Assembly: GCF_000280925.3 (NCBI RefSeq)
Contig: NZ_CP012109.1
Location: forward strand, 7,088,501-7,152,500
From: Myxococcus hansupus
Lineage (GTDB): Bacteria; Myxococcota; Myxococcia; Myxococcales; Myxococcaceae
Length of the DNA stretch: 64,000 nucleotides
Direction: 5' to 3'
The notes below the pieces were generated by a model that saw only the letters and a program-made list of their open reading frames with translations, was not told where the DNA came from and did no database searches. Positions 1-64,000 of this stretch are shown one piece after another; within the stretch, counting starts at the first letter, position 1, and each line of letters starts with the position of its first letter. A program made the translations under genes and the position numbers.

Positions 1-1
1 C

Positions 2-64
2 GGGCCGCTGCTGCGGGTCCCCTACTCGCTGACGGGAGAGGTGAAGCTGAACGTCTCCCGGTAG
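2..64 (+). CDS. C-terminal end of an upstream protein (partial)
   Basis: A frame open from the first bases ends at a TAG at 62-64 and encodes about 20 residues ending in GEVKLNVSR. It stops 12 bases before the aat start on the same strand, so it is most likely the tail of the preceding gene. The alternating hydrophobic ending resembles the last beta-strands of LEA14/WHy-type lipoproteins, two of which occur elsewhere in this window. Twenty residues are too few to assign a family. Confidence 0.5.
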   Translation, partial: GPLLRVPYSLTGEVKLNVSR

Positions 65-76
65 AGTGGCGCGCCT

Positions 77-781
77 GTGCCCATCTATCTGTTGAGTGAC
101 GAGCACCCGGAGCTCTTTCCCCCTCCAGAGCGCGCCGACAAGAGCGGCGTGGTCGCCGTGGGAGGAGACCTGCGACCGGAGCGCCTGCTGTCGGCGTACG
201 CCCAGGGCATCTTCCCCTGGTACAGCGAGGGCGAGCCCATCCTCTGGCACTCGCCGGACCCGCGCTTCGTGCTGACGCCCGACACGCTCCACACGGGCCG
301 CTCGCTGCGCAAGACGATGGCCCGCGGCGTCTACGAGGTGCGTTACGACACGGCCTTCCGGCGCGTCATCACCGAGTGCGGCCGCATGCCCCGGCCCGGC
401 CAGGCGGGCACCTGGATTACGGAGGAGATGCTGGAGGCCTACGTCGCGCTGCACGACGCCGGTTTCGCGCACTCCGTGGAGGCGTGGGCGGACGGCGAGC
501 TCAAGGGCGGCCTGTATGGCGTGTCCCTAGGCGCGGCCTTCTTCGGTGAGAGCATGTTCGCGCACGCGCCGGACGCCTCGAAGGTCGCCTTCGCCACGGC
601 GGCGGAGCGCTTCCAGGGTTGGGGCTTCCACTTCATCGACTGTCAGGTGGAGACGGAGCACCTGGCCCGCTTCGGCGCGGTGAACTGGCCCCGCAGGCGC
701 TTCCTGGCCGCGCTCGACAAGGCGCTGAAGGAGCCCACGCGGCGCGGAAAGTGGACGGAAGTCGCCCCCGCGCCGATTTGA
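77..781 (+). CDS. aat: leucyl/phenylalanyl-tRNA--protein transferase
   Basis: Transfers Leu or Phe from charged tRNA to the N-terminus of proteins with basic N-terminal residues, making them ClpS/ClpAP substrates in the bacterial N-degron pathway; cytoplasmic. The 234-residue product has the usual family length and hallmark stretches: VAVGGDLRPERLLSAYAQGIFPWY near the N-terminus, WHSPDPRFVL at about 55, TWITEEMLEAY at about 115, GGLYGVSLGAAFFGESMF at about 142 and FIDCQVETEHLARFGA at about 188. The GTG at 77 is chosen because MPIYLLSDE is the typical start of these proteins. It follows the preceding gene by 12 bases and is probably co-transcribed with it. Confidence 0.96.
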   Translation: MPIYLLSDEHPELFPPPERADKSGVVAVGGDLRPERLLSAYAQGIFPWYSEGEPILWHSPDPRFVLTPDTLHTGRSLRKTMARGVYEVRYDTAFRRVITECGRMPRPGQAGTWITEEMLEAYVALHDAGFAHSVEAWADGELKGGLYGVSLGAAFFGESMFAHAPDASKVAFATAAERFQGWGFHFIDCQVETEHLARFGAVNWPRRRFLAALDKALKEPTRRGKWTEVAPAPI

Positions 782-873
782 GCATCCAGCGCTTTCGGGA
801 ATCCACGCGCCCCTTTGAATATCGGGAGCGGCGAGCCGTCGTCTGCCACGCCGCATTCCCAAGGAGTCGCCCC

Positions 874-1656
874 ATGCGTTGGAGCCCTACCTTTCTGCTG
901 CCCCTCTGCCTTGTCACCACCGCTTGCGGGACGTCCGCGAAGCACCAGGCGCTCGTCGAGCGCCGGGACACCATCCGACTGGTGGATGAAGAGCGCGAGC
1001 TGGGCGCCCGCCGGGACTACCGCAGCCAGACGGGGTACCAGGACACGCGCTGGGGCATGACGAAGGAGGAGGTCCTGGCCGTGGTGCCAGACGCCGTCCA
1101 GCACAACACGTGGGGAGACATGGGCGTCTTCGGCGTCATCGCGGACCGTCCCGCGTTCATTCAGTACCTCTTCGTCGAGGGGCAGCTCGCCAAGGTCGAG
1201 CTCCACTTCCATTCGCCCGGCGCCGTTCGCGACCAGTTCCATCAGATGGAGGAGCTGCTGACCCTGAAGTACGGCAAGCCGGCCTCCCGGAGCGATACCG
1301 CCATCGACGCCGCGAACCGCCTCGCGATGGCCGAGATGGTCAACAACCTCGCGGTCGCCTCGGACAACTACCACGCGGCGCGCAGCGGCCAGCGGCCCAG
1401 CACCCCGGCGGTGGACAGCTTCGGCCGGCAGCGGGAGGCCAACGCGCGCGTGGACGCCGCCACCGCGGCCTATGACTACGCCCTGGCGTCCACGTGGGAG
1501 GACACCGAGACCGGCGTCATGCTCAAGGGAGCGCAGGAGCCAGGGCAGAACCGTCTCTCCATCCATTACTGGAGCGAGCGGCTGGAGCCCTACCTCACGA
1601 AGGCGCTCGTGGTCCGCGCGGAGCAGCGGAAGGTGGAGCAGGCCCAGGAGCTCTGA
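874..1656 (+). CDS. putative lipoprotein of unknown function
   Basis: The 260-residue product has a short signal peptide with a lipobox (VTTAC, Cys at about 19), so it should be an envelope lipoprotein. The ATG at 874 is supported by a good ribosome binding site (AAGGAG at 861-866). The frame is open further upstream into aat, but no plausible signal peptide would result. After the signal there is a TRWGMTKEEVLAVVPDA segment that resembles short repeats in other bacterial envelope proteins whose function is unknown, then a mostly helical C-terminal half. It ends in front of a strong hairpin and converges with the next gene. I do not recognise a family with a known role. Confidence 0.8.
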   Translation: MRWSPTFLLPLCLVTTACGTSAKHQALVERRDTIRLVDEERELGARRDYRSQTGYQDTRWGMTKEEVLAVVPDAVQHNTWGDMGVFGVIADRPAFIQYLFVEGQLAKVELHFHSPGAVRDQFHQMEELLTLKYGKPASRSDTAIDAANRLAMAEMVNNLAVASDNYHAARSGQRPSTPAVDSFGRQREANARVDAATAAYDYALASTWEDTETGVMLKGAQEPGQNRLSIHYWSERLEPYLTKALVVRAEQRKVEQAQEL

Positions 1657-1672
1657 TTCGCCCCGACACCGC

Positions 1673-1704
1673 CGGAGCACGGCGCCCAGGAGGGCCGTGC
1701 TCCG
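1673..1704. terminator. bidirectional terminator-like hairpin
   Basis: A perfect 11-bp inverted repeat (CGGAGCACGGC at 1673-1683, GCCGTGCTCCG at 1694-1704) with a 10-base loop lies in the 61-bp gap between two converging genes. There is no U-run, as is common in high-GC genomes, so termination is inferred from position and stem strength. Confidence 0.65.
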
Positions 1705-1717
1705 CGCGGACGGCACC

Positions 1718-2713
1718 CTACTTCTTGCACGGCGACAGCGTGCGCTTCGCGTTCACCCGCTCCTCTTCCGTGGGGCTGCTGTAGCGCACCGTCTTCGGCG
1801 CCAGCTTGGGCTTCGCGGCGTCATGGACGTTGAGCGTGCCCAGGGTGCGGCTGAGCACGGTGCGCGGCCCGGAGCTGTCGTAGAGCGCGCCGAAGTACGC
1901 GCCGCCGCCTTTCACGGGCACCGGCGCCAGCGCGCCCACGGACCGCAGCAGCAACGTGGAGGCGTCCTCCGTCTCCCACTCGCAGGGGTCCTTCTTCCCG
2001 CCCCGCTTCATCCACGACACGGCGATGTCGAACACGGCGCTGCCGTCATCCCAGCGGCTGCTGAAAATCTCCCACTTGCGCGTGCACTCCGGCGCCTCGC
2101 ACGCGCGCTCGGGCAGCACGTCCGACAGCTCCAGCGGAAGCCCGCGGCCGTCGTCGCTGGTGGAGCTGTCATCCGTGCGGCGCAGCTTGCAACCGGTGGG
2201 CGCATCCTTCTGGCGCAGCGCCACCGGCGTGCCCGACAGCCGGCCCGGCGGCAGCACGTCACACTCCACCTGCAGCTCCGCCATGAGGTACGTCTTGCGG
2301 TCGGCGTCCGTGCCCATGCGCACCGCCCACCACGTCACGGGCACCGCGCGGCACGGCGCCGCGTCCGCTTTGCCAAACACCCACAGCGGCACGTTCCGGT
2401 CGGGCGCGCCCAGCTTGCGGAGGTCCTCCTCCGGCACGAGCTTCACGCCGGAGCGGTCGCGTTCGGCCTCCGGGAAGAAGCGGTCCTTCGACTCTGGAAT
2501 GACGGCCTGATGCGCCAGCCAGCCGGAGCCCGGCAGGCCCACCAGGTTTCGCGCCGTGAAGGGCACCACGTCCGGGCGCTTCGGGCAGCCTCGCTCGGGC
2601 TCGGCGGACGGAAAGCTGTCCAGGTCATCGAACTGCGCGGACGCCGTCAGCGGCATCCACAGCGCCAGGGCCCATCCCCACATCCGCGGGGTCCACCGGA
2701 CGGCCAACTGCAT
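1718..2713 (-). CDS. secreted protein of unknown function
   Basis: A 331-residue protein with a clear Sec signal peptide (hydrophobic core at about 12-22, probable cleavage after TASA near 26). The mature part is soluble-looking, with several Cys residues that could form disulfides (for example CPKRPD at about 42 and CEAPECTRKW in the middle), and no transmembrane segment. The ATG at 2713 is preceded by GAGGAGG, a good ribosome binding site. It lies about 100 bp downstream of, and on the same strand as, the pilus-formation-domain gene. No family recognised. Confidence 0.8.
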   Translation of the reverse strand: MQLAVRWTPRMWGWALALWMPLTASAQFDDLDSFPSAEPERGCPKRPDVVPFTARNLVGLPGSGWLAHQAVIPESKDRFFPEAERDRSGVKLVPEEDLRKLGAPDRNVPLWVFGKADAAPCRAVPVTWWAVRMGTDADRKTYLMAELQVECDVLPPGRLSGTPVALRQKDAPTGCKLRRTDDSSTSDDGRGLPLELSDVLPERACEAPECTRKWEIFSSRWDDGSAVFDIAVSWMKRGGKKDPCEWETEDASTLLLRSVGALAPVPVKGGGAYFGALYDSSGPRTVLSRTLGTLNVHDAAKPKLAPKTVRYSSPTEEERVNAKRTLSPCKK

Positions 2714-2817
2714 CAGGCTCCTCCTCGAAAAGCCGCCGCGGCCGGCACACGCGCCGCGACGAAGTCAGGGAGCCTCCTGTCATACCGCAAGGCCGCGACA
2801 CGCCAAGGCGCATCGGC

Positions 2818-3597
2818 TCAGCGCTTGCGTGACTTCTTCGGCGGAGGCAGCACCTCCACCGGAATCTCGCGCTCGGCCGCCACCGCGGGCGTGGCCGCGT
2901 CCGGCGCGCCCGCATCGGGAGGCTCGGGCGGCTTCACCTCCTGAATCTGGTCATCCAACGGCACGCGGCCCACGGAGCGGTGGAACAACTCCCACAGCGC
3001 CTTGCGGTGCCCCTCCGTGCTCGCCGAGCCCGACACCACCACGCCCGCGCCGCTGTACCGCGCCTCCAGCCCCAGCGGTTGGAGCCCCTCGCCAATCGAC
3101 ACGAGCTGCTCCTGGAGGACGTTCAGCTCGAAGGTCAGCTCCAGCTCCCGCGCCACGAAGGCGTCCGTCTTCAGCAGCTCCAGCAGCGCGAGCCTGCACG
3201 CGGAGTCCTTCACGGAAGCACTCAGGGAGCGCTCCGCGCCGCTCGTCGCCTTCAAGTCCGGACACGCCGCGCGGGCCGCGGCCAGCTTCGGTGCGGGGTC
3301 CTCTGGCGGCGGCGAGCCCACGGTGAGGCGCCACACGGCGAAGCGCCCCCTCGCGTACAAGAGGAGCAGCGTCCGCCCTTCCTTCTGTCCCGTGAGCAAC
3401 AGCTCATTGCTCCCAGCCAGCAGCTCCGCCTCGGCGATGGAGGCGTCCGCCACCTGGACCCAATCCACGGTGTCGAGCTTGTGGAAGCGCTCCTTCCCGG
3501 GCTCCAACGGGACGACCAGGTCCACCGGCCACGCGCGCGCGAGCGCCGGGACGAGGCAGGCCAGGAGTGCTCCAACGGCGTACATGCGAGCGGACAT
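2818..3597 (-). CDS. secreted protein with pilus-formation/secretin-associated N-terminal domain
   Basis: The 259-residue product starts with a signal peptide (cleavage near ALARA, about residue 22). It is followed by a beta-rich domain of the type found at the N-terminus of CpaC/secretin proteins (PF13629-like): LVVPLEPGKERFHKLDTVDWV, an A-D-A-S-I-A strand and ELLLTGQKEGRTLLLLY at about 65-82. The secretin channel domain itself is absent. The second half contains a BON-like alpha/beta segment (LVSIGEGLQPLGLEARYSG) and a Pro/Ala/Lys-rich C-terminus ending in PPKKSRKR. A periplasmic partner of an envelope machine is a guess; family membership of the first domain is fairly clear. The frame is open far upstream, but the signal peptide fixes the start at 3597. 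Confidence 0.75.
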   Translation of the reverse strand: MSARMYAVGALLACLVPALARAWPVDLVVPLEPGKERFHKLDTVDWVQVADASIAEAELLAGSNELLLTGQKEGRTLLLLYARGRFAVWRLTVGSPPPEDPAPKLAAARAACPDLKATSGAERSLSASVKDSACRLALLELLKTDAFVARELELTFELNVLQEQLVSIGEGLQPLGLEARYSGAGVVVSGSASTEGHRKALWELFHRSVGRVPLDDQIQEVKPPEPPDAGAPDAATPAVAAEREIPVEVLPPPKKSRKR

Positions 3598-3651
3598 CAG
3601 GGCTCCAGCGCAGTGGTGTGGACCCTTAGCACGGGATAAGAACAGGGCTCT

Positions 3652-5022
3652 ATGCCTACCTGGACCCTCTGGGTCGCCTGCCTGGCGCTGTGTTTCGTCA
3701 GGGCACTCGTCGCCGCGGCGGAGTCCGCGCTCTACGGCGTGTCCGACCTGCGCGCACAGGAACTGGCGAACGCGCAGCCCAGCCGCGCGAGTCGCCGGGT
3801 GTTTCGCCACAAGACAGACCGTGAAGCCGTGGCCACGGCCCTCCGCCTGGGCATGGTGCTCAGCGGCTTCTGCGCCGCGGCCATTGGCGCGTTCGTTCCG
3901 CCGCGCATGCTGGACTTCAGCCGCTACGGCGAGGCGGTCTGGCTGCAGCTCGCCACCGTCACCGCGGGCGCGCTGCTGGTGGGCGTGGTGGCCACGCTGA
4001 TGGACGTCACCATGCGCGGGCTGGCCAACGGCAGTCCGGAGCGCTGGGCACTGCGGCTGTCGGGCCTGGTGTCGCTGCTGGTGGCGGTGATGTACCCGCC
4101 CATGCGCGTGGCCATGGTGGTGCTCAACCTGGTGGCGCGCACCTTCGGCCGCACGCTGCGCTTCGAGCCGCCGCCTCCGCCGCTGGAGGAGCTGGAGAAG
4201 CTGCTGGCGGCGCAGGCCGCGAAGAACGAGGTCGACAAGAGCGCCCCGCAGCTCATCCGCTCCATCTTCGAGCTGTCCGACAAGCGCTGCCGCGACGTCA
4301 TGGTGCCGCGCACGGAAGTCGTCACGGTGGACATCACCGTCACGCCGGAAGAGCTGCTGCGCCTGCTGGCCGAGGAGAACCACTCCCGCATCCCCGTGTA
4401 CCGGGATGACGTGGACCACATCATCGGCGTGTTGCACGCGCGCGACATCATCCCCCTGCTCCAGCACCCGGAGCTCATCGTCCTGCACGACATCATCCGC
4501 CCGGCGCACTTCGTGCCGTGGATGAAGCCCATTGGCGACCTGCTCCGGGACATGCAGAAGCAGAAGATTCACATGGCCATCGTCGTCGACGAGTACGGCG
4601 GCTTCATGGGCGTGGTGACGCTGGAGGACATCCTCCGCGAAATCGTCGGCGACATCGGCGACGAGTTCGAGGTGGAGGAGAAGCAGGTGGAGAAGCTCGC
4701 CGACGGCAGCTTCCTGGTGGACGCCTCGCTGGAGGTGGACGGCTTCACCCAGACGTTCGGCTTCCCCCTGCCCGAAGGCGACTTCGACACGCTGGGCGGC
4801 TTCCTCTCCTCCATGGCCGGCCACCTGCCGGACGTGGGCGAGCGCTTCGCCTACAACGGCTGGCAGTTCGTGGTGGCCTCCAAGGAAGGCCCCCGCATCG
4901 ACCGCGTGCGGATGACGCGCGTGAAGTCGGGCATCACCACCAAGGACGGCAAGCCCACCGAGGCGCGCGACGGCCTGGCCCGCGAGCATGGCCGCGAGGA
5001 GCAGCCCTCCGCGAAGGGCTGA
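3652..5022 (+). CDS. CNNM/CorC (HlyC)-family membrane protein with CBS pair
   Basis: A 456-residue inner-membrane protein with the three-part architecture of the hemolysin/CorC-CNNM family. It has an N-terminal DUF21/CNNM membrane domain (helices in about 1-25, 60-85, 95-130 and 140-165), two CBS domains (MVPRTEVVTVDI at about 216; IVVDEYGGFMGVVTLEDILREIVG at about 308) and a C-terminal CorC/HlyC transporter-associated domain (DFDTLGGFLSSM at about 378). Members are linked to Mg2+/Co2+ efflux or homeostasis, with CBS domains sensing adenine nucleotides. The older name hemolysin is misleading. A charged tail of about 30 residues follows. It converges with the LEA14-like gene, 4 bp away. Confidence 0.92.
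   Translation: MPTWTLWVACLALCFVRALVAAAESALYGVSDLRAQELANAQPSRASRRVFRHKTDREAVATALRLGMVLSGFCAAAIGAFVPPRMLDFSRYGEAVWLQLATVTAGALLVGVVATLMDVTMRGLANGSPERWALRLSGLVSLLVAVMYPPMRVAMVVLNLVARTFGRTLRFEPPPPPLEELEKLLAAQAAKNEVDKSAPQLIRSIFELSDKRCRDVMVPRTEVVTVDITVTPEELLRLLAEENHSRIPVYRDDVDHIIGVLHARDIIPLLQHPELIVLHDIIRPAHFVPWMKPIGDLLRDMQKQKIHMAIVVDEYGGFMGVVTLEDILREIVGDIGDEFEVEEKQVEKLADGSFLVDASLEVDGFTQTFGFPLPEGDFDTLGGFLSSMAGHLPDVGERFAYNGWQFVVASKEGPRIDRVRMTRVKSGITTKDGKPTEARDGLAREHGREEQPSAKG
5002..5021. terminator. short hairpin at the end of the CorC-like gene
   Basis: CAGCCCT at 5002-5008 pairs with AGGGCTG at 5015-5021 around a 6-base loop. It overlaps the last codons of one gene and sits 6 bases from the end of the converging one. 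It may terminate one or both; the 7-bp stem is modest. Confidence 0.35.
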
Positions 5023-5026
5023 GGGC

Positions 5027-5509
5027 TCAGTCCCCTTCCAGCGGCGGCGCCCAGGCCAGCGGCAGCACGCGCTCGGCCTGGAAGGGCGCCCGCCGCTCGG
5101 TGCCGCCAAAGCGCAGCACCACGCCGCCCTCCACCTGCACGCGCCGGCGCACCGGCTCCAGCCCGCCCGTGGCGCGTCCGCTGGCCAGCGGGAAGAGGAC
5201 GCGAAGGGGCGCGCTGCCGTCCTCGGCCAGGGGCGCGGCCACCTGCTGCGTGCCCACGGCCACGCGGCGCCCGTCCACCCGCAGCGTGAAGTCCACGGCG
5301 GCGAGCGTCGCCGCGTCCGACGCGGGGTTCCTCACCTCCAGGTCCAAGTCCAGCACGCCGGTGCCGTCCGGCTGGAAGTCCACCTGGAAGCCCACCACGC
5401 GCACCGCTTCGTCATACGCGCGCGGCCGGAAGGGCACCGAGCCCAGGCACCCGGACACCCACGCGCTGGCCAGCAGTCCACCGACGACGACGGCCCGGCG
5501 CGAATGCAT
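5027..5509 (-). CDS. LEA14-like (WHy domain) lipoprotein
   Basis: A 160-residue lipoprotein: signal peptide with lipobox VSGC (Cys at about 21), then a beta-sandwich typical of LEA14/WHy proteins. These begin with a strand describing a difference from a reference (VVGFQVDFQPDGTGVLDLDLEVRNPAS) and continue with short strands such as FTLRVDGRRVAVGTQQV. Its ATG is only two bases after the kinase stop, so it is probably translationally coupled as the last gene of a glgA - kinase - LEA14 run. The biochemical role of bacterial LEA14 lipoproteins is not established. Confidence 0.8.
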   Translation of the reverse strand: MHSRRAVVVGGLLASAWVSGCLGSVPFRPRAYDEAVRVVGFQVDFQPDGTGVLDLDLEVRNPASDAATLAAVDFTLRVDGRRVAVGTQQVAAPLAEDGSAPLRVLFPLASGRATGGLEPVRRRVQVEGGVVLRFGGTERRAPFQAERVLPLAWAPPLEGD

Positions 5510-5511
5510 CT

Positions 5512-6429
5512 TCAGCCGCCCAGCAGCGGCTGGAGCGCCTCCACCGTCAGGGGCCAACCCGCGCGCCGCGCCAGGGACTCCAGCGCCTTGATGAACTCCC
5601 CCGCCGTCTGGAAGCGCCGCGCCCGGTCCGCGAAGAGCGCCTTGCGCGCCACCTGCACCGCGTAGTCCGGCAGCTCCGGCGACACCGAGGACAACAGCGG
5701 CACCCGCGCGTCGCGCACCTTGTGCATCAACTCCGCTTCGTGTTCGCCCGCGAAGAGGCGGCGGCCGGCCCACAGCTCCCAGAGGACGATGCCCACCGCG
5801 TACAGGTCCGTGCGCGCGTCCACCGCCAGGCCCAGCACCTGCTCCGGGCTCATGTACGGCAGCGTGCCGCGCAGCGCGCCGGAGTCGCCGCGCATCAGCC
5901 CCTCCACCTCCGCCACGCCGAAGTCGGTGAGCTTCACGTCGCCGTTGATGCCCAGCAGCAGGTTGGCCGGGTTCACGTCCCGGTGGACGATGGTGGCGCC
6001 GTTGTCCCCCACCTTCGCCCGGTGGATGTAGTCCAGCGCCTTGAGCAGGCACCACGCGATGTAGCAGGCGGACTCGGGCGGCATCGCCGCGCCGGCCTTC
6101 ATCAGCAGCTCCTGCATGTAGCCGAGCGTCCGGCCACTCACGAGCTCCTGCACCATCAGATAGTCCGGCCCCGCCTTGAACAGCCGGTAGGTGCGGACGA
6201 TGTTCGGATGGCGCAGGCGGACCGTCAGCTTCGCCTCGTCGACGAAGGATTTGACGTAAGCGGTATCGCTCCGAAACGACGGGTGCAGCCGCTTGATGAC
6301 AATTTCGTCCGGTTCACCGGGTGAGCGCTGCGTGGTGACCCGGGCTCTCGCCTGGTACACCTCCGCCATGCCGCCCACCGCCAACCGGCCGACCACCTCG
6401 TAACCACCCAGGTCCGGAGCATCCGCCAC
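5512..6429 (-). CDS. eukaryotic-like Ser/Thr protein kinase
   Basis: A 305-residue soluble kinase made of almost nothing but the catalytic domain (residues 10-290). Visible motifs are the glycine loop GRLAVGGMAEVY (14-25), catalytic-site Lys46 in VIKRL, helix-C Glu65, the catalytic loop HRDVNPAN with Asp151 and Asn156, and DFG at 169-171. GTLPYMSPEQ marks the activation segment end. The HRD loop has Asn where canonical kinases have Lys, a change I believe is common in myxobacterial kinases. There is no transmembrane or sensor domain. The start is GTG at 6429. It begins 35 bp after glgA ends and is followed at once by the LEA14-like gene, which suggests one transcript. Confidence 0.93.
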   Translation of the reverse strand: MADAPDLGGYEVVGRLAVGGMAEVYQARARVTTQRSPGEPDEIVIKRLHPSFRSDTAYVKSFVDEAKLTVRLRHPNIVRTYRLFKAGPDYLMVQELVSGRTLGYMQELLMKAGAAMPPESACYIAWCLLKALDYIHRAKVGDNGATIVHRDVNPANLLLGINGDVKLTDFGVAEVEGLMRGDSGALRGTLPYMSPEQVLGLAVDARTDLYAVGIVLWELWAGRRLFAGEHEAELMHKVRDARVPLLSSVSPELPDYAVQVARKALFADRARRFQTAGEFIKALESLARRAGWPLTVEALQPLLGG

Positions 6430-6464
6430 GGCACAACTCTACTGCGAATTTCCGTCCGCACCCA

Positions 6465-7898
6465 CTATTCAGCGACGACGTCGTTGAAGAGGGCCTGGTA
6501 CCGGCGGCCGGACGCGTTCCAGGAGAAGTCCTTGGCCATGCCCCGGCGCCGGAACTCGGCCAGCCGCGGCGGGTCCGCGTAGAGGGCCAGGGCCCGGCGG
6601 AAGGCGGCCAGCAGCGCGGCCTTGTGGAAGGCCTCGAAGAGGATGCCGTTGCCGTCCAGCCCGCCCTCCACCGTGTCCACCAGGCCGCCGGTGGCGCGGA
6701 CGATGGGCACCGTCCCGTAACGCAGCGAATACATCTGGTTCAGGCCGCACGGCTCGTAGCGGCTGGGCATGAGGAAGAAGTCCGCGCCCGCCTCCACCAG
6801 ATGGGACAGCGCGGGGTCGAAGCCCAGGTGCACGGAGACCTGCTTCGGGTAACGGGCCTGCAACGCCCGCAGCCCGTCCTCCAAGGGGCCCTCGCCGCTG
6901 CCCACGCCCACCACGCGAAGGTCCGCGTGCAGCGCGGCCGGCAGCGCCTCCAGGAGCAGGTCCACGCCCTTCTGCCACGCCAGCCGGGTGACGAAGCCGA
7001 ACACGGGCGCCCGCGTGTCCTCCAGCCCGAAGCGGCCCAGCAGCTCCCGCTTGCACACGGCCTTGCCGGCCATGTCCGACGCGCTGTAGCGGACCGGGAG
7101 GAAGGGGTCCGCCTCCGGGTTCCACTCCTGCGTGTCGATGCCGTTGAGGATGCCGTGGAGCCGGTGCGCGCGGTGACGCAACAGGCCATCCAGCCCGTAC
7201 CCCTGCTCCGGCGTCTGGATTTCCCGGGCGTAGGTGGGGGACACGGTGGTGAGCGCGTCGGAGAAGACGAGCCCCGCCTTCAGGAAGTTCACGGTGTCGT
7301 GGAACTCGAGCCCGCCGTGGGCGGTGAACAAGTCCCAGGGCAGCCCCAAGTCCCCCATCACGTCCTTGGAGAACTGCCCCTGGTAGGCGAGGTTGTGGAT
7401 GGTGAAGACGCTCTTCGCGTTCGCCAGCGGCCCCGCCTGGAAGCCGCGCCGCAGCGCCACGGGCACCAGCCCCGCCTGCCAGTCGTTGGCGTGGACGATG
7501 TCCGGGATGAAGCCCAGCCGCTGCGCCGCCTGGAGCGCGCCCACGCACAGATAGGCGAAGCGCCGGTGGTTGTCGGCGAAGGGCCCCGACGCATCGCCAT
7601 AGAGGCCGTGGCGGTTGCCGAAGAGGGACTCGTTCTCCAGGAAGAGCACCTCCAGCCGCTCGGCCAGGCGGGCGGAGAGGATGGGACCCGACAGCTCACC
7701 GAAGGGGAAGCGCAGCAGCAGGGACTGCCCGGTGGGCACCAGCCGCTCGGCGCCCCTCACGTCACGGTAACGCGGGGTGACGACCTTGACGTCATGGCCC
7801 AGCGAGGCGAGCGCGGCGGGCAGTGCGCCGGCCACGTCCCCCAGGCCCCCCGTCTTCGAGAACGGGGCCACCTCCGAGGAGATGAAGAGGACTTTCAT
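6465..7898 (-). CDS. glgA: glycogen synthase (ADP-glucose type, GT5)
   Basis: Adds glucose from ADP-glucose to the growing alpha-1,4-glucan in glycogen synthesis. The 477-residue product has the standard length. It carries the substrate-binding KTGGLGDVAGALP motif at 15-27, the N-terminal GT5 catalytic domain (HANDWQAGLVP, TIHNLAYQG) and the C-terminal GT-B domain ending in the PSRYEPCGLNQMYSLRYGTVPIV signature with a catalytic Glu. No ribosome binding site is visible in front of the ATG; an inverted repeat occupies the place. It is the first gene of a minus-strand run with a protein kinase and an LEA14-like lipoprotein. Confidence 0.96.
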   Translation of the reverse strand: MKVLFISSEVAPFSKTGGLGDVAGALPAALASLGHDVKVVTPRYRDVRGAERLVPTGQSLLLRFPFGELSGPILSARLAERLEVLFLENESLFGNRHGLYGDASGPFADNHRRFAYLCVGALQAAQRLGFIPDIVHANDWQAGLVPVALRRGFQAGPLANAKSVFTIHNLAYQGQFSKDVMGDLGLPWDLFTAHGGLEFHDTVNFLKAGLVFSDALTTVSPTYAREIQTPEQGYGLDGLLRHRAHRLHGILNGIDTQEWNPEADPFLPVRYSASDMAGKAVCKRELLGRFGLEDTRAPVFGFVTRLAWQKGVDLLLEALPAALHADLRVVGVGSGEGPLEDGLRALQARYPKQVSVHLGFDPALSHLVEAGADFFLMPSRYEPCGLNQMYSLRYGTVPIVRATGGLVDTVEGGLDGNGILFEAFHKAALLAAFRRALALYADPPRLAEFRRRGMAKDFSWNASGRRYQALFNDVVAE

Positions 7899-7900
7899 GT

Positions 7901-7920
7901 GCGCACATTGACGTGTGCGC
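7901..7920. promoter_or_regulatory. inverted repeat just upstream of glgA start
   Basis: GCGCACA at 7901-7907 and TGTGCGC at 7914-7920 form a perfect 7-bp dyad separated by TTGACG, beginning two bases before the glgA ATG on the minus strand. It covers the position where the ribosome binding site should be. It could be a repressor operator or an RNA hairpin that limits translation; no protein is known for it. Confidence 0.35.
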
Positions 7921-7979
7921 CAGACGAGTCAACCGCGAAGGTGCACCGCTGCCTCCGCCCCCTTATGTTGCACCGCGTG

Positions 7980-8561
7980 ATGATTCCTCCAGACCCCATC
8001 CAGCGCTTCGCGGAGCTCTTCGAGCGGGCGAAGCAGGCCATTGCCGTGGACCCCAACGCCATGGTGGTGGCCACCGTGGGGGACGACGGGCGCCCCAGCG
8101 CGCGCGTCGTCCTGCTCAAGGACTTCGATGCTCGCGGCTTCGTGTTCTACACGAACCACGAGAGCCGAAAGGGCCGCGAGGCCCGGGCGCATCCGCACGC
8201 GGCGCTGTGCTTCTACTGGCAGCCCCTGAACGAACAGGTGCGCGTGGAGGGCCGCGTGGAGCGCGTGACGGACGCGGAGGCGGACGCGTACTTCCACAGT
8301 CGCGCGCGGGGCAGCCAGGTGGGCGCGTGGGCCAGCCTGCAGAGCCAGCCGCTGGCGACTCGCGAGCAGTTGGAGGCCCGCGTGGCGGAGGTGGAGCAGA
8401 AGTACGCGGGGCAGCCCGTGCCTCGCCCGCCGCACTGGTCCGGCTTCCGCGTGGTGCCGGACCGCATCGAGTTCTGGCACGCCCAGGAGAGCCGGCTCCA
8501 CGACAGGCACGTGTACCTGCGTGAAGGCGGCGGCTGGCGCACGGAGATGCTCTACCCGTGA
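7980..8561 (+). CDS. pdxH: pyridoxine/pyridoxamine 5'-phosphate oxidase
   Basis: FMN-dependent oxidation of PNP or PMP to pyridoxal 5'-phosphate, the last step of vitamin B6 synthesis and salvage. The 193-residue product shows the family pattern: DPNAMVVATVGDDGRPSARVVLLKDF, FVFYTNHESRKGRE (FMN phosphate contacts), ALCFYWQPLNEQVRVEG, SQVGAWASLQS, PPHWSGFRVVPDRIEFW and the C-terminal RLHDR motif. The ATG at 7980 gives the typical PPDPIQRF start; ATG 7965 is an in-frame alternative adding five residues. It is transcribed away from glgA and converges with an SDR gene. Confidence 0.95.
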   Translation: MIPPDPIQRFAELFERAKQAIAVDPNAMVVATVGDDGRPSARVVLLKDFDARGFVFYTNHESRKGREARAHPHAALCFYWQPLNEQVRVEGRVERVTDAEADAYFHSRARGSQVGAWASLQSQPLATREQLEARVAEVEQKYAGQPVPRPPHWSGFRVVPDRIEFWHAQESRLHDRHVYLREGGGWRTEMLYP

Positions 8562-8573
8562 CGTGTCACACGG

Positions 8574-10752
<2,179 letters not shown>

Positions 10753-10867
10753 CCGCGGCGACCACTCGTTGTCGGGGAGCGACCGCTCGGGCCGGAGGCG
10801 TCAGCGAAAACCGGAAAGCCACGTCAGACTGGCAGTGCATGCTGCTTGGAGTCAGGAGCCCCCCGCC

Positions 10868-10990
10868 ATGTTCGCCCTCCCCTCCCCCGTCCTCGTCGTC
10901 GCCGCCATCCTCCTCTTCCCCGTCGTCCTCGCCGGCAGCATGCTGCTCGACGCCTTCGAGACGGAGCTGGAGGAGCGCCCCGCGCGGTGA
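10868..10990 (+). CDS. possible small single-pass membrane protein (40 aa)
   Basis: A short frame starting at ATG 10868, with CAGGAG about ten bases upstream, encodes a hydrophobic helix (VLVVAAILLFPVVLAGSMLL) and an acidic/basic tail ending ELEERPAR. It fills the gap between the hemG-type gene and the histidine kinase. It might be a genuine small membrane protein, perhaps linked to the sensor kinase next door. Such short GC-rich frames also arise by chance, so confidence is moderate. Confidence 0.45.
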   Translation: MFALPSPVLVVAAILLFPVVLAGSMLLDAFETELEERPAR

Positions 10991-11021
10991 TGCCCCCGGC
11001 GGTGTAGGCTTCCTCGAGCGC

Positions 11022-12077
11022 ATGCTCGAAATCTCCGAGGGCTCCATCGTCCGCGCCACCCTGCGGGCCCTCGTGGAGCCCCGGCGGCTCTTGCCCATCC
11101 TCGTCGTCTCCGTCGCGTTGATCGCCGCGCAGGTGCGCTTCAGTGAGCCGCCCTCCGCGTTCGCGCTGGGCATCCTGATGTGCCTGCTCTTCGTCGCGGT
11201 GGCGCCGGTCTCCTACCGCGTCCTCTTTCCCGAAGGACTGGACTTCAGCCACGGCGGCATTCGCTTCCTCCTCTACGCCACCGTGGGCAGCGGCGTGGTG
11301 CTCACCTCCGGCTTCGTGGTGCCCAAGCTCCTGCAACTGGGCCCCACCTTCCTCACCCAGCCCACCAACCTCGCCGTCTGCGGCGCGCTCTTCCTGGTGG
11401 GCGGCTGGGGCCTGGGCCGAGACATCGGCTTCGAGGAGAGCCTCACCCGGGAGCGCGCCCGCGCCGCGCGCTTCGCGCTGGAGGCGGAGCAAGCGCAGCT
11501 CCTGGCGCTGCGCAGCCACCTGGACCCGCACTTCCTCTTCAACACGCTCAACGCCATCGCGGAGTGGTGCCGCGAGGACGGCGCCGTGGCGGAGGCCGCG
11601 GTGCTGCGCCTGTCGACGATGCTCCGCTCGGTGCTCGCGGGCGTGCGCAGCGCCACGTGGCCCCTGGAGCAGGAGCTGGAGCTTGTCCGCACCCTCTTCG
11701 ACCTGCACCTGCTGCGAGACCCCGAGCTCTTCCAGCTTTCGATGAACGTCGCGCCGGGCGTGGGACAGGTCCCCGTTCCGCCGCTGGTGTTGCTGCCACT
11801 GGCGGAGAACGCCGTGAAACACGGCCCCGCCGCCGGGCATCGCGGCCCCCTCACCTTGGACGTCGTGTCCCACGGTGATGGCCTGGAGGTCGCCATCGAG
11901 AATCCGGGCCGCTCCCAAGGTCCCCGGGAGGGAAGCGCGGGCCTGCCCACCGTGGAGCGCCGGCTCGCCCTGGCCTACGGCGGCGCGGCGCGGCTCGTGA
12001 TTGAAAGTGATGACGCTCGCACCCGTGTCGCGGTCACCCTGCCCCGGGCCGGCCCTCAACCTGGAGTCCTCACATGA
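11022..12077 (+). CDS. LytS/AlgZ-family membrane sensor histidine kinase
   Basis: A 351-residue kinase with about four N-terminal membrane helices (residues 25-140). A short linker coiled coil then leads to a His_kinase (PF06580) domain: the phospho-accepting His170 in SHLDPHFLFNTLNA, and an ATP-binding region with LLPLAENAVKHG and GxGL-like SAGLPTVERRL. Kinases of this family act with LytTR response regulators. The gene overlaps the downstream regulator by four bases (ATGA), so the two are translationally coupled. The N-terminal membrane domain is not a recognised 5TMR-LYT domain; the signal is unknown. Start at ATG 11022 lacks a strong ribosome binding site. Confidence 0.92.
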   Translation: MLEISEGSIVRATLRALVEPRRLLPILVVSVALIAAQVRFSEPPSAFALGILMCLLFVAVAPVSYRVLFPEGLDFSHGGIRFLLYATVGSGVVLTSGFVVPKLLQLGPTFLTQPTNLAVCGALFLVGGWGLGRDIGFEESLTRERARAARFALEAEQAQLLALRSHLDPHFLFNTLNAIAEWCREDGAVAEAAVLRLSTMLRSVLAGVRSATWPLEQELELVRTLFDLHLLRDPELFQLSMNVAPGVGQVPVPPLVLLPLAENAVKHGPAAGHRGPLTLDVVSHGDGLEVAIENPGRSQGPREGSAGLPTVERRLALAYGGAARLVIESDDARTRVAVTLPRAGPQPGVLT

Positions 12078-12847
12078 GTTCCTCTTTGCGCGTGCTCATC
12101 GCCGACGATGAACTGCTCGCGCGCAAACGCCTGTCGCGGCTGTTGACCGCGATTCCGGACACGGAGGTGTGTGGTGAAGCCGCGGACGCCGACGCCGTGC
12201 TCGCCGCGGTGCGCGCGGGCGGCGTGGACGTGGTGCTGCTGGACATCCACATGCCCGGACTCAGCGGACTGGATGCGCTGGCCCTGATGCCGGAGGACGG
12301 GCCTCGCGTCATCCTCTGCACCGCGCACGCCGAGCATGCCGTGCAGGCCTTCGAGCATGGCGCGGTGGATTATGTGCTCAAGCCCGTGGAGCCCGCGCGA
12401 CTGCAGAAAGCGCTGGAGCGTGTGCGCTCACGCGGCACCGCCATGCAGCAGGTGAACAGCGCGACGAAGGCGCCCGCCGCCGCCGTGCCCCGGAGCCTGG
12501 GGCGCCTGCCCATTCCCACGCGACAGGGCATCGTCCTGGTGGACACGGAGAGCATCTCCCACGCGGCGTTGGAGGACGAGCTGGTGACGGTGTTCACCAC
12601 GCAGGGCGACTTCCTCACCGACTTCACGCTCAACGAGTTGGTGGAGAAGCTGCCCTCGGAGCACTTCCACCGCGTCCATCGCCGCGCGCTGCTCAACCTC
12701 ACGCACGTCGCGCGGCTGGAGCCGCTGGACACGGGGGGCTATCTGGCGCGCACCCTTCGAGGCCATGGCGTGGAGGTGAGCCGCCAGTCCGCGCGCGAGC
12801 TGCGGCGCATGCTGGGACTGCGGCGAGGGACTGAAGACGAGGGGTGA
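12074..12847 (+). CDS. LytTR-family response regulator
   Basis: A 257-residue regulator: an N-terminal receiver domain with the acidic pair Asp11/Asp12 and phospho-acceptor Asp57 (VVLLDIHMPG), conserved Lys in YVLKPVEP at about 103, then a linker and a C-terminal LytTR DNA-binding domain from about 150 (HFHRVHRRALLNLTHV is the usual DNA-contacting segment). It overlaps the upstream sensor kinase by 4 bp and must be its partner. LytTR proteins usually bind paired direct repeats in promoters; no target is evident nearby. Confidence 0.95.
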   Translation: MSSSLRVLIADDELLARKRLSRLLTAIPDTEVCGEAADADAVLAAVRAGGVDVVLLDIHMPGLSGLDALALMPEDGPRVILCTAHAEHAVQAFEHGAVDYVLKPVEPARLQKALERVRSRGTAMQQVNSATKAPAAAVPRSLGRLPIPTRQGIVLVDTESISHAALEDELVTVFTTQGDFLTDFTLNELVEKLPSEHFHRVHRRALLNLTHVARLEPLDTGGYLARTLRGHGVEVSRQSARELRRMLGLRRGTEDEG

Positions 12848-13053
12848 GGCGCCCAGGCGCTGACGAATGGTGAGCGCGCGCCGGACTCACGCTCCGGCAC
12901 ATTCGCACGAGGGGCGTCGTCCTCACGAGCGCGCGGATCTCGCCCACTACGCACGCGCTATCTGTGTGACCTGCGCGCGGTCCACCAGCGCTGTGCGCTT
13001 CCGCTCACGCGCCCGTGCGCCATTTCCACGGCACGGGCGCGCTCGCGGCCTGC

Positions 13054-13872
13054 TCAGTTCACGCGCGCTTCGATGGTGACGACCCGGCCACCTTCGTTGC
13101 GCGAGTAGACAACGGTGCCACGCTCGGTCCACTCCGGCGCGAAGCCCTTGCCCAGGCTGGAGGCGGACGCCACGTCGTAGTTCCGGTCGAAGGCGATGAC
13201 GCGCACCTCGCCGTCCTCACCCGCCCGCAGACTGGTCGTCGTGTAGACGATGATGCGGCGGTCAGCGTCCCACTCCAGCGTGCCGCCCTGTGCCGGGTTG
13301 GGGATGTACGCCGAGCTCAACTGCGACGCCGCGCCCTTGTTCGTCACCTGCACCAGGTCCTTGCCGTTCTCCTTCACGCGCCACAGCGCGGGCACACCCG
13401 AACGCCGCGAGGACTGGAACAGCACGACGCGCCCATCCGGAGACCAGATGGGCGAGCTGTCATCGAAGCCCTGCGTCACCCGGTCCGACTTGCCCGAGTT
13501 CACGTTGAGCACATAGAGGTCCGAGCTCCGCACCGCGTCGCCCGCGAGGTGCGAGTCCGGCAGCTTCGCGTACACGACGCGCTTTTCGTCCGGGGACACC
13601 TCGGGCTCGCCGGTGCGCTGCGCAACCAGGTGCGAGGTGCCCTTGTTGTCCACGCGCATGAGCTGAAGCGAGGTCGTTTGATAGACGATGATGCGCCGGT
13701 CCGCGTCCTCGGTGGACGGAGACACCACGGCCTGGGACGTCACGGACGGGGACTCGGTGTCCTCGAGCGTCTCCGCATCCAGGCCTCCGCACGCGGCGAG
13801 CGCGAGCGAAGAAGCCATCCACATCGCAAGGTTTCTACGGGGACTACGGCAGCGGACGTCGGTCGGATGCAT
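13054..13872 (-). CDS. TolB-like beta-propeller lipoprotein
   Basis: A 272-residue lipoprotein: signal peptide with lipobox LAAC (Cys at about 28), a low-complexity Ser/Thr/Glu stretch, then WD40-like/TolB-like blades. These carry typical repeats such as EVSPDEKRVVYAK, PIWSPDGRVVLFQS and a final APEWTERGTVVYS. The motif DADRRIIVY-TTSL occurs twice (about residues 57 and 201), which suggests internal duplication. No trypsin-like or peptidase domain is attached. The upstream Met (13872) or an internal one (MWMASS) could be the start; the signal peptide works with either. Function unknown; TolB-like propellers usually mediate protein contacts in the periplasm. Confidence 0.78.
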   Translation of the reverse strand: MHPTDVRCRSPRRNLAMWMASSLALAACGGLDAETLEDTESPSVTSQAVVSPSTEDADRRIIVYQTTSLQLMRVDNKGTSHLVAQRTGEPEVSPDEKRVVYAKLPDSHLAGDAVRSSDLYVLNVNSGKSDRVTQGFDDSSPIWSPDGRVVLFQSSRRSGVPALWRVKENGKDLVQVTNKGAASQLSSAYIPNPAQGGTLEWDADRRIIVYTTTSLRAGEDGEVRVIAFDRNYDVASASSLGKGFAPEWTERGTVVYSRNEGGRVVTIEARVN

Positions 13873-14021
13873 ACGGTCCTCTGGGTGGAAGCCACCTACC
13901 AGCGCGGGGTTGACTGGTTTTACAGTCCGCGCTCACGGGTATTCCAGGTCAGAGCACCATAACAATCTGGACCGTCATAAATGCTACCCGACGAGTGGCC
14001 GGCCCCGAGCCACACACCGCG

Positions 14022-15440
14022 TCATGGCCAGGCGAAGAGCGCGGGAACGTGGGTCGCATCCGCGCCAAAGATGTCCGCGAGGACCCGGACGGCTTGCACG
14101 GGGGTCGCGTCGCCCGCGCGCACGCACCTCGCGGCCTCATCCAAGGTGAGTGAAGGCGAGGAACAGTAGGACTCGAGCCAGTACGCGACGAGCCGCTCGG
14201 AGAAGGTCGTCTCCAGCGCCGCGACCTTCGTGTCCAGCCAGGCCTCGGCGGAGGTGAAGCTCGGGCGCTCCGGCGACACGTTCGCTTCATGGAACGTGAC
14301 GTCATGCTCGTAGCCGGACTCGAAGAGATGGTCCTGCATCGTCACGAGGAAGGGCGCGCGACGCGAATCCAACACCGATGACGACAACACCGCGACGCGG
14401 TGCGCCTGCGACAACCGCAGCGCCTGGTACTCGAAGGTGCGGGGGACCTGGCGATGATGGGTGACGGAGACCGTGTAGGTTCGCGTCGTCGGGACGTTCT
14501 TCGTCACCAGCTCCGACCGGGTGACGCCATTCACGTCGGTGGAGTCCTCCCAACCGACCTGGACCTCATTGACGACCTCCGTGCGCGTCTCCTCCTCCGT
14601 ATAGGGGACCGTCTCCGTCCAGGATGCGGTCCGCTCGACGTCGCGGCACTCCTGCTCGGTGACGAAGCGACCTCCCAGGGTGAACACGGGTCGCGACATG
14701 GCCCCCGACGCGTACCAGGGCGAGGACTCGAAGACCTGGATGAGCCGGCTTTCGAGCTGCGCCTGCTGCACGACATTGAGCCCGTCCACGGAGCCTTCCC
14801 ACGCGATGGCCCCGAAGACTCCGGGCACGTCGGCGGGCCGGGGGGCGGACTCTCCCCAGTGGTCGCAGTAGCGGAAGACCAGCTCGCGCCAGTGAGGACT
14901 GTCGTCGGAGCGCATGTCCTTGAGCCGCTGGCAGGACGCCCTTCCGCTTGCCTGCACCCGCGCCTCCATGTCGATGGCGAGATTCGCCAACTCCGGATGC
15001 GCCAGCAGCCCCTGTCTGCGCCGTAGCGCCTGCTCCGCGGTGAGCGCATGTCCCTCCCGGGCGGGAACACCGACCCGCAGCTCCAGATGGCGGCGAGTGC
15101 TCTCCAGCGCATCGCGCAACAAGTGCTCCATGCCACCACTGAGCTTCGTCCCCCACGCGGCCCGGTGGTCGAGGACGTTCAGCAATCCCACCTCCGCGTC
15201 GTCATCCCGCCCCTCGTGACGCGCCGCCCGCGCAGCCTCCAGCCCTTGCAGCAACGCCTGTGAACGCAAGCGCTCGCGCATCTGGAGCAACTCCGGCTCA
15301 TGCGGACTCTGACGGACGAGGTCCTCGTAGAGGGTCGCGGCCTCCACGTAGCGCCCCTCCTGCGCCAGGGAATCCGCCCTGCCACGGATGGTGGAACACG
15401 CACACAGGGCCAACACGGAGACAAGGAGGAGGCGTCGCAT
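14022..15440 (-). CDS. large lipoprotein with N-terminal TPR-like helices
   Basis: A 472-residue lipoprotein: signal peptide with lipobox LCAC (Cys at about 15), then helical TPR-like repeats (YVEAATLYEDLVRQSPHEPELLQM at about 32). A long helical segment follows, and a beta-rich C-terminal half contains many charged Thr/Glu strands (TETVPYTEEETRTEVVNEVQVG) and the repeated TYTVSVTHHRQVPRTFEYQ type pattern. A good ribosome binding site (AAGGAGG) precedes the ATG at 15440. I do not recognise a named family. It lies between the TolB-like lipoprotein and the GCS2 ligase on the same strand. Confidence 0.78.
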   Translation of the reverse strand: MRRLLLVSVLALCACSTIRGRADSLAQEGRYVEAATLYEDLVRQSPHEPELLQMRERLRSQALLQGLEAARAARHEGRDDDAEVGLLNVLDHRAAWGTKLSGGMEHLLRDALESTRRHLELRVGVPAREGHALTAEQALRRRQGLLAHPELANLAIDMEARVQASGRASCQRLKDMRSDDSPHWRELVFRYCDHWGESAPRPADVPGVFGAIAWEGSVDGLNVVQQAQLESRLIQVFESSPWYASGAMSRPVFTLGGRFVTEQECRDVERTASWTETVPYTEEETRTEVVNEVQVGWEDSTDVNGVTRSELVTKNVPTTRTYTVSVTHHRQVPRTFEYQALRLSQAHRVAVLSSSVLDSRRAPFLVTMQDHLFESGYEHDVTFHEANVSPERPSFTSAEAWLDTKVAALETTFSERLVAYWLESYCSSPSLTLDEAARCVRAGDATPVQAVRVLADIFGADATHVPALFAWP

Positions 15441-15535
15441 GGTCACCTGGAGGCAGGCCGTTTCCCCCGCGACGCACCGGACGTCCGGATATTCATGCGC
15501 CCCGCGCTTTTCTGGCCGGCCCGCGCTGGAGCCCC

Positions 15536-17026
15536 TCAGTCCACCGGCCACGTGTGCACCGGCGCGCCCGACTCCGCGTGCTGGAGATAGCGCTCCAGCA
15601 TTCCGGCGAGGGCATCCTGCCGGGGCATCTGCGCCTCCAACCGGGCCAGCACCTGCCGCTGCCACAGCGCGCCCGTCCGCCGCAGCGCGACACGCTGCTC
15701 GATGATGCCCAGCAAGGTGTCCGCCTCCTCCGCGTCCACGCCCGCGCCCAGCAGGCCGCGGCGGGCCTCGGACAGCAGCCGTGGCACCAGCATCGTCACC
15801 GGAACGGGCCGAGGGCTCGGCGCGGAGTCGGCCGGCCACAGCATCTCCGCGTCCAACCCCTGGCGCGCCGCGCGGATGAAGTTGCCGTAGACGTGGAGGA
15901 AGGGCAGCGCGGGGAGCAAGGCGTCCACGCGCTCCGCGAGGGCCAACGTCAGGCCCAGCAGGAACGCGCCGTTGGCCGCCATGTCCATCGCCGTGGGCCC
16001 CGCGGGCAGCGCGCGGAATTCGATGCGGAGGTGCCCACCGTCCTTCGGATCGTAGATGGCGCGGTTCCACGTCCACACCGTGCCCTGGTGCAGACGCAGC
16101 TCATCCAACCCCGGCACCTCGCCCGCGGCCACGCGCTCTCGCGGTGACTCGTCCCCCGTCACCGGCAGCAGCGGCGGATGCAGCGCCACGGACTCCGCGA
16201 AGAGTTCGTAGGCGCCCTCGCGCACCCAACCATGGCCGAACGACACCCGCGCATGCGGCTGGAAGCCGCCCTCTCCGGGCTCGCCCCGGTCATCCACCGC
16301 TTGCCGGAACAGGGCCACCCGCGTCTCGTCCCACAGCTTCCGGCCCAGGAAGAACGGCGAGTTGCCCGCCACCGCCAACGCCGGCGCCGTGGCGAGCTGC
16401 GCGGCGTTGTACAGCCGCGCGAAGTCTTCGGGTGCCACGCGCAGGTGGTACTGGAGCGACGTGTTCGCGCCTTCCAGCGTGACGTCGTTCCAGGTGAGGT
16501 TCAGCGCCTCCTCATCACCGCGAATGGCCACCTGGAACGGAGCGGCCCGCCGCTGTCGAATCGCGTTCGACATGGCCCGGTAGCGAGGCTCCGCCGTGAG
16601 CGCGCCGCTGCCCAGGTCCGCCTCGCGCAACGTGGGGAGGATACCGATGACGGCCACGCGCGCCCCTTGCGTCGCGGCCCCCTTTCGCACCGCCGCCAAC
16701 GCGCTCTCGATTTCCTTCCGCAGCGCGGTGAAGGGCCTGCCCGCCAGGGGCCCCGGCCGCAGGTTCACCTCCATGTTGAAGGCGTCCAGCTCCAGCGTCA
16801 CGCGAGGGTCCTCGGTCCGCGCGAGCACCTGGCGGTTCACCGGCAGCGGGAAACCCAGCGCGTCCACCAGGTACAGCTCCAGCTCGGCGCCCACGGTGGG
16901 GCGACCCGCTCCGAAGCCTGGCCGCGCCAGCAACGCGCGCAGCGCCTCCAGGCTCTCCACGAGCCGTTGGGAGAAGCGCGCGTGGTCCTCTGGAAGAAAT
17001 TCCTCCTGATGGATGGCCATCCCCAT
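15536..17026 (-). CDS. GCS2-family glutamate-cysteine ligase-like protein
   Basis: A 496-residue member of the GCS2 family (PF04107): VGAELELYLVD at about 45-55 supplies the metal/ATP-binding acidic residues. Further motifs are LELDAFNMEVNL at about 78, a central LQYHLRV/RLYNAAQ stretch, GNSPFFLGR, WNRAIYDP and HLRIEFRALPAGPTAMDM, which form the active site. Members join glutamate to cysteine or other amines. In this length class they include YbdK-type and EgtA-type enzymes as well as true gamma-glutamylcysteine synthetases, so the exact substrate is uncertain. Two in-frame ATGs (17026 and 17020) are possible starts. Confidence 0.85.
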   Translation of the reverse strand: MGMAIHQEEFLPEDHARFSQRLVESLEALRALLARPGFGAGRPTVGAELELYLVDALGFPLPVNRQVLARTEDPRVTLELDAFNMEVNLRPGPLAGRPFTALRKEIESALAAVRKGAATQGARVAVIGILPTLREADLGSGALTAEPRYRAMSNAIRQRRAAPFQVAIRGDEEALNLTWNDVTLEGANTSLQYHLRVAPEDFARLYNAAQLATAPALAVAGNSPFFLGRKLWDETRVALFRQAVDDRGEPGEGGFQPHARVSFGHGWVREGAYELFAESVALHPPLLPVTGDESPRERVAAGEVPGLDELRLHQGTVWTWNRAIYDPKDGGHLRIEFRALPAGPTAMDMAANGAFLLGLTLALAERVDALLPALPFLHVYGNFIRAARQGLDAEMLWPADSAPSPRPVPVTMLVPRLLSEARRGLLGAGVDAEEADTLLGIIEQRVALRRTGALWQRQVLARLEAQMPRQDALAGMLERYLQHAESGAPVHTWPVD

Positions 17027-17194
17027 GAGGGGCCAAGGTAGGCATGGCCGCCTGCTTCCGCCCCGGCGCCAGGGAGCCCGCCTGCCCGGCCGCCAGGCGC
17101 ACCCCGGGGACTACCCTCCAGGGCAGGGTCAATGTCCACGGGGGTCTGGGGCCCAGGTGCGTTCGGGCCGGGTGTGTTATCTCGCATCCTGGTC

Positions 17195-18274
<1,080 letters not shown>

Positions 18275-18647
18275 TTTCGCATTCCGCCCCGCGCACGCGC
18301 GTCCGCTAACGTGAGCCAGCGGGGCGGGCACCCACACGAGGGCCCGAACCTTCCGTTCGACCGAGCCAGAGGTACGAGTCCACTGTCGCGAGTGGAGAGG
18401 GTCCCCGCTCGCACGGTCGCCACACCACGGACCCTCCGTGCGCTCCCGCGCGGTCTCGCTTTTCTCGTGCGTGACGCACAAGCTCTCGGCATGACGCGAA
18501 GGTTCACCGCTGTCAGGGTCCAGCGGTACACCCCAAGCAGTGCGTCGTGTCGGTAGCGGACGGCCCTGACGATTACGAGTGGTGCCCCTTGCACGCGACA
18601 TGGCCATGGGCACATTCTTTCCATCGGCTTCCCCGGGGAGGTGGGCG
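18275..18647. other. 373-bp gap without a convincing gene
   Basis: Both strands hold short open frames here but none has a good start, signal peptide or recognisable domain. The region has slightly less regular codon periodicity than its surroundings. It holds the terminator-like repeat at 18284-18327 and must contain the promoter of the 127-residue gene that follows. No tRNA or other structured RNA was identified by eye. Confidence 0.5.
18284..18327. terminator. terminator-like inverted repeat after rlmN
   Basis: CCGCCCCGC at 18284-18292 pairs with GCGGGGCGG at 18319-18327 (9 bp, 26-base loop), beginning nine bases after the rlmN stop. The long loop makes this a weaker candidate than the other hairpins. 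Confidence 0.35.
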
Positions 18648-19031
18648 ATGCTTTCCATCCAGGAGCACGCAACGGTGGATGAGGCGAGCAACGATCTGCT
18701 CGACTTCGTTCTCAAGCCGTACAACTGGCTGTCACTGACAAGGACCAGCACGGACCCGGCCGCATGGCCCGGGCAGAACACGCTCTATCAGCGCCGCGTG
18801 GGGTCGCTGCGTATCTGCGCCTCCGTGGATGTGGCGGCCACGCTGGACGTGTTCCTCCACATCGCGTTCCGCGCACCGGGCCTCACGCCGGTGAAGGCCG
18901 CGGACCATCTGGAGAGCTTCCTCAAGCGGAGGCTGCCGCTGACGCCCAACTCCGAATGGCAGGTGGAGGTGGACGAGCGCCGCTGGATTCACTTCTCGCG
19001 GCGCTACGCGGGGCCACCGCTCAAGGCGTGA
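18648..19031 (+). CDS. hypothetical protein (127 aa)
   Basis: The ATG at 18648 has a strong ribosome binding site (GGAGGT at 18637-18642, five-base spacing), which argues for a real gene and for this start rather than 18579. The product looks like a small soluble alpha/beta protein (LRICASVDVAATLDVFLHIAFRAPG, then DHLESFLKRRLPLTP). No family recognised. Its 3' end overlaps the end of the converging cyclase gene by 11 bp. Confidence 0.7.
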   Translation: MLSIQEHATVDEASNDLLDFVLKPYNWLSLTRTSTDPAAWPGQNTLYQRRVGSLRICASVDVAATLDVFLHIAFRAPGLTPVKAADHLESFLKRRLPLTPNSEWQVEVDERRWIHFSRRYAGPPLKA

Positions 19032-20640
19032 GCGGCTCCAGCCGGTAGTGGCGCAGCGGCTGCGCCACGTTCTTCACGTGCGTCTCCGACAGGGGCCCGA
19101 AGCGCAGGCTCCGGAAGAAGGGCTCGTCCGAGCCCTTCAACGTGTCGTGAACGCTGTCCATCACCAGCGTCTCCCGGAAGCCCGCCAGTGACTGGAGGCG
19201 TGCCGTCTGGTTCATGCCGCTGGAGAAGGCCGTGTACTGACGGTTGGGCCCGAAGAGGCCGCAGTTCGCATGGGCCAGGTTGACGCCCACGGACACGCCC
19301 AGGCCGGGCAGCTTCACGCGCTCGCACAGCGCGGCCACTTCCTCGCGCGCGCCCAGTGACGCGGTGAAGGCCTGGATGTCCCGCGCGGCGCGCACCGCGT
19401 CCCGCGCGCGCGCATGAAGCGAGTTCTTGAAGAACGGCGGCCCGAAGAGGCCGATGACGCAGTCACCGACCATCTTGTCGAACACGCCGCCGTGCTCCCA
19501 GATGCAGCCCACGGCGCGCTGGCTCCACTCGTCCACGAAGCGGCCGATGCTCCGAGGGCTGTCGAAGCCCTGCTCGCAGATGCGGGTGAAGCCGTTGATG
19601 TCCGCGAAGAGGATGCCCACCTCCTGGTCCTGCGCCCGCAGGTGCTGGGCATAGGCCGGGTCCTGCAACAACGCGTCGATGACCGCGTTGGGGAAGAACT
19701 GCGACAGGTGGATGCGCTCGCGGTGGTAGTCCTGGAGGCGCTGGCTCAGCGTGGACGCCAGGACCCGGATGAGGTCCATGGCGTAGGTGGAGAAGCCCTC
19801 GTCGTTCCAGACGACAATCTTCCCCAGCGGCCCCTGCGACGCGGCGCCGGAGATGAGCACGGCCTCGGTGGTGCGGCCGGTGAAGAGGGGGCGCAGCGCG
19901 GCCTCCTCGCCCCGGAGCAGCCGGGGGCCGTGCTGACGGATGGCCGCCTCCAGTCCCGTGTGGGGCTGCTCGCCGCTTTCGAACTCCAGGTGCCCGCCGC
20001 GGTAGGTGCGGTAGTGCAGCACGTGCGGCTGCACCGCGTCCCGGTACAGCAGCAGGAAGCCCGGCAGGCGCACGTGCTGGGACAGCGTCAGCACGGCCAG
20101 GTCCATGCCCGCCTCGAACACGGGGTTGGCCAGGTGGCGGTTGCACTGGAGGATGAGCTGGTGCTTCTCCGACGCGGTGTGCACCAGGCACAGCACGGTG
20201 TCGAGCTGCTCGGCCACCGTGTCCAGGATGCGCAGCAGGCGCGCGGACGTTTCGGGCGCGGTGGCGTCGCCGGGGAAGAGCAAGCCGAAGGTGCCCACGC
20301 GGCTGCCGGCCACGTCCAGCGGCTGGCTGACCAGCGTGTCCTCGCCCAGGCGGCTGACGCCCGTGGACTCCGCCAGGAGCGCGCCGGGATGGCAGTCACT
20401 CCAGTCGCCCTCGGTCCACGTCTGCTCCACCAGCTCCTCGTCACGCGTGGTGATGGCCGCGGCCTTGGCGCCGGTGAGCGCGAGCACGCGCGGGAAGCAG
20501 CGCCGAAAGGTCCGCGTCAGCGTCTCGCGTTCTCGCAGGCCCTCCTCCAGGAGGTCATCCACGGCGCGGTGCAGCGCGCGCAGGGCCTTGTACTCCTCCA
20601 GCGTGATGTCGGTGGGCGACGGGTACGGCGGGTTCGTCAT
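19021..20640 (-). CDS. GAF-domain class III adenylate/guanylate cyclase-like protein
   Basis: A 539-residue soluble protein. A GAF-like sensor region covers about 20-310. The C-terminal class III cyclase domain carries the metal-binding FADINGFT at about 343 and FDKMVGDCVIGLFGPPF at about 375-390. A segment near 467 (YTAFSSGMNQTARLQ) keeps the transition-state Asn and Arg, but has Ser where adenylate cyclases have the base-specifying Asp. Nucleotide product is therefore uncertain. It starts 34 bp after a CpdA-like phosphodiesterase gene on the same strand, so synthesis and breakdown of a cyclic nucleotide may be coupled. Confidence 0.88.
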   Translation of the reverse strand: MTNPPYPSPTDITLEEYKALRALHRAVDDLLEEGLRERETLTRTFRRCFPRVLALTGAKAAAITTRDEELVEQTWTEGDWSDCHPGALLAESTGVSRLGEDTLVSQPLDVAGSRVGTFGLLFPGDATAPETSARLLRILDTVAEQLDTVLCLVHTASEKHQLILQCNRHLANPVFEAGMDLAVLTLSQHVRLPGFLLLYRDAVQPHVLHYRTYRGGHLEFESGEQPHTGLEAAIRQHGPRLLRGEEAALRPLFTGRTTEAVLISGAASQGPLGKIVVWNDEGFSTYAMDLIRVLASTLSQRLQDYHRERIHLSQFFPNAVIDALLQDPAYAQHLRAQDQEVGILFADINGFTRICEQGFDSPRSIGRFVDEWSQRAVGCIWEHGGVFDKMVGDCVIGLFGPPFFKNSLHARARDAVRAARDIQAFTASLGAREEVAALCERVKLPGLGVSVGVNLAHANCGLFGPNRQYTAFSSGMNQTARLQSLAGFRETLVMDSVHDTLKGSDEPFFRSLRFGPLSETHVKNVAQPLRHYRLEPLTP

Positions 20641-20674
20641 GGACTGACGTTCTAGCGCCGCCCGGGTGGTGCTG

Positions 20675-21529
20675 TCACAGAACGGGCGTGTATTGCTGGC
20701 CGCCCGTTATCTGCCCGCCCGCCACGTCGATGAGCCAGTAGCCCTCGTTCCCGGCCTCCGTGGAGGACCCCGCTCCGAAGACATGGGGGCGCTCGGCGGT
20801 GGCGGGGTGGTGGTAGCGGTGGTGGATGTGGCCATGCAGCACCGCGTAACGAGGCCCTGGCAACAGCCGCAGCAGCGCGTCCGCGTCCCGCAGGCCGTGG
20901 TGCCAGCGGTCCGGGCGGCCCTTCGGGTTGAGCGGCGCGTGGTGCACCGTCACCAGGACGGCGCGGCCCGCCAGCCGGGCGTCCTTCACCAGCGCGGCCA
21001 GGCCCTCGAGCTGGGCCGGCCCGATGACGCCGTAGGACAGCCCCGGCGCGTGGGGAACGCGGGCGGACAGCAGGCCCACCACCGCGGCCTCGGTGCCCAC
21101 CAGGCGGACGAAGGGGAAGGCGCCCTCGCGGCGGTACTCGGGCAGGTCGCTTTCCAGCAGGTGACCGAAGTGCCGCGCGAAGCGGCCGGTGCGGTGGCTC
21201 CCCGGGGTGAAGACGTCGTGGTTGCCGGGGATGACCGTGCACCGCCGTGGGTCATCCGCCAGGGTGCCCAGGGCCCGCCGGGCGCCGAGGAACTCGCCCT
21301 CCAGCGCGTAGGCCGTCAGGTCGCCCGACAGGATGAAGTGGTCCACCTGCCGCGCCTGCGCCTCGGTCGCGATGGCGGCCAGCGTTCTCGGCGCTTGCGC
21401 GTATCGCCTGGCACGGCCGCCCACGGTGAGCTCGGCCAGGGCCACCCAGCGGCGCCAGCCCAGGCGGTGCAACGGCAGGGAGAAGTAGTTCTCGGTGATG
21501 TGGACGTCGGAGCAGTGGGCGATGCGCAT
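20675..21529 (-). CDS. CpdA-like metallophosphoesterase
   Basis: A 284-residue calcineurin-like phosphoesterase with the complete dinuclear-metal signature: D8-x-H10 (SDVHIT), SGD70, GNH (N103, H104), an isolated HH in VTVHHAPLNP, and GHIHHRYHH near the C-terminus. Length and order match the class III cAMP phosphodiesterase (CpdA/Icc) group, although related enzymes act on other phosphodiesters. It is upstream of a cyclase gene in the same orientation and divergent from gluQ. The start at 21529 gives MRIAHCSDVH, the usual family start. Confidence 0.9.
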   Translation of the reverse strand: MRIAHCSDVHITENYFSLPLHRLGWRRWVALAELTVGGRARRYAQAPRTLAAIATEAQARQVDHFILSGDLTAYALEGEFLGARRALGTLADDPRRCTVIPGNHDVFTPGSHRTGRFARHFGHLLESDLPEYRREGAFPFVRLVGTEAAVVGLLSARVPHAPGLSYGVIGPAQLEGLAALVKDARLAGRAVLVTVHHAPLNPKGRPDRWHHGLRDADALLRLLPGPRYAVLHGHIHHRYHHPATAERPHVFGAGSSTEAGNEGYWLIDVAGGQITGGQQYTPVL

Positions 21530-21640
21530 CAACGGATTCCGCCAATCTCGACCAACGTAGCATCCGCCCCCGGGAGCGTCGACGAAGCAGGCCACGGGCA
21601 CTGCACCGCTCCTCCGCGTCGGTTATCGTCCCCCGCGACG

Positions 21641-22612
21641 ATGACCCGCACCGCGAGCACGCCTGCCTCCCCCCTCTGCGGACGCTTCGCGCCCAGCCCC
21701 ACCGGGCGCATGCATCTGGGCAACATCCGCAGCGCGCTGCTCGGCTGGCTTCAGGCGCGCGCGGTGGGAGGCCGCTTCCTGCTGCGCATCGAGGACCTGG
21801 ACCGTGCGCGCTGCAAGCCCCAGTACGTGGAGGACCTGCTGCGCGACCTCGCGTGGCTGGGGCTCGACTGGGACGAGACGGCGCTGTTCCAGAGCCAGCG
21901 CGATGACGTCTACCGCGACGCGCAGGCCCGGCTGGAGCGCGAGGACCTCGTGTATCCGTGCTTCTGCACCCGCGCGGAGATTGCACGGGCCGCCAGCGCG
22001 CCGCATGGGCTCTCCGACGAAGGACCTCGTTACCCCGGCACCTGCGCGCGCCTCACCCGGGAGCAGATCTCCGAGCGCGCTCGCACCCGCGCCCCGGCGT
22101 ACCGCTTTCGCGCGCGCCCCGGTGAGGTGCGATTCGAGGATGGACTGCAAGGTCCCTACGCGCAGGACGTGGACGTGGTGGTGGGTGACTTCGTGGTGCG
22201 CCGCAACGACGGCGTGGCCAGCTATCAGCTCGCGGTGGTGGTGGATGACGCGGCGACGGACATCACCCACGTCCTTCGCGGCGATGACCTGCTGTCCTCC
22301 ACGCCCCGGCAGCTCCAGCTCTACGCGGCGCTGGGGCTGCGCGCGCCGGACTTCCTGCACGTGCCGCTGGTGCTGGGTGAAGACGGCAAGCGGCTCGCCA
22401 AGCGCGAAGGGGCCTTCGCGCTCGCGGAGCTTCGCGAGCGTGGTGTGCCTCCCGAGCGCGTGCTGGGCCTGCTCGCGTCCTGGAGCGGGCTCGGCGACGG
22501 AGCGCCCGTGACGCTGGCCGAACTGGTGCGTGACTTTCGCCCCGAAGCGCTGCCCCGTGAACCCGTCACCACCAGCGAGACCGCGCTCCAGACGGCACTC
22601 GGCCTGTGCTGA
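21641..22612 (+). CDS. gluQ: glutamyl-Q tRNA(Asp) synthetase
   Basis: Activates glutamate without tRNA and attaches it to queuosine in the tRNA(Asp) anticodon. The 323-residue product corresponds to a glutamyl-tRNA synthetase catalytic domain lacking the anticodon-binding domain. It shows GRFAPSPTGRMHLGNIRSAL (HIGH-type motif), LRIEDLD, a zinc-binding C107-x-C109 ... Y131-x3-C135 set as in E. coli YadB, LRGDDLLSSTPRQ and a KRLAKREGA motif in place of KMSKS. ATG 21641 is the first start after the divergent promoter region. Confidence 0.93.
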   Translation: MTRTASTPASPLCGRFAPSPTGRMHLGNIRSALLGWLQARAVGGRFLLRIEDLDRARCKPQYVEDLLRDLAWLGLDWDETALFQSQRDDVYRDAQARLEREDLVYPCFCTRAEIARAASAPHGLSDEGPRYPGTCARLTREQISERARTRAPAYRFRARPGEVRFEDGLQGPYAQDVDVVVGDFVVRRNDGVASYQLAVVVDDAATDITHVLRGDDLLSSTPRQLQLYAALGLRAPDFLHVPLVLGEDGKRLAKREGAFALAELRERGVPPERVLGLLASWSGLGDGAPVTLAELVRDFRPEALPREPVTTSETALQTALGLC

Positions 22613-22832
22613 GCTTCCTCCCCGCGGCCCTGCCCCGCTCGCCTGGCGCGACCACCCAGGGCGTACTCTCAAAGGCACTCGGCCAGGAGTGAGCCACCGC
22701 GCCGCGCTCCCCCGCGTGGGGGCATTCAGGCGTGGTGGAATCGTGCGTCCTTCGCCCCATGGCCATGTTTGCCGCGAACATGAGCGTCTTCTGCTCGCAG
22801 GGGCGCTCCCTCGCATCAGGAGGGGCAGCACC

Positions 22833-23789
22833 ATGGCAGCCATCGTCGAGAACCAAGCGCCCGGCGTCATCCCGGCCGTCGCGGGCAATCCCTACAAGCT
22901 GAGCTGGGGCGCCATCTTTGGCGGCGCATTCGTCGCCATGGGCCTGTGGATTCTCCTCTACTCGCTCGGGTTGGCATTGGGCCTCTCCTCGGTGAACCCC
23001 AATGACCCGTCCAGCGCCCGGGCGGCGGGTATCGGCACCGGTATCTGGAGCGTCATCGCGCCCCTCATCGCGCTGTTCTGCGGCGGCTTCGTCGCCGCGC
23101 GCTCGGCGGGCCGGTTGGACAAGGGCGGCGGCGCGCTGCACGGCGCGGTGATGTGGGGCCTGACGACGCTGGTGAGCGTCGCCCTGCTGGGCATGCTGCT
23201 CTCCACGGTGCTGAGCACCGTGCTGCGCGCGGGCGGTGCGGTGGTGGGCGCCACGGGCGCGGCGGTGGCGGGCGCGGCCTCCGGTGGTGGACAGGCCGCG
23301 CAGGCCTTCGGATTGGACGCCAATGACGCGCTGGCCCCCATCAACCGGCGACTCCAGGCGGAGGGCAAGCCGACCATCACCGCCAATCAGCTCCAGGCCG
23401 CCACCTCCGACATCATCACCACGGCCGTGCGCACGGGCGAGCTCGACCGGGAGGTGCTCGTCTCCTCCATCGCGGACAACACGCGCCTGACGCGACAGGA
23501 CTCGGAGGAGGTCGCGGACCGGGTGAACCAGCAGTTCACCGCGTTCAAGGGCAAGGTCGGTCAGGTGGGCCAACAGGTGCAGCAGGGCGCGCTCCAGGCC
23601 GCGGAGCCCACCAGCCGCGTCTTCTGGGGCATCTTCGGCTCGCTGCTGCTGGGACTCATCTCCGCGGTGATCGGCGCCACGCTGGGCGTGAGCCGCCGCC
23701 AGCGCATCGCCGCCGAGGGCGCCGTCATCACCACCTCGCCCCCGCGCCCCACCGAGCCCATCGGCCCTCGACGCGAGGTGTACCCGTAG
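22833..23789 (+). CDS. multi-pass membrane protein of unknown function
   Basis: A 318-residue inner-membrane protein with a good ribosome binding site (AGGAGGGG at 22818-22825) before ATG 22833. Predicted helices lie at about 25-50, 62-85, 100-150 (Gly/Ala/Val-rich) and 270-295. Between the third and fourth lies a soluble segment of about 120 residues rich in Gln/Ala (INRRLQAEGKPTITANQLQAATSD) with amphipathic helices. The N-terminal WGAIFGGAFVAMGLWILLY resembles YrzE/TIGR04086-like membrane domains. Function unknown. Confidence 0.78.
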   Translation: MAAIVENQAPGVIPAVAGNPYKLSWGAIFGGAFVAMGLWILLYSLGLALGLSSVNPNDPSSARAAGIGTGIWSVIAPLIALFCGGFVAARSAGRLDKGGGALHGAVMWGLTTLVSVALLGMLLSTVLSTVLRAGGAVVGATGAAVAGAASGGGQAAQAFGLDANDALAPINRRLQAEGKPTITANQLQAATSDIITTAVRTGELDREVLVSSIADNTRLTRQDSEEVADRVNQQFTAFKGKVGQVGQQVQQGALQAAEPTSRVFWGIFGSLLLGLISAVIGATLGVSRRQRIAAEGAVITTSPPRPTEPIGPRREVYP

Positions 23790-23802
23790 GCGTCTCACGC
23801 AC

Positions 23803-23841
23803 GACGGCGCGCGGGCCCCACGCCGGCGCCCGCGCGCCGTC
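23803..23841 (+). terminator. strong terminator hairpin
   Basis: GACGGCGCGCGGGC at 23803-23816 and GCCCGCGCGCCGTC at 23828-23841 form a perfect 14-bp GC stem with an 11-base loop, 14 bases after the stop of the membrane-protein gene. No T-run follows. Confidence 0.7.
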
Positions 23842-23974
23842 CGCTTCCACACACTCCCCGGCGCCCCCGCATGCGGGCCTGGGCTAACATCCACTCCGAC
23901 GCGGCGTCGGGCACGAGCCCCCGGCGCCCTCCCGCGCTGGCGCCTCGCCCGGCGCGCCTTTCGGGGGGATGCAC

Positions 23975-25813
23975 ATGAACCGGAGCACCACGTACCTGCT
24001 GTGCTTGAGCGCGCTCGCGGCCGTCTCCAGCGGCTGCTTCCTGCGGACGGGCTACCTCCTCGACGCGTTGAACACGCCCGGGGACCCAAAGGCCGCGCCG
24101 CTGCCCGTCCCCATCCAGGAGCGCGCCGCGCGCCTCACGCGCAGCCACCTGGTGGATGCCTATGCCGACCCCGCCGAGGCCGCGCGTTGGATGTCCGCGC
24201 TGGGCAACGCCCCCCAGCCCATCCTCGAGCAACTGGGCTGCCTGAAGCAGACGGCCGGAGGCAGCAACAGCGCCTGCTACGAGCAGTTCCTCCACACGGC
24301 CCTGGAGACGCCCTTGTGGGGTGTGCCGCCGAGGCCCACGTCGGTGGACCCCGCCCGCCCCGCGCCAGGCGAAGTGGACGCCGCGCGCTTCCTGGCCAAC
24401 ACGCTGGGCATCGCCGCGTCGCTGTCCGCCCTGCGGGACGCGCAGGGAGACACGGTGCCCCTCCAGGTGCTCTCCCGAGGCATCCGCGAGGGCGCCGAGT
24501 CCGCCGCGCAGTACATCAGCGCCCGCCAGTGGAACCGCACGCTGGGCCGCCCGTCCAACGCCCTGGTCCTCAGCGGCGGCGGCGCCAACGGAGCCTTCAG
24601 CGCGGGTGCCGTCTGGCGGCTGCTCGGCGTGCTGGAGCAGTGCCGTGGCAAGCCCGCGCCGGAGGGCTGCGGGGACGCGCGCATCGACCTGGCCGCGGGC
24701 TCCAGCACCGGCGCGCTCATCAGCACCCTCGTCGACCTGTTCCACACGCCGGGCCACGAGCAGGCCGCGCGCCAACTGCTCATCAGCAACTACACGTGCT
24801 CGGTGGAGTCGGACCTGTACTGCGTCAACAGCACCTGGATTTGGAAGATTGCCTCGGACCTGCGCGGGCTGGTCCAGTTCGACGGCGTCTACGGCAAGCT
24901 GCGCGCCGCGGTGGTCCCCGAGCAGCTCACCAACGGCACGGAGCTGGTGGCCGTGTCCGTGGACTTCGACACCGGCGATGTCTTCGGCATCAGCGACCAG
25001 GACCCGGCGAACTTCGACCCGAACGCCACGCCCCAGCAGCGAGTGGAGGGCCTCATCAACGGCGTGGTGGCCTCCATCGTCGAGCCCGTGCTCGCGGACC
25101 CGGTGCCGTGGCTGCCGTCGCACACCGGCCGGCTCCAGGGCAGCTTCTACGACGGCGGCGTGCGCTCCGGCTTGCCGCTGCTCCAGGCCGTGCAGCGCGG
25201 CGCCGAGCGCGTGCTGGTCATCTCCACCGGCGGCGTGGAGCCCTCCCCCGAGAGTCCACCCGACAACGCCGTCAGCGTGCTGATGCGCACCATCGACCTG
25301 TTCGTCGCCCAGCCGCGCGTGGGCGAGGTGCAGCAGGGCGAGCTGGCCGCGGTGGGCCGCCGCTTCGCGGAGTACAACGTCTGCGTGGAGCGTCTGGTGA
25401 ACGTGACGGACGCCGCCAGCGCCAACGCCTTCTGCCGCCGCACCGGCACCGGCTTCGTGTCACGCGAGCCCGGCGCGCTCCAGGCGGCCACCAGCATGTG
25501 GCTGGGCTCGGCCCGCTTCGACCAGGTGGCCTCCAGTTGGCGCTCCGCGTGGATGTTCCGGCCGGACTCACAGCTCCAGACGGCCAGCGGCTACGGCTTC
25601 AACCCCGAGGTCATGCGCCCGCTGTTCAAGGAAGGCGTGAAGCACTTCCAACTGCGCTGCCAGGAGGTGCTGCGGCTCTTCGAGATTCAGGGCAGCCTCG
25701 CCGCCGCCGAGTGCGACAAGCCGGTGGACACCGTCGTGTCGGAGGCCGAGGCGCGGTTCGCGCCGCTGGCCCAGTGCACGCAGGGCAAGCCAGAGCAACG
25801 TTCGTGCGAATGA
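23975..25813 (+). CDS. patatin-like phospholipase lipoprotein
   Basis: A 612-residue lipoprotein: signal peptide with lipobox VSSGC, an N-terminal helical region of about 170 residues, then a patatin domain. The patatin domain has the oxyanion loop GGGANGAFSAG at about 202, the nucleophile Ser244 in GSSTG, and the DGG motif of the catalytic Ser-Asp dyad (YDGGVRSGLPL at about 391). Patatins hydrolyse acyl esters of phospholipids. Lipid anchoring suggests action at the envelope. ATG 23969 is an alternative two codons upstream; 23975 has the better ribosome binding site spacing. The C-terminal 150 residues after the catalytic Asp are of unknown role. Confidence 0.9.
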   Translation: MNRSTTYLLCLSALAAVSSGCFLRTGYLLDALNTPGDPKAAPLPVPIQERAARLTRSHLVDAYADPAEAARWMSALGNAPQPILEQLGCLKQTAGGSNSACYEQFLHTALETPLWGVPPRPTSVDPARPAPGEVDAARFLANTLGIAASLSALRDAQGDTVPLQVLSRGIREGAESAAQYISARQWNRTLGRPSNALVLSGGGANGAFSAGAVWRLLGVLEQCRGKPAPEGCGDARIDLAAGSSTGALISTLVDLFHTPGHEQAARQLLISNYTCSVESDLYCVNSTWIWKIASDLRGLVQFDGVYGKLRAAVVPEQLTNGTELVAVSVDFDTGDVFGISDQDPANFDPNATPQQRVEGLINGVVASIVEPVLADPVPWLPSHTGRLQGSFYDGGVRSGLPLLQAVQRGAERVLVISTGGVEPSPESPPDNAVSVLMRTIDLFVAQPRVGEVQQGELAAVGRRFAEYNVCVERLVNVTDAASANAFCRRTGTGFVSREPGALQAATSMWLGSARFDQVASSWRSAWMFRPDSQLQTASGYGFNPEVMRPLFKEGVKHFQLRCQEVLRLFEIQGSLAAAECDKPVDTVVSEAEARFAPLAQCTQGKPEQRSCE

Positions 25814-25841
25814 GTCCTGGAGGCATATCCTCCAGGAGCCC

Positions 25842-26498
25842 ATGTCCGACCGGTCGTCACTCATCCGTTGGCTCGTCATTCCCGGCGTGAGCCTGGGCGT
25901 GCTCATCCTGAGCGCGGCCCTCTCCTACTGGCTCACGCGCCCCGTCCACGTCGAGCCACCGCCACCGGAACCTCCGCCTCCTGTCGAAGCGCCCCCCGCC
26001 GCGCCCCAGCCCGACGTGCGCGCCATTCCCACGCCGGGCCTGACACCGCCGGACACGACGCCCCCGCCGGTGCTGCCCCCGCCCTCCTTCCCTTCGTCCC
26101 AGCGCGTGGTGCCCACGCCGCCTCCACCGTCGGGGGACCCCCGGCGCGTGGTGGAGGTGGAGCCCGTCATCGAGTCCACCTCCGGCCGCATCCACGCGGA
26201 CGACATCCGCGCCGCCATCCAGGCCGTGACTCCGCTCGTGCAGCAATGTTTCGAGGACGCGGCACAACGCAACCGCGGTCCGCAGACAGTGAAACTGCGC
26301 TTCACCGTGGAGGCGGGCCGGGAGGGCGGCGTGATGAGCGCCGGAGAGCTGGTGTCGAGCACCATTCCGGACCCCTTCGTGCAGGCGTGCGCCCTGGACT
26401 CGCTGCTGGACGTCCGGTTCCCCGCCCCCTTTGGCGGCGGCAAGGCCCAGGTCGTCTACCCCTTCGAGTTCCGAGTGCCCGGGGACACTGGCCGGTAG
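25842..26498 (+). CDS. AgmX/PglI C-terminal domain protein (TonB-like)
   Basis: A 218-residue protein with one N-terminal membrane anchor (about 10-31) and a long Pro-rich linker (about 36-105). Its C-terminal domain of the myxobacterial AgmX/PglI type has the signature I-x-A-V-T-P-L-V-Q-Q-C-F at about 128, VKLRFTVEAG, DPFVQACALDSLL with a second Cys, and a final PFEFRVP. The layout is TonB-like: inner-membrane anchor, periplasm-spanning linker, small terminal domain. AgmX and PglI belong to gliding-motility gene sets in Myxococcus, but many paralogues exist, so a motility role is not implied. It follows the patatin gene by 28 bp. Confidence 0.8.
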   Translation: MSDRSSLIRWLVIPGVSLGVLILSAALSYWLTRPVHVEPPPPEPPPPVEAPPAAPQPDVRAIPTPGLTPPDTTPPPVLPPPSFPSSQRVVPTPPPPSGDPRRVVEVEPVIESTSGRIHADDIRAAIQAVTPLVQQCFEDAAQRNRGPQTVKLRFTVEAGREGGVMSAGELVSSTIPDPFVQACALDSLLDVRFPAPFGGGKAQVVYPFEFRVPGDTGR

Positions 26499-26538
26499 GG
26501 CCGGGTTTTGCGTAAGGTGGCAAAGCCCCCGACCCTTC

Positions 26539-27375
26539 ATGCCCGTTACCGTCGAACAGCTCGGTCCTCATGACGCGGAAGCCCTCCGGGGGCTGCTGTC
26601 CAAGGACCCGGTCCACAACCTCTACCTGCTGGGGTTGTTGGAGGAGTTCGGCATCGCCCCCCAGGGCCGGGTGCCCTTCGCCTTCTACGGCCGCTTCGAC
26701 GGCAAGGCCCTCACCGCCGCCGTGTTCGTGGGCGGCGAGGGCGGACTCGTGGTGCCCAGCGCGAGCGACGCCACCGCCACCAGCGTCATCGCGGATGCGC
26801 TGTCCTCGAACCTGAAGCTGCGCTCCACCGTGGGCGACAAGTCCGCCGTGGACGCGCTCTTGCGCAGCCTGGCCCCGGGCAAGCCCCGCCTGTCGCGCAC
26901 GCAGCGGCTGTTCAGCGTGTCCGCGGACGACCTGGGCCCCTTCACCAACCCGCTCTTGCGGCTGGCGAAGGAAGAGGACTTGCCCCGGCTGCTGCCGCTG
27001 GCCCAGGGCTACGTGCGGGAGGTCCACGAGCGCGACCCGCTGGCCGAGGACCCTCGCTTCTACGAGGCCCGCGTCATCCAGCGCGTGCGCCAGCGCCGCA
27101 CCTACGTGCTGGAGGAGAACGGCGCGCTGGTGTTCAAGGTGGACATCGGCAGCCGCTCCCAATACGGCGCGGAGCTGGAGGGCCTCTACACGCTGCCCGC
27201 CGAGCGCAAGAAGGGCCACGCCCTGCTGTGCCTGGGCCAGATTTCCCGCCACCTGCTGTCCTCGCTGCCGCGCCTCACCCTGCGCATCGACGAGCGGGAC
27301 GAGAGCACCGCCCGCATCGCCCGCAAGGTCGGCTACCTGGCCGGACGGACGTGGCGGCTCGTCCTGGTGGACTAG
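26539..27375 (+). CDS. GNAT-family acetyltransferase
   Basis: A 278-residue protein of two alpha/beta halves. The N-terminal half (VHNLYLLGLLEEFG at about 24) resembles the DUF4081 domain often placed before a GNAT domain. The C-terminal half has a GNAT fold with an acetyl-CoA loop (YTLPAERKKGHALLCLGQIS at about 216) and a last strand containing RIARKVGYLAGRTWRL. The substrate is unknown. The gene begins 40 bp after the AgmX-like gene and precedes miaE by 28 bp, all on one strand. Confidence 0.82.
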   Translation: MPVTVEQLGPHDAEALRGLLSKDPVHNLYLLGLLEEFGIAPQGRVPFAFYGRFDGKALTAAVFVGGEGGLVVPSASDATATSVIADALSSNLKLRSTVGDKSAVDALLRSLAPGKPRLSRTQRLFSVSADDLGPFTNPLLRLAKEEDLPRLLPLAQGYVREVHERDPLAEDPRFYEARVIQRVRQRRTYVLEENGALVFKVDIGSRSQYGAELEGLYTLPAERKKGHALLCLGQISRHLLSSLPRLTLRIDERDESTARIARKVGYLAGRTWRLVLVD

Positions 27376-27403
27376 ACGACGGCCGCGTACAGTCCGCGCG
27401 CGC

Positions 27404-28027
27404 ATGAGCCGTCCCACGCCTTCCCGCCGTCCCCTCTCTGGAGAGGGCCCCGTCATCCTCCACGCCGCCACCGACCCGCGCTGGCTGCCGCTGGCACTCG
27501 AGCGGTTCGACGAAGTGCTGGTCGACCATGCCCACTGCGAGAAGAAGGCCGCCGCCAACGCGCTGTCCATGCTCCAGGCGTATCCGGACCTGCCCGGGCT
27601 GCCCTCGCAGATGGCCCGGCTGGCCCGCGAGGAGAGCGCCCACCTGGCCCGCGTCCTGGACTTGATGGCGGCGCGGGGCCTCACGCTGACGAAGGACGCC
27701 GGAGACCCGTATGCCCAGGGCCTCCAGAAGCTGATTCGCACGCCCGCCACCGAGCGCCGCATGGACCGGCTGCTGGTGGCCGCCGTCATCGAAGCCCGCT
27801 CCTGCGAGCGTCTGTCCCTGCTGGCGGAGGGACTCACCGACCCGGCCCTGGCGCGCTTCTACGGCGAGCTGGCGCAGTCCGAGGACGGCCATCAGTCGCT
27901 CTTCTACCGGCTGGCCGTCACCGCGGCCGGCGGCGAGGAGGCCGGCGTGAAGGAGCGGCTGGAGTGGATGCTGGAGCGCGAGGCCCAGGTCGTCACGGAC
28001 GTGGGCCTGCGCGCCGCCATCCACTGA
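27404..28027 (+). CDS. miaE: tRNA-(ms2io6A)-hydroxylase
   Basis: Diiron monooxygenase that hydroxylates the isopentenyl group of 2-methylthio-N6-isopentenyladenosine at tRNA position 37. The 207-residue ferritin-like four-helix protein has paired iron ligands: DHAHCEKKAA at about 43, EESAHLARVLDLM at about 79, EARSCERLSLLA at about 128 and SEDGHQSLFYRL at about 155, matching the two E-x-x-H sets. MiaE is unevenly distributed in bacteria and needs miaA and miaB, which are not in this window. It converges with the SLC13 transporter gene. Confidence 0.9.
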   Translation: MSRPTPSRRPLSGEGPVILHAATDPRWLPLALERFDEVLVDHAHCEKKAAANALSMLQAYPDLPGLPSQMARLAREESAHLARVLDLMAARGLTLTKDAGDPYAQGLQKLIRTPATERRMDRLLVAAVIEARSCERLSLLAEGLTDPALARFYGELAQSEDGHQSLFYRLAVTAAGGEEAGVKERLEWMLEREAQVVTDVGLRAAIH

Positions 28028-28031
28028 CGCG

Positions 28032-29891
28032 TCACGGCGCGGGCATCAACTGCTGCACCACGGGGCGCCGCTCCACCGGGACCGGGGACGCGCCCTTCTC
28101 CAGCGGCCACACCCAGGGCACGGCCACCGTGAGGAGGACCACCAGCAGCGCGGTGAGCGGCGTGCCCAGGCGGAAGAAGTCCGTGAAGCGGTAGTGCCCG
28201 GGCCCGTAGACGAGCACGCAGCTAGGCTCCAGTGGGGTGATGAACGAGCAGCTCGCCGCCAGCGTCACCGCGATGGCGAAGGGCCGCGCGTCCACGCCGA
28301 GTTGCTGCGCGGCGTTGAGTGCCACCGGCAGCACCACCAGCGCCGCGGCCTGGTTGCTCATGGGCGCCGACAGGACGATGGTCAGCACCATCAGCAGCAC
28401 CATCACCATCCGCGGGCCGCCGTACGTGCCCAGCCGGGCCACGTGGTCGCCGAGGAACGCGCCCGCGCCGCTCACCTCCATGGCCAGGCCCAGCGCCATC
28501 ATGGAGCCGATGAGCAGCACCACGCGCCAGTCCACCCGGAACGCGCTGCGCGGGTCCACGCAGCCGGTGGCGATCATCAGCAGCATGCCCGTGAGGCCCG
28601 CCACCGACAGCGGCACCACGCCCAGCGAGCCCACCAACAGCGCGCCCAGGAAGAGCACCACCGCCAGCAGCGCCTTGCCGTAGCGCGGCGGCTGGTAGTC
28701 GTGGCCTCCGAGCACCGTCAGGGTGCCGCCCCGCGCCAGCTCATCCACCTTGCTCCGCGCCCCGCGCAGGAGCAGCACGTCGCCCACCGACAGCGGCAAC
28801 ATGGACATGGAGCGCTCCCCGAAGGTGCGCCCCAACAGTTGAAGCTTGGTGACGCGCTGGATGGCGGGCTTGCGGTGCAGGGCCAGCGCCACCATGCCGT
28901 AGCGCTCCACGAAGAGCGTCTCCTTCAGGCTGCGTCCCACCAACGGACTGCCAGGCGGCACGCTGGCCTCGATGAGGATGGAGTCCTTTTCGCGCAGCTC
29001 CTCGTCGGACAGGCGCACGTCCGGGCGGATTTCGATGCCGCGCAGGTCCTTCACCCGCAGAATCGCCTCGCGGTTGCCCTCGATGAGCAGCCGCTCGTCG
29101 CCGCGCAGCCGGTGGCTCGGCACCGCGGGCAGGGCCCCACCGTCGCGGATGATGCCGATGACGCGCAGCCCCAGCCCCTCCGAGATGTCCCCCAACTCCT
29201 TGCCCACGTAGCGCGAGTCCGGCGGCAGCACCGCCTCCGTGAGGTAGTCGCGCAGCGTCCAGTCCTCCATCGCGCCCCTCCCCTCCCGCGACGGCAGGAG
29301 GAGCGGCCCCAGCAGCACCACCACCAGGATGCCGACGATGGCCAGCGGCAGCCCCACCGGCGCCAGCTCCGCCACGCCGATGCCCGGCATGCCCAAGCGC
29401 TGCAAGGCGGCGGACATCACCAGGTTGGTGGACGTGCCGTAGAGGAAAACCATCCCGCCCAGCATCGACGCGTACGCCAGCGGCAACAGCACCTTGCTCT
29501 TGGGCACCTTGGCCCGCTGCGCCGCGCCAATGGCCACCGGCAGGAAGGCCGCCGTCGTCACCGTGTTGGAGATGACAGAGGAGAACGCCGCCACCGCCAC
29601 CATCATCGCCATCACGAACGTCTGGTGGCCGAAGCGCGCGAAGAAGGACAGCCGTTGACCCACCAACTGAACCACGCCCGTCGACGCGAGCCCCTGGGTC
29701 ATCGCCAACAGCGTGAAGATGAAGATGACGGTGTCGTTGCTGAACCCCTCGAAGGCCTGCGCCGGCGTGAGCACGCCGGTCAGCGCCAGCAGGCACACCA
29801 CCACGAGCGAGCTCACCTCGATGGGGAGCGAATCGAACGAAAACAGCACCAGCGCGACAACAACGACACCCAGGACGATGGCGATGGTCAT
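28032..29891 (-). CDS. SLC13-family permease with two TrkA-C (RCK_C) domains
   Basis: A 619-residue inner-membrane transporter with about 11-12 helices in two bundles interrupted by a soluble insert (about 195-400). The insert contains two RCK_C/TrkA-C-like domains (ELGDISEGLGLRVIGIIRDG and SLKETLFVERYGMVALALHRK). The SLC13/DASS signature SNTVTTAAFLPVAIG lies at about 110 and its pseudo-repeat SNQAAALVVLPVALN near 520. Family members carry dicarboxylates, sulfate or other anions, commonly with sodium. The gene is divergent from pckG with about 210 bp between them, which fits import of C4 acids feeding gluconeogenesis but does not prove it. Confidence 0.9.
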   Translation of the reverse strand: MTIAIVLGVVVVALVLFSFDSLPIEVSSLVVVCLLALTGVLTPAQAFEGFSNDTVIFIFTLLAMTQGLASTGVVQLVGQRLSFFARFGHQTFVMAMMVAVAAFSSVISNTVTTAAFLPVAIGAAQRAKVPKSKVLLPLAYASMLGGMVFLYGTSTNLVMSAALQRLGMPGIGVAELAPVGLPLAIVGILVVVLLGPLLLPSREGRGAMEDWTLRDYLTEAVLPPDSRYVGKELGDISEGLGLRVIGIIRDGGALPAVPSHRLRGDERLLIEGNREAILRVKDLRGIEIRPDVRLSDEELREKDSILIEASVPPGSPLVGRSLKETLFVERYGMVALALHRKPAIQRVTKLQLLGRTFGERSMSMLPLSVGDVLLLRGARSKVDELARGGTLTVLGGHDYQPPRYGKALLAVVLFLGALLVGSLGVVPLSVAGLTGMLLMIATGCVDPRSAFRVDWRVVLLIGSMMALGLAMEVSGAGAFLGDHVARLGTYGGPRMVMVLLMVLTIVLSAPMSNQAAALVVLPVALNAAQQLGVDARPFAIAVTLAASCSFITPLEPSCVLVYGPGHYRFTDFFRLGTPLTALLVVLLTVAVPWVWPLEKGASPVPVERRPVVQQLMPAP

Positions 29892-30101
29892 AAGGCCCGC
29901 CCCAAGCTGTATTCGCTGGGCTGATAAGGCGAGTCCCGTGGCGCAGTGCGCCGTCCACTACTGAATGCCCGGCCTCTGATAAGTGGAATTAGGACCGGCC
30001 TGTTCGGTACCAAGGTGAGTGACCGGTCGCGGGTTGCATTTGCGCCCCCCTTCCAGAACGTTTGGGGCCTGTCTCCAGACATGAACCACAAGGACGAATC
30101 C

Positions 30102-31895
<1,794 letters not shown>

Positions 31896-31929
31896 GTCCC
31901 AGGACGCCTGTAGCACCCTGAATCACCGA

Positions 31930-31969
31930 AAGGCCGCTTCCCGCTCATACGCAGAGCGGGGGCGGCCTT
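31930..31969 (+). terminator. rho-independent-type terminator of pckG
   Basis: AAGGCCGC (31930-31937) pairs with GCGGCCTT (31962-31969) and, inside it, CCCGCTC pairs with GAGCGGG around the loop ATACGCA. The hairpin has about 15 paired bases and is followed a few bases later by GTTTT. It lies about 35 bases after the pckG stop. Confidence 0.85.
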
Positions 31970-32038
31970 CCGCGTTTTCACAGGAAGTAAAAGTCAGCTC
32001 TTCGACCTTCCGGCTTCTCCGCGCTAGGCTCTCAGGTC

Positions 32039-32857
32039 ATGAGACTGGCTTTCGTGTTGTCGGTGATTCTCGCGCTGGCGCCGCCTGTGGCGTTTGCGCA
32101 ACGCGGGAAAAATGCAGCGGCCCTCATCAAGGAGGGCGAGCGCTTGTATCAGGCAGGCAAGTACCAGGAGGCCGCGGAAGCGCTGAAGAAGGCGCACGAG
32201 GCCCAGCCCCACTCGCGGCTCATCTACAACATCGCCATCTCCCTGGAGAACGCGGGTGAGCTGCGCGAGGCCGTGAGCTGGTACCAGCAATACGTCGGCG
32301 CCACCGACGGCACGGACCCCACGCTGCTCAAGCGCAGCTCGCGCAGCATCGACCGGCTGCGGGTGCTCATCGACAAGGAAGACCAGGCCTCGGCCTCGGC
32401 CAACGCCGAGCGTCAGCGGCTGCAGGATGAAGCGGACGCCGCGCGCAAGCAGGCGGAGGAAGAGCAGCTCGCGGCCCGCCGCGCCGAGGACGAGAGCCGG
32501 CGTCAGCAGGAGGCGGAGCTGCAGCGCGCGCTGACGTCCTACAAGCGCCAGCGCATTGGCGCCTTCGCCGCGGGCGGCGTGGGCGTGGCGGGCGTGGTGG
32601 CGGGTGTGCTGTTCGGCATGCAGGCGCGCGACGCGCGCGAGCAGTTCGACGGCGCCACCCGGGTGGAGACCAAGGAGGAGTTCGCCGACAAGACGCGCAG
32701 CCGCGCGCTGCTGGCGGACATCGGCTTCGGCGTGGGTCTGGCCGGTGCCATCACCGCCATCATCCTCTATCCGAAGGAAGGCCCCCCGGTCGCGGGCGAG
32801 GTTCGAGTCACGATGGCGCCCAAGGGCGCGGGTGCGGGAATGGCGGTGAGCTTCTGA
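32039..32857 (+). CDS. TPR/coiled-coil membrane protein
   Basis: A 272-residue protein with a signal peptide (cleavage near AFAQ, about 20) and two to three TPR helices (LIKEGERLYQAGKYQEAAEAL at about 29). A Glu/Gln/Arg-rich coiled coil follows (about 115-170), then two predicted membrane helices (about 178-200 and 228-248) and a short tail. This TPR plus C-terminal hydrophobic pair is common in myxobacterial PEGA/TPR-type proteins of unknown function. Its stop overlaps the start of the next gene by one base (TGATG), so the two are translationally coupled. Confidence 0.8.
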   Translation: MRLAFVLSVILALAPPVAFAQRGKNAAALIKEGERLYQAGKYQEAAEALKKAHEAQPHSRLIYNIAISLENAGELREAVSWYQQYVGATDGTDPTLLKRSSRSIDRLRVLIDKEDQASASANAERQRLQDEADAARKQAEEEQLAARRAEDESRRQQEAELQRALTSYKRQRIGAFAAGGVGVAGVVAGVLFGMQARDAREQFDGATRVETKEEFADKTRSRALLADIGFGVGLAGAITAIILYPKEGPPVAGEVRVTMAPKGAGAGMAVSF

Positions 32858-34284
32858 TGCGCGCGCTAGGACTGTTGATGACGGGGAGCACCCTGCTGAT
32901 GGCCGGGTGCAGCTTCACCACCGCGAGCGGACTGACCGAGTGCGAGACGTCCTCGGACTGCGCCACCGCGCAGGTGTGCAACGCGGGCTACTGCCTGCCT
33001 CAGCCGGAGGGGTGTGGCGAAATCTATGGCCCCGCCTCCTCGAGCAACGCCATCGCCCTGGGCGCCGCGGTGCCGCTCAGCACCGCCGACGGCCCGGACG
33101 AGTCCGAGGTGCAGGCCATCAACGCCATCAAGCTGGCCCTCGACGAGGTGAACCAGCGCGAGGGCGTCAACGGCCGGCCCTTCGTGCTCCACATCTGCGA
33201 CACGCGCTCCGAGCCGAACCGGGCCGCCGGGCAGGCGCAGTGGCTGATTGACGAGCGCAAGGTGCAGATGATCTTCACCTCCAGCAGCGCCCAGGCGCTC
33301 GCGGTGTCGTCGCTCACCGTGCCCGCTGGCGTGCTGATGATTACCTACAGCGGCACCAGCCCGGACATCGCCAACATCAACGACCAGAACGGCACGGACG
33401 CCGGCCTGGTGTGGCGGACGGCGCCCTCCGACGTGCTCCAGGGCCGCATCATCGCCGACCTGCTCCAGAACCGCATCGCGGTGACGGGCGCCACGCCCTT
33501 CGCGGACATCTCCCGCCTGGGCATCAGCTACGTGAACGATGCCTACGGCCAGGGCCTGTTCGCGGTCACGCTCGGCCGCATCGACTCCACCCTGCGCAGC
33601 GTGACGTCCGCGCAGTACGCGCGCAACAGCACCGACTTCGCCAACGTGGTGCGGCACATCACCCAGGATCAGCCGGACGTCGAGGTCCTCATCGGCTTCT
33701 CCGAGGACAACGCGCGCATCATCAACCAGACCATCTCCGGAGGCCGGACCAGCCAGCGCTGGTTCTTCACCGACGCGGGCAAGGACCGGGGCCTCTTCAC
33801 CGCCCTGGGCGCCAACGCGCAGTACGTGGAAGGCTCCTACGGCACCGCGCCCGCCCAGGCCCGTCCGGACCTCGTCTACCGGCTGTTCGCCCAGCGCTTC
33901 CAGTCCGCCTACCAGACGGACCCGGGGCAGTACTCGTTCACCGCGCACGCGTATGACGCCATGTACCTGGTGGCGCTCGGCGCCGCGTACGCCGCCGGTC
34001 CCGACGTCAACAACCCGCAGCCCATCACCGGCGCGCGCATGGCGGACGGCCTGGCACGCGTGACGCCGGCTCCGGGAGAAACCGCGCCCGCGTTCAACCT
34101 GGGCACGGAGGGCTTCGGCGGTGCCCGCGAGGCCATCCGCAACGGGACCATCATCGACGTGACGGGCGCCAGCGGAAACCTGAACTTCAACGCCTCCGGC
34201 GAGGCGCCGTCCGAGTACGAACTCTTCCGCGTGACGAGCAACGGCTTCGAGACGATTCAGCTCATCACCCCGCCCACGCAGTGA
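32857..34284 (+). CDS. Leu/Ile/Val-type periplasmic-binding lipoprotein with Cys-rich N-terminus
   Basis: A 475-residue lipoprotein: signal peptide with lipobox MAGC (Cys at about 18), a Cys-rich stretch (about 28-54, six Cys in a C-x5-C-x5-C-x4-C pattern seen in many myxobacterial lipoproteins), then a Peripla_BP_6/LivJ-type domain. The binding domain begins IALGAAVPLSTADG, has ALDEVN and RLGISYVNDAYGQGL, and continues to about 460. Such domains bind amino acids or related ligands for ABC import or receptors. No ABC permease or ATPase gene is nearby. It is coupled to the TPR gene upstream. Confidence 0.85.
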   Translation: MRALGLLMTGSTLLMAGCSFTTASGLTECETSSDCATAQVCNAGYCLPQPEGCGEIYGPASSSNAIALGAAVPLSTADGPDESEVQAINAIKLALDEVNQREGVNGRPFVLHICDTRSEPNRAAGQAQWLIDERKVQMIFTSSSAQALAVSSLTVPAGVLMITYSGTSPDIANINDQNGTDAGLVWRTAPSDVLQGRIIADLLQNRIAVTGATPFADISRLGISYVNDAYGQGLFAVTLGRIDSTLRSVTSAQYARNSTDFANVVRHITQDQPDVEVLIGFSEDNARIINQTISGGRTSQRWFFTDAGKDRGLFTALGANAQYVEGSYGTAPAQARPDLVYRLFAQRFQSAYQTDPGQYSFTAHAYDAMYLVALGAAYAAGPDVNNPQPITGARMADGLARVTPAPGETAPAFNLGTEGFGGAREAIRNGTIIDVTGASGNLNFNASGEAPSEYELFRVTSNGFETIQLITPPTQ

Positions 34285-34289
34285 CGTGA

Positions 34290-34306
34290 GGGGCCCTCAG
34301 GGCCCC
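34290..34306. terminator. short bidirectional terminator-like palindrome
   Basis: GGGGCCCTCAGGGCCCC is a near-perfect palindrome in the 12-bp gap and overlapping the end of the two converging genes. As RNA it forms a GGGGCC/GGCCCC stem with a five-base loop. Confidence 0.45.
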
Positions 34307-35463
34307 AGCGTCCGCGCGAGCACCTCGACGGCGGCGGCGAACACCTCGGGCTGTGGCAGCAGCGACAGCACGAGGAAGGCGCCGCCGCCGAAGTCGTAGA
34401 AGTAGCCCGGCTGCACCGCCACGCCCGCGTCCAGCAGGGCCAGGCAGGTGGCCTCCTCGCCGGGCTGCCTCGGAATCCGCAGCACCGCGCTCCACCCGCC
34501 CTCCGCCGGCACCACGTCCCACGGTGCGCCCACGGGCCGGGCCGCGAGCAGGCGCTGGCGGTTGCCCCTCACCCGCTCCAGCACCGCCGCCTGGAAGCGC
34601 GGCGCATGCGCCAACAGCCCTGGCAGGGCGCGCTGCACGGGCGTGCCCACGGGGAGGACGGCGTCCGCCAGCCACTCCAGCCGGGCCAGCGCCTCGTCAC
34701 GGAGGTGCGCGGGCCCGCCCACGTGCGTCCACGCCAGCTTGAGGCCGGGCAGCCCCGCGGACTTGGACAGGCCCCCGAGCGCGAAGGTGAGCATGGGCAA
34801 ATCGCGCCCCGCCACCGTCTCCACGCGCCCCTGCCCCGCGTCCCACGCGAAGGGCGAGAAGACCTCGTCGCAGACGAGCGGCAACCTCCGACGCGCGCAG
34901 ACGTCCGCCAGCGCGGCCAGCTCGCCTTCGTGCAGGAAGTGGCCGGTGGGGTTGCCGGGGTTCACCACCAGCACCGCGCGGGTGCGGTCGTCCACCGCGT
35001 CGCCCACGGCGTCCGCGTCCAGGCCGAAGCCGTGGGCCCGCGGCAAGGGGTAGGAGCGCGTCTGGACGCCTTCCAGGCGCGCGAGGTGCTCGAAGAGGGG
35101 GTAACAGGGGGCCGGGACGAGCACGTTGTCCCCGGGCTCGCACAGGAGCTTGAAGAGCCAGCCGTAGGCCTCGCTGGTGCTGGAGGTCAGCAGCAGGTGC
35201 TCGGCGGCCACCCGGGCGCCCCGCGCGGCGAAGTCCGCCACCAGCGCCTGGCGCGCGGTGACGAGACCTTGAGGCTCGGGTTCGTAGGTGAAGGCGCCGT
35301 CGGAGGCCAGCAGGGCCGCGTCCGGCGTGGGCAACCCCACACGCGTGGGGTTGGATTCCGTGAGGTCCCGGAGGGGACGGCCGCTGGCGCGGTGCCGTTC
35401 GAGCGCCAGCGCCAGCGGGTTGGGTGTCCGAGCGAAGTCCGTCCGCGCGGAGAAACGACTCAC
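34297..35463 (-). CDS. class I/II pyridoxal-phosphate aminotransferase
   Basis: A 388-residue fold-type I aminotransferase. Visible motifs are YEPEPQGLVTARQAL, TSSTSEAYGWLFKLL (phosphate cup), VVNPGNPTG at about 167, CDEVFSPF, and the lysine motif LGGLSKSAGLPGLKLAW, in which Lys forms the Schiff base. The substrate is not predictable; it resembles aspartate/tyrosine-like and MalY-like enzymes. Start is GTG at 35463, which overlaps the stop of the upstream small gene (GTGA, 4 bp), so they form a coupled pair. It converges with the binding-protein gene. Confidence 0.9.
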   Translation of the reverse strand: MSRFSARTDFARTPNPLALALERHRASGRPLRDLTESNPTRVGLPTPDAALLASDGAFTYEPEPQGLVTARQALVADFAARGARVAAEHLLLTSSTSEAYGWLFKLLCEPGDNVLVPAPCYPLFEHLARLEGVQTRSYPLPRAHGFGLDADAVGDAVDDRTRAVLVVNPGNPTGHFLHEGELAALADVCARRRLPLVCDEVFSPFAWDAGQGRVETVAGRDLPMLTFALGGLSKSAGLPGLKLAWTHVGGPAHLRDEALARLEWLADAVLPVGTPVQRALPGLLAHAPRFQAAVLERVRGNRQRLLAARPVGAPWDVVPAEGGWSAVLRIPRQPGEEATCLALLDAGVAVQPGYFYDFGGGAFLVLSLLPQPEVFAAAVEVLARTLGP

Positions 35464-35738
35464 AGGCCCGTTTGCAGCATGGCGTTCGCGACACGACGAA
35501 TCAGGTCGCGGCGAACCTCCTTGCGGCAGTGCTCGATGGCCTTGTCGTGGGGTCGGGGAAGTTGAGGGTCGCGCGCGCGCAGAGCGGTCCGGAGCACGAG
35601 CTCCACCTTGGTGGGCTCGATGTGAAAGAGCCGAGGCCCCTCCTTTTGCAGGAAGTAGGAAAGCCCCCTCTGGTCCATGAGCTTCTTGTACAGCCGCCGG
35701 ACGTCCGCGAGGAACGTGAGATCGATGATGTCCGCCAT
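35460..35738 (-). CDS. small hypothetical protein upstream of aminotransferase
   Basis: A 92-residue protein (starting MADIIDLTF; ATG 35777 would add 13 residues) with a helical, charged sequence: LADVRRLYKKLMDQRGLSYFLQKEG, then a small HIEPTKVELVLRTAL segment and a basic C-terminus. Its stop overlaps the aminotransferase GTG start by four bases, which supports it being translated. No family recognised; no strong ribosome binding site precedes either start. Confidence 0.65.
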   Translation of the reverse strand: MADIIDLTFLADVRRLYKKLMDQRGLSYFLQKEGPRLFHIEPTKVELVLRTALRARDPQLPRPHDKAIEHCRKEVRRDLIRRVANAMLQTGL

Positions 35739-35834
35739 TCGTGAGGCGTTCTCGCGCGGAAAAAACGGCACGTCCATTTCACGGCCGCATGTCCCGAAAA
35801 CTTGCGCGACCTGTAGCACTGGCCCTCGGAAGGA

Positions 35835-35871
35835 AACGCGCCGGAGGCCGATTTTCCGGCCTCCGCGCGTT
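35835..35871 (-). terminator. terminator of the bioBFD operon
   Basis: AACGCG (35835-35840) pairs with CGCGTT (35866-35871), and CGGAGGCCG pairs with CGGCCTCCG inside it around an ATTTTC loop, with one bulged C. On the minus strand this stem starts at the bioD stop codon and is followed by a short T-containing run. It separates the biotin genes from the next minus-strand gene. Confidence 0.75.
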
Positions 35872-36554
35872 CAGGGCAGCAGCGGCCGCAGCGCGCGGCG
35901 GAACGCGGCGTGGCGCCGCCGCGCATCGGGCAGGAAGGGCACCGGTCCCAACACCGGGACGCCGTGACGCGCCTCCAGGATGCGCCGGTTGTCTCGCTCC
36001 GAAACATCCTTCGCGGACGTCCCGCGCGACAGCAGCACGGCGCGCACGGCAATGCGGCGCGCGGCCAACGCCTGGAGCGACAGCGCGGTGTGGTTGAGCG
36101 TGCCCAGCCCCGCGCGCGCCACCAGCAGCACGGGCAGGCGCAAGGTGGCGATGAGGTCGATGATGTCGTGCTTCGAATCCAGCGGCACGAACAAGCCCCC
36201 TGCCCCCTCCACCACCGCGGTGCCGCCGCGCAGCCGCCGCCACGCGGCCAGCGTGACGTCCCAGTCGGGCTCGCGGCCCAGGCGGCTGGCGGCCACGCCC
36301 GGCGCCACGGGCAGGCGGAACCGGTGGGGACATACGGCGTCCACGCTCAGCGAGCTGCCCGCCGCCTCCCGCAGGGCCAGCGCGTCCGCGGGCGCGCGCA
36401 GGGAGGCGCAGCCGCTCTCGTAGGGCTTGAAGCCCTCCGGCCGCAGCCCCGCGTCCGCCAGCAGCGACAAGAGCGCGCACGACGCCTGCGTCTTCCCCAC
36501 GCCCGTGTCCGTGCCGGTGACGAAAATCTGGAACGGCTTGCGCGTGTCAGCCAC
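35871..36554 (-). CDS. bioD: dethiobiotin synthetase
   Basis: ATP-dependent formation of the ureido ring of dethiobiotin from 7,8-diaminopelargonic acid and CO2. The 227-residue product has the P-loop GTDTGVGKT at about 13-21, [18 protein letters not shown] at about 114, and a helical C-terminus. Its start overlaps the end of bioF by eight bases, so translation is coupled. It is the last gene of bioB-bioF-bioD and ends at a strong hairpin. Confidence 0.94.
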
Positions 36555-37722
36555 GGTGGACTCCCACGCCGCGCAGCGCCTCCAGCGCCAGGTCCACGTG
36601 GCCCACGGTGTGGGACGCGGACAGGCAGAAGCGCAGGCGGCTGGTGCCCTCCGGAACGGTGGGCGGACGGATGGCCTTCACCAACACCCCCGCCTCGCGC
36701 AGGCGCCTCGCGGCGTCCAGGGCACGCTCGGGCTCGCCGAGGATGACGGGGAACACGGCGCTGCGCGGCTCGGCCTGCAAGCCCAGGCTCCGCAGGCCCT
36801 CCGCGAAGCGGCGGATGTTGCGCCACAGCCGCTCCCGCAGCGGCGGGTCCCCTTCCACCGCGTCCACGGCGGCCTCGGCGGCGGCGCACAGGTGCGCGGG
36901 CAACGCCGTGGAGAACACGAAGGGCCGCGCCCGCGACACCAACAGGTCCGCCACCGCGCGCGAGGTGGCCACGTACGCCCCCATGACGCCCAGGGCCTTG
37001 CTCAAGGTCCCCATGCGCAGGTCCACCGCGTCCTCCAGGCCCAGCTCGTCGCAGAGGCCCGCGCCCCGCGCGCCCAGCACGCCGGTGGCATGCGCCTCGT
37101 CCACCATCAGCGCGGCGCCGTGGGCACGGCACGCGGCGACGATGTCGCGCAGCGGCGCGGTGTCTCCATCCATGGAGAAGACGGTGTCCGTCACCACCAG
37201 CTTGCGCCGGGCGGGGGTCTCCGCGAGCGCGCGCTCCAGCGCCTCCACGTCCGCGTGGGGATAGACGCAGACGCGGGCGCGGGACAGGCGGCAGCCATCC
37301 ACGAGCGAGGCGTGGTTGAGCGCGTCGGAGAAGACAGAGTCTCCGGGCCCCACCAGCGCGGGGATGATGCCGGTGTTCGCGGCATAGCCGCTGTTGAACA
37401 GGCGCACGGCCTCGGCGCGCTCGAAGGCGGCCAGGCGGGCCTCCAGCCGATGGTGCGCGGCGGTGTCTCCCACCACCAAACGACTGGCGCCGGTGCCCAC
37501 ACCGTAGCGCTCCACCGCCGCCAGGGCCGCGGCGCGCACGGTGGGCGACGAGGCCAGTCCCAGGTAGTCGTTGGACGAGAAGTTGACGAGCGTCTCGCCC
37601 CCCACGCGGACCACGGGCCCCTGGGGTGAATCCAGGGGCTCCAGGTACCGGCGCAGACCGCGCTCGGACAGGGCCTCCAAATCCTCCCGGGCCCACGCCG
37701 CCGCGACGGTGTCATCAGTCAC
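36547..37722 (-). CDS. bioF: 8-amino-7-oxononanoate synthase
   Basis: Pyridoxal-phosphate enzyme that condenses pimeloyl-thioester with alanine. The 391-residue product has the alpha-oxoamine synthase pattern: [14 protein letters not shown] at about 48, [46 protein letters not shown] and the Schiff-base Lys in [14 protein letters not shown]. It starts six bases after bioB ends and overlaps bioD by eight bases. Confidence 0.95.
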
Positions 37723-37728
37723 GATGAA

Positions 37729-38766
37729 TCAACCTTCCTGACGCGGCTCCAGGGGGCGGATGCCCGCCTTCTCCAACAGGGCCATGTCCTGGGTGTACTC
37801 CGGGTTGCCGGTGGTGAGCAGCTTCTCGCCGAAGAAGAGCGAGTTGGCGCCCGCCATCATGCACAGAAGCTGCGCCTCTTCGTTCATCTGCTGCCGGCCC
37901 GCGGACAGGCGCACCATGGACTGCGGCATCAGGATGCGCGCCGTGGCGATGGTCCGCACCATGTCCACCGTCTCCACGCGCTGCTGCTCCTGGAGCGGCG
38001 TGCCCTCCACCGCCACCAGCGCGTTGATGGGCACCGACTCCGGGTGGTGCTCCTGGTTGGACAGCGTGCGCAGCAGGTTGCAGCGGTCCTCCACCGACTC
38101 GCCCATGCCGATGATGCCGCCGCAGCACACGGAGATGCCGGCGTCACGCACGCGGTTGAGGGTGCGCAGGCGGTCCTCGAACGTCCGGGTGGAGATGATG
38201 TCGCCGTAGTGCTCGGGCGAGGTGTCCAGGTTGTGGTTGTAGGCGGACAGGCCGGCCTCGCGCAGGCGCTTCGCCTGGCTGTCGGAGAGCATGCCCAACG
38301 TGGCGCACGCCTCCATGCCCAGCGCGCGCACGCCGCGCACCATCTCCAGCACACTGTCGAATTGCGGACCGTCCTTCACCTCACGCCATGCGGCGCCCAT
38401 GCAGAAACGGGTGGCTCCGGCGGCGCGGGCCTTGGACGCGGCGTCCAGCACCTCCGGCACCGCCATCAGCTTCTCCGCCTTGACGCCCGTCTTGTAGCGC
38501 GCGGCCTGCGGGCAGTAGGAGCAGTCCTCCGGGCAGCCACCCGTCTTGATGGACAGCAGCGAACAGAGCTGCACCTTGTTGTCCACGAACACCGCCCGGT
38601 GGACCGTCTGCGCCCGGTGCACCAGGTCCAGCAGCGGCAGCTCGTAGAGCGCCTTCACCTCGGCCAGGGACCAGTCGTGACGCACGTCCACGCCCGAGGG
38701 CGGCGGCGCGGCGACATGGGCATGGCCGGAGAAGGACTCGCTGGAGGCGGTGACGGTGTCGGGCAT
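37729..38766 (-). CDS. bioB: biotin synthase
   Basis: Radical-SAM enzyme that inserts sulfur into dethiobiotin. The 345-residue product has the 4Fe-4S motif in [14 protein letters not shown] (C-x3-C-x2-C) at about 72, [30 protein letters not shown] and [10 protein letters not shown] near the end, with the Arg and Cys residues that hold the auxiliary 2Fe-2S cluster. It is the first gene of bioB-bioF-bioD. The upstream region holds a BirA-like operator. bioA, bioC and bioH are not in the window. Confidence 0.96.
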
Positions 38767-38811
38767 GGGCTCCTCTACGGACGAATGAGGGCCCGAACGT
38801 GCGCGGACCCC

Positions 38812-38855
38812 GGAAAGTTGTCAACGCCTGCGAGCAGACAGGTTGACGACTTTCC
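38812..38855. promoter_or_regulatory. BirA-like (biotin repressor) operator upstream of bioB
   Basis: GGAAAGTTGTCAAC (38812-38825) and GTTGACGACTTTCC (38842-38855) form a 14-bp inverted repeat with one mismatch and a 16-base spacer. The core reads TTGTCAACg-N14-gGTTGACgA, which has the layout of the known BirA box (two 9-bp half-sites TTGTnAACC and GGTTnACAA about 14-16 bp apart). It lies 46-89 bp before the bioB start, and on the minus strand it includes a TTGACA hexamer that could be a -35 element. Confidence 0.75.
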
Positions 38856-38905
38856 AGGGCCCATCTCCCCTTGGGAGGGGTCAGCGCGTCAGACGACGCG
38901 CGGCA

Positions 38906-39175
38906 CTAGACGTGGACGCGGCGTCCCCTGCCCGCCAGGCCGACGAGGAACAGCACCAGGAGTGCGCCCAGGACGGAGAAGAGAAGACCCGTCGGGTGCA
39001 GATCGAACACACGGCCGTCACTGCGGAACAGCGACGAGATAAAGCCGCCCACGAAGGAGCCGGCGATACCCAGCAGCGTCGTGGCAAGCAGTCCCATGGA
39101 CTGGTTGCCCGGCATGAGCGCGCGGGCAATGAGACCCGCCAGAAGGCCGATGACCAGGAACGCGATAATCCCCAT
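38906..39175 (-). CDS. GlsB/YeaQ/YmgE-family (transglycosylase-associated) membrane protein
   Basis: An 89-residue protein of three membrane helices: MGIIAFLVIGLLAGLIARAL with the family MPGNQ loop, LLATTLLGIAGSFVGGFISSL, and LLFSVLGALLVLFLVGL. This family is small, stress-linked and of unknown function despite its name. The ATG at 39175 has an excellent ribosome binding site (GGGAGGT). It is a single gene on the minus strand between radA (divergent) and bioB. Confidence 0.9.
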   Translation of the reverse strand: MGIIAFLVIGLLAGLIARALMPGNQSMGLLATTLLGIAGSFVGGFISSLFRSDGRVFDLHPTGLLFSVLGALLVLFLVGLAGRGRRVHV

Positions 39176-39356
39176 GACTACCTCCCTTGATTGGTTAGCG
39201 GCGCAGGGTGCGTCGCCCACTGGGAGCAAACCTGGGCTGCCCCACCCCTTCGTACAACTTGGCGTGATGGGCTTGACATGACGCCTGCCTGCTCTGCGGT
39301 CATGCCTGCCTGTAAGGCCGCAAAAACGTCAGGGTTCCGCGCTATTCACCCAACCC

Positions 39357-40724
39357 ATGGCGAAGGCGAAGACGCACTACACCTGTCAGGCGTGTGGGTA
39401 CAAAACGGCGAAGTGGCTCGGGAAGTGCCCGGACTGTGGCGCGTGGAGCTCCCTGCTGGAGGAGAGCGACCCGAAGTCGGATGACCGGCGTCCGGCGTGG
39501 GGGGCCTCGGGTGGCGCGGCGCGGCCCACGCTGCTGAAGGACGTGAGCGGCGAGACGGAGACGCGGCGCCGCACGGGCATCGCCGAGTTCGACCGGGTGC
39601 TGGGCGGCGGCGTGGTGGGCGGCTCCCTCGTGTTGCTGGGGGGTGACCCCGGTATCGGCAAGTCCACGCTGCTGCTGGCCGCGCTGGACAAGCTGGCGCG
39701 TCACGGACCGGTGCTCTACGTCTCCGGTGAAGAGAGCCTGCGGCAGACGAAGATGCGCGCCGAGCGGCTCCGCGTGACGGGCGACTCCATCCACCTGTTC
39801 GCGGAGACGGACGCGGAGCGGGTGCTGACCGCGGCGGAGGCGCTGAAGCCGCAGGCGCTGGTGGTGGACTCCATCCAGACCATGTACCTGCCGGAGCTGG
39901 GCAACGCGCCGGGCAGCATCACCCAGGTGCGCGAGGTGGCGGGCCGGCTGATGGCCTACGCGAAGCGCTCGGGCGTGCCGACGTTCCTCGTGGGCCACGT
40001 GACGAAGGAAGGCTCCATCGCGGGCCCGCGCGTGCTGGAGCACATGGTGGACACGGTCCTCTACTTCGAGGGCGAGCGTGGCCACCCGTTCCGCATCCTG
40101 CGCGCGCACAAGAACCGCTTCGGCTCCACGAACGAGATTGGCGTCTTCGAGATGAAGGGCGCGGGGCTCGCGGAGGTGCCGGACCCGTCCGCGCTGTTCC
40201 TGTCGGAGCGGCCGGTGGGCAAGTCGGGCAGCGTCGTGACCAGCACGCTCAACGGCACGCGCCCGCTGCTGGTGGAGGTGCAGGCGCTGGTGGCGCCCAC
40301 GGGTTACGGCACCGCACGGCGCACGGCCATTGGCGTGGACGGCAACCGCGTGGCGCTGCTGGCCGCGGTGCTGGAGAAGAAGGAGGAGATTCCGCTGGTG
40401 GGCTGCGACCTGTTCGTCAACGTGGCGGGCGGCATGCAGCTCACGGAGCCGGCATGTGACCTCGCGGTGTGCGCGGCGTTGGTGAGCAGCCTGCAGAACC
40501 GGCCGTTGGACCCGAAGACGCTGGTGATTGGCGAAGTGGGCCTCGCGGGAGAGGTGCGCGCGGTGGGGCAAGTGGAGCCCCGGCTGGCGGAAGCCGCGAA
40601 GATGGGCTTCCAGCGCGTGGTGATGCCCGCGGGCAGCGCGCGGCGGCTGGAGGACGCGGGCCCGAAGATGAAGGTCGTCGGCGTGGAGACGCTCGGCGAC
40701 GCGCTGGTCGCGATGTTCGACTGA
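39357..40724 (+). CDS. radA: DNA repair protein RadA (Sms)
   Basis: RecA-like, Lon-related ATPase that drives branch migration during homologous recombination. The 455-residue product has an N-terminal C4 zinc finger (YTCQACGYKTAKWLGKCPDCGAW). It continues with the RecA-like domain with Walker A GGDPGIGKSTLLL at about 98-110, YVSGEES, the RadA-specific KNRFGSTNEIGVFEM motif and a C-terminal Lon protease-like domain (LVGCDLFVNVAGGMQLTEPACDLAVCAAL) without catalytic Ser-Lys activity expected. A perfect hairpin follows the gene. Confidence 0.97.
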   Translation: MAKAKTHYTCQACGYKTAKWLGKCPDCGAWSSLLEESDPKSDDRRPAWGASGGAARPTLLKDVSGETETRRRTGIAEFDRVLGGGVVGGSLVLLGGDPGIGKSTLLLAALDKLARHGPVLYVSGEESLRQTKMRAERLRVTGDSIHLFAETDAERVLTAAEALKPQALVVDSIQTMYLPELGNAPGSITQVREVAGRLMAYAKRSGVPTFLVGHVTKEGSIAGPRVLEHMVDTVLYFEGERGHPFRILRAHKNRFGSTNEIGVFEMKGAGLAEVPDPSALFLSERPVGKSGSVVTSTLNGTRPLLVEVQALVAPTGYGTARRTAIGVDGNRVALLAAVLEKKEEIPLVGCDLFVNVAGGMQLTEPACDLAVCAALVSSLQNRPLDPKTLVIGEVGLAGEVRAVGQVEPRLAEAAKMGFQRVVMPAGSARRLEDAGPKMKVVGVETLGDALVAMFD

Positions 40725-41159
40725 GTCGGCCACACTGCGGTCCATGAAGCAGCTCCCTGTGTCACAACACAGGGAGCGAGCCCCGGCAGCGATTCCACCG
40801 CGGGCCTGGACCACCATGTCTCTGAATGATTCCACGAAGAGAGATGGCATCCAGGGTACCAAGGCCTCGCTCATGACAAAGGCTTCGCGCGGCGCTGCCT
40901 GCAACCGGCATCTCGTCGAGTGAACAGGCTTGGTTCACTCGGCCATCGGACGCACGCACCGCTGGCTGCTCCACGTCCCGACATACTGGCGAAGTACTGA
41001 AACACCGCACCCCATGGCTTGAAAGCCGATGCCTGCACGCGGTGTCTCTGCGCACAGACAGCCAGGGTTCTGAGCGCCCGCCACTCCAGGTGGGCCCAGA
41101 CGAGATGGCGCCGGGCCCACGAGGCCGCGCCTGTTCTCACCCCTGGCCACGGGAGCGCC
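40725..41159. other. 435-bp gap between radA and the GH18 gene
   Basis: Apart from the radA hairpin at 40752-40777, no supported gene is seen. Frames on both strands are short or have poor codon periodicity. The base composition is less GC-rich than neighbouring genes. The segment before 41160 ends with a GGGAG ribosome binding site for the GH18 lipoprotein and should carry its promoter. Confidence 0.5.
40752..40777 (+). terminator. hairpin after radA
   Basis: GCTCCCTGTGT (40752-40762) and ACACAGGGAGC (40767-40777) form a perfect 11-bp stem with a CACA tetraloop, 27 bases after the radA stop. There is no U-run. Confidence 0.7.
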
Positions 41160-43334
41160 ATGAAAAGACACTTCACGTGGTTCATGTTGGCAGTCGGTGT
41201 TCATCTCAGTGCATGTGGCAATGAATCCATCGCGGAGGGCCTGTCCCCACGGGACTTCGCGCCCGAAGACGCCGCGCCCGTCCATGCGGAAGCCGTGGCG
41301 GATGACGCGGCGACGCTCTACGAGGACGCGCTCGGGCCCGGCTGGGTGGACTGGTCCTGGGCCACCCGCAACCTCGCGGCGACTTCCCCCGTGGCCTCGG
41401 GCACGCGCGCCATCTCGGTGACGTTCGGCCCGTGGACCGGCCTCTATCTCCACCACACCGGTGTCTCCACCACCGGGCTCGAGTTCATCGAGTTCCAAGT
41501 CCACGGCGGCGCCACCACCAACCCCGCCCTCACCGCGTACGCCACCGTGGGCAACCAGGCCCGGCCCACCGTCTCCATCAACCGCTACTGCGACGGCGGC
41601 GCCATCAAGGCCGGCGCCTGGACACGCTGCCGCGTCCCCCTCACCGCGCTCAACGTCGCCAACGTCACGATGGACGGCCTCGCCATCCAGGAAGGCGCGG
41701 GCCGCAACCTGCCAGTGATGGCGTTCGACAGCCTGCGCCTGGGCTCGTCCACCCTTCCCGCGCCGGGCAACGTGAAGGCCGTGGCCTCCGCGTCGGACGT
41801 CTCCCTGACGTGGAACACCGTGAGCGGCGCCACCGGGTACCACGTCTACCGCGCCACCTCGCAGACGGGCACGTACACGAAGCGCACGACGTCACCGCTC
41901 ACCAACACCACGTACCGTGACGCCGGCCTCACCGCGGGCGCGACGTACTGGTACGCCGTGACGGCGGTGAGCGGCGGCGGCGAGGGCCTCCGCTCCGCGC
42001 CCATCTCCGCCACCGTCTCGAATCCGCAGCAACAGGTCGCCATCACGGTGAGCCCCACCAGCGCGTCGCTCGCGCTCGGTGCCTCGCGAGCCTTCGCCGC
42101 CACGGTGACGGGCAGCAGCAACACCGGCGTGACGTGGTCCGTGCAGCAGGGCCCCACGGGCGGCACCATCACCAGCAGCGGCCAGTACACGGCGCCTCGG
42201 ACGGCGGGCACCTACCACGTCATCGCCACCAGCCAGGCCGACACCACGAAGAAGGCGACCGCCACCGTCACCGTGACGGCGACGCAGCCGTCCACGGGCA
42301 AGTGGGTGTCCGGCTATTACACCGGCTGGAACGCCGACCTCTATCCCCCGGAGAAGGTGGACTTCACCGCGCTGACGCACATCATCGTCGGCCGCGTCAC
42401 GCCCAGGCCGGACGGCACGCTGAACACGGCCTTCGACAACAACAACGGTCCGCAAATCGCGCGGACGCTCGCGCAGCGGGCACACGCCGCCGGGCGCAAG
42501 GCCATCATCATGGTGGGCGGCGCGGGTGAGCACGCGGGCTGGGTGGCCGCGGCCTCCAACGCGAACCGAGCGAAGTTCGTGCAGAACCTCCTCAACGCCA
42601 TGGACACCTTCGGCTACGACGGGCTCGACATCGACTGGGAGCCCGTGGAGGCGGCGGACAAGCCGAACCTGCTCGCGCTGGTGAAGGAGCTCCGCGCGGC
42701 GCGGCCGAACATGCTGCTCACCTTCCCCATCGGGTGGATCAACAGCAACTTCGCCAGCGACGCGGACCCGTGGTTCGCCAACCTGGCGCCCTACCTGGAC
42801 CAGATCAACATCATGTCCTACGAGATGATTGGCCCGTGGGACGGCTGGCAGTCCTGGTACACGTCCGCGCTCTACGGTGAGTCCGGCAACCGGCCCACGT
42901 CCGTGTCCTCCAGCCTCCAGGGCTGGGCCCGCGCGGGCATCCCCAAGGCGAAGCTGGGCATGGGCATCCCGTTCTACGGCATGGCCTGGCGCAACATCAC
43001 CGGCCCCTACCAGAACTTCACGAACTGGTCCGACTACGTGGGCAGCGACAACTCGTTCACCTACAGGAAGATTCAGCAGCTCTCCGCGTCCGGAACGTAC
43101 CGCTGGGACGCGGTGGCCGCGGCCACCTACCTCACCTTCAACACGCCCGTGGAGGACGGCACCGTGCGGTGGATTTCCTACGACGGTCCGCAGGCCATCG
43201 CCGCCAAGGGCGCCTACGCGAAGGACCAGGGTTTTGGTGGCACCATCATCTGGACCATCAACCAGGGCTGCACCAACCCCAGCACGGGCGCCAACCCGCT
43301 GCTGGACGCCGTGAGGGACTCCTTCCTCCGGTAG
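41160..43334 (+). CDS. modular GH18 (chitinase-like) lipoprotein
   Basis: A 724-residue lipoprotein: lipobox LSAC (Cys at about 19). A beta-rich N-terminal module (about 45-195) looks like a carbohydrate-binding or jelly-roll domain. A fibronectin type III domain (about 200-285, NVKAVASASDVSLTWNTV) and a bacterial Ig-like domain (about 290-375) follow. The C-terminal GH18 barrel from about 380 has the catalytic motif YDGLDIDWEP (the D-x-D-x-E set, acid Glu). The barrel is typical of chitinases and related hydrolases. The signal peptide and lipid anchor suggest surface display. It is a plausible predation or cell-wall-turnover enzyme; substrate is not proven. Confidence 0.9.
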   Translation: MKRHFTWFMLAVGVHLSACGNESIAEGLSPRDFAPEDAAPVHAEAVADDAATLYEDALGPGWVDWSWATRNLAATSPVASGTRAISVTFGPWTGLYLHHTGVSTTGLEFIEFQVHGGATTNPALTAYATVGNQARPTVSINRYCDGGAIKAGAWTRCRVPLTALNVANVTMDGLAIQEGAGRNLPVMAFDSLRLGSSTLPAPGNVKAVASASDVSLTWNTVSGATGYHVYRATSQTGTYTKRTTSPLTNTTYRDAGLTAGATYWYAVTAVSGGGEGLRSAPISATVSNPQQQVAITVSPTSASLALGASRAFAATVTGSSNTGVTWSVQQGPTGGTITSSGQYTAPRTAGTYHVIATSQADTTKKATATVTVTATQPSTGKWVSGYYTGWNADLYPPEKVDFTALTHIIVGRVTPRPDGTLNTAFDNNNGPQIARTLAQRAHAAGRKAIIMVGGAGEHAGWVAAASNANRAKFVQNLLNAMDTFGYDGLDIDWEPVEAADKPNLLALVKELRAARPNMLLTFPIGWINSNFASDADPWFANLAPYLDQINIMSYEMIGPWDGWQSWYTSALYGESGNRPTSVSSSLQGWARAGIPKAKLGMGIPFYGMAWRNITGPYQNFTNWSDYVGSDNSFTYRKIQQLSASGTYRWDAVAAATYLTFNTPVEDGTVRWISYDGPQAIAAKGAYAKDQGFGGTIIWTINQGCTNPSTGANPLLDAVRDSFLR

Positions 43335-43342
43335 CCACGCGA

Positions 43343-43376
43343 GGGCGCGTGTCCAACGTCACTCGGACACGCGCCC
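43343..43376. terminator. bidirectional terminator hairpin
   Basis: GGGCGCGTGTCC (43343-43354) and GGACACGCGCCC (43365-43376) form a perfect 12-bp stem with a 10-base loop in the 56-bp gap between the converging GH18 and RibD-C-like genes. Confidence 0.7.
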
Positions 43377-43390
43377 CAGCGGCTCCGCGC

Positions 43391-43939
43391 CTACGCCGGC
43401 TTCGGTATGACGGCGTAGCGCAGCAGCAGCACGCCGTTGCCGTAGACCTTGGTGGACTTCAGCTCCAGGTCCACCACGGTCCGCAGCGACGACACCAGCG
43501 GGATGCCCGCGCCGAGAATCAGCGGGTTCACCTTGAGCAGGACCTCGTCAATCAAGCCCTCGGCGAACAGCACCCCCGCGAACGCGCCGCCACCGGACAG
43601 GTAGATGTCGCCGCCCTCCTGGGCCTTCAGGCGCCGGACCTCGCCGACCGCGTCGTCCGCCACCAACGTCACCCGAGGATTCGGGCTCTCCTTCATCGTG
43701 CGGCTGAAGACGTAGGTGTCCATCTTCGCGTACGGGTCCGTCACGCCTTCCTTGAGGCCGACCTCGTAGGTGCGGCGCCCCATGAGCGCCGTCGTATAGG
43801 TCGCCAGCGACGCGATGAAATCCATCACGTGTTCGCTGTCTTCAATGAGCCGCTTCTGCATGAACGCGCCGTACGTGTCGTCCTCGTGGGCGATGAAACC
43901 GTCGACGCTGGTGGCAACGTGGTACTTGAGCTTTCGCAT
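43391..43939 (-). CDS. dihydrofolate reductase/RibD C-terminal-like protein
   Basis: A 182-residue stand-alone RibD_C/DHFR-fold protein. It opens with MRKLKYHVATSVDGFIAHEDDT, the strand and loop typical of this family, has ALMGRRTYEVG at about 50, GGDIYLSGGGAFAGVLFAEGLIDE (NADPH-binding glycines) at about 115 and VNPLILGAGIPL near 140. Family members reduce pterin- or flavin-type precursors; in actinobacteria and myxobacteria many are unassigned. The start at 43939 has GGAG upstream, in preference to 43966. Confidence 0.87.
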   Translation of the reverse strand: MRKLKYHVATSVDGFIAHEDDTYGAFMQKRLIEDSEHVMDFIASLATYTTALMGRRTYEVGLKEGVTDPYAKMDTYVFSRTMKESPNPRVTLVADDAVGEVRRLKAQEGGDIYLSGGGAFAGVLFAEGLIDEVLLKVNPLILGAGIPLVSSLRTVVDLELKSTKVYGNGVLLLRYAVIPKPA

Positions 43940-44232
43940 ACGTGTTCTCCATGCCGCGTGCGCCAAGGGCGCAGGGCATTCGGTTCAGGGAATACGGCTG
44001 GGGACACCACGGAGACCCACGCACCTGGGACACACCCGCATCGACGCCACGGCACAGCGGCCGGAGCGACAGGGGCGGTCCTACACAGGTGCTGGGTTAG
44101 CGAGCGGAGGTCATGGGACAGCGCCGTGAGGCGCCGAGAGCAAGCTACGCACACCCCGATGCCGCCGGCAAGCCCTGGCCTGACAAGCGGCGCGTCACGA
44201 GCGTGGTGCTCGGATAGAGTCCATGCCCGCAC

Positions 44233-45717
44233 ATGCCCTCCGGTGACCGGCAAAACTCGCGATGGCGTGACGCGTTGGGCTCGCTCTCCGCGCGGCTGCT
44301 GGTGGCATTCCTGGTGCCCACCCTGCTCTTCGTCGCGGTGGCGGGCACGGCCGTGTACCAGCTCGCGCGGTCCATCCTGGAGGAGGAGCTAGGGACCAGC
44401 CTCAGCGCCATCGCCGCCGCCACCGCCACCCAGGTCCACGGAGAACGGCTGCTCACCATCGAGCCGGGCGACGACGTCACCGGCACCCGCACGTGGCGGA
44501 ATTTCGTCCGCATGTTCGAAAGCGTCGCGGAGGCCAGCGGCGTGCGCCGCGTCTACGCCGTGGACACGCAGGGCCGCGTGCGCGTGGACGTGGGAGGCAC
44601 GCTGCCCGTGGGCACGGAGATGCCGGAGCTAGCGCGCGACCGGCTGGAGCTCACCCGCGTCTTCTCCGGCGAACGCGCCGCCAGTCAGGTGCTCTTCACC
44701 GGCTCGGATGGGCGCCTCTACAAGACGGGCTACGCCCCCATTGAATACGAAGGAAGCGTGGTGGGCGCCGTGGGCGTGGAAGGCAGCGCGGCCTTCTTCG
44801 GTTCGCTCCAGCAACTGTCCCGCACCTTCGTCACCATGGGCGCGGTGGCGCTGGGTGCGCTCGCCTTCATCGCAGTGGTGACGGCCAGAGGCCTCGCCCG
44901 GCCGCTGCGGCGCTTGATGGTGTCCGCGCTGCGAATCGGCCGGGGCGACCTGACGACGCCCGTTCCCCCGGAGCCCACATTGGAAATCGGTGTCCTCGCG
45001 CGCGAGTTGGAGGACATGCGCGGCGCATTGGAGAGCCGGGACCGGCAACTCAAGATGATGCTCGCGGGCGTCGCGCACGAGGTGCGCAACCCCATTGGAG
45101 GCATCGCCCTCTTCTCCGGCATCCTGAAGGAAGACCTGCAAGCCGGCGCACACGACGAGGCCGGCGCGCACGTGGAGCGCATCCAGCGCGAGGTGGCCTA
45201 CCTCCAGCGCATCGTCGAGGACTTCCTCGCCTTCGCCCGAGAGCAGCCCCTGGCCCGAGCGCCGGTAGAGGCCCCCTCCCTGCTCTCCATCGCCTGCGAG
45301 CTGATGGCCGCCGAAGCCAGCGCCCGCGACGTCGCCGTGGACATCGACGCCGCGCCCGCGGTGCTGGAAGCGGACGGCAGCCTGTTGACCGCCGCGCTGG
45401 TGAACCTGGTGAAGAACGCGGTGCAAGCCTCGCCCCAGGGAGGCCGCGTGCGGGTGTCTGGCACGGCGCACGGCGGCCAGTACACCATCCAGGTCCGCGA
45501 CGCCGGACCCGGGGTGCCCGCCCCGGAGCACGAACGCATCTTCGAGCCCTTCTTCACCACGCGCGAGAAGGGCACCGGCCTGGGCCTCCCGCTGGCGCGC
45601 AAGATTGCCCTCGCGCATGGTGGCATGTTGAGCCTGACCTCCGCGCCCGGCGACACGCGTTTCACACTCACGCTGCCCCTGGGCGCGGCGCCCTCGGGCG
45701 TCACCCCGCCGCGTTGA
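44233..45717 (+). CDS. membrane sensor histidine kinase (HAMP, HisKA type)
   Basis: A 494-residue kinase: a membrane helix at about 20-45, a periplasmic sensor region (about 50-190) of the double-Cache/PAS-like kind (GVRRVYAVDTQGRVRVDVGGTLPVG), a second helix at about 198-218 and HAMP at about 220-270. The HisKA domain has the phospho-accepting His in VAHEVRNPIGGI at about 280. The HATPase_c domain has LVNLVKNAVQAS, DAGPGVP and GTGLGLPLARKI. No response regulator gene adjoins it; an NtrC-family regulator lies about 4 kb away. It converges with a chemotaxis receptor gene and overlaps its end by 17 bp. Confidence 0.93.
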   Translation: MPSGDRQNSRWRDALGSLSARLLVAFLVPTLLFVAVAGTAVYQLARSILEEELGTSLSAIAAATATQVHGERLLTIEPGDDVTGTRTWRNFVRMFESVAEASGVRRVYAVDTQGRVRVDVGGTLPVGTEMPELARDRLELTRVFSGERAASQVLFTGSDGRLYKTGYAPIEYEGSVVGAVGVEGSAAFFGSLQQLSRTFVTMGAVALGALAFIAVVTARGLARPLRRLMVSALRIGRGDLTTPVPPEPTLEIGVLARELEDMRGALESRDRQLKMMLAGVAHEVRNPIGGIALFSGILKEDLQAGAHDEAGAHVERIQREVAYLQRIVEDFLAFAREQPLARAPVEAPSLLSIACELMAAEASARDVAVDIDAAPAVLEADGSLLTAALVNLVKNAVQASPQGGRVRVSGTAHGGQYTIQVRDAGPGVPAPEHERIFEPFFTTREKGTGLGLPLARKIALAHGGMLSLTSAPGDTRFTLTLPLGAAPSGVTPPR

Positions 45718-47490
45718 ACTGCCGCGCCATGCGCGTCACCTCGTCGGAGACCACCGCCAGCGTGTTGGTGGCCTCCTGCGTGGACTCCAGCCGCTTCAGC
45801 GTGGCGTCCATGAGCTGAGACAGGTCCGCGATGGCGTCGAAGATTTGCGCGAAGCCGGCATCCTGCTGCGTCACCGCGGCGGCAATCTGCCGGGCGGCGG
45901 CGGAGTTCTCCTGCGCGATGCGGGACAACTCCCGCAGCGAGTCACCCGACGCCCGCATCTGGTCCAGGCCGGTGCCGATGGTCTGCACGCCGGCCTCGCC
46001 CATCTTCGCCGCGTCGCGGATGCCGGTGCTGATGTCCTGGAGGATGGTGCGGATGCGGCGGGTCGCCTGGATGGACTGGTCCGACAAGGCGCGAATCTCG
46101 CGGGCCACCACCGCGAAGCCCCGGCCCTGCTCCCCGAGCGCGCCGCTTCAATCGCCGCGTTCACCGCCAACAGGTGGGACTGGTCGGCCAGGTCCTTCAC
46201 CGACTCGGTGATTTCTCCAATCTGCGAGGTGCTCTGCGCCAGCCGCTCCAGCCGGTCCTGGATGCCGTCCACCACGCGACGGATGTCCGTCAGGCCGGTG
46301 AGGCTCCGCTCCACCGCGGCCTCGCCCTGCTGCCCCAGCACCTCCGAGCGGCGGGCCACCTGGAGCACCGCCTCCGCCCGCTCCACCGCCATCAGCGAGG
46401 TGCGGCGAATCTCCTCGGACGTCATCTGCGCCTCGTGCAGCGCCGACGCCTGACGGACGAGGCTCTGCTGGTGCTCGCCATGCGACTCCCGCAGGTGCCG
46501 CCCCGCGCCGCTCAGCCGCGTCGCGGAGTCATTCAGCGACAGCGGCAGTTGCCGCAGCCGGACCAGCACCGCGTTCATGCCGGACGACAAGTCCCCCATC
46601 TCATCCGTGGAGACCCATGCGGGCGACATGACCCGCCCGGCCGCCAGTGACTCGATGGCCGCCCCCACCGCGCCCGCCGCGTTGGACTGACGGCGCGCCA
46701 GCATCCAGGTGGTGACGGCGGGAATCGCCAACAGCCCGCCCACCCACGCCAGCCCGAAGGCCAGCTCACCGACGAGCATTCCCCCCATGTCCATCAACGC
46801 CGCCGCGGAGCCATGCGCGCCCTCCGCCACCAGCGACGTGTGCAGCGCGTCGCGCACGCCCTGCAGCTTCACGAGCACCACGCACCCGCTGAGCACCAGC
46901 GCGCAGAGGCTGGAGCCAATGAAGGTCGTGGGCATGAACCACGCCTGACGGGGCCAGAAGAAGCCGCCCCCCTTCAGCACCAGCGTCGGGTCCTTGCGCT
47001 GCTCCTCCAGCGCCAGCGGCAGCAGCAGCTTCTCCAGCGAGACGCTGATGGGGAAACCCAGCACCACGCCGAAGCAGACGCCAATCAGCGTGCCCACCAC
47101 GACCTGGGACAGGTCCTTCTTCCACAGCAGGCACACGTGGAGGCTGAACCAGACGCCGCCCATCGTCCACGCGCCCCACGACGTGGCCACGGCCGCGCGC
47201 CAGGGCAGCCGCAGGATGCGCGTCAGCCGCTCCCCCGGCGCATCCCGGGGCCGCTCCCGCAGCGCGCCGTCCACCAGCAGGTGCAGCATCATCGCGGGAT
47301 AGGCGATGCCCAATCCCACGATGATGGGCGGCAGCACCCAGACCACCGCGACCATCCCCGACCAGCCGGCCACGCCCATGGCCATGCCATTGAGATACGC
47401 GGCGATGGGCGCCACGGGCAGCACCCACAACATGAACAGCTTGAGCGCACGTCCCCGGTACTCCTGGATGACCTTGTCTTCGGCACTCAT
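45701..47490 (-). pseudogene. methyl-accepting chemotaxis protein interrupted by a one-base frameshift
   Basis: Two minus-strand frames join into one MCP of about 597 residues. The first (from 47490) has six membrane helices (about 15-270), a HAMP-like linker and the start of the signalling domain through LLAVNAAIEAARSG. The second (ending 45701) continues it exactly with FAVVAREIRALSDQSIQATRRI and a normal C-terminal helix. The break falls at a CCCC run at 46132-46135, where one extra C (G on the coding strand) would restore the universally conserved GEQGRGFAVVA hairpin tip. This is either a sequencing error or a recent loss-of-function mutation. The sensor is membrane-embedded, without a large periplasmic domain. 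Confidence 0.85.
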
Positions 47491-47687
47491 GCGTCACATC
47501 CCCCCGAGGCCGCGTGCTCGCACCGCTCGGGTGGAGCCGGGTGTCCTCTGTCGCGAGTACCTCACTCTCCGCGCGATGCGGACAGGGTGCTCGCGCGGAA
47601 GCTGCCGCCTTCCGGACAGAGCGGACGACCCCGAGAAACGCGCGCGAAATCAACGCCCTGAAGGGATGTGCGCAGGTGTCGCGCGAT

Positions 47688-48458
47688 TCAGCCGTTGCAG
47701 CAGGCGTGGAGCGCCGCGGCGTACATCCGCAACGACTTGCGCGCGGCGGCCTGGACGCGGAAGGGCTCCCCGGTGCCCACGTCGGTGGACAGCTTGATGA
47801 TTTCCAGCGCCTCCTCCGGGTGCAGGTCGTCATAACGCGCGTGGACCTTGAGCCACATCATCGAGTGCGCATCGATGCGCGCGCCGTCCGCGGCGTAGGC
47901 GCGGAAGGGCTCCGCCACCTCCCGGGTCCACACGCCGGTGATGCCCTCCACGGCCCAGTTGGACGCGGCCACCCCTTCGGCCAGCGTGCCGTGCGCGCAC
48001 GTGTCGAGCAGGTACTCGTGCAGCGCCCGGACCTCCGGCAGCGGCGGCTGGGCGAAGACGGTGGCCGGGTCAACGCCCACGCCACGCAGCCAGTCGATGT
48101 ACCACTCGGCGTGTTTCGCCTCGACGCCCAGGTTCTGCAACAACCAGCGGCGGGCGCTCGCGTCGCCCGGGCGCTGGCCGTAGGTCGTCTTCGCCAAGGA
48201 CAGGCCCATGTACTTGGGGAAGGACTCCACGATGACGAAGAAGTTCGACAACACCCGCTGCCACTGACACAGCGGCGGGTGCTTGCCGTCGGCGGTGTCG
48301 CGAAACAGCGGCGGCCAGCAGGCGGTGTTCCAGTCGTCGCGCAGGGACTCCAGCATTGCCTCCAACCAGAGGGGATGCGCGGTGGGCGTGAGGGCGGGGG
48401 GGCTGTAACGGCGGGTCGTGGCTTCCGGGTGCGCCAGTTCCTGCAAGACGGACGGCAT
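47688..48458 (-). CDS. heme-oxygenase-like (TENA/PqqC/CADD-type) iron-dependent oxidase
   Basis: A 256-residue all-helical protein of the heme-oxygenase-like superfamily. Residues that look like iron ligands are spaced as in diiron oxidases: NLGVEAKHAEWYIDWL at about 110-125, EGVAASNWAVEGITGVW at about 160-176 and WLKVHARYDDLHPEEALEII at about 202-222. Members make C-C or N-oxidation products (for example CADD in folate synthesis, UndA, PqqC), so the reaction here is open. It is a single gene, preceded by an AT-rich upstream region with a tandem 8-bp repeat. Confidence 0.82.
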   Translation of the reverse strand: MPSVLQELAHPEATTRRYSPPALTPTAHPLWLEAMLESLRDDWNTACWPPLFRDTADGKHPPLCQWQRVLSNFFVIVESFPKYMGLSLAKTTYGQRPGDASARRWLLQNLGVEAKHAEWYIDWLRGVGVDPATVFAQPPLPEVRALHEYLLDTCAHGTLAEGVAASNWAVEGITGVWTREVAEPFRAYAADGARIDAHSMMWLKVHARYDDLHPEEALEIIKLSTDVGTGEPFRVQAAARKSLRMYAAALHACCNG

Positions 48459-48584
48459 GGAGATGCTCCTTGCTTCCCGGCGGGTGACAGGCCGGCATGG
48501 CCTCCCTCACCCGCCCAAGCAAGACGGCATGGTTGCAATCGCTTTCCGCCCGCACCACCGGCCCAAAGGCAATCAGGCGGTGTT

Positions 48585-48604
48585 TTTCAAATTCTGTTTC
48601 AAAT
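48585..48604. promoter_or_regulatory. tandem TTTCAAAT repeat upstream of the oxidase gene
   Basis: TTTCAAAT occurs at 48585-48592 and again at 48597-48604 with a 12-base period, inside a short AT-rich island in otherwise GC-rich DNA. It is 127-146 bp upstream of the oxidase gene at 48458 and about 80 bp before the end of the NUDIX gene. Direct repeats at about one helical turn suggest a regulator-binding site; the protein is unknown. Confidence 0.3.
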
Positions 48605-48687
48605 CAGGGCGCGGACGCGCGGGCTCGGTCCGCCGCCCCACAGTGCCCTGGACCCCGGGGACATGCGCGCGTCCAACACCCACCGCT

Positions 48688-49260
48688 TCAGCGGGAAGAG
48701 GCCACGTGCCGCCGGGCCTTCTCCAACATCCGGCGCAGCGGCGCTTCGTCCGCGCGCGTCATGGCTTCGTCCCACGTGAGCCACTGCACGCCAAAGGATT
48801 CGGCCGGGTCGTGCACCAGGGCCTCCGGGTTCTCCGCCACCACGAGGAAGCGCACATCCAGGTGGTGATGCTCCGGTTCGTCCCGGCGCGCGGGGATGGT
48901 GTGGATGTCCACGTCCAGCGGCTGGGGCGCGGTGGGGTGGAGCGACACGCGGCAGCCCGTCTCCTCGCGCGCTTCCCGCAGCGCGGTGGCCGCCATGCTG
49001 CCTCCGTCCGCAACATCCGCGTGGCCTCCGGGCTGCAACCAGCGCAGCAGTTTGCGGTGGTGCAACAGGACCATCCGGGTGCCGGAGGGGTCCACCACCA
49101 CCGCGCTGCCCGTGAAGTGGGCCTCCGACTGCGTCCGGGAGAAGGGCTGCGCCAGGGCCTGGGCGAAATGGCGCATCCGCTCCAGGTCCTCGCGCTCCTT
49201 CGCATCCTCGGGGACGTGGGTCGCGAGCAGGTCCAGGAGGGCGGTGGCCGTGATTTCCAT
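48688..49260 (-). CDS. NUDIX hydrolase
   Basis: A 190-residue NUDIX protein: residues 50-185 form the fold, with a slightly expanded NUDIX box ([25 protein letters not shown] at about 76-100) that keeps the REAREE metal-binding set and the GGHAD start seen in a common subfamily. NUDIX enzymes hydrolyse nucleoside diphosphates linked to another group. The substrate is not predicted. The ATG at 49260 has GGGGAGG upstream and is preferred to 49368. Confidence 0.9.
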
Positions 49261-49421
49261 GCCTCCCCGTACTGCTCCGGACCGGGAGGCGCCAGCACCT
49301 TCGCACGCCGGGCGACAAGGACGCGCGGCGCGTACGAGTGGAGCGGCCCCAGCCGGATGTGCTCTCATACGGCCGCCCCGGAACGGCCGGCCCGGTGCAA
49401 CTGGGAGACACGAGTCACACC

Positions 49422-50831
<1,410 letters not shown>

Positions 50832-50973
50832 GCCTCGAAAATCCGTCACCCCCACCACCCCCCCATGACTTTTCACCGGTGTCCCACCTTGGCCCCTTCC
50901 CTTCTGGACGTTCCAGGTGTCCGGAATTGTTGGGGTCCAAGTCGCCACCTCGCCTGGAATCGGGCAAGCAGGC

Positions 50974-50989
50974 TGGCACCTGCCTTGCT
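50974..50989 (+). promoter_or_regulatory. consensus sigma-54 (-24/-12) promoter
   Basis: TGGCAC at 50974-50979, five bases, then TTGCT at 50985-50989 matches the sigma-54 consensus TGGCAC-N5-TTGCW exactly, with GG and GC at the required spacing. The expected start point is about 51000, five bases before the ATG of the downstream gene. It directly follows an NtrC-family activator gene. Confidence 0.75.
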
Positions 50990-51004
50990 TCGAGAGCGCC
51001 CCTG

Positions 51005-52048
51005 ATGAATCTCCGCCCCCTCGCCCTCCTGCTGAGCCTCTTCCTGGCCGGTCCCGGCCAGGCGGCGTCCGGGCTGGAGTCGATGCGGGGTCGGGCCCAG
51101 ACGGCGCGCACGGAGACGCGCTCCCTGCGGGGGCAGCAGCAGACGCTGCGCGACGAACTCAACGGGCTGGCGACGCGCATCGAGGCGCTGAAGGCGCAGC
51201 ACCGCAGCCGGCTGACGGTGGGCACGGAGCTGGAAGCCGCGCTGCGTCGTTCGCAGGACCTGAGCGGTCAGCTCACGGGCCTGGCGCAAGCGGTGGTCGC
51301 GGCGGAGGGTGAGTCGGAGCGCGCGCACCTGGCGCTGCACACCGCGCTGTCGGATGAGCTGGCCCGGCTGCGGCTCGCCTGGGACGGGACGACGGAGCGG
51401 AGCCAGCGCGCGGAGCTGCTGGACGCGATGCGCACGCTGCGCGCCGAGCGCGAGGCGGTCCGCGCGGCCCTGCCCGCCTCGCGCGTCCCCGCCCTGGACC
51501 GGGCTTCCGCCCGGGGCGATGACCCGGAGGACCTGCTGGCCCAGGCGGACACGCTGCGCGACACCGAGGACAAGGTGCGGGAGCGGCTGAAGGCGCTTCG
51601 GGGCCGCATCACCGAGGTGCGCGAGGAGCGCGACCTGGACCGGCGCATGAACGACTTCCTGGGCGAGGAGTCGATGTTCGACGACCAGGACCGGCGGCTG
51701 CGCATGCGCCTGGGCAGCGACCAGACGATTCAGGTGGAGCGCTCCGAGCCCAATCCTCCGGCCTTCCAGGACAGCTCGGACCCTCCGCCTTCCCCCAACG
51801 TGGGCGGACGGCCCAACGAGGGCGGCAACCCGGGGCCGGATCGCCCGCCGTTTCCCATGCAATCCAATCGGGCCACCGACCGCCGGCCCCATGTGGAGAC
51901 GCAGCGCGCGCAGGACCTGGCCGCGGGCAGCGCGCAGGACCTGCCGGCGATGGAGGCAGAAGCCGCGCGGCTGGAGTCCCTGGCCCGCGAGCTGGAAGGC
52001 CGCGCCTCCAAGCTGGAGCGGCGCGCCCAGGAGATGGGCGACCCCTGA
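51005..52048 (+). CDS. secreted coiled-coil protein, probably sigma-54-dependent
   Basis: A 347-residue protein with a signal peptide (LALLLSLFLAGPGQA, cleavage near 21). A long Arg/Glu/Leu-rich coiled coil covers about 25-240, a Pro/Asn/Gly-rich disordered stretch about 245-295, and a second short coiled coil extends to the C-terminus. No named family. A perfect sigma-54 promoter lies 16-31 bp upstream, so the transcript would have an unusually short leader. It follows the sigma-54 activator gene on the same strand and is a natural candidate target of it. Confidence 0.8.
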   Translation: MNLRPLALLLSLFLAGPGQAASGLESMRGRAQTARTETRSLRGQQQTLRDELNGLATRIEALKAQHRSRLTVGTELEAALRRSQDLSGQLTGLAQAVVAAEGESERAHLALHTALSDELARLRLAWDGTTERSQRAELLDAMRTLRAEREAVRAALPASRVPALDRASARGDDPEDLLAQADTLRDTEDKVRERLKALRGRITEVREERDLDRRMNDFLGEESMFDDQDRRLRMRLGSDQTIQVERSEPNPPAFQDSSDPPPSPNVGGRPNEGGNPGPDRPPFPMQSNRATDRRPHVETQRAQDLAAGSAQDLPAMEAEAARLESLARELEGRASKLERRAQEMGDP

Positions 52049-52070
52049 GGCGTGACGGGAGGACGCCCGG

Positions 52071-52607
52071 CTACAGCAGCCCGGTCTCCACCTGGAGCTT
52101 CACCACCGCCTGGAGCCGCACCTCGCGCTCCGGCAGGCGCCCGCGTCCGCGGACGATGATGCTCATGGTGGGCGCGGCCACGAAGGGCTGGAGCTCCACG
52201 TTCTCCACGTTCAGCGACAGCACGGGGTTGGGCAGCCGCAAATCCACGGTCGCCACGTTCTGGCGTGAAGCGATGCGCGCCTCGCGGTCCCCGGCCCGGG
52301 CGAAGAACTCCACCGAATCCAGGAAGGTGAGGTCCTGGTCATCGGGACTGAGGACCTTCAGGGTGAGGGACTCGACCTTGACGGACGTCACCTCGCTCTT
52401 GCGAAGCCCCTGATTCTTGAAGTCCTGGTTCTTGTCGAAATCCATCCCCGCGAAACTGCTGATGGCGGGAAAGCCATTGAGCGGCGTTTCGACGCCACGG
52501 GGGCCCGCGGGCACGGTCGACTCCCCTCTCACCTCGGTGGTGAAGGAGGAGGAGGCACAGGCAGCCAGGCCGAGGCTTGCCGCCGCCAGGAGGGACACAA
52601 GGCGCAT
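52071..52607 (-). CDS. LEA14-like lipoprotein (second copy)
   Basis: A 178-residue lipoprotein with lipobox LAAC (Cys at about 16) followed by a beta-sandwich of alternating strands (VKVESLTLKVLSPDDQDLTFLDSVEFFA, then VDLRLPNPVLSLNVENVELQPF). These are typical of the LEA14/WHy or YceB-like family. The MSIIVRGRGRLPEREVRLQAVVKLQV strands end the protein. It converges with the coiled-coil gene, 22 bp away. The first ATG with a fitting signal peptide is at 52607. Confidence 0.75.
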   Translation of the reverse strand: MRLVSLLAAASLGLAACASSSFTTEVRGESTVPAGPRGVETPLNGFPAISSFAGMDFDKNQDFKNQGLRKSEVTSVKVESLTLKVLSPDDQDLTFLDSVEFFARAGDREARIASRQNVATVDLRLPNPVLSLNVENVELQPFVAAPTMSIIVRGRGRLPEREVRLQAVVKLQVETGLL

Positions 52608-52702
52608 GCGCTCAATGTAACGGGCCGCCCGGGGCGCCGTCACGGGCGGGAGCAACCGGACGGCGCCCTGGCCCTCCGGGGACGGGGTATGGTGCGCGCG
52701 CC

Positions 52703-53767
52703 GTGGCCCGCTCCTTCGCACCGCTGCTCGTCTCCCTCGTCCTGCTCACCGCCGGCAGCGCCCCTGCCGCCGAGTGGGATGGAGCGTTGAGGGGCACCGG
52801 GCGGCTGATGATGGACACCAACGCGCCTCGGGATTTCACGGACCGCCTGACGGCCGCGCCCACGCGGGACCTCGCCTTGAGCCTGCTGGGCTCGGCGGAG
52901 GGGCGAGGCACCTTCGACCGCGCGCAGCTCGTGGGCCGCTACGAGCTGGGCGCGCGCAAGTACCTTCGCTACATCGACGAAGACACGCTGGTTCAGTCCG
53001 GCGCGGTGGAGTCCTCCCTCGCCCTGGGCACGTCGGTGGGCATCGGCCTGGAGGGCCATGCGAAGGACCGGCGCGGCGGGTCTCGCTCGTACTCGGACCT
53101 GGGCACCACCGCCTTCCTGGAGTACGCGCCGGACGCCCAGTTGGCCCTGCGGGTGCGCGCGGGCGCCCGGCGCTTCGTGTACCGGCCGGACCCCACGGCC
53201 AACTTCGGCGGCCCCGAGCTGGGCGTGCTCGGCCGCTACCGGTTCAACCGCCGACACAGCCTGTCCGTGTTCGGTGACTGGAACTCACGCGGCTTCGGCA
53301 CCGCGCCCCGGGCACGGCCTCCGGGCACGGGGGGCCCGTCGGGGCTCCTCTCCGGGCGGCGCCAGGACGGCGCCCTGACGGCGGGGGCCTCGTACACGTA
53401 CCGGGGGCCCTTGGCCCTGGGCGTCACGTACGTGTTCCAGGAAATCTCCTCCAACAGCTACGGCGAGACGCTCCAGCGCCACCGGGTGTCCGCCAACGCC
53501 GGCATCCGCCTGCCCTGGAAGGTGACGCTGCTGGCCCAGGGCTCGCTGGGCCTCACCGCGTACCCGGACGGCATCTACCTCTCCCCGGAAATCATCCTGG
53601 TGGAGGAGGACGAGGGGCAGAACTCGCTCTCACTGAAGCTGGCCCGCCCCCTGACGGACACGTTGGATTTCGAGATGTCGTGGGGGGTGTGGAGCACCCG
53701 TTTGCCCCGCAACGACCTCACCTACACGCGCCAGGTCTTCAGCACCGGCTTCACCTGGCGCTACTGA
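52703..53767 (+). CDS. outer-membrane beta-barrel protein
   Basis: A 354-residue protein: signal peptide (cleavage near APAA, about 23), then continuous alternating beta-strands with aromatic residues at the ends, as in outer-membrane barrels. Examples are LALGTSVGIGLEGHAKDR, LALRVRAGARRFVYRP, HSLSVFGDWNSRG, DGALTAGASYTYRG and a final strand ending FTWRY, whose C-terminal Tyr is a BAM-insertion-type signal. Fourteen or more strands are likely. No ligand suggested. The start is GTG at 52703; the frame upstream lacks a signal-like start. Confidence 0.82.
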   Translation: MARSFAPLLVSLVLLTAGSAPAAEWDGALRGTGRLMMDTNAPRDFTDRLTAAPTRDLALSLLGSAEGRGTFDRAQLVGRYELGARKYLRYIDEDTLVQSGAVESSLALGTSVGIGLEGHAKDRRGGSRSYSDLGTTAFLEYAPDAQLALRVRAGARRFVYRPDPTANFGGPELGVLGRYRFNRRHSLSVFGDWNSRGFGTAPRARPPGTGGPSGLLSGRRQDGALTAGASYTYRGPLALGVTYVFQEISSNSYGETLQRHRVSANAGIRLPWKVTLLAQGSLGLTAYPDGIYLSPEIILVEEDEGQNSLSLKLARPLTDTLDFEMSWGVWSTRLPRNDLTYTRQVFSTGFTWRY

Positions 53768-53777
53768 GGCGCGGGGG

Positions 53778-54092
53778 CTACTCCAGGTCCGCGATGCGCT
53801 CGTCGATTTCCTCGGCGAGCCCCGGGTGCCCCTGGGACAGTGCGTGCTCCCGGGCACGGACCAGCACCTCGCGGGCCTTGGCGGCCTCCCCGGCCCCCGC
53901 CCAGGCGTCCCCCAGGGCCACCATGGCGGCCGCATAGGTGGAATCCAGCCGGACGGCGGACTCCAGGGCCGCCGCCGCTTCGGCGTACTGCCGCCGCTCC
54001 AGGTACAGCTTCCCGAGGGAGAAATGGCTCATGGGGGAGTCGGGAAAGTCCGCCACCATCTTCTTGAACTGTTCCAGCCGGGCGTCGCTCAT
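53778..54092 (-). CDS. small TPR protein
   Basis: A 104-residue protein made of two to three tetratricopeptide repeats (SHFSLGKLYLERRQYAEAAAALESAVRLD, then AAMVALGDAWAGAGEAAKAREVLVRARE) with no signal peptide. It may be a protein-protein adaptor in the cytoplasm. The start at 54092 gives MSDARLEQFKKM; the frame extends upstream but without a good start. It is divergent from rsfS with 61 bp between them and converges with the barrel gene. Confidence 0.8.
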   Translation of the reverse strand: MSDARLEQFKKMVADFPDSPMSHFSLGKLYLERRQYAEAAAALESAVRLDSTYAAAMVALGDAWAGAGEAAKAREVLVRAREHALSQGHPGLAEEIDERIADLE

Positions 54093-54153
54093 GGACACCA
54101 GGAGATAGAGGACCGCTTCCGTGTTGCCAAGGGTGCGGTAGGGTGCGCCGCAC

Positions 54154-54714
54154 ATGGCCACGAAGAAGAAGACGACCGCGAAAAAGACCACCACCCGGGC
54201 CCCGGCGGCCCGGAAGAAGACTGTGTCGGGCAGGACGCCCGCGAAGAAGAAGGCCCCCGTCGCCAAGAAGGCCTCGGGGAAGAAGGCGCCTTCGAAGGCA
54301 CCCGCGAAGAAGAAGAAGGCGAAACTCCCAGTCGCCCCTGCCCAGAAGGCGGGCCCCGCGGAGAACCCGGCCGCCAAGGCGCTGGCCCAGCGCATCGGCA
54401 ACCTGCTGGTGGACAAGAAGGCGCTGGACGTCGTCATCCTCGACGTGCGCGGGATGACGTCCTACGCGGACTACTTCGTCATCGCCTCCGGCGAGAGCGA
54501 CCGCCAGGTGAGCGCCATGGCGGAGAACGTCCAGGTGCAGCTCAAGACGGGCGACGAGCCCCAGCGTCCCATCGGCACCGAGGGCTTCGAGACGGGCCAG
54601 TGGGTGCTGCTCGACTACGGCGAAGTGGTGGCGCACCTGTTCCTCGCGGACCTGCGCGCGCACTACGACCTCGAGGGCCTCTGGGCCGACGCGTCGCGGG
54701 AGAAGCTGGCCTGA
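54154..54714 (+). CDS. rsfS: ribosomal silencing factor RsfS with histone-like N-terminal tail
   Basis: RsfS binds protein L14 and stops 50S-30S joining when nutrients run low. The conserved domain lies in the C-terminal part of the 186-residue product (about 78-186): [58 protein letters not shown] and a final DLEGLW. The first 65 or so residues are an added Lys/Ala/Pro-rich tail of KKAPAKK-like repeats, as in histone H1 tails and myxobacterial DNA-binding proteins. The gene is separated from rlmH by one base, and this gene order (rsfS-rlmH) is widely conserved. Confidence 0.93.
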
Positions 54715-54715
54715 A

Positions 54716-55180
54716 GTGAAGGTCCGGCTCCTCTCCATCGGCAAGGACCGCTCGGGCTTGTACGAGCCCGCGGTCCAGGAGTACGCCCGGCGCCTGGGCC
54801 ACTACACCCGCTTCGAGCTGGTGGAGATGGCCGAGGCCAGCGGCAAGCGCCTCAAGCCCGGGGACGCGAAGGCCGCCGAAGCCGACGCGATTCTCGCGAA
54901 GCGCAAGCCGCAGGACTGGCTGGTGGCCCTGGACGAGCGCGGCTCGCTGCTCGACTCCCCCGAGCTGAGCCGCTACGTGGGCAAGGCGCAGACGGGCGCC
55001 AAGGACTTGCTGTTCGTCATTGGCGGTGACGAGGGCCTGGACGCGCGCGTGCGGGATGCTGCGAACCTCACGCTGTCCCTGTCGAAGATGACGCTGCCCC
55101 ACCGGCTGGCGCGCGTGGTGCTCATCGAACAGCTCTACCGCGCGTTCACCATCCTCAAGGGCGAGCCGTACCACAAGTAG
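54716..55180 (+). CDS. rlmH: 23S rRNA pseudouridine-1915 N3-methyltransferase
   Basis: SPOUT-class methyltransferase that modifies pseudouridine 1915 in helix 69 of 23S rRNA. The 154-residue product has standard length and hallmark segments: [10 protein letters not shown] (SAM-binding knot region) and [35 protein letters not shown]-type ending, with the YHK terminus conserved. Start is GTG at 54716, one base after the rsfS stop. Confidence 0.96.
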
Positions 55181-55201
55181 GCGACCGGGCCAGGGTGCCC
55201 G

Positions 55202-55223
55202 GCGCCACCGTCAGGCGTGGCGC
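55202..55223 (+). terminator. hairpin after rlmH
   Basis: GCGCCAC (55202-55208) and GTGGCGC (55217-55223) form a 7-bp stem with an 8-base loop, 21 bases after the rlmH stop. A modest candidate. Confidence 0.35.
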
Positions 55224-55244
55224 GCGGGTGCCGTCCACCGGCGC

Positions 55245-56402
55245 ATGCGGACCGAAGCCTCGACTGAACCCCTCTCTCCCTCCGCGCCGCCCGCGAGCGT
55301 GCGTGTCATTGCCTCGGCCCAATCCTGGGTGGAAGGCGAGGCCGTCCGTCAGTTGGAGGCCATGGCGCGCCTCCCCGGCATGACGCTGGCGGTGGGACTC
55401 CCCGACCTCCACCCTGGCAAGGGCGCTCCGGTGGGCGCGGCATTCCTGTCGGAGGGCTTCTTCTATCCCTACCTGGTGGGCAGTGACATCGGCTGTGGCA
55501 TGGGCCTGTGGAACGTGGACCTGCTGGCGCGCAAGGCCAAGCCGGAGCGCTGGGCAGGCAAGTTGGACCTGGAAGGCCCGTGGGCGGGCGACACGGAAGG
55601 CTTTCTCCAGGAGCACGGCGTGAAGTCCTCGGGTTTCGAGGCCGCGCTGGGCACGGTGGGCGGCGGCAACCACTTCGCGGAGTTGCAGCGGGTGGACGCG
55701 GTTCACGACGCACCGGCCTTCGCCGCGCTGGGCTTGTCGGCGGAGCGGTTGCTCCTCCTGGCCCACTCCGGCTCGAGAGGCCTGGGCGAGGCGATTCTCC
55801 GGGCCCACGTCGACCGCCACGCGGCGGGCGGACTCGCGGACGACTCCCCGGAAGCGGAGGCCTACCTCGCGCGGCATGACCACGCGGTGGCCTGGGGACG
55901 CGCCAACCGCGCGCTGGTGGCGCGGAGGATGCTGGACGGCATCGGCGCCACGGGACAGCGTGTCCTGGACGTGTGCCACAACAGCGTCACCCCTCGGCGT
56001 GACGCGGCGCGGACGCAGTGGCTGCACCGCAAGGGCGCGGCGCCGTCCGACGAAGGGCCGGTGGTGATTCCCGGCAGCCGGGGCGCGCTCAGCTACCTGG
56101 TGGTTCCCACGGGCGAGGGACTCGTCAGCGCGCACAGCCTGGCGCATGGCGCGGGCCGCAAGTGGACGCGCAGCGCCGCCCGGGACCGGATGCGCGAGCG
56201 ATTCACGGCGGAGGCGCTCACCCGGACCTCATTCAAGAGCCACGTGGTGTGCGAGGACCGGGACCTGCTCTTCGAGGAGGCGCCGCCCGCGTACAAGCCC
56301 ATCGACCGCGTGGTGACGGACCTGGTGGAGGCTGGACTGGTGCGCGTGGTGGCGACCCTGGCGCCCGTGCTCACGTACAAGACGCGCGCGCGGCAGGAGT
56401 AG
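55245..56402 (+). CDS. RtcB-family RNA ligase homologue
   Basis: A 385-residue RtcB-like protein, shorter than canonical RtcB (about 480). Motifs kept are LPDLHPGKG (metal/GMP site), GSDIGCGMG, GTVGGGNHFAEL, AHSGSRGLGE, HKGA and a late SLAHGAGRKWTRS whose His should be guanylylated. The size fits the RtcB2/release-factor-H-coupled branch, but no prfH gene is adjacent in the window. Canonical RtcB joins 2',3'-cyclic phosphate or 3'-phosphate ends to 5'-OH ends and repairs damaged RNA. Followed at nine bases by a GNAT gene. Confidence 0.85.
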   Translation: MRTEASTEPLSPSAPPASVRVIASAQSWVEGEAVRQLEAMARLPGMTLAVGLPDLHPGKGAPVGAAFLSEGFFYPYLVGSDIGCGMGLWNVDLLARKAKPERWAGKLDLEGPWAGDTEGFLQEHGVKSSGFEAALGTVGGGNHFAELQRVDAVHDAPAFAALGLSAERLLLLAHSGSRGLGEAILRAHVDRHAAGGLADDSPEAEAYLARHDHAVAWGRANRALVARRMLDGIGATGQRVLDVCHNSVTPRRDAARTQWLHRKGAAPSDEGPVVIPGSRGALSYLVVPTGEGLVSAHSLAHGAGRKWTRSAARDRMRERFTAEALTRTSFKSHVVCEDRDLLFEEAPPAYKPIDRVVTDLVEAGLVRVVATLAPVLTYKTRARQE

Positions 56403-56411
56403 GGTTCACGC

Positions 56412-57212
56412 ATGCGGATGCCTCTCGACCCCGACTCGCCGCTCGTGCGGTCCGCCATGGAAGCCAACCAGGTGGAGCACATGACGTACCTGGCGCGGCG
56501 GCTCCCGGGCGCCATCGTCCAGGATACTCCCGGGCTGCTGCTCGTCGACTCGGGCCTGCCCTGCAACACCTTCAACGTCGTCTGTCGCGCCCGGCTCGCC
56601 CGTGAGGAAGCGGATGCGCGCATCGCCGCCGCCGTCTCGCACTTCCGGGACAAGTCCTTCCCCTTCGCGTGGTGGGCAGGGCCGGACGCCCTGCCCGAGG
56701 ACCTGGACGCGCGCCTATCCGCTCACGGACTGGTGAACGCCGAACAGGAGCTGGGCATGTCCATGGACCTGTCGCGGTTGCCGGCGCTCACGCTGCCGCC
56801 CGGACTGAGCATTCGGCGCGCGGAGGATGAACGCACCCTGGCGGACTTCGCCCACGTCGTCGCCGCGAACTGGGAACCCTCCGACGCGGACGTGGTGGAG
56901 TTCTACGCACGGACGGCGCACGCCGCGCTCGCGCCGGACAGCCCCATCCGCTTCTTCGTGGGCTACCTGGATGGCGAGCCGGTCTCCGCCAGTGAGTGCC
57001 ATATGGCGCAGGGCGTCGCGGGACTCTACTCGGTGGCCACCCTGCGTCACGCGCGGCGGAGGGGCATCGGCTCGGCGCTCACGTTGGCGCCTCTGCTGGA
57101 CGCCCGGGAGGCAGGCTACCGGACAGCCACGCTCCAGGCCTCGGCGCAGGGACAGGGCGTCTACTCCCGGCTGGGTTTCGTCCCCCGCGACACCTTCCGC
57201 GAGTACCAATAA
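56412..57212 (+). CDS. GNAT-family acetyltransferase
   Basis: A 266-residue GNAT protein: an N-terminal helical/beta region (about 1-125), then a GNAT domain (about 130-265). The acetyl-CoA loop is RHARRRGIGSALTLAPL at about 218, and the final strands end QGVYSRLGFVPRDTFREY. The substrate is not known. It follows the RtcB-like gene by nine bases on the same strand, so the two may be co-transcribed. The start at 56412 is the first ATG. Confidence 0.88.
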   Translation: MRMPLDPDSPLVRSAMEANQVEHMTYLARRLPGAIVQDTPGLLLVDSGLPCNTFNVVCRARLAREEADARIAAAVSHFRDKSFPFAWWAGPDALPEDLDARLSAHGLVNAEQELGMSMDLSRLPALTLPPGLSIRRAEDERTLADFAHVVAANWEPSDADVVEFYARTAHAALAPDSPIRFFVGYLDGEPVSASECHMAQGVAGLYSVATLRHARRRGIGSALTLAPLLDAREAGYRTATLQASAQGQGVYSRLGFVPRDTFREYQ

Positions 57213-57268
57213 GCGCTCCCGCTTTTTGTCCTCTCCCGTCTGGCGCCTGCATGGTTAGGGTTCGGAGC

Positions 57269-58810
57269 ATGACGCCCGCGCACAAGGTCCTGCTCTGCAT
57301 CCTGGATGGTTGGGGTATCCGCCAGGAGCGTGACAACAACGCCATTCTCCAGGCCGGCACGCCGCACCTGGACAAGCTGGCCGCCCCCTACCCCTTCACC
57401 GAGTTGCAGACGGCGGGCCTGGCCGTGGGCCTGCCCGAGGGGCAGATGGGCAACTCCGAGGTGGGCCACACCAACATCGGCGCGGGGCGAATCGTCTACC
57501 AGGACCTGGTGCGCATCAATCGCGCCGCGGAGTCAGGTGAGCTGGCGCAGAACCCCGTGCTCCGCGCCGCACTGGACGGTGTGAAGGCGGACGGCAAGGC
57601 GCTGCACCTGCTGGGGCTGGTGTCGCCCGGCGGGGTCCACTCGTCCATGGACCACCTGTTCGCGCTGCTCAAGGCGGCGCGCGAGCGCAACGTGGCCCAC
57701 GTCTATGTGCATGCGTTCCTGGACGGACGTGACACGCCGCCGCAGAGCGCGCTGGGCTACGTGGAGGAATTGGAGCGCTTCCTTCACGAGACGCAGACGG
57801 GCCGCATCGCCACCGTGAGCGGGCGCTTCTACGCCATGGACCGAGACAAGCGCTGGGACCGCGTGAAGCAGGCCTACGACGCGATGGTGTTCGGCCAGGG
57901 CCCCAAGGCACCGGACGCGCTGAGCGCCATCCGCGCATCCTACGCGGAGAAGGTCACCGACGAGTTCGTGAAGCCCACGGTGCTGGCCGGCCGTGACGGC
58001 ACGCCGGTGGGCCGCATCCAGGACGGCGACGCGGTGCTCTTCTTCAACTTCCGCGCGGACCGGGCGCGGGAGCTGACGCAGGCGCTCGCGTTCCCGGAGT
58101 TCAAGGAGTTCGACCGGGGCGGGCTGCGGCTGGGCCGCTACGTGTGCATGACCCAGTTCGACGAGACGTTCAAGCTGCCCTCCCTCTTCGAGCCGGACCA
58201 GCCGCAGGACATCTTCCCGGAGCTGCTGTCGCGCCAGGGGCTGCGCCAGTTCCGCACGGCGGAGACGGAGAAGTACGCGCACGTCACGTTCTTCTTCAAC
58301 GGCGGCCGCGAGGTCGTCTACGCGGGCGAGGACCGACACCTGGTGCCCAGCCCGCGCGACGTGAAGACGTACGACTTGAAGCCGGAGATGTCCGCGTACG
58401 AGGTGACGGCGGAGCTGGTGCGGCGGCTCGACTCCGGGAAGTACGACTTCGCGCTGGTGAACTTCGCCAACCCGGACATGGTGGGCCACAGCGGCCGGCT
58501 GGACGCGGCGATGAAGGCCGTGAGGGCCGTGGACGAATGCCTGGGCATCCTCGGCAAGGCGTGTGAGCGCAACGGATGGGTGCTGGCCATCTCCGCGGAC
58601 CATGGCAACTGCGAGCAGATGGTGGACTTCGAGACGGGCGAGCCGCACACCGCGCACACGCTCAACCCGGTGCCCTTCCACCTCATCCACCCGGACTTCC
58701 GCGGCCAGAAGCTGCGCCCGGGCATCCTCGCGGACATCGCGCCCACGCTGTGCAAGGTGATGGGGCTGCCGCAGTCGAAGGAGATGAACCGGCAGGGTCT
58801 GCTGCCGTGA
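57269..58810 (+). CDS. gpmI: 2,3-bisphosphoglycerate-independent phosphoglycerate mutase
   Basis: Mn2+-dependent interconversion of 3- and 2-phosphoglycerate in glycolysis and gluconeogenesis. The 513-residue product has full length, the metal-binding Asp in LLCILDGWG at 8-16, and the phosphorylated Ser63 in MGNSEVGHTNIGAGR. It continues with HAFLDGRDTPP, FNFRADRARELTQ, VNFANPDMVGHSG, SADHGNCEQM and PHTAHTLNPVPF. ATG 57251 is in frame six codons upstream, but 57269 fits the family better. comF starts 19 bp after it. Confidence 0.96.
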   Translation: MTPAHKVLLCILDGWGIRQERDNNAILQAGTPHLDKLAAPYPFTELQTAGLAVGLPEGQMGNSEVGHTNIGAGRIVYQDLVRINRAAESGELAQNPVLRAALDGVKADGKALHLLGLVSPGGVHSSMDHLFALLKAARERNVAHVYVHAFLDGRDTPPQSALGYVEELERFLHETQTGRIATVSGRFYAMDRDKRWDRVKQAYDAMVFGQGPKAPDALSAIRASYAEKVTDEFVKPTVLAGRDGTPVGRIQDGDAVLFFNFRADRARELTQALAFPEFKEFDRGGLRLGRYVCMTQFDETFKLPSLFEPDQPQDIFPELLSRQGLRQFRTAETEKYAHVTFFFNGGREVVYAGEDRHLVPSPRDVKTYDLKPEMSAYEVTAELVRRLDSGKYDFALVNFANPDMVGHSGRLDAAMKAVRAVDECLGILGKACERNGWVLAISADHGNCEQMVDFETGEPHTAHTLNPVPFHLIHPDFRGQKLRPGILADIAPTLCKVMGLPQSKEMNRQGLLP

Positions 58811-58829
58811 ACGTCGGGGGACGCGGCCG

Positions 58830-59531
58830 GTGCTGAAGGCGCTGTTGGACCTGCTGTATCCCCCTTCCTGTCTCGCCTGCACGAAGGTGCTGCCGGGCTC
58901 GGAGGGCTTCTTCTGCGAGGCCTGTGACACCGCGCTGGAGCGGCTGCCTCCCGTGTGCTGCCGCACCTGCGCGGAGCCCGGCGCGTTTCCTGGGGATGCC
59001 TGTCCCCGGTGCCGGGCCTCGCCGCCACCGTTCAGCCGCGCCTGGGCGCCCTTCGCGCACGAGGGGCCCGTGGCGCGCGCCATCCACCGATTCAAATACG
59101 AGGACCACCCGAACCTCGCGGGCCCGCTGGCGGAGCTGCTCGCGGACGAGGCGCGCGGATTCCTGGCGCAGGCCCCCGCGCTGGTGGTCGCCCTGCCCTT
59201 GCACAAGCGGCGCTATCACACGCGCAAGTACGACCAGGCCCAGTTGCTGGCGGGCGCGCTGGCGCGGGCGACGGGACGGAAAGCGCCCGTGGGGCTGCTC
59301 ACGCGTCAGCGCGAGACACAGCGGCAGGTGGGGCTGAGCGAGGCGGAGCGGGCCAACAATGTCGCGGGCGCATTCACCGCGTCCTCGCGTGTCGCGGGGC
59401 AACACGTGTTGCTCGTGGATGACGTGTTCACCACGGGCGCCACCGCTCGCGCGGCGGCCTCCGCGCTGCGCGAAGCGGGGGCCACGCAGGTGGAGATGCT
59501 GAGCCTGGCGCGGGCGTTCACCCTTGAGTGA
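58830..59531 (+). CDS. comF: ComF-family phosphoribosyltransferase-like protein
   Basis: A 233-residue ComF/GntX-type protein: an N-terminal zinc finger with Cys pairs (CLACTKV, CEAC, CCRTC, CPRC in the first 60 residues). A C-terminal type I PRTase domain has the PRPP loop VLLVDDVFTTGATA at about 192-205 and KYDQAQLLAGALAR. In naturally competent bacteria ComF is needed for DNA uptake or integration; elsewhere its role is unclear. Start is GTG at 58830. It converges with the Imm52-like gene. Confidence 0.9.
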   Translation: MLKALLDLLYPPSCLACTKVLPGSEGFFCEACDTALERLPPVCCRTCAEPGAFPGDACPRCRASPPPFSRAWAPFAHEGPVARAIHRFKYEDHPNLAGPLAELLADEARGFLAQAPALVVALPLHKRRYHTRKYDQAQLLAGALARATGRKAPVGLLTRQRETQRQVGLSEAERANNVAGAFTASSRVAGQHVLLVDDVFTTGATARAAASALREAGATQVEMLSLARAFTLE

Positions 59532-59593
59532 GCAGCCGACACCCAGCGCACGATGTCCGGCAGGCGCGAACCAGCTCCAACTCAGCCTGGAGC

Positions 59594-60319
59594 CTACGGT
59601 TGGGCTTGGAGCGGCTCCAAGAGCCCGGCTTGGCCCAGCAACACCCGCACCCGCTCAGCGAGCGACACATGCTCCGGGTTGCCAGCGGTGAATCGCTCGG
59701 GCGTGAGGATGATGAGGGTGCCCTTGTCCTCCACAGGCTCGACTCGAACCGGAGCGGGCAGCGGCGGTACCGTGCCTCGATGCCGTGCGAGGTACGTCAC
59801 CCAGCCTACGTAGGGTGATTTCGGGGTGCGCTGGGCCTCGGCCATGTCCCGGTGTTCGTGCGACATGGCCACGCCCCAATCAGGCTCCCACGCGACGGCC
59901 GTTACTCGCAGCGTGTTCGACAACACGGATGCATTCAAAACACGGTCTGCGTTCGCCCCCCGACCCGGCAAGCTGAACACGCACCGGTTGTTTGTCCGCG
60001 AGTCGTAGCTCCCACACCGGATTAGAAAGCCACAGTCATCCTGTGCGGTGGGCGCGCCGTTCCATCCGCCAATGCTGAACCCAAGCTCGTCGAACACAGG
60101 GTCTTTGTTCTTCTGGACCCACCGAGTCAGCGCGTCCTGATCGGGCCGAAGTGGGCGGCTCAAGGACGCTTTGGGCGACTTCGCCGTTTCGTACCACTGC
60201 GCGAAGGATGAATCGGTGACAGCGAGCCCCTTCAGGAAGCTCGCCAATCGTTGAGCACATGCTTCCGGCGGCTCCTCGCGAGGTCCCCAATACCCACCGG
60301 CGTAATACGTTTCACCCAC
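59594..60319 (-). CDS. Imm52-like immunity protein
   Basis: A 241-residue soluble protein. The start ETYYAGGYWGPREEPPEAC, the middle FSIGGWNGAPTAQDD and AWEPDWGVAMSH, and the end GTLIILTPERFTAGNPEHV resemble the immunity protein 52 family, found with polymorphic toxins in myxobacteria. This is recognition from memory, not a search. Such proteins neutralise a cognate toxin in the cytoplasm. No toxin domain adjoins it in the window. Start GTG at 60319. The codon use is less extreme in GC3 than neighbours, which fits acquisition by transfer. Confidence 0.72.
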   Translation of the reverse strand: MGETYYAGGYWGPREEPPEACAQRLASFLKGLAVTDSSFAQWYETAKSPKASLSRPLRPDQDALTRWVQKNKDPVFDELGFSIGGWNGAPTAQDDCGFLIRCGSYDSRTNNRCVFSLPGRGANADRVLNASVLSNTLRVTAVAWEPDWGVAMSHEHRDMAEAQRTPKSPYVGWVTYLARHRGTVPPLPAPVRVEPVEDKGTLIILTPERFTAGNPEHVSLAERVRVLLGQAGLLEPLQAQP

Positions 60320-60527
60320 GAGCTCTCACCTTCAAGGAAGTGCCAGAGGAACCGACGCGCTGGCATACACCGAGCACCTTCAGCGCGGATCCTGGAGAAC
60401 CACGAACGGGGCGCCACTGACCGTCCACAACCGTTGCCCCCGCCGGTCCCCCAGGGAAGACTTCAAGCGCGACGCGGGTCTTCCCCCTGAGCTGAGCCAA
60501 GCCGGAAAGAGCCGGGAGATGGCGCAC
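60312..60527 (-). CDS. doubtful small ORF overlapping the Imm52-like start
   Basis: A 71-residue frame (GTG start at 60527) ends in the first codons of the immunity gene, overlapping by eight bases. The product is basic and Gly/Val-rich, and the last 40 residues (RVALEVFPGGPAGATVV) look beta-like. The overlap matches the toxin-immunity gene layout, so it could be a remnant of a toxin's C-terminus. No toxin motif is visible, and the region also carries the promoter of the divergent M1 peptidase. It may be chance. Confidence 0.22.
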   Translation of the reverse strand: MRHLPALSGLAQLRGKTRVALEVFPGGPAGATVVDGQWRPVRGSPGSALKVLGVCQRVGSSGTSLKVRARG

Positions 60528-60583
60528 CCGGCCATACGTCCAGACTCTGGCTCTTGGGCTGACTGGGGTTAGCGTCGCCCCCC

Positions 60584-63271
60584 ATGCGCTCGCTCATCCC
60601 CATATTCGTCGCGGTCGCCGTCCTCCGCTGTGCCCATGCGCCCGAAGCGCCACCCGCCGCGCCTGTGAGCGCGGCCCCGGAGTGGCCCGAGGCCCAGCCT
60701 CCCGAGCTGCGACTGCCGAAGTCGGTCCAGCCCACACGCTATGCGCTGGACCTGAAGCTCCTGCCCGCCGAGCCGACCTTCTCGGGCAGCGTCGCCATCG
60801 ACGTGGACGTGCATGAGTCCGTGCGGCAAATCTGGCTGCACGGCCAGGACATGGAAATCACCCAGGCCCGCGTCGAGACGAACGGCCGCACCCTGGACGC
60901 GCGCCCCGTCACCGCCAGCGAGGGCCGCCTGGGCCTGCTGCTCCCCGAGGCCATCGCGCCCGGCAAGGCCCGCATCCACCTCAGCTTCAACGGACAGGTC
61001 GACCGCGAGCGCAGCCAGGGCCTCTACGCCGTGGAGGAAGGCGGCGAGCCGTACCTCTACACCTTCTTCGAGCCCGTCGACGCGCGCCGCGCCTTCCCCT
61101 GCTTCGACGAGCCGGGCTTCAAGGTGCCGTGGACCCTGCGCATCACCGCGAAGGAGGAGCACGTCGCGCTCGCCAACCACCCCATCGTCTCGCGAGAGAA
61201 GCTGGAGGGTGGCCTCGCGCGCGTCACGTTCGCCGAGAGCAAGCCGATGCCCAGCTACCTCGTCGCGTTCGTGGTGGGCCCCTTCGACATCGTGGACGCG
61301 GGCACCGCGGGCCGCAACGCCGCGCCGCTGCGCTTCATCGTGCCCCGTGGCCGGGGCGCGGAGACGGCCTACGCGGCCAGTGTCACGCCGCGCATCGTCT
61401 CGCTCATCGAGGACTACTTCGACATGACGTACCCTTACGAGAAGCTCGACGTGGCCGTGGTGCCTCGCTACTGGGGCACCATGGAGCACCCGGGCCTCGT
61501 GGCGCTCGGGCAGCCGCTGACGCTCATCCGCCCCGGCGAGGAGACGCTCGCGCGCCGCCGCTGGTACGTGAACATCGCCAACCACGAACTGGGGCACTAC
61601 TGGTTCGGCAACATCGTCACCTGCAACTGGTGGGACGACATCTGGCTCAACGAGTCGCTCACCTCGTGGCTGGACCGCAAGACGGTGGAGCTTTTCGACC
61701 CGAGCTGGGAGTTCGCGCTGGAGCAGCACACCCAGTCCGCGATGTTCGCCCTGAACACGGACTCGCTCGCCGCATCCCTGCCGGTGCGCAAGCCGGCCAA
61801 CACGCATGACGAGGTCCTGGGCGCGTTCGACAATGGCACCACGTACGCCAAGGGCTCGGCCATCATCGACATGTTCGAGTCCTGGCTCGGTGAGGAGCGC
61901 ATGCGCGACCTGCTGCGCGGCCACATCCGCAAGAACGAATGGGGCACGACGACGGCGGACGACTTCGCGGGCACGCTGAGCGCCGCGGCGGGGCCGGAGG
62001 TCGCCCGCGCGTTCCGCAGCTTCATCGACCAGCCGGGCGCCCCGCGCATCACCGCCGAGCTGCAGTGCCAGCCGGGCTCGCCCGCGAAGCTGAAGCTCCA
62101 GCAGGAGCGCTACGTCCCCGCGGGCTCCACCGTGAGCGCGGCGCAGACGTGGTCCGTTCCCGTCTGCGTGCGCGCCGGCACGGGCAAGACGTCCGAGCGC
62201 GCGTGCACGATGCTCACCGAGGCCACCGGCGAACTGGCGCTCCCCAACAAGAGCTGCCCCGCGTGGGTGCTGCTCAACGCGGGCGGCACGGGCTACTACC
62301 GCGCGGGCTACACGCGGGAGCAGCTCGACCGCGTGGCCGCCGCGCCGAAGGGCGCCCTGACGGTGCGTGAGCGCATGATGTTGCTCTCCGACATGGAGGC
62401 CTCCGCGAACCGGGGTGACCTGCCGCTCGGCGATGCCCTGCGCCACGTCGCCGCGACCGCGAAGGACGACCACCGCCTCATCGTGCAGAGCGGCGCCCGG
62501 CTGCTGTACGCCGTCGACGAGGAGCGGCTGTCCACCGACGAGCGGGCGCGCTTCCGCGCCTGGGTGGCCACGATGTACGGCCCGCGCGCCAAGGCCCTGG
62601 GCTGGGAGCCTCGGCCGGGCGACGACGACACGGTGAAGTCGTCGCGTCCGCGGCTGCTGGCGCTGGCCGCCCTGCAGGGCCAGGACCCGGCGTTGGTTCG
62701 TGACGCGAACCGGCTCGTGAAGGCGTGGCTGGCGGACCGCAAGGCCGTCCACCCCGAAGCCGTGTCCCTCGCGCTCACGGTGGCGGCGCGCAACGGCGAC
62801 AAGGCCTTCTTCGACACGCTGCTCGCGCGGGCGCGCGCGACGGAGGACCGGACCGAGCGCTCGCGCGTCTTCGGCACACTGGGTGCCTTCCGCGACCCGG
62901 CGCTGATGCGCGAGGCGCTGGCCCTGGTGGTGGGCTCGGAGTTCGACGTGCGCGACACCCGCCCCATCCTCATGGGGGCCTTCACCAAGGCGGAGACCCG
63001 GGCGCTCGCCTGGGCGTTCTACCAGGAGCACTTCGACGCGCTGGCGAGCCGGATGCGCTCGGACGAGGTCGCCTCCCTCATCGGACTGACGGGCACGCTG
63101 TGCAGCGAGCAGAGCGCCAACGAGGTGGAGGCCTTCCTCACGCCGCGCATCGCGAAGCTGGACAACGCCTCGCACGCCCTCGCCACCACGCTGGAGTCCA
63201 TTCGCCTGTGCGGCGCGTCCGCCCGGCTGAACGAGCAGAGCGTCCGGGACTTCCTCAAGAAGGCCCGCTGA
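60584..63271 (+). CDS. M1-family zinc aminopeptidase, exported
   Basis: An 895-residue M1 peptidase with an N-terminal signal peptide (hydrophobic core about 5-14, Cys at about 16, Pro/Ala linker after it), suggesting periplasmic or surface location. The zinc site is complete: H334-E335-x2-H338 in ANHELGHYW and E357 in WLNESLTSW. The exopeptidase motif, normally GAMEN, reads GTMEH at 298-302. The N-terminal beta domain, thermolysin-like catalytic domain and the ERAP1_C-type helical C-terminal domain (from about 540) are all present. Predicted role: peptide degradation, possibly in nutrient scavenging. Confidence 0.92.
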   Translation: MRSLIPIFVAVAVLRCAHAPEAPPAAPVSAAPEWPEAQPPELRLPKSVQPTRYALDLKLLPAEPTFSGSVAIDVDVHESVRQIWLHGQDMEITQARVETNGRTLDARPVTASEGRLGLLLPEAIAPGKARIHLSFNGQVDRERSQGLYAVEEGGEPYLYTFFEPVDARRAFPCFDEPGFKVPWTLRITAKEEHVALANHPIVSREKLEGGLARVTFAESKPMPSYLVAFVVGPFDIVDAGTAGRNAAPLRFIVPRGRGAETAYAASVTPRIVSLIEDYFDMTYPYEKLDVAVVPRYWGTMEHPGLVALGQPLTLIRPGEETLARRRWYVNIANHELGHYWFGNIVTCNWWDDIWLNESLTSWLDRKTVELFDPSWEFALEQHTQSAMFALNTDSLAASLPVRKPANTHDEVLGAFDNGTTYAKGSAIIDMFESWLGEERMRDLLRGHIRKNEWGTTTADDFAGTLSAAAGPEVARAFRSFIDQPGAPRITAELQCQPGSPAKLKLQQERYVPAGSTVSAAQTWSVPVCVRAGTGKTSERACTMLTEATGELALPNKSCPAWVLLNAGGTGYYRAGYTREQLDRVAAAPKGALTVRERMMLLSDMEASANRGDLPLGDALRHVAATAKDDHRLIVQSGARLLYAVDEERLSTDERARFRAWVATMYGPRAKALGWEPRPGDDDTVKSSRPRLLALAALQGQDPALVRDANRLVKAWLADRKAVHPEAVSLALTVAARNGDKAFFDTLLARARATEDRTERSRVFGTLGAFRDPALMREALALVVGSEFDVRDTRPILMGAFTKAETRALAWAFYQEHFDALASRMRSDEVASLIGLTGTLCSEQSANEVEAFLTPRIAKLDNASHALATTLESIRLCGASARLNEQSVRDFLKKAR

Positions 63272-63278
63272 AACACCG

Positions 63279-63320
63279 ACGCGTCACGGCGCGACGCACC
63301 TGCGTTCCGCCGTGACGCGT
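63279..63320. terminator. strong inverted repeat after the M1 peptidase
   Basis: ACGCGTCACGGCG (63279-63291) and CGCCGTGACGCGT (63308-63320) are perfect 13-bp inverted repeats with a 16-base loop, starting eight bases after the stop codon. Likely a terminator. Confidence 0.7.
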
Positions 63321-63407
63321 TCGCAGCGGCATTCGCCGGACGCGGCCCGGGCATCCCGCCGGCCGCGCACGGCACATGCGCTGCATGGGTCCGTGCCTTG
63401 GCACACC

Positions 63408-64000
63408 ATGGCCCGCACCCACACCGTTGAAGAAGGCGACTGCGTCTCCAGCATCGCCCACGCCCACGGGCTGAGCCCCCAACACGTCTGGGAGGCGCCC
63501 GGAAACGAAGCGCTTCGCCAGGAGCGGACCAGTCCGCACGTCCTCAAGCCGGGTGACGTGGTGGCGCTCCCGGACAGGCAGGTCCGGCACGTCCCCTGCG
63601 CGACGGGACGCACCCACACCTTCAAGCTCAAGGGCATTCCCGAGCGATTCCGCCTGCGGCTGCACGAGGACGGCGCCCCCCGAACCCGTGTGCCCTACCG
63701 GCTCACCCTCGGACAGGTCGTCCACGAAGGGGAGACGAACGACCAGGGCCTCATCGACTGCGGGATTCCTCCCGGGGCCCGTGAGGCGAAGCTGGAAGTT
63801 GGCGGTGAGGAGTACACGCTGTCGCTGGGAACGCTCCAGCCCGTCAGCACCGATGAAGGGTTGCGAGCGCGGCTGGTGAACCTGGGCTTCCTGGAGGAGG
63901 ACGCCACGGAGGAAGCCCTCGCCGCCGCCGTCGCGGGCTTCCAAGCCGAAGCGGGACTGATGCCCACCGGCACGGTGGATGACGCCACGCGGAGCAAGCT
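63408..64000 (+). CDS. LysM / peptidoglycan-binding domain protein (3' end beyond window)
   Basis: A frame open from ATG 63408 to the window edge (at least 197 residues). It starts with a LysM-like domain (HTVEEGDCVSSIAHAHGLSPQ, about 5-25, and LKPGDVVALP at about 50). A middle beta domain follows (about 70-150: FKLKGIPERFRLRLHEDG). It then enters a PG_binding_1 domain (RARLVNLGFLEEDATEEALAAAVAGFQAEAGL at about 160-190, with the typical PTGTVDDATRSK). This LysM plus linker plus PGB layout is common beside VgrG/PAAR toxins in type VI secretion clusters. No signal peptide is visible, which fits a cytoplasm-loaded secreted accessory. Confidence 0.85.
   Translation, partial: MARTHTVEEGDCVSSIAHAHGLSPQHVWEAPGNEALRQERTSPHVLKPGDVVALPDRQVRHVPCATGRTHTFKLKGIPERFRLRLHEDGAPRTRVPYRLTLGQVVHEGETNDQGLIDCGIPPGAREAKLEVGGEEYTLSLGTLQPVSTDEGLRARLVNLGFLEEDATEEALAAAVAGFQAEAGLMPTGTVDDATRSK

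Follow-up and report, generated by a model that had tools for sequence, protein, structure and literature searches.

The window analyzed here, a stretch of 64,000 nucleotides of the Myxococcus hansupus genome, carries a tight bioB-bioF-bioD operon, in which a gap of 6 nt separates bioB from bioF, and bioF shares 8 nt with bioD (Table 1). As the original prediction had held, the operon lacks bioA; the gene was located 1.1 Mb away, at C1:8235390-8236661 (451.8 bits; cut-off, 405). The biotin transporter gene bioY is present in one copy in the genome. The next gene on the same (minus) strand, at positions 34297-35463 and 407 bp past bioD, encodes a class I/II PLP aminotransferase; its best NCBIfam match is GntC-like and lies far below the cut-off (126.1 bits versus 415), and no BioA model is among the 25 NCBIfam matches listed for it.

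Table 1. Features of the biotin operon and its upstream region, in window coordinates
Feature	Coordinates	Strand	Basis or remarks
bioD, dethiobiotin synthase	35871..36554	-	TIGR00347, 131.6 bits (cut-off 83.3)
bioF, 8-amino-7-oxononanoate synthase	36547..37722	-	TIGR00858, 457.2 bits (cut-off 426.45)
bioB, biotin synthase	37729..38766	-	TIGR00433, 395.8 bits (cut-off 225)
Possible weak -10 element, CACGTT, 17-nt spacing	38796..38801	-	Inferred from position alone
Extended palindrome of the original prediction	38812..38855	.	Outer arms not conserved
Putative BirA box (bio operator), palindromic	38818..38849	-	TCGTCAACC-N14-CGTTGACAA on the bioB strand; sequence and conservation
Putative -35 element, TTGACA, within the bioB-proximal half-site	38819..38824	-	Sequence; role inferred
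Upstream co-directional gene, PF04226 protein	38912-39175	-

The stretch in front of bioB reads GGAAAGTTGTCAACG-CCTGCGAGCAGACA-GGTTGACGACTTTCC and contains an inverted repeat, the core of which lies 51 nt from the bioB ATG (38766, minus strand). Direct reading of the forward strand gave a core of TTGTCAACG (38818-38826) and GGTTGACGA (38841-38849) separated by 14 nt. The 14-nt arms, GGAAAGTTGTCAAC (38812-38825) and GTTGACGACTTTCC (38842-38855), are 16 nt apart and pair at 13 of 14 positions, confirming the predicted repeat, and a repeat search lengthened them to 21 nt at 86% (38805-38825 and 38842-38862). The half-sites match 16 of 18 positions of TTGTCAACC/GGTTGACAA. In the accessible part of the source, the BirA box consensus is given as TTGTAAACC-[N14/15]-GGTTTACAA (PMC545781); the half-sites agree with it or with its C/G variant at the central position, and the spacer of 14 is one of the two lengths it allows, so that the prediction of the half-sites and spacing of a biotin repressor box fits the published form. 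The TTGACA hexamer that had been said to overlap the repeat is present on the bioB strand, as the complement of the forward-strand letters at the coordinates in Table 1. The CACGTT downstream of it is a poor match to TATAAT; by eye, the stretch around it looks alike in close relatives.

The genome consists of one contig of 9,490,432 bases, and the reversed pattern was used as a control in counting sites. Within the window, an idealised box with up to three mismatches had one match (0.08 expected), a number reached by 8 of 100 shuffles. In the whole genome, the box was the only N14 site with up to two mismatches (control, 0); three sites were found with up to three mismatches (control, 1), one with up to two mismatches and a free central base (control, 1), and none with N15 and up to two mismatches, where the control had no match either. 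The bare inner arms, GTCAAC-N13..19-GTTGAC, occur once genome-wide, at the box, yet their reversed control matches four times, and uniqueness alone is therefore not evidence. Since reversed controls yield about as many matches as the box does, the in-genome count says little, and it is conservation that rules out chance. The loci of the two other three-mismatch sites (L084 and L085) lack any queried biotin gene, and both sites were treated as chance; the L085 site falls within a reading frame that has CxxCH motifs, presumably a cytochrome-like protein.

Conservation was assessed across an even sample of 99 genomes from the order, the window's own among them. An N14 box with up to two mismatches was found in 62 of the 99, and its reversed control in 6. 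A bioB gene was identified in 91 genomes (E ≤ 1e-40), and up to 460 bp upstream of it was scanned with spacers of 14 and 15. At least 15 of the 18 half-site positions were matched in 71 of these 91 regions and in 0 of 1820 dinucleotide shuffles; because many of the 71 are close relatives, the counts are not independent. They comprise 48 of the 50 genomes sampled from the window's family, 22 genomes of the sister family f5, where the box precedes bioB in 22 of 22 genomes with a bioB match, and one further genome, G001. One locus with just 44 bp upstream of bioB (L187, from G003) was outside the 91 regions, and G003 was counted through another locus (L218). The host had been taken for a myxobacterium, and its nearest named relative by bioB is indeed Myxococcus qinghaiensis (89% identical). 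The same kind of box lies before bioB in that species and in a Myxococcaceae metagenome-assembled genome (L004); none was seen before bioB in a Myxococcales metagenome-assembled genome from lichen (L037).

Within the window's family the spacer is 14 nt in 47 of 48 genomes and 15 nt in one, while in f5 it is 15 nt in 13 of 22 and 14 nt in 9. Among the site-bearing genomes of the window's family, the arm nearer bioB reads GTTGACAA in 47/48 and the distal arm TCGTCAACC in 41/48; all 22 f5 genomes have GGTTGACGA as the proximal arm. TTGACA is present in the proximal arm of all 48 family genomes and, in the same reading direction, in the distal arm of 3. Its presence in every proximal arm suggests that BirA probably covers a -35 element, and the proximal half-site may double as the -35 hexamer in this family. 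The extension of the palindrome beyond the core, which formed part of the original prediction, is real at this locus and lineage-specific in its outer part. Across the 48 family genomes, 1 to 9 of 10 outer flank positions pair (mean, 4.7), compared with 3.9 between the flanks of different genomes; the window's nearest relatives (L120-L127) reach 8 or 9, and both L137 and L148 reach 9. The mean is slightly above the control. Because the flanks (GGAAAG/CTTTCC here) are not conserved, the extension was rejected as a longer operator and is not counted as part of the site. In three genomes a half-site-like GGTTGACA(A/C) adjoins the box, downstream of it in G073 (L188) and upstream in G070 (L184) and G011 (L185), and is possibly a third half-site.

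A single match to the biotin protein ligase family was found in the genome (product L001:1213-2217), and the frame that follows it is, we assume, a type III pantothenate kinase. The protein carries an N-terminal helix-turn-helix (HTH) at residues 14-66 (PF08279 HTH_11; 50.8 bits; cut-off, 25), which the original prediction had named as a check. Its catalytic and C-terminal ligase domains score above the Pfam cut-offs for BPL_LplA_LipB (PF03099; 88.2 bits) and BPL_C (PF02237; 47.4 bits), and TIGR00121 is likewise above its cut-off (220.5 bits; cut-off, 83.1). Residues 21-328 align with the Escherichia coli BirA chain 1bia. Two NCBIfam models remain below their cut-offs, the bifunctional-BirA model NF008848 (233 bits; cut-off, 362) and the repressor-domain model TIGR00122 (57.4 bits; cut-off, 70), and we infer that both were calibrated on other lineages. 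In the accessible part of the source, group II biotin protein ligases are defined by an N-terminal helix-turn-helix (PMC4016012); we retain the protein in this group because the NCBIfam cut-offs are outside that definition and the Pfam HTH is above its own.

Across the order, the box and the BirA HTH occur together. An HTH was called present on the basis of alignment, where that to the window genome's BirA started at residue 11 or earlier. BirA was matched in 95 genomes, and in ten of them (G002, G085, G004, G015, G007, G022, G021, G013, G016, and G010; L242-L251) the alignment covers residues from 57 or later alone, without an aligned N-terminal HTH. A Pfam scan at E ≤ 0.1 found HTH_11 absent from 9 of these 10 short-aligning frames. 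In G015, where the BirA frame contains stops and the stretch was read directly, tblastn with the window genome's BirA revealed no HTH part in the 3-kb locus, and in G027, where the BirA match is split in two, Pfam detected HTH_11. A box precedes bioB in 69 of 82 genomes with an HTH-containing BirA and in 0 of 7 without one (Fisher P = 1.1e-5, from a hand-compiled table and ignoring kinship). Genome G039 (L217) is scored as lacking a box in this count, its bioB being fragmentary and its true upstream region lying outside the data; without it the fraction is 69/81 (P = 7.9e-6). Two genomes with a box and no BirA match, G067 and G071 (81% and 74% complete), stand outside the comparison.

The small genomes G022 and G085, both of the window's family, lack the BirA HTH and the box before bioB. 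G085 has two box-like sites with two mismatches on other contigs (control, 1), and a compact palindrome, GGTTGTCGTTGACAACC, before bioB (L215), the spacing of which is not that of BirA. Conversely, 13 genomes, 12 of them testable, have an HTH-containing BirA and bioB with no box at bioB, so the HTH is not always a predictor of the box. By eye, the DNA before bioB in the genomes without a box showed no common palindrome, and several box-less families keep an HTH-containing BirA that is 45-57% identical to that of the window genome. One tentative reading, which we hold to be possible rather than probable, is twofold: operator recognition may have diverged within the order, such that families with an HTH-containing BirA and no TTGTCAACC-type box would use a different operator not yet described or would have lost repression and kept the HTH, and the operator of the window's family may have become asymmetric because one of its half-sites doubles as the -35 element.

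It had also been proposed that biotin control extends from this operon to other loci. In the window genome this was not borne out: the box is the only site with up to two mismatches, and the bioA (L086), bioY (L264), and birA (L001) loci contain no site matching at least 13 of 18 positions with spacers of 13-16. The best score at each is 12/18, a value reached by 147 of 1820 shuffled regions (up to 460 bp; spacers, 14-15), and none of the six best-scoring places per locus is directly before the gene. A search of the genome for bioC gave nothing above the family cut-off of 184.95; the best match scored 58.3 bits. The proposal does hold in sister family f5, where the box precedes biotin genes at a second place: at least nine genomes carry another box before bioH followed by bioC (L091, L092, L093, L095, L096, L097, L098, L274, and L275), the number being a lower bound because second boxes were sought with N14 in 24 f5 genomes and with N15 in four (G012, G026, G047, and G050). 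The gene names rest on L257, in which bioH (157.3 bits; cut-off, 206.95) and BioC (167.6 bits; cut-off, 184.95) are the best matches yet below cut-off; bioH is also the best match in L258, whereas in L259 a PcaDC model scores 111.0 and bioH 108.7, and the remaining f5 loci were named by similarity to L257. The nine-genome pattern is a putative two-operon biotin regulon.

Several further sites were noted in individual genomes. In the f5 genome G069, the 5' end of a bioY-like gene carries a second box (C340; L276:1950-1981), which overlaps the 40% identical stretch, and control of a biotin transporter is possible there. G050, a genome without a bioB match, has a perfect f5-form box with N15 (C26:802815-802847; L273:1501-1533, L277:2016-2048) before a frame that by eye resembles a periplasmic substrate-binding protein, with no queried biotin gene nearby. 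The same genome has a box-like site with two mismatches some 43 bp ahead of where the birA alignment begins (C9:192259-192290; L256:2260-2291/L101), which may reflect autoregulation or chance. Three relatives of one genus share a second two-mismatch site, TCGTCAACC-N14-CGTTCACAA (G051:C5:704144-704175, L254; G046:C7:1758790-1758821, L253; G059:C14:15450-15481); no queried biotin gene was found in L253 or L254. Weak whole-genome hits in G008, G019, G024, G030, G039, G045, and G027, which belong to families lacking the box at bioB, have no queried biotin gene within about 1.5 kb and were treated as chance.

Collectively, these findings suggest that the repeat very probably serves BirA, the biotin repressor/ligase, as an operator controlling bioBFD. 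What the data presented here show directly is the operon, a conserved site before it, and a single HTH-type BirA in the genome. By analogy with the E. coli system, biotinyl-AMP would accumulate once the acceptor proteins carry their biotin, BirA charged with biotinyl-AMP would bind both half-sites as a dimer, and the bound protein would cover the TTGACA -35 element in the bioB-proximal half, blocking transcription of bioBFD; dimer binding, the biotinyl-AMP trigger, and promoter occlusion are all taken from that system.

An inverted repeat that lies 51 bp before bioB and downstream of a co-directional PF04226 gene might instead act as RNA, either terminating the upstream gene or forming an attenuator hairpin in the bio mRNA. 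We consider this highly unlikely, as it is the arm sequences that are conserved, whereas anywhere between 1 and 9 of 10 flanking positions pair, and nearly identical letters recur before bioH-bioC in f5. Moreover, with a -35 element inside the proximal arm, transcription would begin past the repeat, and the longest T run from the box to bioB is 3. A similarly small probability is given to binding by another biotin regulator, of the BioR, BioQ, or BioL type, or by an unrelated factor. The 12 testable genomes that have an HTH-containing BirA and bioB without such a box would be in line with this; against it, the half-site follows the C/G variant of the BirA consensus, and no box precedes bioB in the seven genomes in which BirA lacks the HTH. 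The motifs of BioR and BioQ also look different from the repeat. Finally, the matches of the reversed controls in this genome, four for the inner arms and one each for the N14 box with up to three mismatches and with up to two mismatches and a free central base, might be read as a sign that the palindrome arose by chance, an explanation with next to no probability: the site stands at the same place in 48 of the 50 sampled genomes of the family, no shuffle among 1820 reaches a score of 15, and this conservation refutes it.

The box adds a further case to a familiar kind of switch, with an ordinary mechanism. A literature search, with most subscription journals outside its scope, returned no account of a Myxococcus BirA site. 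The present analysis places a BirA switch, with what seems to be a single-operator regulon, in the Myxococcus lineage, and the relatives that lack both the BirA HTH and the box constitute a natural experiment; knowledge of biotin control is otherwise unchanged. In E. coli, BirA combines an HTH with a ligase, and its operator bioO has two half-sites, overlaps the bio promoter, and sits between the divergent bioA and bioBFCD. The HTH-ligase protein, the two half-sites, and, putatively here, the overlap with the promoter are common to both systems; in contrast to bioO, the box described here precedes a one-directional operon, with bioA elsewhere and no box seen at bioA. A closer likeness is found in Geobacter, where the accessible part of the source lists TTGTcAACC-[N14]-GGTTgACgA before bioF of two species and TTGTcAACC-[N14]-aGTTgACAA before bioB of G. 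sulfurreducens (PMC545781). The bioF site differs from the window's box at 1 of 18 half-site positions. The BirA summary table in that part of the source covers six genomes, none of them myxobacterial (PMC545781). Compared with the Geobacter and Desulfuromonas boxes given there, position 9 of the proximal half-site is non-consensus here, as it is in 36 of the 48 family genomes, and, as in Geobacter and Desulfuromonas, birA lies apart from the biotin genes (PMC545781).
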